The notes under the pieces: generated by a model
Databases searched by the model: none
What the model was told of the DNA's origin: nothing
The model's input: the letters and a program-made list of their open reading frames with translations, nothing else
Source of the DNA: a virus
Strand: one strand, 5' to 3'
IMG/VR virus record: IMGVR_UViG_3300027852_000157
Span: 1 to 26,284 of that record
DNA: 26,284 nt
Shown here: positions 1-26,284 of the stretch, piece by piece
Layout of the letters: each line of letters begins with the position of its first letter
Position numbering within the stretch: position 1 is the stretch's first letter
Translations under genes and position numbers: made by a program

Positions 1-191
1 AAGTAGATTATAATATATTTCACAAATATACAATCGAAGCTTACCGTGATCCAACTACCTTACGCCATTTAATCGATAAACTTATACCTAAGAAATCAGA
101 AATAGCTATTGAAGCTAAAAAGACAATAACCGCAAGGTCGCCAAAAGAAATTCTGGCTGATATAATTGAAATGCAAAAGGATATTAAATAG
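1..191 (+). CDS. C-terminal end of a probable terminase small subunit (partial)
   Basis: An open frame enters from the left edge (first full codon at base 3) and ends at TAG 189-191, giving about 62 residues. The tail of the protein is lysine- and isoleucine-rich (it includes LIPKKSEIAIEAKK and ends EMQKDIK). The stop codon directly abuts the ATG of the large terminase at 192, which indicates translational coupling. No domain is recognisable in the visible part. The small-subunit call rests only on position directly before TerL, where phages usually keep it. If so, the protein would recognise viral DNA and load the large subunit; the visible C-terminus would be the part that contacts TerL. 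Confidence 0.5.
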   Translation, partial: VDYNIFHKYTIEAYRDPTTLRHLIDKLIPKKSEIAIEAKKTITARSPKEILADIIEMQKDIK

Positions 192-1634
192 ATGTCACTT
201 CAAGAGCTTGAAAATGAAATATTAAGATATAAATTAGTATCAAGCTTTTCTAACTTTGTTGAATATTTTTGGAATAAAGTGGATCCAGCAGATTATATCG
301 ATACAGAGATCACAAAAGTAATAGCAAAACATTTAGAAGCTGTTTTTAATCGTCAAATAAGACGGCTTATAATAAATATACCACCAAGAGCATCAAAAAC
401 AATGCTTTCAAGTATTATGTTTCCAGCATGGGCGCACGCTATTAACCCGAAAGAAAAGTTTTTATGTTATACTTATTCTGATAACCTTGTTCGAGATGCA
501 CATAATTTATATTTTAAATTAATAAACAGCTCAGAATATCTTAGACTATTCCCATTTGTAAATGATCCTAAAGGTAAAAGCACGATTACTGGAAATCTAA
601 ATTTAATGGGAGGGTGCAGGGAAGGATTGTCAACAGGATCATCAATTACTGGTAAAGGAGCGTCTATTATTATTCTTGATGATGTGATTAATTTGACAAA
701 GGCATACTCAGCCTCATATAGAAAACAAGCAGAAGACTTCTTTTTTAGATCATTGTCTACACGTTTTAATGATCCAAAAACATCATGTATGGTTGTTGTA
801 ATGCAAAGAAGCCACGAAGATGACTTAATACAAAAAATCTTAGACAGACAAGGAGATCAGTGGGAAAAATTAATACTTCCTATGGAATTTGAGACTACAC
901 ATAAATGTCAAACGTTTGTGGATGGACAATTATTCTATCAGGATGACAGGAAAGAAGAGGGACAGTTACTAATACCTGAAAGATTTGACAGGCAATCTGT
1001 AGACCTTCTAAAAGCAAGTTTAGGTTCAATAGATGCATCTGCACAGCTACAGCAAAACCCAATTCCAGCAGGTGGTTCATTGATTCAGAGAGACTGGATA
1101 ACAATCAAAGATGATATATCTTTTGACTATAATACAACAAGAATGTTAAGATTTTATGACCTGGCATCTACTGCTCAATTAGGTAAGAATGATCCTGACT
1201 ATACAGCATCAGCGTTAATAGCCTTTGATAAAAACAAACAGTTTATTATTCTTGATGTTACAAGGGGAAAATTTGATCCTCCTGGAGTTGAAGATTATAT
1301 CAGAAATACAATCGCTACTGACTTACCGCAAGTTAATCATATAGTTGAGATCGAGCCAGGATCATCCGGTAAACTATCTTTTAGTCAAATGGCAAGGAAT
1401 GTTTCTAATCGACTTCAAGGTGTGCCAACAAGAAAAAACAAGATGGCCTATATGAAGCCCTTCGTTATAGCATTACAAAACGGCTCTGTTATCTTAAAGA
1501 AGGCAAACTGGAATACTTTTTTTATTGATGAACTTTGTGCATTCCCAAATGGGAAACATGATGATTCTGTAGATGCAGCATCAAAATGTTTTGAGTTATT
1601 TCAAACTTCTAACCGCAGAGTTATTAGTGGTTAA
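192..1634 (+). CDS. terL: Terminase large subunit (DNA-packaging ATPase/nuclease)
   Basis: This is the motor that cuts concatemeric viral DNA and pumps it into the prohead. The 480 residues match the usual TerL size. The N-terminal ATPase shows a deviant Walker A (IPPRASKT, about residues 63-70) and a Walker B (IIILDD, about 159-164). A VVVMQRSHEDD stretch near 201-211 follows in the position of the coupling motif. The C-terminal RNase H-like nuclease shows FYDLAST (D323), VEIEPG (E386/E388) and HDDSVDA (D457/D458), the expected acidic metal-binding set. The start ATG touches the upstream stop codon, with AAAGGA about ten bases before it. The gene is followed by an AT-rich spacer with a strong promoter, so the head genes need not depend on read-through from terL. 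Confidence 0.95.
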   Translation: MSLQELENEILRYKLVSSFSNFVEYFWNKVDPADYIDTEITKVIAKHLEAVFNRQIRRLIINIPPRASKTMLSSIMFPAWAHAINPKEKFLCYTYSDNLVRDAHNLYFKLINSSEYLRLFPFVNDPKGKSTITGNLNLMGGCREGLSTGSSITGKGASIIILDDVINLTKAYSASYRKQAEDFFFRSLSTRFNDPKTSCMVVVMQRSHEDDLIQKILDRQGDQWEKLILPMEFETTHKCQTFVDGQLFYQDDRKEEGQLLIPERFDRQSVDLLKASLGSIDASAQLQQNPIPAGGSLIQRDWITIKDDISFDYNTTRMLRFYDLASTAQLGKNDPDYTASALIAFDKNKQFIILDVTRGKFDPPGVEDYIRNTIATDLPQVNHIVEIEPGSSGKLSFSQMARNVSNRLQGVPTRKNKMAYMKPFVIALQNGSVILKKANWNTFFIDELCAFPNGKHDDSVDAASKCFELFQTSNRRVISG

Positions 1635-1672
1635 TTAATAATAAAATTATAATTAATTAACTATTAATTATA

Positions 1673-1701
1673 TTGACATTTAGTTTAATATATGCTATAA
1701 T
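1673..1701 (+). promoter_or_regulatory. Strong sigma70-type promoter before the head genes
   Basis: A perfect TTGACA (1673-1678), a 17-bp spacer and a perfect TATAAT (1696-1701) preceded by TGC, an extended -10. It sits in the 98-bp gap between terL and the portal gene. The first transcribed bases lead straight to AAGGAG before the portal ATG. The 18 bases from the -10 onward (1696-1713) recur exactly at the minus-strand promoter at 24825-24853. Confidence 0.88.
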
Positions 1702-1732
1702 GCTTTTATAAACAATTAAGGAGAGCAAGGTA

Positions 1733-2986
1733 ATGAAAAAGAGACTCAATTCTACAATCAATCGTAAGCAGCTTGGCTCCATGCTTGCAAATTATTATGA
1801 CAATACTCGTGATCTCTATACGCAATTTGGACTTAAAAAAGTATTAGATTTTAGTGATTATTATGATCAGTATAGACGGAATCCTGTTGCTAATAGAGTT
1901 GTTAAAGCTTATGTTAATGGATGTTGGAGGCAATTTCCGGTTATAGCTGAAAACTCAAATACAGAAGAAACTACGTTTGAAACATTATTTAACGATATAG
2001 GCTCACAACTTAGTATATTTTCTAATTTGAAACTTGTAGATACCTTATCAAGAATAGGTGAATATGCTATTTTATTTATAGGATTTAACGATAATCAAGA
2101 ATTATCAACACCTGTAGACACTTCAGTTGGTAATGAAATTATATTTTTAAGGTCGATTTGTCAAAACAATGCTACTTTTGATAAATTAATTGATGATCCA
2201 GGTAACCCAAAATATGGTTTTCCGGAATATTATAATGTCATAATCGATAACACTTCACATAGAATACATTATAGCAGGATAATACACGTTGCAGAAAACA
2301 CAGAAGAAAATCCAGTTCTCGGCACTCCTGCTCTTGAATGTATATTTAATAACATTATGGCTTTATTTATGATAAGCGGAGCAAGTGCAGAAGCTTTATA
2401 CCAGGGCGCGTATCCAGGAATGTTCTTTAATTACAAACCAGATTCAAGCGCACCACTTGGAGTTATAGATGGAGATGATTCAGTTCAAGATGCTATAGAA
2501 AATTATATGCAAAACTTTCACAAGTATCTATCTCTTGATAATACAGATGTTAAATTACTTAACTCTAAACCCGAAAGTCCTGTACCATTTATCGATACGC
2601 AACTTAAACTTGTGTCTGCTGGTACTGGTATCCCAAATAGATTACTTACAGGCTCAGAGCAAGCTCAGTTAGCTTCAGGGCAAGACAGAAGTAACTGGCA
2701 AGAAAGATTAGTTGAAAGAAATAAACTACATGTAATACCAAATATAATTAGACCATTTGTCGATAAACTTATAGAAACAAATGTTTTGCCATATACTGAA
2801 TATAATGTTGCTTTCCCTGAATACATCAATGAAGATATAGAACTGGCTAATAAAAAAGAAAACAGGGATGCTATCTTAGCATATTATAATTCACCAATGA
2901 AAGATACTATCTCTCTTGAAACTTACTTGAAACATTTTTTAAAATTTAATAGCGATGATATCGAAGCAATAATTGGAGGTAAATAA
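1733..2986 (+). CDS. Portal protein (DUF1073-like)
   Basis: The portal is the dodecameric ring at the capsid vertex through which DNA enters and to which the neck attaches. The 417-residue protein follows terL and precedes the protease, the standard slot. Visible similarity to the DUF1073-type portal family includes IHYSRIIHVAENTEE (about 177-191), an extended helical stretch IMALFMISGASAEALYQGAYPG, and LLTGSEQAQLASGQDRSNWQERLVERN in the C-terminal third, the conserved stem/crown signature of this family. No fused nuclease-like C-terminal domain is present. AAGGAG lies ahead of the ATG. The family assignment is from recalled motifs, not a search. Confidence 0.88.
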   Translation: MKKRLNSTINRKQLGSMLANYYDNTRDLYTQFGLKKVLDFSDYYDQYRRNPVANRVVKAYVNGCWRQFPVIAENSNTEETTFETLFNDIGSQLSIFSNLKLVDTLSRIGEYAILFIGFNDNQELSTPVDTSVGNEIIFLRSICQNNATFDKLIDDPGNPKYGFPEYYNVIIDNTSHRIHYSRIIHVAENTEENPVLGTPALECIFNNIMALFMISGASAEALYQGAYPGMFFNYKPDSSAPLGVIDGDDSVQDAIENYMQNFHKYLSLDNTDVKLLNSKPESPVPFIDTQLKLVSAGTGIPNRLLTGSEQAQLASGQDRSNWQERLVERNKLHVIPNIIRPFVDKLIETNVLPYTEYNVAFPEYINEDIELANKKENRDAILAYYNSPMKDTISLETYLKHFLKFNSDDIEAIIGGK

Positions 2987-4066
2987 TTGATAAAAGTAAA
3001 CGCTAAAATATTAAACAACAAATCAAGAATTGAACAGATAGATAATGCTGATTATTTGGTGTTAAATTCTGTAATGTTGGTTGAGGGAGTCTGGAATGAT
3101 GTTTTTTATTCTAATGAAGTCCTTAATGAATCAGTAGAATTTTGGAATAATAAGCCAGTCTGTATAGATCATCCAGAAAGCAATGGTCAACAATCTTTAG
3201 TTGACTCGCCAAGAATGGTAGCAGAGTTTGAAATTGGCAGATTATTTAATGCCTCATTTAAAGATGGTATGTTGCAAGCGGAAATATGGCTTGATATCGA
3301 AAAAGCTGATAAAAAATCTCCAGAAATATTTGACTATCTTAATATTGGTAATCCAATTGGAGTATCAACTGGCCTAAGCTCAAGACAAGATAGCACTCCT
3401 GGCGAATACAATGGTGTTAAATATCAAGAATCAATCACAGATATTATGCCTGATCATCTTGCTATACTTCTTGAAAAAGAACCCGCATGTAATATCAAGG
3501 ATAAGTGTGGTATATTTAACTCGCTTAAAAAGATGTTTAATTTTTCATCAAAAAGTAAAGTAGAATCAGAGATAACTCAGATATTTAAAAAGTTTCCTGA
3601 TGCCCTGGATATATGCACCATTGAAAAGAAAATCTTAAACAGCGATATGATGATCACTCCTTATTCTTTTGATAAAGGAAGGGTCATTTTTAATAAATCA
3701 ATAAAATATAACGAAAGTAAAGGAGATGGTAATATGGAAGAACTTTTAAAAGAACTTAAAAGTCTTAAAGATTCAATGTTGACAGAGGACAAAGTGTTAG
3801 ATATTCTTAACAAAAAAGATTCTAACGAAAAGAGGAATGCCAAAGTTAAAGATTTAACGGCTATTGAAAACTGCCCACTTAAAGAAGAAGATTTTAAAGG
3901 TATGTCAGATAACGCCATTAAAGTTTTTGGCGAAATATTCAACAGCAAGAAAGACGACAAGGGTAATGTTAAAAACTTCAAAATGAATGGTCAGTTTAAG
4001 AAACAAACCAATTCTAAAGAAGCACCTGCGTCTCCATCTTTGGCCGATATGCTTAAAAAGAAGTAG
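2987..4066 (+). CDS. Prohead protease/scaffold polyprotein (DUF2213-like)
   Basis: The likely job is capsid maturation. The N-terminal 170 or so residues resemble DUF2213, a family usually found between portal and capsid genes. They keep the pattern expected of a prohead protease: H62 in CIDHPES, S127 in IGVSTGL and H157 in IMPDHLAIL; the catalytic assignment is inference. The C-terminal third is lysine- and glutamate-rich, typical of a scaffold. The start is TTG at 2987, immediately after the portal stop; GGAGG lies seven bases upstream and the first in-frame ATG (codon 30) would cut into the conserved domain. A second, in-frame start at 3734 is described separately. Confidence 0.8.
   Translation: MIKVNAKILNNKSRIEQIDNADYLVLNSVMLVEGVWNDVFYSNEVLNESVEFWNNKPVCIDHPESNGQQSLVDSPRMVAEFEIGRLFNASFKDGMLQAEIWLDIEKADKKSPEIFDYLNIGNPIGVSTGLSSRQDSTPGEYNGVKYQESITDIMPDHLAILLEKEPACNIKDKCGIFNSLKKMFNFSSKSKVESEITQIFKKFPDALDICTIEKKILNSDMMITPYSFDKGRVIFNKSIKYNESKGDGNMEELLKELKSLKDSMLTEDKVLDILNKKDSNEKRNAKVKDLTAIENCPLKEEDFKGMSDNAIKVFGEIFNSKKDDKGNVKNFKMNGQFKKQTNSKEAPASPSLADMLKKK
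3734..4066 (+). CDS. Putative nested scaffold protein (internal in-frame start)
   Basis: Inside the protease gene, codon 250 is an ATG preceded by AAAGGAG (3719-3725) with an eight-base spacer, as good as any ribosome binding site in the window. Translation from here gives 110 residues. The product is highly charged and helix-prone (MEELLKELKSLKDSM at its N-terminus) and ends in ADMLKKK. This matches the lambda C/Nu3 arrangement, where the scaffold is the C-terminal part of the protease gene translated separately. The start site is seen directly; that it is used, and that the product is the scaffold, is inference. Confidence 0.68.
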   Translation: MEELLKELKSLKDSMLTEDKVLDILNKKDSNEKRNAKVKDLTAIENCPLKEEDFKGMSDNAIKVFGEIFNSKKDDKGNVKNFKMNGQFKKQTNSKEAPASPSLADMLKKK

Positions 4067-4085
4067 TTTTGATAATTTATCAAAA
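4067..4085 (+). repeat. Short AT-rich inverted repeat after the protease/scaffold gene
   Basis: TTTTGATAA and TTATCAAAA face each other around one base directly after the stop codon, so as RNA it would fold as a roughly seven-pair stem with a small loop. There is no uridine run behind it. It may protect or process the message between the scaffold and decoration genes; it is too weak to call a terminator. Confidence 0.4.
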
Positions 4086-4133
4086 CAAAACTAATAAAAT
4101 ATTAAACAATCAAAATAAAGGAATTAAAAAATC

Positions 4134-4604
4134 ATGGCAGCAAAAACAGTTATTTTAAAAGGTTCACCGTTTAGAAAAGAATATCTTGCAGGCGCAGGTG
4201 TTACTCCTGGCCATTTGGTAGCTTTGGCTTCAACTGGTAAAGTTGTTGTTCATCCTACTACTTATAAAAATGCTCAAAAAATGTTTGCCGTAGAAGATCC
4301 TTATAGAGCTTCTGCTTCAATCGATACAGCTTATGTTGCTGATGACACATGTTATTGTGCAGTATGTTCACCTGGTGATGAGATTTATGCTCTCGTACCT
4401 GCCTCTGCACCTGCTATAGTTATCGGTGATGCTCTTTGTTCAAATGGTGACGGTACCGTTATTAAATGGGCAGCTCAGGATGTTGACGAAGGCGGATCAG
4501 CTACTTTCACACTGTATGACCAAGCAATTATAGGTTATGCCCTTGAAGCAGTTGACAATAGTGCCGGTGGTACAGTTGTAAGAATCAAAATAGAGTCTGC
4601 ATAA
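4134..4604 (+). CDS. Candidate capsid decoration/cement protein
   Basis: A 156-residue protein between the protease/scaffold gene and the major capsid gene, the slot where head-stabilising proteins are normally encoded. The sequence is rich in Ala, Val, Gly and Thr with alternating hydrophobic residues, which suggests a mainly beta fold. Phrases such as GVTPGHLVAL, VIGDALCSNGDGTVIKW and IIGYALEAVD resemble trimeric capsid-stabilising proteins that carry a G-x-L-x-SNGDG-like turn. Four cysteines fall near the middle (three in a DTCYCAVC stretch). The leader contains AACAATCAAAATA, which recurs before the capsid gene. Function is inferred from position and composition. Confidence 0.6.
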   Translation: MAAKTVILKGSPFRKEYLAGAGVTPGHLVALASTGKVVVHPTTYKNAQKMFAVEDPYRASASIDTAYVADDTCYCAVCSPGDEIYALVPASAPAIVIGDALCSNGDGTVIKWAAQDVDEGGSATFTLYDQAIIGYALEAVDNSAGGTVVRIKIESA

Positions 4605-4648
4605 TAATTTAACAATCAAAATACAAAACATAAAGGATATATAATACA

Positions 4649-5539
4649 ATGGATAAGAATCGTGTGATCACAAGATATAATGATGAGTTTATTCGTGAAG
4701 ATGATTGGAAAAAGCTTGACGAAGCAGTTGGTAAAGTAATGGCCTCTAAACTTAATGGCGTTGCTGACCTTGTTAATGGTGGCCTTGTTGCCCCAATAAG
4801 TGGTTGGGATACAGTAGTATCTACCTGGAATACAACTTCTCCTTTTGATAATGCTGACTCTTCGCTTGATATAGTTTCTGGTTCAGCTAAAGACAGAGTT
4901 GTTTATGGACTTGATGGAACAACTATTCCTGTTATCTGGAAAGATTATTCTCTTTCAGCTCGTCAGTCAGGCGGAAGTCTTCCTATGGATTCAGCCATTG
5001 CTGCTGCTGAAGCCGTTGCCCGTAAAATGGAGTATATCCTTTTTAACGGTGACAATTCAAGTACATCAGCTTATAATTGCTACGGATATGTTAACCATCC
5101 TGCAAATCAGGACGTAACTGTATCGAATTGGAGTTCAGCCACAACCAATGTTATTGCTAATGTAGAATCTATGCTTTCAAGTATGCATGCTAACGGTTTT
5201 GATGGCGCAATGAATCTTTATGTACCATTGACCTGGTATACACCTCTAACAAGTGACTATCATGCAACACATGATGGTAGCTTTATTGAAAGAATAGCTC
5301 AGTATGGTATCACTGTAAAAGCTACGTCTCAATTGTCAGTTAACGTTGCTCTCGTTCAGCTTGACTCAAGCTCTATTGATCTTGCCCTTCCTATATCCCC
5401 AATAAATATTATTTGGGCTGATTATGGGAATGGTCTTGTAAAAGAAATGAGAGTCGTTGCAGCAATGTCTCCACGTATGAAAAGAGTAGGTAATGGTTCA
5501 ACAACTGGGCTCGTTGGCGTTGTAATAGGCTCACTGTAG
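4649..5539 (+). CDS. Major capsid protein (HK97-fold, encapsulin/DUF2184-like)
   Basis: This should be the main shell protein. The 296 residues lack a long N-terminal scaffold-like delta domain, which agrees with a separate scaffold upstream. The stretch MDSAIAAAEAVARKMEYILFNGD (about 113-135) followed by YGYVNHP closely resembles the spine-helix and following segment of encapsulin-like and DUF2184 capsid proteins, which carry AAR-x-x-A-x-x-x-D/E-x-x-x-F-x-G. The C-terminus VVAAMSPRMKRVGNGSTTGLVGVVIGSL is glycine- and valine-rich as in P-domain strands. A structured hairpin follows the stop codon. The precise family needs a profile search. Confidence 0.82.
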   Translation: MDKNRVITRYNDEFIREDDWKKLDEAVGKVMASKLNGVADLVNGGLVAPISGWDTVVSTWNTTSPFDNADSSLDIVSGSAKDRVVYGLDGTTIPVIWKDYSLSARQSGGSLPMDSAIAAAEAVARKMEYILFNGDNSSTSAYNCYGYVNHPANQDVTVSNWSSATTNVIANVESMLSSMHANGFDGAMNLYVPLTWYTPLTSDYHATHDGSFIERIAQYGITVKATSQLSVNVALVQLDSSSIDLALPISPINIIWADYGNGLVKEMRVVAAMSPRMKRVGNGSTTGLVGVVIGSL

Positions 5540-5567
5540 GATTTAATTAATAAATAGTTAACTATAA

Positions 5568-5603
5568 ATCAAGCTAAAGCTCGCTTATAGGGCTTAGCTT
5601 GAT
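5568..5603 (+). repeat. Stable hairpin between capsid and neck genes
   Basis: Bases 5568-5580 pair with 5591-5603 (ATCAAGCTAA...GC with GGCTTAGCTTGAT) to form about twelve pairs with one bulged A and a ten-base loop. There is no T run after it; instead the Shine-Dalgarno AAAGAGG follows within a few bases. It is better read as a message-stabilising or processing hairpin separating the highly expressed capsid gene from the neck genes than as a terminator. Confidence 0.65.
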
Positions 5604-5616
5604 AAAGAGGATTAAT

Positions 5617-5976
5617 ATGGCACGTGTAAATGAAACTGATGTTCGGGAAATAATAACTCTTCCATCTGATATGTCTATCACAGCGCTTATTAACGCATCA
5701 AGTATTATTGTCGACACGAATCTTGGATCAACATATTCAGAAACAATTCTGACAGAAATAGAAAAATGGCTCTCGGCTCATTTAATTTCCTGCTCATTAA
5801 GCCGTCAAGCTAATTCAGAGACTATTAGTGGCGTTTCTATTAGTTATAACAGCAATTCTCTTACAGGTCTAAATGGCACTACATACGGGGCTCAAGTTTT
5901 GTTGTTTGATACTCAAAATATTCTATCAAAACTCTATAAACCAAAAGCAAGTATTAAAACTTTCACAGTTGTGTAA
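5617..5976 (+). CDS. Putative head-tail connector (neck) protein
   Basis: The best start is ATG 5617, preceded by AAAGAGG at 5604-5610; an in-frame TTG at 5599 lies inside the hairpin and has no ribosome site, so it is not used here. This gives 119 residues. The pattern V-R-E-I-I...I-x-A-x-x-I-V-D...EIEKWLSAHL, followed by an acidic/serine stretch and a TYGAQVLLFD segment, resembles small helical adaptor proteins that sit under the portal. It is the first of four short genes between capsid and tail tube, the usual place for adaptor, stopper, HK97 gp10-like and tail terminator proteins. Confidence 0.6.
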   Translation: MARVNETDVREIITLPSDMSITALINASSIIVDTNLGSTYSETILTEIEKWLSAHLISCSLSRQANSETISGVSISYNSNSLTGLNGTTYGAQVLLFDTQNILSKLYKPKASIKTFTVV

Positions 5977-5990
5977 CTCAGGAGGATATC

Positions 5991-6320
5991 GTGATAAATA
6001 TATCGAACAGGCTTAATCAGAAATTAACTTATTGGACGGCTAATTCACGCAATGAATACAATGAAATAGCCTATAGTTCTCCAGTAACAATTAACTGTAG
6101 GTTGGGCTATACAGACAAAGTATCACATTCTGACACTGGAATATCTAAAAGCAAAACTGTCGTTTTATTCACAACTACTGAGATCCCCCTGGAAGCCAAA
6201 ATGCTTTTAGGTACCCATACTGACACTGCACCACCTACGCCGACAACAGCGATAACGTCTGTAAATCCTGTTTTTGATATCAATGGAGATTTAAATCATT
6301 ATGAAATATTCTTTGGATAA
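5991..6320 (+). CDS. Putative head closure (stopper) protein
   Basis: A 109-residue protein starting at GTG 5991, which has AGGAGG five bases upstream. The sequence begins with INISNRLNQKLTYWTANSRNEYNEIAYSSPVTINCRLGY, the arrangement seen in small beta-barrel stopper proteins (a Y-W-x-x...Y...A-x-P-V-x-I-x-C-R strand pair). It would plug the portal after packaging and make the tail docking surface. It overlaps the next gene by 20 bases, indicating coupled translation. The call is from position and remembered patterns. Confidence 0.55.
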   Translation: MINISNRLNQKLTYWTANSRNEYNEIAYSSPVTINCRLGYTDKVSHSDTGISKSKTVVLFTTTEIPLEAKMLLGTHTDTAPPTPTTAITSVNPVFDINGDLNHYEIFFG

Positions 6321-6615
6321 TATTGCTAAAATTACAATAGATCGAGTTAAAGACAATTTTAAACAAACAGCAAATGATATCAAAAAAAAATCAATAGAAA
6401 ACTGCCCAAAAAATACCGGAAAATTAGCAGGCTCGCATAAAGTTGATATAAAAGAGTCAACCGATCAATTAGATATTTTAATATCAGTTACAGCTAAATA
6501 TGCAACAATCGTACATGAAACAAATAAAAATTACAAGTCAGGATCTTGGAAGTTTCTTGAGCATGCTATTGATGAAATCAAAGAAGAATTTAAGGATATA
6601 TTAAAAGATGAATAA
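6301..6615 (+). CDS. HK97 gp10-like tail completion protein
   Basis: A 104-residue protein whose core KKKSIENCPKNTGKLAGSHKV matches the hallmark of the HK97 gp10 family (an A/C-P-x-x-T-G-x-L-x-x-S motif after a helix). In relatives it acts at the head-tail interface or in tail completion. The C-terminus is lysine/glutamate-rich and helical. It overlaps the previous gene by 20 bases and the next by 8, so all three are likely co-translated. GGAG lies about twelve bases before the ATG, slightly far, which fits reliance on coupling. Confidence 0.75.
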   Translation: MKYSLDNIAKITIDRVKDNFKQTANDIKKKSIENCPKNTGKLAGSHKVDIKESTDQLDILISVTAKYATIVHETNKNYKSGSWKFLEHAIDEIKEEFKDILKDE

Positions 6616-6988
6616 TCCAACTAAAGATATACGAGCCATTCTTGGTGATAGTAGCAGCATCTTTATTGCTGTTGAGCCAGATGTAGCTCAGTTGAATAAT
6701 TGTGAGACACTTTATGATGTATCCTCTGAATATAAAACTGACGTTACGACGCAGATAGAGACGTGCAAAGTACAAATAAGAATAAGAAATAACAGCTATG
6801 AGACAGGATATGCATTAGGCCAGTCTTATTTTGATACTCTTCATAATTATATCAACAGTAGTTATAACGGATCAATAATAATAGATATTAAATGTTTGTC
6901 TGGCGTTACATATTTAACTAAAATTGATAATAATTATATATTTGTAATGAACTTTAAAATTATGAGAAAAAGCACAACCTGGGCATAA
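6608..6988 (+). CDS. Putative tail terminator / minor capsid-type protein
   Basis: A 126-residue protein directly before the tail-tube promoter. It shows DIRAILGD, IFIAVEP, CETLYDVSSEYK, VQIRIRNNSYETGYALGQSYFDTLHNY and FVMNFKIMRKSTTW. This order matches small tail-terminator proteins that cap the tail tube and join it to the neck (an R-x-R-x-x-x-Y-x-x-G-Y helix start and a final N-F-x-x-x-R strand). It is translationally coupled to the gene upstream. The gene ends six bases before the tail-tube -35 box. Confidence 0.65.
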   Translation: MNNPTKDIRAILGDSSSIFIAVEPDVAQLNNCETLYDVSSEYKTDVTTQIETCKVQIRIRNNSYETGYALGQSYFDTLHNYINSSYNGSIIIDIKCLSGVTYLTKIDNNYIFVMNFKIMRKSTTWA

Positions 6989-6993
6989 TATGC

Positions 6994-7022
6994 TTGACAT
7001 TTTAATCTAAAAATGCTATAAT
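6994..7022 (+). promoter_or_regulatory. Strong promoter before the tail-tube genes
   Basis: TTGACA (6994-6999), 17-bp spacer, TATAAT (7017-7022) with TGC before it. The core matches the promoters at 1673 and 14259 (shared TTGACATT and TGCTATAAT). A long A- and C-rich leader with a tandem 12-mer follows before AAAGGAG and the ATG at 7082. Confidence 0.88.
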
Positions 7023-7033
7023 AACACAATAAT

Positions 7034-7066
7034 CAAACAATAACTCAAACAATAACTCAACAATAA
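7034..7066 (+). repeat. Tandem 12-mer leader repeat
   Basis: CAAACAATAACT occurs twice in direct tandem (7034-7057) and is followed by a shorter third version. The leader has almost no G or secondary structure and leads to AAAGGAG. Such CA-rich, unfolded leaders fit a translation-enhancing role for a very abundant virion protein; related AACAATCAA tracts occur before the decoration, capsid and first HNH genes. Confidence 0.6.
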
Positions 7067-7081
7067 TAAAGGAGTCACATC

Positions 7082-7495
7082 ATGGCTGACGGAACAATAG
7101 GAATTTTAAGCACAATCGAAAGATCAACAGACGATGTAACTTATGTTGCGCTTGCAGATATAATCTCATTTACAACACCAAACACTACCAGAGATATGGC
7201 AGAAACAACCGAGCTTGCAGATACCTGGAAAACACAGATACCGGCAAGACTTAATCCTGGAGAGGCATCATTTGTATGCACATACGATTATACATCATTT
7301 GCTATTCAACATGCAGATATGGTCGCTGGAACATTATTGTATTACAGAATGGATCATGAATTCACAACAGAGGTTAGACATTCATTTACAGCCTATGTAA
7401 CTGGCGTTGAAATATCAGAAGCTAACGGAAATGATGTTTTACAGTATACTGTAACATTAACTATCACCGATGCAGTCACTCTGGCGCAGGTATAG
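7082..7495 (+). CDS. Tail tube protein paralogue A
   Basis: First of six tandem tail-tube-like genes (137 residues). The family pattern is an N-terminal DGT/TGT, a segment ALADIISFTTPNTTRDMAETTELADTWKT, an IPARLNPGE turn, a YDYTSF strand, VAGTLLYYRMD, and a C-terminal FTAYVTGVEISEANGNDVLQYTVTL strand pair. This is the single-domain beta-barrel with loop seen in lambda gpV-type tube proteins, which stack as hexameric rings around the tape measure. It lies directly behind a strong promoter, so it is the best candidate for the main tube subunit. It is most like paralogue F (shared PARxNPGE and VAGT). Confidence 0.78.
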   Translation: MADGTIGILSTIERSTDDVTYVALADIISFTTPNTTRDMAETTELADTWKTQIPARLNPGEASFVCTYDYTSFAIQHADMVAGTLLYYRMDHEFTTEVRHSFTAYVTGVEISEANGNDVLQYTVTLTITDAVTLAQV

Positions 7496-7508
7496 TAGGA
7501 GGTAGATC

Positions 7509-7895
7509 ATGGCAACAGGTCAAACAGGAACAACAGCTACAGTTTTACGTGACTCGGTTTTGATACCTGATGTAATCAGTTTTAGTTATATCAACCCTTC
7601 AAGGGAATATGCCAGCTCAAAAGAATTAGACGATGTATTTGAGACAATATTACCAACAAGGATCAGCCCTGAAACACTTGAGATTACACTTACTTTTGAT
7701 TATACACAGTATGCCGTATTTATGACTGATATGATAAATAGAACAATCAGAAGATATGACGTGGATCATACAGGTATTCACTCTTGGGGGAATGGCTACA
7801 TTACTGAAATGTCAAACACAGAAACAGACGGCAATAGCGTAATTCAATACACTGTTACTATTACATTTTCCGGAGCAATTACATTAAGCGTTTAA
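7509..7895 (+). CDS. Tail tube protein paralogue B
   Basis: A 128-residue paralogue, 13 bases after A with AGGAGG before its ATG. It keeps the family layout (TGTTATVLRDSVLIPDVISFSYINPSREY, then ILPTRISPETLEITLTFDYTQY, and a C-terminal NGYITEMSNTETDGNSVIQYTVTITFSGAITL) but the usual WKT is FET here and the central region is more diverged. It is the most divergent single-domain copy. Whether it forms tube rings, a special ring at one end of the tail, or an assembly factor cannot be told. A structured repeat follows its stop codon. Confidence 0.72.
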   Translation: MATGQTGTTATVLRDSVLIPDVISFSYINPSREYASSKELDDVFETILPTRISPETLEITLTFDYTQYAVFMTDMINRTIRRYDVDHTGIHSWGNGYITEMSNTETDGNSVIQYTVTITFSGAITLSV

Positions 7896-7906
7896 AAATG
7901 GCAATG

Positions 7907-7960
7907 CTGTGTAAATCTTTTTGATTTATCAAAGGTATAGTCCTCTCAAAATTAACACAG
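7907..7960 (+). repeat. Structured intergenic direct repeat, copy 1
   Basis: A 54-base element in the non-coding gap between tube genes B and C. It matches 10044-10097 at 46 of 54 positions with no gap; positions 5-26 of the element are identical in both. The outer arms TGCTGTGT (7905-7912) and ACACAGCA (7955-7962) pair perfectly, and a further GC pair lies just outside. The arms differ from those of copy 2 while pairing is kept, which hints at RNA structure. No T run follows. Confidence 0.78.
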
Positions 7961-7997
7961 CACGCTATTTAATGTTAAAATTTATAGGAGATTAATA

Positions 7998-8813
7998 ATG
8001 AGCAGCGGAACTACCGGAATTAATAGTTACTTAACAAAAAATGATATAGATGTTGCAGATTTAATATCTATAGGAAGTCATAATACTGTAAGAGGAACAG
8101 CAGAAAGTACAGTCCTTCTTGATGAGTGGAAGAAATTTGTACCAACATATTTTGAAAGCCAGGATATAACTTTCAATTGTCGCTTTGATTACACGGGATA
8201 TAATAATTTATTTACAGCTTTAACAGCCGGAACACTCGACAAATATAACATGTATTTTCCTGTTGTAGCAAATTCAGGATATACAGATTCTGAAGGGAAT
8301 ACAGCATCAGCATTATCTGTAATGAATGATGGAGTACTACAATCCGGTGGTATATATTATCCTACTGGTTCTTGGAATAATTGGATTGATTATGATTTTG
8401 GAAAAGCTGTTGATATTTCGAGAGTTAGAATATGGCATCAAACTAATGTGGGAAGATGTGTAGCAACTTCAGCTGATAAATCTACTTGGACGTATTATGC
8501 AGCTACAGGATCAGGTGTCTTAACAGATCATACATTTGCGGAATATTCAACTGAAGCAGAGGCTATTACACATTATTGGCAAGAGGCATCTGTTGATAAT
8601 TTAACTTATGGAAAATTTCCAACTACTGTTTCAGCCCGATATGTACGATATTTTTGGAGTAATTATAATACTGTGTATGAATTCCTTGCAGGAGCTCCAA
8701 CAAACGAATTTAATGCATATGTCACAAATTTAGAAGTTGACGAAACAAACGGATCTGAAATCTTATCATACAATGTAACGCTCAGAACTTCAGGTGATTT
8801 TGAAATACTTTAA
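7998..8813 (+). CDS. Tail tube protein paralogue C with discoidin-like insertion
   Basis: A 271-residue paralogue, twice the size of A. Residues 1-87 (ALDEWKK-like core, PTYFESQDITFNCRFDYTGYNNLFTALTAGTLDKYNMY) and about 236-271 (NEFNAYVTNLEVDETNGSEILSYNVTLRTSG) form one tube-protein domain split in two. Between them, about 88-235, sits an extra beta domain with features of the F5/8 type C (discoidin) fold: IDYDFGKAVDISRVRIW, SADKSTWTYYAAT, then KFPTTVSARYVRYFW and TVYEFLAG near its end. Such domains usually bind glycans. The insertion is in a loop that should face outward, so the domain would decorate the tail surface. It is close to D and E in its tube core. Confidence 0.75.
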   Translation: MSSGTTGINSYLTKNDIDVADLISIGSHNTVRGTAESTVLLDEWKKFVPTYFESQDITFNCRFDYTGYNNLFTALTAGTLDKYNMYFPVVANSGYTDSEGNTASALSVMNDGVLQSGGIYYPTGSWNNWIDYDFGKAVDISRVRIWHQTNVGRCVATSADKSTWTYYAATGSGVLTDHTFAEYSTEAEAITHYWQEASVDNLTYGKFPTTVSARYVRYFWSNYNTVYEFLAGAPTNEFNAYVTNLEVDETNGSEILSYNVTLRTSGDFEIL

Positions 8814-8822
8814 GGAGGCATT

Positions 8823-9635
8823 ATGGCAGACGGAACAGTAGCTCTGAAAAGCTATATTACAAAAAATGGTGTTACCCTTGCAGATATTCGAAATATCGGA
8901 GGTCATAACACCACAAGAAATATCACAGAAAGCACGGAATTAGGGGACGAGTGGAAAACATATCTTCCAACTTTTTTTGAGTCACAGGACATAACTTTTA
9001 ACTGTCTTTTTGATTATACTGGTTATCATGATTTATTTACAGCACTTACAACAGGGACTTTGGATACTTATAACATGTATCTCAGCGATGTTGATAGAGT
9101 TGTGACTTATACTGATTCTGAAGGACATCTCCCACATCAATTTGAGCAATTAGAGGACGGAATAACAAATACAGGTGCTGTAACTCACCCTACAGGATGG
9201 GGGACTTGGATTATCTTAGATTTTGGAAAATTAGTTAACATATCAAGGATAAGCGTCTGGTGTACTGCAAGTCCGTATGTATATATTGTTGCTTATAACG
9301 GTTCTTCATGGGATTATTATGCTACTGATGGAACTCATTCTCTTACAGATAATACTCTTGTACAAGTAGCAAATCAAGCAGCAGCTGAGGCGTCTTATTG
9401 GAATGCTCCAAGGACGGATTATCGTTTTTGGGCAAAATTCCCAACAACTCTTACTGCAAGCCAAATTCAGGTTAGAACTCACGATTTAAATGTTTTTCAT
9501 GAAATTCATGCAGGTCATCCAAGTAACGAATTTAATGCTTATGTTACAGACCTGAAAGTCACAGAAACAAACGGCTCAGAAATTATTAGTTATGACTGTA
9601 CCTTACGTACATCAGGAGCAATGACAATACTTTAA
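8823..9635 (+). CDS. Tail tube protein paralogue D with discoidin-like insertion
   Basis: A 270-residue sister of C, nine bases downstream, with AAGGAGG before the ATG. The tube core (IRNIGGHNTTRN, GDEWKTYLPTFFESQDITFNC, TTGTLDTYNMY, then AYVTDLKVTETNGSEIISYDCTLRTSG) is split at the same place. The inserted domain (about 88-233) keeps WIILDFGKLVNISRISVW, NGSSWDYYATDG, LTDNT and KFPTTLTASQIQVRT. The insertion is clearly related to that in C but diverged, so both genes probably descend from one already fused ancestor or exchanged the domain long ago. Role inferred as a decorated tail ring subunit. Confidence 0.75.
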   Translation: MADGTVALKSYITKNGVTLADIRNIGGHNTTRNITESTELGDEWKTYLPTFFESQDITFNCLFDYTGYHDLFTALTTGTLDTYNMYLSDVDRVVTYTDSEGHLPHQFEQLEDGITNTGAVTHPTGWGTWIILDFGKLVNISRISVWCTASPYVYIVAYNGSSWDYYATDGTHSLTDNTLVQVANQAAAEASYWNAPRTDYRFWAKFPTTLTASQIQVRTHDLNVFHEIHAGHPSNEFNAYVTDLKVTETNGSEIISYDCTLRTSGAMTIL

Positions 9636-9645
9636 AGGAGGTATT

Positions 9646-10035
9646 ATGAGCGACGGAACAACGGCACTCGATGCCTATATAACAAAAAATGCTGTTAAAA
9701 TATCTGATGTGCGAAGCATTGGGGGTTACAGTACTGTAAGAAATACAGCAGAGCAGACATTGCTAAAAGATGAGTGGAAAGAAAGTATGCCAACATTCTT
9801 TGGAAGCCAGGATATTACTTTTAATTGCACTTTTGATTATGCTGGATATAATTCTCTCTTTACTGCTTTGACTACAGGGACTTTAGATACATATAATATC
9901 TATGTTGATATAGGAGCAGATCCGACTGGGTTTACAGCATATGTAACAGATTTAAAAGTCACTGAAACAAACGGATCAGACGTAATAGCTTATGATTGTA
10001 CTTTACGCACAAGCGGTGCAATAACAATAACATAA
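9646..10035 (+). CDS. Tail tube protein paralogue E (no insertion)
   Basis: A 129-residue paralogue of the C/D subfamily without the extra domain. At the point where C and D carry it, E runs directly from TLDTYNIYVDIGADPTGF into TAYVTDLKVTETNGSDVIAYDCTLRTSG. AAAGGAGG lies just before the ATG, giving the strongest ribosome site of the set. Comparison with D shows that the extra domain behaves as a clean module in one loop. The stop codon is followed within ten bases by copy 2 of the structured repeat. Confidence 0.76.
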   Translation: MSDGTTALDAYITKNAVKISDVRSIGGYSTVRNTAEQTLLKDEWKESMPTFFGSQDITFNCTFDYAGYNSLFTALTTGTLDTYNIYVDIGADPTGFTAYVTDLKVTETNGSDVIAYDCTLRTSGAITIT

Positions 10036-10043
10036 AGGTGATA

Positions 10044-10097
10044 CTGCGTAAATCTTTTTGATTTATCAAGGGTATACTACTCTAAGATTAAACACAG
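10044..10097 (+). repeat. Structured intergenic direct repeat, copy 2
   Basis: Second copy of the 54-base element, between tube genes E and F; eight substitutions and no gap relative to copy 1. The flanking arms are GTGAT (10038-10042) with ATCAC (10098-10102), then CTG with CAG and GT with AC around one mismatch. Thus the outer stem is rebuilt from different bases than in copy 1. The inner AAATC-TTTTT-GATTT can form a small hairpin in both copies. Confidence 0.78.
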
Positions 10098-10142
10098 ATC
10101 ACTATTTTTTATCAAATAAACTATCAAAGAAAGGAAAATATA

Positions 10143-10541
10143 ATGGCTAATGGAATAACAGGTGTGGGAACAGTTATAACAAGAAATTCAGCAGCTTTGG
10201 CTGATGTAATTAGTTTAAATTATGTCAATCCAACAGTTGATACTGTAGAGACAACTGAAATAACAGACAGTTGGAAAACTATTTTGCCGGCACGGATTAA
10301 TCCTGGCGAACTTCAAATCACTTGTACATACGATTATACGAGTTATAATCTTCTCAAAGGAGATATAGTCGCCGGTACAAGATTACAATTTGTTATCGAC
10401 ACACCGTTCTCAACTCCGATGCACGCAGTATTTTTTGCATATGTAGCTAATATAGAAGTTTCAGAAACAAATGGCAATGAAAAATTAACCTATATTGTAA
10501 CATTTATAATTGATGGGTCAATTGTAATATCAGAAAGTTAA
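10143..10541 (+). CDS. Tail tube protein paralogue F
   Basis: A 132-residue paralogue that groups with A, not with its neighbours C-E: shared DSWKTILPARINPGELQITCTYDYTSY, DIVAGT and a C-terminal FFAYVANIEVSETNGNEKLTYIVTF. It is preceded by the second structured repeat and an AAAGAAAGGA ribosome site. Next comes the chaperone gene, the normal neighbour of a tail-tube gene. A and F may be the original pair between which the C-D-E block was added. Confidence 0.76.
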   Translation: MANGITGVGTVITRNSAALADVISLNYVNPTVDTVETTEITDSWKTILPARINPGELQITCTYDYTSYNLLKGDIVAGTRLQFVIDTPFSTPMHAVFFAYVANIEVSETNGNEKLTYIVTFIIDGSIVISES

Positions 10542-10574
10542 CAATAATTAAATAAATTAAGGAGAAAAAATACA

Positions 10575-10919
10575 ATGGATTACATAACACCAAGCACTAT
10601 CAAGAATATATTTAAGAAGGTTGAAGACTTTGAGATCAAAAAGTATAATGCTAAATTTAAAATAGCCACAATATCTGCATTTGACAGACTTAGTTTTGCA
10701 GAAAAGATGGAAGCCGCAGGCGATGATGCAACTAAAACATATGGAGCCACTCTCTTTTTGATAAATGCAACTGTCGTTGATGATGATCTTAATAACATGT
10801 TATTTAGTGATGACGAGCTTAAGAGCTTACCTTTTGATATTATCAATAAATTAAGCACTCATATTATGGAATTTAACGGATTTAATAAAAGCCAGGATGA
10901 GATCACTGAAAATTTATAA
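10575..10919 (+). CDS. Tail assembly chaperone G (short frame product)
   Basis: A 114-residue acidic, helical protein directly after the last tail-tube gene and before the tape measure, the fixed position of lambda gpG-type chaperones. AAGGAG precedes the ATG. The G product coats the tape measure and helps recruit tail-tube subunits, and is not in the finished virion. The frame ends in GAA AAT TTA TAA; the codons AAT TTA are part of a slippery heptamer that lets a fraction of ribosomes continue into the T frame. Sequence similarity alone is weak; the call rests on size, position and the frameshift site. Confidence 0.82.
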   Translation: MDYITPSTIKNIFKKVEDFEIKKYNAKFKIATISAFDRLSFAEKMEAAGDDATKTYGATLFLINATVVDDDLNNMLFSDDELKSLPFDIINKLSTHIMEFNGFNKSQDEITENL

Positions 10920-11305
10920 GATGTCCAGATCTGCAATTTATGCTAAAACTTAGCATAGAAACAGGCTGGACATTAAGCCATATTGGAAATATGACGCCTT
11001 ATGAATTAGACCTATATAAAGCACATTATCACTTAGAACCTTTTGGGAGCGAAGTCCAGGATACCAGGAATGCTATTAATACTTGTGTTGTTGCTAATTC
11101 ACAAGGTAATAAAACGAAACCCAAAGAGTTTATGGTTAATCCTGACAAAAGCAAATTAGCCAAAAAAATAAAGCAGGCGAATTTATCAAATAAAAAAAAA
11201 CAGCAAGAATCAGCCGAAGATATATTTAATGAATTAAAAAGAGGAGCATGTGTTCCTGATATTAAGGTTGACCCAAAACAACTAAAAAAGAAAGTAGGTA
11301 AATAA
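10575..11305 (+). CDS. G-T fusion chaperone made by -1 ribosomal frameshift
   Basis: Predicted join of 10575-10916 and 10916-11305, giving 243 residues. After the slip the frame reads IRCPDLQFMLKLSIETG, then MTPYELDLYKAHYHLEPFG, the typical start of the T domain (DUF4035-like), which recruits the tail-tube protein. The T frame is open only from 10910, so almost no sequence is available before the slip site. The ATG at 10940 lacks a ribosome site and sits in the stimulatory stem, so separate translation of T is unlikely. The lysine-rich C-terminus ends KKKVGK. In lambda and relatives the G:GT ratio is critical for tail assembly. Confidence 0.85.
10910..10973 (+). promoter_or_regulatory. -1 programmed frameshift site with nested stem
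   Basis: The slippery heptamer A AAT TTA (10910-10916) is in phase with G and is followed at once by the G stop codon TAA. After four more bases an 8-bp stem starts: ATGTCCAG (10921-10928) with CTGGACAT (10966-10973). Inside it lies a second perfect stem, ATGCTAA (10940-10946) with TTAGCAT (10950-10956). Heptamer, spacer and stem all fit known -1 sites; this heptamer is the same as that of the Rous sarcoma virus gag-pol site, also followed by a stop. Confidence 0.88.
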
Positions 11306-11316
11306 TTACACCATAG

Positions 11317-11354
11317 AGGTCATGCAATTATATTATATTGTATGGCCTTTTTTT
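11317..11354 (+). terminator. Intrinsic terminator-like hairpin between GT and tape measure
   Basis: AGGTCATGCAAT (11317-11328) pairs with ATTGTATGGCCT (11337-11348) over twelve pairs including two G-U, with an eight-base loop. Seven T residues (11348-11354) follow directly. This has all parts of a factor-independent terminator. Yet no promoter is visible between it and the tape measure gene, so it probably acts as a partial stop that lowers tape measure and tip expression relative to tube and chaperone. Confidence 0.75.
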
Positions 11355-11376
11355 ATGAATAAGAGGTAAATACATT

Positions 11377-14250
11377 ATGAATTTAGAAGAGTTAAAGCAA
11401 AAATTAGTACTTGACAGTAAGCAATATTCAAAATCAATGAAGTCAACTATCAATCAAATAGAAGACTTAGATAAAGAAACTAAAGAGGTTCAAAAAACCA
11501 CAGATAAGTCTTTTAAGAAAATGGCTAAATCGGTTAAAGGGTTTAGTAAATCTATTATATCTACTAAAACTGCTGTATTAGGACTTGGTGTTGCCGCCGC
11601 CGGCGTAGGGACTGCACTTATAGGTATGAAGATTATCAAAGATGTAGCTGATGATATTATAGATCTTGGTGACGAAATACATAAATTTTCTATTTTATCT
11701 AAGATGTCTACTGAAGACATATCTAAATGGAAACATGCAGCAGAGTTATCAGGAATAGAGTTTGGCGTTCTTAAACAGTCTGTTATTAAGCTTGGGACAG
11801 CATCAGATAGTGTATTTAGCAATTTTGGCATAGATCCTAACCAGTTTAAAATACTTAGCGTTAATGATCAATTAATGACACTTGCTGGCACTATGAAATC
11901 TATGAGCCAAATGGAGCAACTGGATTTAGCTGTAAAAGTATTTGGTGTGCGTGGAGCAAGTATGCTCCCATTGTTAAAAGAAAATGTCAAGGTGTTAGAA
12001 GATCTTAAAACCCAAGCAGGCTTAGTATTCACAAGTGCAGATGTTAAGGCCGCTGCTGATTTTAATGACGCCATGTTGAATCTTACGCGCTCATGGCAAG
12101 GATTGGTTCTTACCGGATTAACACCAGTATTACACACAATTACTCCTTTGATAGCAGAGCTTAAAACCTATATGGCTGACAATAAAGAGGCTATAGATCA
12201 GACTATTAAAGGGTGGGCTGTTGATATAGAAGGGTATCTTAAAGGTGTAAATTGGGAACAAACTGGTAAAGATATAACAGAAGTAGCAACAGCACTACTT
12301 AATGTTGGTAAAGGGTTGGCGTGGGTTATAAAAGAAGCTATAAAAGGTGCTGGCTTACTTAAAAACATGAACAAGACTCAGCAAAAATTGGTAGCATCAA
12401 AAACTAAAGTTGCCGAAACTAAACTTGTTGCCGATACCATAATGACATATGGCGTTAATACTGATCAGCTTGAAGCAGATATAAAAATAGTTAAAAATAA
12501 TAATCTTGCTCTTTGGGATTGGATGAGATCAAAAGAACAAATTGAAGCAAGAAAAAGGCTTAAAACTGCTGGGTTTTTATCATATGGCTCTCTTATTTCT
12601 GATAAAACTATCGATAAAACTGTAAAATCTTTTAAGGCTGGCGTAAAGAAAATATATACTATCCCGACCGAAAACGTCGAAGCTTATAAAAAAGCAACAA
12701 GAAAAATAGTAAAAGATATTATTGCTGGAAAACAGTCTTTTGATAATGCTGTTCTCCCAAAAGAACCAGAAGGTATACCAGAAAGAGTTCAAAAAGAGTT
12801 AAAATGGGAATTAGACTATGCTAAAACTGCTCAAAAAATTATAGATATAAAGCGTGTAAAAACAGTTGAGACACCTTTTTATGAAAGCTTTGGTTATTCA
12901 GATCTTTATAAAAGTGAATCATCAAAATTTAAACCTGTTGATTATAGACCTGTTAAGCAGCCAGAAGCTAAGAAACCATTAGTTGAGCCACTTATTGTTA
13001 AACCTGTTGATTCTACCTTAACGTCTACTCTTGATAAGCAATATGATACACTCAAAGCTATACAGGAAAAAAGCCAGGCAGAACTAAACAGTATTATGTT
13101 AGATGGCATTCAGGAGATAGAGCTTGAGAGAGCTATAGTTTTAAATAACAGGATTAAATTAACCGAAAATGGCTTAGGTACAATCAAAGAACTGTATAAG
13201 AAGAATTCTGAAGAGTTAAATGCTGTATGGGTCGATCAAGCTATTAGTCACCAACAAATACTTAGCTCTACTATTGATCCTGTTCAGGTTGTCGAACAAA
13301 AAGTATTTGGGGCTGATCCTGATTATGGATTTAAATTAAATATACCTACAGAAGAGGAGCTTGCAAGACAAAGAGAGAATGCCGGTTTAATAGATAAGAT
13401 AAAGCTTAAATATCAAGAAACAAAAGATGAGGCAGCTAACTTTTCAGATACATGGTCTGACACAACCTCAGCTATGACCGAATCTATATCTTGGAATATG
13501 GAATCATTTTTTTCAAGTCTTACTGATGGTACAGATAATCTTGGAGAAAAGTTCAAAGCAACAGCTAAAAGCATCTTTGATGATTTCTCAAGAATGATTG
13601 CAAAAATGATTGCGAAGGCGTTATTATTTAAGGCTATCAGCGGTCTTGGAGGGTTTTTTGGTTCTGCACCAAATGTAGCACCTATAATGTCACCTGGCTT
13701 TAGCGCTATGCCTGATAACTTTGGGGCTCTACCTGGGGTATCTAAGTTTGCAGATGGTGGGATTGTATCAAAACCAACTTTTAGTTTAATCGGTGAGGGA
13801 AAATATAACGAAGCTGTGGTTCCTATGCTTGATAACAAGAGCGTTTTTGTTGATATGTTATCAGGAAATATACCATTACCGTCTGGTCAAAAGATTCCTG
13901 TAGATTTTGGCAATATTACAAAGCAAGATTTACCAGAAATGCCAGAATTAACACCGTTTGCAACAGGTGGTGTCGTTAATAAGCCTACTCCTGCTTTGAT
14001 AGGTGAAGGTCAATATAATGAAGCTGTGGTGCCATTACCGGATGGCCGGAGTATACCTGTAGATTTTACAGGAAGATCAGATAATACGACCAATAATAAT
14101 AGAGATATATCTATTGTAAATAACATTAATATTAAAAGTACAGGATCTGACGAAGAAGCTCAAAGGCAAGGTGACTTGATAAGCAATCAGATTCGCGAAA
14201 CACTGCTTGAGGAGCGGCGTCCTGGCGGAATTTTGTCTGAGGCTTTTTAG
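11377..14250 (+). CDS. Tail tape measure protein
   Basis: At 957 residues this is the second longest gene and sits after GT, as expected for the protein that sets tail length and enters the host envelope at infection. The first 50 or so residues are a charged coiled coil; about 65-85 is a hydrophobic alanine/glycine-rich segment (AVLGLGVAAAGVGTALIGM), then MSTEDISKWKHAAELSGIEFGVLKQSVIKLG, typical of tape measure N-termini. Further charged helices fill the centre. The C-terminus has SSLTDGTDNLGEKFKATAKSIFDDFSRMIAKMIAKALLFK and two copies of an FAxGGxVxKPTxxLIGEGxYNEAVVP module (about 788 and 861). Using 1.5 angstrom per residue the tail would be roughly 140 nm (inference). Confidence 0.93.
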   Translation: MNLEELKQKLVLDSKQYSKSMKSTINQIEDLDKETKEVQKTTDKSFKKMAKSVKGFSKSIISTKTAVLGLGVAAAGVGTALIGMKIIKDVADDIIDLGDEIHKFSILSKMSTEDISKWKHAAELSGIEFGVLKQSVIKLGTASDSVFSNFGIDPNQFKILSVNDQLMTLAGTMKSMSQMEQLDLAVKVFGVRGASMLPLLKENVKVLEDLKTQAGLVFTSADVKAAADFNDAMLNLTRSWQGLVLTGLTPVLHTITPLIAELKTYMADNKEAIDQTIKGWAVDIEGYLKGVNWEQTGKDITEVATALLNVGKGLAWVIKEAIKGAGLLKNMNKTQQKLVASKTKVAETKLVADTIMTYGVNTDQLEADIKIVKNNNLALWDWMRSKEQIEARKRLKTAGFLSYGSLISDKTIDKTVKSFKAGVKKIYTIPTENVEAYKKATRKIVKDIIAGKQSFDNAVLPKEPEGIPERVQKELKWELDYAKTAQKIIDIKRVKTVETPFYESFGYSDLYKSESSKFKPVDYRPVKQPEAKKPLVEPLIVKPVDSTLTSTLDKQYDTLKAIQEKSQAELNSIMLDGIQEIELERAIVLNNRIKLTENGLGTIKELYKKNSEELNAVWVDQAISHQQILSSTIDPVQVVEQKVFGADPDYGFKLNIPTEEELARQRENAGLIDKIKLKYQETKDEAANFSDTWSDTTSAMTESISWNMESFFSSLTDGTDNLGEKFKATAKSIFDDFSRMIAKMIAKALLFKAISGLGGFFGSAPNVAPIMSPGFSAMPDNFGALPGVSKFADGGIVSKPTFSLIGEGKYNEAVVPMLDNKSVFVDMLSGNIPLPSGQKIPVDFGNITKQDLPEMPELTPFATGGVVNKPTPALIGEGQYNEAVVPLPDGRSIPVDFTGRSDNTTNNNRDISIVNNINIKSTGSDEEAQRQGDLISNQIRETLLEERRPGGILSEAF

Positions 14251-14258
14251 TTTAATAC

Positions 14259-14287
14259 TTGACATTATAGTAATTTTGTGCTATAAT
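14259..14287 (+). promoter_or_regulatory. Strong, internally symmetrical promoter before the first HNH gene
   Basis: TTGACA (14259-14264), 17-bp spacer, TATAAT (14282-14287), with TGC before the -10. An 11-bp perfect inverted repeat, TGACATTATAG (14260-14270) and CTATAATGTCA (14281-14291), covers both boxes. The opposite strand therefore reads GTGACA-17-TATAAT and could fire leftward into the tape measure gene. The symmetry could equally be an operator. Confidence 0.82.
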
Positions 14288-14331
14288 GTCACATAATCAA
14301 AAACAATCAATAATAATAAAGGCATAATAAA

Positions 14332-14655
14332 ATGACAATGATAAAAATTAGAAACACATGTACAGAATTATACGAAAGAGTTAATGGTCTTTTAGATTAC
14401 AATCCTATTACAGGCGAATTTAAATGGATGGTTAGTAAAAATGGAGTTAGAAAAGGATCTGTAGCAGGAGGTTTATGTAAATCAAATGGATATATTTATA
14501 TTCGTGTTGACAAAAAACTATATAAGGCGCACAAGCTTGCTTATTTATTAACATATGGTTGCTTACCAGAAAATCGTCTTGATCATGCCAACAGGTGTAA
14601 AACTGATAATAGAATTGAAAATTTAAAATGGGCTACCAAATCTTGTAATAGTTAA
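14332..14655 (+). CDS. Truncated HNH homing endonuclease (no AP2 domain)
   Basis: The 107 residues match the N-terminal part of the other two HNH genes: LLDYNPITGEFKWMV, AGGLCKSNGYIYIRVDKKLYKAHKLAYLLTYG and the HNH core LDHANRCKTDNRIENLKWATKSC. H67, D84-H85, N87, N93 and N97 of the core are present; the second core position is DHAN, not DHIN as in the others. The frame stops just after the core, where the full-length copies continue with an AP2-like DNA-binding domain of about 70 residues. No remnant of that domain is visible downstream. It has its own promoter and lies between tape measure and M, so it is an inserted free-standing mobile gene, possibly weakened in target recognition. Confidence 0.82.
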   Translation: MTMIKIRNTCTELYERVNGLLDYNPITGEFKWMVSKNGVRKGSVAGGLCKSNGYIYIRVDKKLYKAHKLAYLLTYGCLPENRLDHANRCKTDNRIENLKWATKSCNS

Positions 14656-14664
14656 AATATTACG

Positions 14665-14728
14665 CTATCAAAAAAAATGGAGTTACTATTATAAACATCA
14701 GTAACTCCAGCAATGCTCTATTTGATAG
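14665..14728 (+). repeat. Nested inverted repeats before the M-like gene
   Basis: Outer arms CTATCAAA (14665-14672) and TTTGATAG (14721-14728) enclose perfect inner arms GGAGTTACT (14679-14687) and AGTAACTCC (14700-14708) with a 12-base loop. The ribosome site GAAAGG follows at once. As RNA this makes a two-part hairpin at the 5' side of the tip genes. The inner arm sequesters a GGAG but the M ribosome site stays free. There is no T run, so it is not a terminator. Confidence 0.6.
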
Positions 14729-14744
14729 AGAAAGGATTAATATA

Positions 14745-15083
14745 ATGGCAGTACTTCCAACAAGCGCAAATATGACATCTGCAAACCTATCAGAGAGTTG
14801 CAGGGTGTTAACAAGTGGCTTTGGGGATGGTTATGAGCAAAGATTCACAGATGGCTTAAATATGATCAAGCAGACATTTAATGTAACCTACACTGATACG
14901 TCAACCAACATAAACACAATTTATGACTTCCTTAAAAATCTTGGGGGTGTGGATATTTTCCAATGGACTCCGCCTCGTCAGAGCACAGAATTAGATTGGA
15001 CTTGCGCGAAATGGAGTAGAAAGTTCGTTGGATCAGACGTTGATCAGTTGACCGCTACTTTTATTCAAGTATTTGATCTATAG
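14745..15083 (+). CDS. Minor tail protein, lambda gpM-like
   Basis: A 112-residue protein with the typical M layout: LTSGFGDGYEQRFTDGLN near the N-terminus, a central TFNVTYTD, FLKNLGGVDIFQWTPP, and a final basic segment WTCAKWSRKF. The DGYEQR and F-x-W-T-P-P motifs are the family signature. In lambda, M acts in formation of the tail tip after the tape measure and joins L, K, I and J. The gene follows the HNH insertion and the nested hairpin, and opens the uninterrupted M-L-K-I-J block. Confidence 0.88.
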   Translation: MAVLPTSANMTSANLSESCRVLTSGFGDGYEQRFTDGLNMIKQTFNVTYTDTSTNINTIYDFLKNLGGVDIFQWTPPRQSTELDWTCAKWSRKFVGSDVDQLTATFIQVFDL

Positions 15084-15091
15084 GAGATGTA

Positions 15092-15808
15092 ATGACCTTA
15101 AATAGTAAAATAGCAAGTGACGTTCAAAAATCAGATCTTGGGAAAGTAGTTTCTATGTATGAAATTGATGTAGATTCTACGATTTATCGGTTTGTCAATT
15201 CTACTGATGACGGATCATCTATAATATTTAACTCGAACACTTACGTTCCTATTGATATCAAAACAAGCGGCATGGGATCTTCTAACAATGGCAGATCAAA
15301 CAACCCAACATTTCAAATATCAAATGTAGAAAAAACACTTCAATCTGTCGTTGATGGTAACAATTATCTTCTTGGTTGTACATTAACACTTAGACGCACG
15401 CTTTATAAATACCTTGATGGTCAAGCAGGTGCCGACACAAATGCAATATTCCCTCTTGAGGTTCATATTTTTAATCAAATGAAAACCAAGAATAAGAATC
15501 TAATATCCTGGGCATTAACACCATATGTTAGCTTGGAAAAAATACAGTTACCAAAAAGAATATTTGTCAGAGACTATTGCCCATTTACCTATAGGTACTA
15601 TACAGGATCTGCCTTTGATTACACTGGCGTCTCTTGTCCATATACTGATACAAACTACTTCGATAAGTCTGGTAATCCATGCAGTGCAGCAGACGATAAT
15701 TGTGGTAGAAGGCTTACAGACTGTCGGCTTCGCTACCCTAACGATACGGATGAACTGGTTTTCGGTGGCTTCCAGGGCATTTTACGTGGAGGCAGTCAAT
15801 ATATTTAA
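15092..15808 (+). CDS. Minor tail protein, lambda gpL-like (Fe-S type)
   Basis: A 238-residue tip protein. The N-terminal half gives the beta domain (KVVSMYEIDVDSTIYRFVN, NSNTYVPIDIK, NNPTFQISNVEKTL). The C-terminal part carries five cysteines, C163, C182, C197, C204 and C211, in the pattern DYCPFTYRY...VSCPY...PCSAADDNCGRRLTDCRLRY, followed by FGGFQG. Lambda gpL holds an iron-sulfur cluster through cysteines in this region, and the G-R-R-L-x-D-C-R-L-R-Y stretch is characteristic. Which four of the five ligate a cluster here cannot be read from sequence alone. AGGAG lies before the ATG, eight bases after M. Confidence 0.9.
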   Translation: MTLNSKIASDVQKSDLGKVVSMYEIDVDSTIYRFVNSTDDGSSIIFNSNTYVPIDIKTSGMGSSNNGRSNNPTFQISNVEKTLQSVVDGNNYLLGCTLTLRRTLYKYLDGQAGADTNAIFPLEVHIFNQMKTKNKNLISWALTPYVSLEKIQLPKRIFVRDYCPFTYRYYTGSAFDYTGVSCPYTDTNYFDKSGNPCSAADDNCGRRLTDCRLRYPNDTDELVFGGFQGILRGGSQYI

Positions 15809-15832
15809 CAGATAAAATCAAGGATTAATATA

Positions 15833-16165
15833 ATGTATAATATTTCAGATAAGACAAAAAAAGATATCATAAAACATGCCACATTATGCTATCCCTACGA
15901 GAGCTGTGGCTTCATCATTGATGATAAGTATTATCCACAAATAAATATTGCAGATAGCCCAATAAGGGATTTTAAAATAGCTGATAGGGATTATATTAAA
16001 TACCATGGCAAGATAGATGCTGTTGTCCACTCACATATTAATTGTGAGTTTGCGTCTGGGGCTGATTTTAGACAACAGGCATGTATGGATATTCCTTGGT
16101 TAATCTTTAATATAAACGAATTTGGTGAATTGATAAATATTGTTGAGTTATCAAAGGAGATATAA
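15833..16165 (+). CDS. Tail assembly protein, lambda gpK-like JAB half only
   Basis: The 110 residues correspond to the N-terminal metallopeptidase-like (JAB1/MPN) half of lambda gpK. The JAMM pattern is complete: E23 in PYESCGF, H66 and H68 in VVHSHIN, and D78 in FASGADFRQQACMD. The NlpC/P60 peptidoglycan-hydrolase half found in lambda K is missing, and no such domain appears elsewhere in the window. The stop codon abuts the ATG of the next gene. The protein is placed correctly between L and I and should still act in tip assembly. Confidence 0.85.
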   Translation: MYNISDKTKKDIIKHATLCYPYESCGFIIDDKYYPQINIADSPIRDFKIADRDYIKYHGKIDAVVHSHINCEFASGADFRQQACMDIPWLIFNINEFGELINIVELSKEI

Positions 16166-16633
16166 ATGAAAAGTATTTATTTATTTGGTAGGCTTGGCAA
16201 ACAATTTGGGTTTAAGCACGAATTAAATGTTAATTCAGTTGAAGAAATGATTAGGGCAATGTCTGCAAATTATCCAAAATTTAAGACAGAGCTTAAAAAT
16301 GGCAAATATAATATCAAAAATGCAGGTGAATTTATGACATCTGATGAAATGAAAATGTCAAAATCCGGTGATTATTATATTATACCTGCTATTGAAGGAT
16401 CATTCTGGACTGCAATATTGATAGCTGTTGGAAGTATGGTTGCGAGCGTAGGGATAAGCCTGCTTCTTGCGCCGACACCTGTTGAAATCAAAGAAGAGGA
16501 TAGCTCAGACCTATTTGGGAATGATCTTAATAATATCAAAGAAGGGGTGTCAATACCACTTGTATATGGTGAAACTTTTATTGGATCAACAGTGGTAAGT
16601 ACCCAGGTTTTTATCGAAGATATAAGTGATTAG
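16166..16633 (+). CDS. Tail assembly protein, lambda gpI-like
   Basis: A 155-residue protein with the two-part structure of gpI. The first 80 or so residues (IYLFGRLGKQFGFKHELNVNSVEEMIRAMSANYPKF) are a ubiquitin-like fold. A hydrophobic segment AILIAVGSMVASVGISLLLAP (about 92-112) follows, then KEGVSIPLVYGETFIGSTVVSTQV. It is translated from the base after the K stop codon, with AAAGGAG in the end of K. In lambda this protein helps J fold or assemble and is absent from the finished particle. Confidence 0.88.
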   Translation: MKSIYLFGRLGKQFGFKHELNVNSVEEMIRAMSANYPKFKTELKNGKYNIKNAGEFMTSDEMKMSKSGDYYIIPAIEGSFWTAILIAVGSMVASVGISLLLAPTPVEIKEEDSSDLFGNDLNNIKEGVSIPLVYGETFIGSTVVSTQVFIEDISD

Positions 16634-16661
16634 TAAAAAATAAACAAGGAGAATTAATAAG

Positions 16662-19600
16662 ATGAGTTTAAAATCAACAGCATCAGTTATAATACACGAT
16701 GTTCTGTGTGAAGGCGAAATAGAAGGGTTTGCGAATACAACTCCAGAAGAAAGTGTCTTCCTTAATAAAACAGCCCTTACAGGCTCATATGAATTAGATT
16801 ATAAACTTGGCACACAAAGCCAGACAACTATAGCTGCATTGCCAAATACAAGCAATCCTGTCACCGTAAACACAGCATTGACATATAATAATCCAATAAC
16901 AAGATCAGTGACTAATCAAGATATAGATGACCTTGACATTATAATCCGGATTGATTCGCTTTATGATGTTTCAGCTAATGGTAATTATCAGAATGAATAT
17001 TTCGAGGTTGATATAGAAATATCTACGACAGCAGAGGGCGTTATTCAAACAAGGACAGCAAGGTTTACAGGCCAGACAAAGAAACCTTATCAAAGATTAT
17101 ATAAGATCGTTTCTCTTGGTACAATGGGGACTGCACCGTTTAGTATAAAATTAACAAGAACTACTGATGTGGAAACTATCCATGAGAGAGCAGTGATATC
17201 AGTATCTTGGGACTCTTACAATGAATTGATCAATGATAAGTTTACCCATCCTTATTCTGCCCATACTGTATTAAAACTAAACGCTAAAGACTATAATAAT
17301 ATTCCTGCAAGACAGTATAAAATCCAAGGATTAAAAGTTTATAGCCCAATTAATTATGATCCTGAAACAAGAATATATACAGGTACTTGGAATGGAAACA
17401 TGTATGCATCAAAAAGATATACCAATAATCCAGCCTGGATAATATGGGATCTATTAACTGATCCTATACATGGCCTTGGATATGATGAATCTTATATTGA
17501 TAAATGGGCATTATATACAATATCACAATATAACGATGTTGATGTTAATTACAGTAGAAAGAATGCTGATGGAAGTACCACAGCAGGAACTGAACCTCGG
17601 TTTACTTTTAATGGTGTATTAAACACAAGGAAGGATGCTCATCAGATATTAAATATTGTTTGTTCAAGTTGTAATGTTCAATATGCATGGTCTGGTAACA
17701 TTTTAACATTTTTCCAGGACTCTCCTGTTGATTATAGCTCAATTTTAACAAATGCTAATGTGCTTGATGGTAATTTTTCTTATGCATCAAATGCGTATTT
17801 AAATTTAATCACCCAGGTTGATGTTAAATGGATGGATTCTGACAATTTTGGCCAGGCAGCAGTTGAAACTGTTATCGCGGATCATGATGATATCCAGAAA
17901 TATGGGCTTAAAAAACTTACAATAACTGGTTATGGATGCACGTCCAGAAGTCAGGCAGCAAGATTAGGGAAATGGAAATTATATTCTGAATTACAACAAG
18001 GCGAGACGGTAACATTTGGAGTAGGTTTTGATCAATTAGATCTTAGCATTGGTGATGTTGTAGATATTTATGATGAGTTTTATTCAGGATCAACAGTATC
18101 AGGCAAAGTCGTCAGCTCAACAACTACTTCTTTGATAGTTGACAGGTCGATAGAAAATATTGGTACTGCTACAATTACAATGAGACAGCCTGATGGTACT
18201 CTGGTTGAAAGAGTACTTACTGATGCGACCGGAACTACCCTGGCATGGACAACTGCTGTAGACCCTGCACCACAATCTGGTAGTATATTCGGTATTAGAT
18301 CAAGCAGCTTGGCACCAAGAAAATTCAAAGTGACAAGCATTCAAAATAACAGCCTTGGCAACTATGATATTGGATGTGTTTTTTATGATGCTGATAAATG
18401 GACTGAGATTGAAACAGGTGTGCAATATCAAGAAACACCATATAGTAATTTACAAGATGGAGAAATAACAGCCCCGACTGATATATCAGCAACAGCATAT
18501 TCTTACGTTGATGGCGAAACTGGAGGTAGCTCATTTGGTGTTGATGTTGAGTGGACACATACAACAGACGATAGATTGGTAACTTATGATGTTCAAAATA
18601 GAGGTGATGTTGGAGAATGGGTTACATTAGGGCAAACAACTTCTAATTCTTATCAATGGTTAAACAGTGTTTCCGGTACGTTTGATTTTAGAGTGCGCAC
18701 TATTGCTGATAACAGCTTAACATCTGACTGGTTAACTGTAAATAATATTGTTACAAATGGAAGCCCTTCAGCATGTGAGGCTCCAACAGCGTTGATTTGT
18801 CTTGACTCTGGTAGTACAACTTTTGATGGTAGAGATTGCGAAGTATCCTGGACTCATATTGACCTTACAGATGTTGATAATAGACATTTTAAGGATTATC
18901 AAATAGAGGTTATGACGACTGCTGATGTTAATCTTAGATATATATACACTACTGAAAATAATTTTGTGTATACCTATCAAATGAATGAAGAAGATAACTC
19001 AGGGACAGCAATCAGGAATCCAAAGTTTAAAGTTTGGTCAAGGGATGTTTATGATACATTAAATACAACGCCTGCAACTCTTTTGGCAACTAATCCACAA
19101 CCAAGTATGACTGGATTAACACCTACAGTTACAGCCCTGGTAAATGGATTATCTGTTAGCTGGAGTGCTATTAATCCAACAGATAACGATATAATATACT
19201 ATGAGGTTCTTTGTGATACAAATGCTACGCCTACTCATATTTTTCAAAGGGCAGGATCAACTGAAATTATAAGTTATTATTATGGGCTTAGTCCTGATAG
19301 TACTTATTATGCCCGCGTAAGACCTGTTGATGCTTTTGGAAATGGGACATATTCCAATGTGGCAAGTACAACACCTTTAGTGATTCCTGCTATTAATATC
19401 ACAGAGGAACTTACTCAGAATCAGCATTGGACAGATATGGAAAGTCATACAGAAGCAGCGCTGTCTGTCTTGTATGATGGTACTAAAGATTCAGGAGGGA
19501 TCGCATATGCAGCAGGAGCTTGGAGGTGGATACAAATTCAATACGCCCTTGATTATCTTATTGACAGGGTTTTATTTTGGACGAGCGCCACAGTGCAGTG

Positions 19601-20570
19601 TTATATTGGATATTCTAATGATAATGTTACCTGGAATTACCTTAAAGCTGAAACTGATCATACATTAACAGATAATACATGGGTTGCAGCTACAAGTCAG
19701 AGTGATGCTGAAGCTAATTATTTTAGTGCTACAGGGTCTGGTCAGCATTATGGGTTTTTCCCGAATATGACAACAGCCAGATATGTAAGGCTTTATATTA
19801 ATGGAGCGCACACTATGTACGAATTGAAATTCTGTAGAGAAGTCGTTGCGGAGCAAATAGTCTGTGAAACATTATCAGCTATATCAGTTGATTGCGGAAC
19901 ACTTACTGCTGGAGCTTTACAGTCGACTAATTATAGTGCTACAGCCGGTATGCAAATTGACCTTGATAATGAAACTATAATATGTGGTGGAAGCACAACC
20001 CCAGAACTTGAGTATGATGGTACTGATTTAACGTTGCGAGGAGCTCTTGTTGCAGGTGAAATAAAATCACCAGACTATAGCACTACAGAAGGATTTCATA
20101 TTGACTTAGAAAATGAATATATTACAATTGGAGGTAGCGGTGCAAATTGTAAATTAAGATTTGATGGAACAGATCTTACAATTTATGGAGACACAATTAT
20201 TCATGGTGATTCAGTTGTCACAGGTACATTAAGTGGGTCAAAAATCATTACAGGTACCTTACAGGCAAACAGGATTGTTACTAACTCTATCACTGCTGAT
20301 AGGGTTTATAGTAATGCTGGAATAAATGACCAACAGCTTAATTATGCCTATCAAAGTGACATGGGTCAATTAGGTAGTATTGGGAGTGGTTATGTAACGC
20401 ATAACACAGGCCGATATGCTGCATCTAATGTTTGGCTAACAAATTCAACGACTTCAAATGATCTTTATGATGAAGTCAACTGGCTTTTTGTTAGCCATAT
20501 TGCTAACAACACTACTAATTTTGAATGGTCTATGCAAGTTAATCATTATCTCAGTTGTTGTTGTGTTTAA
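16662..20570 (+). CDS. Tail tip / host specificity protein, lambda gpJ-like, with discoidin-like domain
   Basis: At 1302 residues this is the largest gene and the central tip protein that contacts the receptor. The N-terminus (DVLCEGEIEGFANTTPEESVFLNKTAL) and the hub domain, with NNPAWIIWDLLTDPIHGLGYDE (about 257-278), are classic J. Fibronectin type III-like segments cover about 600-695 and 816-908. A domain at about 910-1058 matches the insertions in tube paralogues C and D: SNDNVTW, DHTLTDNT, GFFPNMTTARYVRLYI and TMYELKF. A duplicated segment IDLDNETI/IDLENEYI with YDGTDLTLRG/FDGTDLTIYG follows. The protein ends in three consecutive cysteines. AAGGAG precedes the ATG. Confidence 0.92.
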   Translation: MSLKSTASVIIHDVLCEGEIEGFANTTPEESVFLNKTALTGSYELDYKLGTQSQTTIAALPNTSNPVTVNTALTYNNPITRSVTNQDIDDLDIIIRIDSLYDVSANGNYQNEYFEVDIEISTTAEGVIQTRTARFTGQTKKPYQRLYKIVSLGTMGTAPFSIKLTRTTDVETIHERAVISVSWDSYNELINDKFTHPYSAHTVLKLNAKDYNNIPARQYKIQGLKVYSPINYDPETRIYTGTWNGNMYASKRYTNNPAWIIWDLLTDPIHGLGYDESYIDKWALYTISQYNDVDVNYSRKNADGSTTAGTEPRFTFNGVLNTRKDAHQILNIVCSSCNVQYAWSGNILTFFQDSPVDYSSILTNANVLDGNFSYASNAYLNLITQVDVKWMDSDNFGQAAVETVIADHDDIQKYGLKKLTITGYGCTSRSQAARLGKWKLYSELQQGETVTFGVGFDQLDLSIGDVVDIYDEFYSGSTVSGKVVSSTTTSLIVDRSIENIGTATITMRQPDGTLVERVLTDATGTTLAWTTAVDPAPQSGSIFGIRSSSLAPRKFKVTSIQNNSLGNYDIGCVFYDADKWTEIETGVQYQETPYSNLQDGEITAPTDISATAYSYVDGETGGSSFGVDVEWTHTTDDRLVTYDVQNRGDVGEWVTLGQTTSNSYQWLNSVSGTFDFRVRTIADNSLTSDWLTVNNIVTNGSPSACEAPTALICLDSGSTTFDGRDCEVSWTHIDLTDVDNRHFKDYQIEVMTTADVNLRYIYTTENNFVYTYQMNEEDNSGTAIRNPKFKVWSRDVYDTLNTTPATLLATNPQPSMTGLTPTVTALVNGLSVSWSAINPTDNDIIYYEVLCDTNATPTHIFQRAGSTEIISYYYGLSPDSTYYARVRPVDAFGNGTYSNVASTTPLVIPAINITEELTQNQHWTDMESHTEAALSVLYDGTKDSGGIAYAAGAWRWIQIQYALDYLIDRVLFWTSATVQCYIGYSNDNVTWNYLKAETDHTLTDNTWVAATSQSDAEANYFSATGSGQHYGFFPNMTTARYVRLYINGAHTMYELKFCREVVAEQIVCETLSAISVDCGTLTAGALQSTNYSATAGMQIDLDNETIICGGSTTPELEYDGTDLTLRGALVAGEIKSPDYSTTEGFHIDLENEYITIGGSGANCKLRFDGTDLTIYGDTIIHGDSVVTGTLSGSKIITGTLQANRIVTNSITADRVYSNAGINDQQLNYAYQSDMGQLGSIGSGYVTHNTGRYAASNVWLTNSTTSNDLYDEVNWLFVSHIANNTTNFEWSMQVNHYLSCCCV

Positions 20571-20586
20571 AAAGGAGTAAAAAAAA

Positions 20587-21156
20587 ATGGTAAAAAAATT
20601 ATATGTTTTAGATACTGGCGAAATACTAAATAGTTGTATTTGGCCTGGAAAGAATTATGATCCTTGTCCTGATGATGTTATAAAATTCAAAAGAGATGGC
20701 GTTGAACATACTGCCCATGGTTTTGTTGTAGAACAAAAACAAGGGTTTGATTTCAAAAAAGACGAGTTAGTTCGTAATTGTCCTGCTGAACGTAGGTGGA
20801 GTCACACAAAAGATAATCTGTGTTATAGAAAAAATGTACGCAGTGAGATTAAAGACAATAAAATATTAAGAATACCAACAACTGAATTTAATTTTACAAT
20901 TGTACATAATAAGAAAGTCACAGCAGATTGGAAAAACATTCCAAAGGGATCAAAAAACAATAAAACTATTGACCTGGTAAATTTAGAAGATGGGCACCAC
21001 ACTATTATTTTAGAACCATATGACAAAAAACATGCTATGCAAATACTTTCATTTGTTGTAAAAAATGGGAAAACAAAAAATCAGCCCAAGCTTGAATTAA
21101 AGTCAAAAACAAAAGACTTTAAAAGAACAAAAGCCTTAAATGTAATACCTTCTTGA
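20587..21156 (+). CDS. Hypothetical protein downstream of J
   Basis: A 189-residue, lysine-rich protein that I do not recognise. AAGGAG lies ahead of the ATG, 16 bases after the J stop. The N-terminal half holds cysteines (SCIWPGKNYDPCPDD, NCPAERRWSHTKDNLCYRK); the middle reads as beta strands (TEFNFTIVHNKKVTADWKNIP, DGHHTIILEPYD); the C-terminus is basic. A domain of the type N-x-x-x-V-x-A-D-W followed by a paired strand resembles short Ig-like repeats but this is only an impression. Position suggests a tail-tip accessory or fibre part. The stop codon TGA lies within the -35 box of the next promoter. Confidence 0.7.
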   Translation: MVKKLYVLDTGEILNSCIWPGKNYDPCPDDVIKFKRDGVEHTAHGFVVEQKQGFDFKKDELVRNCPAERRWSHTKDNLCYRKNVRSEIKDNKILRIPTTEFNFTIVHNKKVTADWKNIPKGSKNNKTIDLVNLEDGHHTIILEPYDKKHAMQILSFVVKNGKTKNQPKLELKSKTKDFKRTKALNVIPS

Positions 21157-21181
21157 CAACATATAATAAACATGTTATACT
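21153..21181 (+). promoter_or_regulatory. Promoter of the HNH-AP2 gene
   Basis: TTGACA (21153-21158), 17-bp spacer, TATACT (21176-21181) with TGT before it. The -35 overlaps the stop codon of the upstream gene. A 14-bp perfect inverted repeat starts three bases before the -10 and runs to the ribosome site. Confidence 0.8.
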
Positions 21182-21205
21182 TATTAGTTGATAATAAGTA
21201 TAACA
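21173..21205 (+). promoter_or_regulatory. Perfect 14-bp inverted repeat over the -10 box and leader
   Basis: TGTTATACTTATTA (21173-21186) and TAATAAGTATAACA (21192-21205) are perfect complements around five bases. The left arm holds the -10 box and likely start point; the right arm ends against AAAGGAG. It may be an operator, or a hairpin at the 5' end of the HNH message that limits ribosome access. Confidence 0.72.
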
Positions 21206-21218
21206 AAGGAGATAAAAT

Positions 21219-21761
21219 TTGATAATATCAAATAGACAACAACAAGAGTCATATGATTATTTACATAAGCTTTTTGATTATGACGGGCAAAACCTGATTT
21301 GGAAGGTGAATAGACAAGGCACAAAAGGTATAAACTCTATTGCTGGCACTAAAGATAAAGATGGTTATATTGTCATACGTCTTGATAATAAAGCTTATAA
21401 AGCGCACAGATTAATTTGGATGTTCGTCAATGGCTATATGCCAGAGAATAGTTTAGATCATATTAACAGGATTAAAACAGATAACCGAATTGAGAATCTT
21501 AGAGAAGTATCAAACCAATGTAATATACAGAATGCTGGTATGTGGTCAAGTAATACGTCTGGCATAAAGGGAGTATCTTGGCACAAACAGACTAAAAAAT
21601 GGGTAGCACATATAAAAGTTAATCAGAAAGCTAAACATCTTGGCAGATTTGTCAATAAGATAGACGCAGCCAAAGCAAGGTATCAAGCAGAAATAAAATA
21701 TAATTGGCAATCGTGTGAAGCTGGTGGCTCATCAGCGAAGCAGTTTATTAATAACAATTAA
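21219..21761 (+). CDS. HNH homing endonuclease with AP2-like domain
   Basis: A 180-residue free-standing endonuclease of the HNH-AP2 type found as mobile genes in phages. The nuclease core is AHRLIWMFVNGYMPENSLDHINRIKTDNRIENLRE (about 62-96; H63, D80-H81, N83, N89, N93). A C-terminal AP2-like DNA-binding domain follows (about 112-162: SNTSGIKGVSWHKQTKKWVAHIKV, HLGRFVNKIDAAKARYQAEIKYN). The start is TTG at 21219, seven bases after AAAGGAG. The product would nick or cut a cognate site and promote its own copying into sister phages. It has its own promoter, interrupts the tail-fibre region, and is closely related to the gene at 25604. Confidence 0.9.
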   Translation: MIISNRQQQESYDYLHKLFDYDGQNLIWKVNRQGTKGINSIAGTKDKDGYIVIRLDNKAYKAHRLIWMFVNGYMPENSLDHINRIKTDNRIENLREVSNQCNIQNAGMWSSNTSGIKGVSWHKQTKKWVAHIKVNQKAKHLGRFVNKIDAAKARYQAEIKYNWQSCEAGGSSAKQFINNN

Positions 21762-21782
21762 TCCAAAAAAAGGAGGTAGATT

Positions 21783-22097
21783 GTGAAGATAAAAATAGGT
21801 CGCAAGAATAAGATTTATAAGACTGAAATGCTTAAGGGTATTTTAATTCCAGAAATAAAAAAGGATGAAGAGATTTCAAAGAAATACTTTTACAACGAAT
21901 CAGGCTTGTTAACTATTTTTGATGTTACTGCTGTAACAATTGCTCCTGGCGAGGCTATCAAAAAAAGAACTGGGCATATCGTAAGCAAAGAAGAATTAGA
22001 TGTTATTCTGGAAGATATTGAAGCAGCTAAGGCGGAAAAGCTTGCAGAAAAACTTGCAACAAAAGAAGCCGAAAAAGAAGAAATAATAATTAATTAG
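21783..22097 (+). CDS. Hypothetical small protein with charged C-terminal helix
   Basis: A 104-residue protein starting at GTG 21783 after AGGAGG. Not recognised. The first half (KIKIGRKNKIYKTEMLKGILIPEI...YNESGLLTIFDVTAVTIAPGEAIKKRTG) could be a small beta unit; the end is a strongly charged helix (KEELDVILEDIEAAKAEKLAEKLATKEAEKEE), probably a coiled coil. It lies between the HNH gene and the GC-rich hairpin. It may be a fibre linker or chaperone, but nothing in the sequence decides this. Confidence 0.65.
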   Translation: MKIKIGRKNKIYKTEMLKGILIPEIKKDEEISKKYFYNESGLLTIFDVTAVTIAPGEAIKKRTGHIVSKEELDVILEDIEAAKAEKLAEKLATKEAEKEEIIIN

Positions 22098-22107
22098 ATA
22101 TAATTAT

Positions 22108-22173
22108 GGTGTCGTACGCGAACCTTTTAACGTTTTGTGGTATATAGTGCTGAAAGAATCGCGCTGCGACACC
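22108..22173 (+). ncRNA. GC-rich hairpin element of unknown function
   Basis: GGTGTCGTACGCGA (22108-22121) pairs with TCGCGCTGCGACACC (22159-22173) in 14 pairs with one G-U and one bulged C, around a 37-base loop. It is the most GC-rich short stretch noticed in this AT-rich window. It is followed by AAAAAAGGAGG and the next ATG. The run after the stem is A, not T, so it does not terminate plus-strand transcripts; read on the minus strand the T run lies before the stem. A structured RNA or a cis DNA element is likely; no known family is recognised. Confidence 0.65.
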
Positions 22174-22193
22174 AAAAAAGGAGGTAATTTATC

Positions 22194-22664
22194 ATGTTAG
22201 CGAGTGATCTTTGGATACATTCAGGGTTTTTATATTCAGAAAGTACGACACAAGAAAATATTGCAAGCCTATATAATAAACCAACATCAAGTAAACATTA
22301 TAAAGTGCAGCATATAGAGTTTTTTAATTATGTACCACGCAACCTTGATCCTGCTGTTTATATAACCACTATTGCTGATGGAGAATTTGATACAGGAGCA
22401 TTTGAATATCCAGCAAGACGTATGGTTAATTGGACAGAAGAAAACCAAAATATAAGTTTCTTCTGGAAAAATGGTCATAATTTTCAGAGCTATTATGGTA
22501 TTAATGGCTGGCTTATAGAGCAGTATTTATTCAAAGATACTTCAAGTTATTGCAATGGATTAATAATTAAGCCTGGTGATGCATTAAGCTTCTCTGGCGC
22601 ATCTTCAACTGGAATGGATTTTTTAATCACATTAAAAATTATTATAAGCGAAGAAAGCTCATAA
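22194..22664 (+). CDS. Hypothetical tail/fibre-region protein
   Basis: A 156-residue protein with a strong ribosome site (GGAGG) directly after the GC-rich hairpin. Not recognised. The composition, rich in Ser, Tyr, Phe and Trp with few charges, and the C-terminal strand pattern (GLIIKPGDALSFSGASSTGMDFLITLKIIIS) point to an all-beta virion protein. The segment PGDALSFSG resembles the beta-turn edge of phage virion or fibre head domains. Position between J and the lysis-like gene supports a host-recognition accessory. Confidence 0.65.
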   Translation: MLASDLWIHSGFLYSESTTQENIASLYNKPTSSKHYKVQHIEFFNYVPRNLDPAVYITTIADGEFDTGAFEYPARRMVNWTEENQNISFFWKNGHNFQSYYGINGWLIEQYLFKDTSSYCNGLIIKPGDALSFSGASSTGMDFLITLKIIISEESS

Positions 22665-22690
22665 TTTAATTTATAGGAAAAGGAGGCTTT

Positions 22691-23311
22691 ATGGCGGTCA
22701 TAACTTATAGTTTTAGCTCTGGATCTGAAGCAGGAGCAAATTGGACATCATTAAATGATGCATGGGATGGTAATTTAGCATCAAATGCAAATAGATTTGT
22801 AAATTCATGGGTAGGTCAAGAGACAGACAAATGGATACAGGCAGAGACTAATAACGCACCGGCTTCAGGTGGCAGTTTAATAAGTATAGAAGTAGGTATT
22901 TATTTTGAAACTGGATATTCTGGAGATATAACAGCGAATATTGTACCTGTTTTTAATGGATCTACTTTTGGAGATATACATAGTTTAGGAGCTAAGACAT
23001 CTTCTGACTGGGGATATGTTGATATAACAAACGATACAAATGCTCCAGGTAGTTGGGATTGGACTGATATACAGAATTTAGACCTCAGATGTTATGGCGG
23101 CAATATGACGCCATCTCAAGGATTCTTTAGAATATATGAGTTTTCTATTAGAGTTACATACTCAGAAGTTGTTGAATCTTATAAAACCATTACAGAAGCT
23201 CTTGGATTATCAGATGCTGCAACAATAACATTAACGCCAATCAATATTACTTCTGAAATCAGGAGGAGTTTTTTTGGTAAAAACATTAATAGAAATTTCT
23301 TTAGTAAATAA
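22691..23311 (+). CDS. Hypothetical beta-rich tail/fibre-region protein
   Basis: A 206-residue protein with AAAAGGAGG before its ATG. It is rich in Gly, Ser, Asn and Trp. The first 160 residues (YSFSSGSEAGANWTSLNDAWDGNLASNANRF, KWIQAETNNAPASGGSLISIEVGIYF, then FRIYEFSIRVTYSE) read as a jelly-roll-like domain with a DAWDGN turn. Similar overall order (a D-G near the start, an R-x-Y-E-F-x-I-R-V strand near the end) recalls glycan-binding folds, but this is not a firm assignment. The C-terminal 40 residues are a separate basic tail (EIRRSFFGKNINRNFFSK). Confidence 0.65.
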   Translation: MAVITYSFSSGSEAGANWTSLNDAWDGNLASNANRFVNSWVGQETDKWIQAETNNAPASGGSLISIEVGIYFETGYSGDITANIVPVFNGSTFGDIHSLGAKTSSDWGYVDITNDTNAPGSWDWTDIQNLDLRCYGGNMTPSQGFFRIYEFSIRVTYSEVVESYKTITEALGLSDAATITLTPINITSEIRRSFFGKNINRNFFSK

Positions 23312-23323
23312 AAGGAATAAATT

Positions 23324-23803
23324 ATGGATGGATTTAAATTAACAGGTAAATATATTTGGGAATTAGAAAGAAACGGGAAAATTATATGGTCAGAAGAAAA
23401 GAACAATATGATTGTAAATCAAGGATTAAATCATTTTCTTGATGTAGTATTGTCAGATGGCACTCCTGACAGCACGCATTATATAGGACTTAAAGGATCT
23501 GGTATAATATCTGTCAGTGATACGCTTGCTTCACATGGTGGTTGGTCTGAAATAACTAATTATTCTGGTGATCGCAAAGAATGGGTAGAAGCAGGTGTAG
23601 CAAGTCAGAGTATATCTAATAGCGCATCTACTGCTGATTTTACATTTACATCAAACAGTACTATATATGGCGCATTTCTTTGTTCAGTAGCTTCAGGAAG
23701 TACAGGGACTCTCATATCAGTAAGTAATTTTAGCTTAGAGCAGGACGTTTTAATTGCCGATATACTCCATGTCACTTACACAATGTCAATATCAAGTGTA
23801 TAA
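23324..23803 (+). CDS. Putative phage virion protein (receptor-region type)
   Basis: A 159-residue protein. Its layout (LTGKYIWELERNGKIIWSEEKNNMIVNQGLNHFLDVVL, then HYIGLKG, DTLASHGGWSEITNYSGDRKEWV, and later TIYGAFLCSVASG and LHVTYTMSIS) resembles a family of small virion proteins in tail-fibre regions of many marine and environmental phages (a V-N-x-G-L-N helix, Y-I-G-L, and S-H-x-G-W-x-E motifs). Their exact role is not established to my knowledge. The ribosome site AAAGGAATAAATT is moderate. Overlap of function with host recognition is inferred from location. Confidence 0.7.
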   Translation: MDGFKLTGKYIWELERNGKIIWSEEKNNMIVNQGLNHFLDVVLSDGTPDSTHYIGLKGSGIISVSDTLASHGGWSEITNYSGDRKEWVEAGVASQSISNSASTADFTFTSNSTIYGAFLCSVASGSTGTLISVSNFSLEQDVLIADILHVTYTMSISSV

Positions 23804-23813
23804 GGAGATAACA

Positions 23814-24158
23814 ATGGTCGAAGGGTTTAAAAACGAAGATGTTTTAAATCTTCAAAAGAATGATGTTAATGTAGGTTATCGGTTTTCTTTTTCGATAGCA
23901 AGTAGTATCGAATCAGGGGACGGAACGATCCCATATGGGACAACAATCTCAAGTGCTGATGTTGAATGTGTAAACTCAGCAGATGAAGATACACCGATTT
24001 TAGGTATAATCACAAGCATATCAAACAGTACTACTTATGTTGATATAACGCTTACTCACGGAGGGCAAACAGCAGGGTCATATTATTTAATATTTATTTT
24101 AACTCTAAGTGATAGTTCGGTAATATCTGTCGATTTTGGCAGACTGACTATTGAATAA
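23814..24158 (+). CDS. Hypothetical virion-associated protein
   Basis: The best start is ATG 23814, with AAGGAG at 23802-23807; an in-frame ATG at 23754 lies inside the previous gene without a ribosome site. This gives 114 residues. The sequence is beta-rich (YRFSFSIASSIESGDGTIPYGTTISSADVECVN, STTYVDITLTHGGQTAGSYYLIFILTLSDSSVISVDFGRLTIE). The pattern of seven or eight strands with a final short strand resembles the Ig-like module of phage structural proteins that often accompany the preceding type of gene. Not firmly recognised. Confidence 0.7.
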   Translation: MVEGFKNEDVLNLQKNDVNVGYRFSFSIASSIESGDGTIPYGTTISSADVECVNSADEDTPILGIITSISNSTTYVDITLTHGGQTAGSYYLIFILTLSDSSVISVDFGRLTIE

Positions 24159-24190
24159 TTTAATTTACCAAAATAAAAGGGATAGAAAAA

Positions 24191-24484
24191 GTGAAAAAGA
24201 AATCGTTAAAAGAATGGTTAACCATTTTAACACCAATTGTTATAGCGCTTGTAAGTACTTTGGTTTTTTTTGTCAATACTGTAAATTCTAAGGCAACAAA
24301 AAAAGAAATGCAGCAAGTTGAAATAAAAATGCAAGATCAAATGACTCGACTTAAAACAGATCTTGATAATAGTGTTAAAGCTAATATGAATAGCATCAAG
24401 AGAGAATTTAGGGACCTAAAAGAGTCTTTCAATAAAATGGCTGAAACTCAGAGGCTGATCTTGCAAAAATTAATGAACCCTTAA
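24191..24484 (+). CDS. Small membrane protein with coiled coil (holin-like candidate)
   Basis: A 97-residue protein starting at GTG 24191 with AAAAGGGATAG before it. A positive N-terminus (MKKKSLKEW) is followed by one hydrophobic helix (about residues 10-29, LTILTPIVIALVSTLVFFV), then a long charged helix likely to form a coiled coil (KEMQQVEIKMQDQMTRLKTDLDNSV...LKESFNKMAETQRLILQKL). It is the last gene before the terminator at the end of the tail module, a place where lysis genes occur. A holin, a holin regulator or a membrane-anchored accessory are all possible; no endolysin is visible nearby. Confidence 0.7.
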   Translation: MKKKSLKEWLTILTPIVIALVSTLVFFVNTVNSKATKKEMQQVEIKMQDQMTRLKTDLDNSVKANMNSIKREFRDLKESFNKMAETQRLILQKLMNP

Positions 24485-24497
24485 GTATAAAACTAAA

Positions 24498-24532
24498 AAA
24501 GCCCTCGACCATATTAAGTAGTTGAGGGCTTT
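24498..24532. terminator. Bidirectional terminator between convergent genes
   Basis: AAAGCCCTCGAC (24498-24509) pairs with GTTGAGGGCTTT (24521-24532) with one G-U and an 11-base loop. On the plus strand a T-rich run follows (24537-24542); on the minus strand the six A residues before the stem give a T run. It sits in the 56-base gap between the membrane protein gene and the minus-strand lipoprotein gene, so it can end both. Confidence 0.88.
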
Positions 24533-24540
24533 ACTGTTTT

Positions 24541-24771
24541 TTATCTGTTTGATTTATAATCTTCTAATCTTTTTTTAGCAACTTCAAGGTTATATTTACT
24601 AATCAAAAGGTCTATCTCAGATTCAAAAAGAAGACCGTCAATCTTATTTTCCAGGCTTACTATGTCTTTATCTATGGCGTTTGTATCTTTGATATCATGC
24701 AAGCCCCATCCTGTAACACATCCGATTAAAAAATTTAAAGTAATAATTAACACTAAAAGTCTTGATTTCAT
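24541..24771 (-). CDS. Small lipoprotein on the opposite strand (candidate superinfection-exclusion moron)
   Basis: A 76-residue protein and the only credible minus-strand gene in the window. It starts MKSRLLVLIITLNFLIGCVTGW, a short signal peptide with the lipobox LIGC (Cys18); the residue after Cys is Val, which in Gram-negatives would favour outer-membrane sorting. The mature part is a charged helix (KDIVSLENKIDGLLF...YNLEVAKKRLEDYK). AAGGAG (complement 24779-24784) precedes the ATG, and a strong promoter lies upstream. Its isolation, own promoter and terminator fit a moron gene. Phage T5 Llp, a 77-residue lipoprotein encoded next to its receptor-binding gene, is a known precedent; that it blocks a receptor here is inference. 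Confidence 0.8.
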   Translation of the reverse strand: MKSRLLVLIITLNFLIGCVTGWGLHDIKDTNAIDKDIVSLENKIDGLLFESEIDLLISKYNLEVAKKRLEDYKSNR

Positions 24772-24824
24772 TTTGTTTCTCCTTAATTATTGTTGTTTTG
24801 GTTATTCGTTTAGTTTATAAAAGC

Positions 24825-24853
24825 ATTATATCATGAGTTTTATACCACGTCAA
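24825..24853 (-). promoter_or_regulatory. Promoter of the lipoprotein gene
   Basis: On the minus strand: TTGACG (complement of 24848-24853), 17-bp spacer, TATAAT (24825-24830) with TGA before it. The leader after the -10 is A-rich and leads to AAGGAG. From the -10, 18 bases (24813-24830) are identical to those at 1696-1713 before the portal gene. Confidence 0.87.
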
Positions 24854-24902
24854 GCTTTATTTTAAATAAAATGTAATCTTTTTTTTTACTCTTAATATTA
24901 TA

Positions 24903-24980
24903 TATCGGCATATCACTATTAAAACTTTAGTAAAAAATAAAATAAAAAAAGACTAAAGTTTTAATGACAATATGTCGATA
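24903..24980 (+). repeat. Long inverted repeat between divergent promoters
   Basis: ATTAAAACTTTAGT (24918-24931) and ACTAAAGTTTTAAT (24952-24965) are perfect complements. Farther out, 24903-24913 and 24970-24980 match in 10 of 11 positions (ATATGC/TCGATA type). The right arm covers the -35 region of the promoter at 24964-24993; the left arm lies about 50 bp behind the lipoprotein -35. An operator for a dimeric regulator acting on one or both genes is a likely reading. Confidence 0.68.
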
Positions 24981-24993
24981 ACTATATTATAAT
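24964..24993 (+). promoter_or_regulatory. Weaker promoter of the right-end gene at 25016
   Basis: ATGACA (24964-24969), an 18-bp spacer and TATAAT (24988-24993). It lacks the TG extension of the other promoters. Its -35 lies inside the right arm of the inverted repeat, consistent with control by a bound protein. Confidence 0.6.
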
Positions 24994-25015
24994 CAAAAAA
25001 CAAAGGAGAACCAAA

Positions 25016-25198
25016 ATGAAAGATCTTATCAAAGAACGAGATGAAAGAAACGATGCACAAAGGAAGCTTAATTTGGAACAAATTGAGATAAATAAACTGC
25101 AAACTAAGCTCGATAAAAAACAGGAATTGCATAATGCGAAATACGAACATTTAGGGTATGATATTTCAATGCTTGATACTGGTTTAATAATAGATTAA
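25016..25198 (+). CDS. Small charged helical protein of unknown function
   Basis: A 60-residue protein, AAAGGAG eight bases before the ATG. Not recognised. Most of it is one charged amphipathic helix (KERDERNDAQRKLNLEQIEINKLQTKLDKKQELHNAKY), likely a coiled coil, ending in a short hydrophobic/acidic tail (YDISMLDTGLIID). Clear ribosome site, its own promoter and an inverted repeat upstream support a real gene. A regulator or host-takeover protein is possible, without evidence. Confidence 0.65.
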   Translation: MKDLIKERDERNDAQRKLNLEQIEINKLQTKLDKKQELHNAKYEHLGYDISMLDTGLIID

Positions 25199-25206
25199 AT
25201 AAATAC

Positions 25207-25239
25207 TTGACATGATCACAAGAAATATGATATTATAAT
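25207..25239 (+). promoter_or_regulatory. Promoter before the last operon
   Basis: TTGACA (25207-25212), then TATTAT at 25231-25236 with an 18-bp spacer and TGA before it. A perfect TATAAT at 25234-25239 overlaps but would need a 21-bp spacer. AAGGAG and the ATG at 25269 follow after an A-rich leader. Confidence 0.72.
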
Positions 25240-25268
25240 GGCATAAACAACAAAACAAGGAGAAAATA

Positions 25269-25604
25269 ATGAATGATAATATAATGAGTAGGGCAGAAAT
25301 AAAACAAGCCTTCAGTAAAGAATGTATTACTAAGGATTTTGGGAAGAATCCTGATGACGCATGGCTTAATGAATACAAGCCGAGAATCAATCCGTACGAA
25401 GATGATATCACAACCGAAGACTTAAGACTGATTATGGAATTACGGGATGGGCATTTTTACCGTAAGGTTTCACAGGGATGCAAGAAAGCTGGAACAATAG
25501 CCGGTAAGATCAACAAACTTGGCGAATGGATTTATTATATTCAAAAGATTAAATACACGAAGGCCGATCTACTTGAAATTTATTTTTATAAGGGGGACAA
25601 ATAA
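25269..25604 (+). CDS. Hypothetical protein of the right-end operon
   Basis: A 111-residue soluble protein, AAGGAGAAAATA before its ATG. Not recognised. It has an N-terminal helix (MSRAEIKQAFSKECITKDFGKNPDDAWLNEY), an acidic link, and a segment DLRLIMELRDGHFYRKVSQGCKKAGTIAGKINKLGEWIYYIQKIKYTKADLLEIYF, which could be a small DNA-binding helical fold (an L-R-x-G-x-x-x-R-K-V-S pattern like a helix-turn-helix), though this is only an impression. The stop shares one base with the ATG of the HNH gene (TAATG), so the two are co-translated. Confidence 0.7.
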   Translation: MNDNIMSRAEIKQAFSKECITKDFGKNPDDAWLNEYKPRINPYEDDITTEDLRLIMELRDGHFYRKVSQGCKKAGTIAGKINKLGEWIYYIQKIKYTKADLLEIYFYKGDK

Positions 25605-26161
25605 TGAAGGCAAAAAATACAGGTACAAAATTATATGATAGAGTTAAAGAGTTACTTAAATATGATCCTGAAACGGGCTTATTGACTTGGAAGATTGATA
25701 AAGGTAGAAGGATTAAAAAAGGTGATATTGCCGGATGTTTAAATAAAACAACTGGTTATATTGTAATTAGAATTGATGAGAAATTATATCAAGCACATAG
25801 GATTGCTTATTTACTATATCACGGTTTCCTGCCCGAAAACAGCTTAGACCATATTAATCGAGATAAAACAGATAATAGGATTGAGAACCTACGTGAAGCT
25901 TCAGTGTCTTGTAATCTTAGAAATTCTACAATATCAAAGAATAATACATCAGGGGTTGTTGGTGTTAGTTGGAATAAAAGAGATAAAAGATGGAAAGCAC
26001 AAATAATGGGATTAAACGGCAAGGAAATATATTTAGGTTATTTCGCTAATCTTGATGACGCAGTAAAAGCCAGGTACGCAGCAGAGATCAAATACGATTA
26101 TGACAAATGCAATTCCTGCACGAGTGCTAAGCAATATTTAACAGAAAAAGGACTTATATAA
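25604..26161 (+). CDS. HNH homing endonuclease with AP2-like domain
   Basis: A 185-residue full-length member of the same family as 21219. The nuclease core is QAHRIAYLLYHGFLPENSLDHINRDKTDNRIENLRE (about 63-98; H65, D82-H83, N85, N91, N95), and the AP2-like domain spans about 114-165 (NNTSGVVGVSWNKRDKRWKAQIMG, YLGYFANLDDAVKARYAAEIKYD). Its N-terminal region is closest to the truncated copy at 14332 (shared KLYDRV/ELYERV, GYI-I-R-D-KLY-AH), so that copy may derive from a gene of this kind. Unlike the two others it has no promoter of its own but overlaps its neighbours by TAATG on both sides. AGGGGG lies before the start. Confidence 0.9.
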   Translation: MKAKNTGTKLYDRVKELLKYDPETGLLTWKIDKGRRIKKGDIAGCLNKTTGYIVIRIDEKLYQAHRIAYLLYHGFLPENSLDHINRDKTDNRIENLREASVSCNLRNSTISKNNTSGVVGVSWNKRDKRWKAQIMGLNGKEIYLGYFANLDDAVKARYAAEIKYDYDKCNSCTSAKQYLTEKGLI

Positions 26162-26284
26162 TGACTAAAATATCACAAAATTTGAAAGATATGAAATTTA
26201 TGGCAAATCGTCCAAAGTCAAAGATCAGATTTGCATCAGGTAAAAATTGGAAAAACCAAGCCGTAGATATCTCTCAAGCTGAAA
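26161..26284 (+). CDS. Hypothetical protein (N-terminal fragment, runs off the edge)
   Basis: The ATG at 26161 shares its A with the stop codon of the HNH gene; AAAAAGGA lies about ten bases before it. Forty-one residues are visible (MTKISQNLKDMKFMANRPKSK, then IRFASGKNWKNQAVDISQAE). The basic, polar start is not recognisable. Its coupling to the HNH gene suggests it is part of the same operon. Confidence 0.6.
   Translation, partial: MTKISQNLKDMKFMANRPKSKIRFASGKNWKNQAVDISQAE

Follow-up and report, generated by a model that had tools for sequence, protein, structure and literature searches.

Phage T7 mRNA carries intercistronic RNase III processing hairpins whose duplexes are long and almost unbroken and whose cleavage sites have been mapped, and short non-coding repeats with inverted arms are also found as REP and MITE hairpins. 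The repeated element described here resembles the T7 hairpins in that related, structured non-coding hairpins lie within one phage transcription unit, after a stop codon and ahead of a ribosome site. However, its stem is shorter and bulged, the inner folds vary between its copies and it is known here from sequence alone. With the REP and MITE hairpins it shares the repeated, non-coding character and the inverted arms, but it consists of two copies only, in the same orientation, both after tail-tube genes, with none elsewhere in our searches. A further comparison is offered by the tail tube of siphophage SPP1, where gp17.1 and the extended gp17.1* are made at a set 3:1 ratio via ribosomal frameshifting in one gene (PMC8718954). 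Plain and domain-added tube subunits are also encoded together in our locus, but each form has paralogous genes of its own and the element lies between genes.

The window that we analysed is the whole of IMG/VR record IMGVR_UViG_3300027852_000157 (positions 1-26,284; 26,284 bases), an A+T-rich siphophage fragment. It encodes a terminase (192-1634), a portal (1733-2986) and a capsid protein (4649-5539), then connectors, the tail-tube genes, the chaperone and tail T genes, and a tape measure (11377-14250); its tail tip genes are lambda-like. The portal is at most 36% identical in the best of 192 matching stretches in IMG/VR, and no close relative of the window was found in IMG/VR, the GTDB contigs or the phage records. 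Three free-standing HNH endonuclease genes (14332-14655, 21219-21761 and 25604-26161; HNH_3, two with a weak AP2 match) lie among the tail genes and are likely of the homing type. The first is preceded by a 12/12 promoter (14259-14292) that is itself a palindrome, TGACATTATAG / CTATAATGTCA, spanning the -35 and -10 elements, and ahead of the second a 14-bp hairpin (21174-21206) overlaps a predicted -10 element and stops just before the ribosome site.

The tail-tube genes belong to a predicted transcription unit of six tail-tube paralogs, a chaperone gene and a tail gene, which runs from a predicted sigma-70 promoter at 6994-7022 (+ strand, 12/12 consensus positions) to a predicted intrinsic terminator after its last gene (about 11315-11360, + strand). 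Between the promoter and the first gene lies a CA-rich leader (7033-7060) containing TCAAACAATAACTCAA twice. The paralogs, all on the + strand, are A (7082-7495; PHROG 158 major tail protein, E 4e-10), B (7509-7895; PHROG 584, E 0.0011; 37% amino acid identity to A), C (7998-8813), D (8823-9635), E (9646-10035; PHROG 158, E 6e-5) and F (10143-10541; nearest to A, at 46% amino acid identity). C has an inserted domain of about 147 amino acids that is weakly discoidin-like (F5/8 type C), D carries the same insertion and E is without it; the structure prediction of C was too poor for use (pLDDT 43). The protein tree separates A/B/F as one subfamily from C/D/E as another, with support of 96/99. This tandem array of six paralogs in one operon (7082-10541), two of them domain-inserted, has a single gene as its counterpart in L052, and no other relative has a homologous tail-tube gene. 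Up to that gene L052 and the window are collinear; a chaperone-like gene then follows after a 42-base gap that holds no element. The six paralogs and the element are thus derived or, at the least, no general feature of the group.

The operon order is A, B, element, C, D, E, element, F, with no copy at any junction other than B|C and E|F. The original prediction had pointed to a 54-base repeat at 7907-7960 and 10044-10097, and it is confirmed: the copies are identical at 46 of 54 positions, ungapped, with a 22-base identical run, GTAAATCTTTTTGATTTATCAA, that starts at 7911 and 10048; no exact repeat in the record is longer. No other pair of ungapped 54-mers in the 26,284 bases matches as well, the next best (44 and 43) lying in paralogous coding regions, and random first-order controls (n=10) reached 34-36 of 54; BLASTN gave E 3e-13 in a 1.17 Mb set. 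The full alignable unit is about 76 bases long (about 7896-7971 and 10033-10108, both on the + strand; 59 of 76 identical), and the similarity fades on both sides at the ends of the closing stem. The identical core (7911-7932 and 10048-10069) is made of two overlapping palindromes, TAAATC-TTTTT-GATTTA and TTTGAT-TT-ATCAAA, the second extending through the next bases, within a conserved core of 7911-7939 and 10048-10076.

Both copies are non-coding, as had been claimed, with no ORF of at least 60 amino acids on either strand of the region. A small frame ending in KSF* enters both cores, from an ATG at 7898 and a GTG at 10038; we make no claim of a leader peptide. The copies also bracket C, D and E exactly: the stop codons of B (7893-7895) and E (10033-10035) stand directly before them, and C and F start after them at 7998 and 10143, with ribosome sites of the conventional type downstream of each copy. 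As a small correction to the original prediction, the closing stem of copy 2 reaches, at its outer end, into the stop codon of E. The B-C gap (7896-7997, 102 bases) and the E-F gap (10036-10142, 107 bases) are the sole gaps of more than 35 bases between A and F plus the chaperone gene, the others measuring 13 (A-B), 9 (C-D), 10 (D-E), 33 (F-chaperone) and 20 bases (chaperone-T), and they are long because the element alone fills and extends them.

In each copy the arms pair as a bulged closing stem of about 11-15 pairs (7897-7912 with 7955-7969, and 10034-10049 with 10092-10106), TGCTGTGT/ACACAGCA in copy 1 and GTGAT.CTG.GT/AC.CAG.ATCAC, with one bulged A and one C-A mismatch, in copy 2. The inner part, CTG.GT/AC.CAG, is invariant, and the outer part consists of GGC..TG with CA.GCT in copy 1 and of GGTGAT with ATCACT in copy 2; the changes comprise one strict compensatory pair (C-G to T-A) and a register shift that adds three pairs in copy 2. 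The outer stems thus use different bases and keep their pairing, as originally described. When copy 1 was randomly substituted, with equal numbers of changes per arm, a duplex as stable as that of copy 2 was obtained in 3% of trials (P about 0.03); starting from copy 2, a duplex as stable as that of copy 1 arose in 0% with random positions and in 0.2% with the same positions, P being at most 0.0016. There is therefore moderate support for a stem kept despite substitutions on both arms. Of the proposed selection on RNA structure, this part stands, but in the column-by-column count strict covariation amounts to one pair changed on both sides, a number that shuffling of the two rows reaches half the time, and with two rows this count is without power.

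The folds are more stable than those of dinucleotide shuffles, at -20.5 kcal/mol (z -4.1) for copy 1 and -16.7 kcal/mol (z -3.1) for copy 2, with 0 of 200 shuffles as good in either case; among the 583 windows of the record they rank 30 and about 106 and are not exceptional. The minimum-free-energy inner folds differ between the copies, and the two overlapping core palindromes are mutually exclusive in folding. For comparison with the extended duplex of about 20 bp that suits RNase III, stacking of about 24 pairs, interrupted by bulges, is possible in copy 2, while copy 1 folds otherwise inside the closing stem. On the + strand the core tolerates an A-to-G change and the stem tolerates G-U pairs, which mildly favours RNA over DNA as the acting form. 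Of all 90-nt windows in the record, the most stable lies elsewhere, at an intercistronic hairpin of 15 pairs (22107-22173, -29.6 kcal/mol) directly before AAGGAGG; it has no significant similarity to the 76-base element, and a link of the element to this hairpin or to that at 14656-14744 was rejected as not significant by sequence and model.

The age of the repeat can be set against that of the genes around it. Among four-fold sites whose codon starts match, 29-56% are identical between paralogs, where 33% is expected from composition, and even D and E, the closest pair at 71% amino acid identity, agree at 44%; judged by these sites, the gene duplications are old and the paralogs nearly saturated. 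The element is 78% identical over the full unit and 85% over its 54-base part, so its identity cannot be a neutral leftover of tandem gene duplication. On the sequence comparison it is either constrained or was copied after the duplications, and both may hold.

Further copies, which the original prediction had proposed to seek with a covariance model, were not encountered. The model built from the two copies, run with filters off, recovered just these two and no third in the window, and gave nothing convincing among 82 portal-related loci, 25 full records of these and 51 tape-measure-related loci. The distantly related loci covered by the copy search number 133; the best model match among rejected candidates (L119, 20 bits) is inside a tape-measure coding region, and a short similarity in L024 falls in a dehydrogenase-like gene. 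Core patterns found no further copy in IMG/VR, and 16 loci that they retrieved from the GTDB contigs were rejected, the short core alone being common to all and the flanking arms absent. BLASTN of both copies against phage records returned chance matches only. None of the 4227 families of Rfam 15 matched the window at its gathering score, and in 7850-10180 just two chance matches, in coding regions, appeared up to E 5. Searches for relatives through single proteins or the C/D/E alignment found none. The original prediction had counted a lack of further copies in related phages and of covariation in an enlarged alignment against itself, and in part this is what we see, no further copies having been found and the covariation not having been enlarged; however, since the collections searched hold no close relatives of the window, this is weak evidence against function.

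The reading that we tentatively favour, at somewhat short of even confidence, is that both copies work in cis as structured elements of the tail-tube operon mRNA, each setting the stability or the translation of a segment, because the stem is retained, each copy lies between a stop codon and a ribosome site, and the element is confined to two segment boundaries of the operon. Its main rival, possible although we hold it rather improbable, is a recombination footprint, made when the C-D-E subfamily entered or expanded in an older A-B-F array and an intergenic element already present there ended up as one copy on each side; the element would at present be no more than a homologous patch through which the block is now and then gained or lost. 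Exactly the genes that split from A/B/F in the protein tree lie between the copies, the shared run has no longer exact repeat in the record, and later copying would account for an element that is so similar next to nearly saturated paralogs. On the other hand, short exact stretches are poor substrates for efficient homologous recombination and the one shared here is short, and plain later copying does not predict substitutions that preserve the stem. Recombination between the copies would leave A-B-element-F, so the geometry of the proposed cassette exchange site does permit removal of C-D-E, but no C-D-E-less relative or recombined form was found in IMG/VR, the GTDB contigs or the phage records, which hold no close relatives. 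Use as a seam could also coexist with a role in the mRNA.

The invariance of the 22-base palindromic core next to less conserved arms is what would be expected of a protein-binding site, an operator in DNA or RNA to which a phage regulator binds; the regulator might be a tail protein that controls its own mRNA. We regard this as unlikely, given that neither copy has a good promoter (the best, at 7952, has 10/12), that the element is absent from the other promoter-bearing intergenic gaps, and that an operator alone leaves the kept outer stem unexplained. Inverted terminal arms, the non-coding status and the placing of two copies in the longest gaps of the operon would also suit a small mobile or replicating hairpin of the MITE or REP kind, inserted twice, and yet both insertions would have had to land immediately behind the stop codons of paralogous genes, and to point the same way, target duplication is not evident, and the dispersed copies expected of such a hairpin are wanting, with two in the record, no third in the window and none in IMG/VR, the GTDB contigs or the phage records; there is little chance that it applies. 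Least probable are partial transcription terminators lowering read-through after B and E. Copy 2 does have TATTTTTT directly 3′ of its closing stem, but copy 1 is followed by TATTTAATG, whose T's are paired in its stem, so that a G+C-rich hairpin with a direct T run is not present in both copies; moreover the closing stem encloses a loop of more than 40 bases, and neither copy passes the terminator scan, whose one clear nearby match on the + strand is at 11315.

That the copies act as RNA, and whether they would do so through processing, stability or translation, is inferred. If they do act in the mRNA, the element would split the message into A-B, C-D-E and F-onward segments. Each hairpin lies, as an RNase III site should, between cistrons of one predicted transcript, and it might serve as an entry or protection point for RNase, that is, as a processing hairpin or end stabiliser. 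Alternatively it might be a translation-coupling structure, its outer stem being opened by the ribosome that ends on B or E. Either way the outcome would be to set the amount of the C-D-E proteins, two of which (C and D) bear an extra surface-type domain, relative to A, B and F. The RNA processing role named in the original prediction draws on position and structure, no processed form having been seen. In favour of an mRNA element, neither an ORF nor an Rfam family accounts for the repeat; against it count the single covarying pair from two copies, the differing inner folds, the unexceptional folding energies and the lack of the element in any relative examined. It is a long shot that the element represents an undescribed class of phage mRNA element, one that divides a multi-paralog tube operon, sets the ratio of plain to domain-bearing subunits and is also a seam for gain and loss of tube genes.

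The repeat itself is real, and as two copies in one genome fragment a regulatory element is credible but unproven. Six tube paralogs in one array, some with domain insertions, are unusual in their own right and would be well suited as a test bed. If the element acts as proposed, the phage would tune the make-up of its tube by a repeated intergenic mRNA hairpin and not by frameshifting in one gene, and the same repeat could let the array expand or contract.
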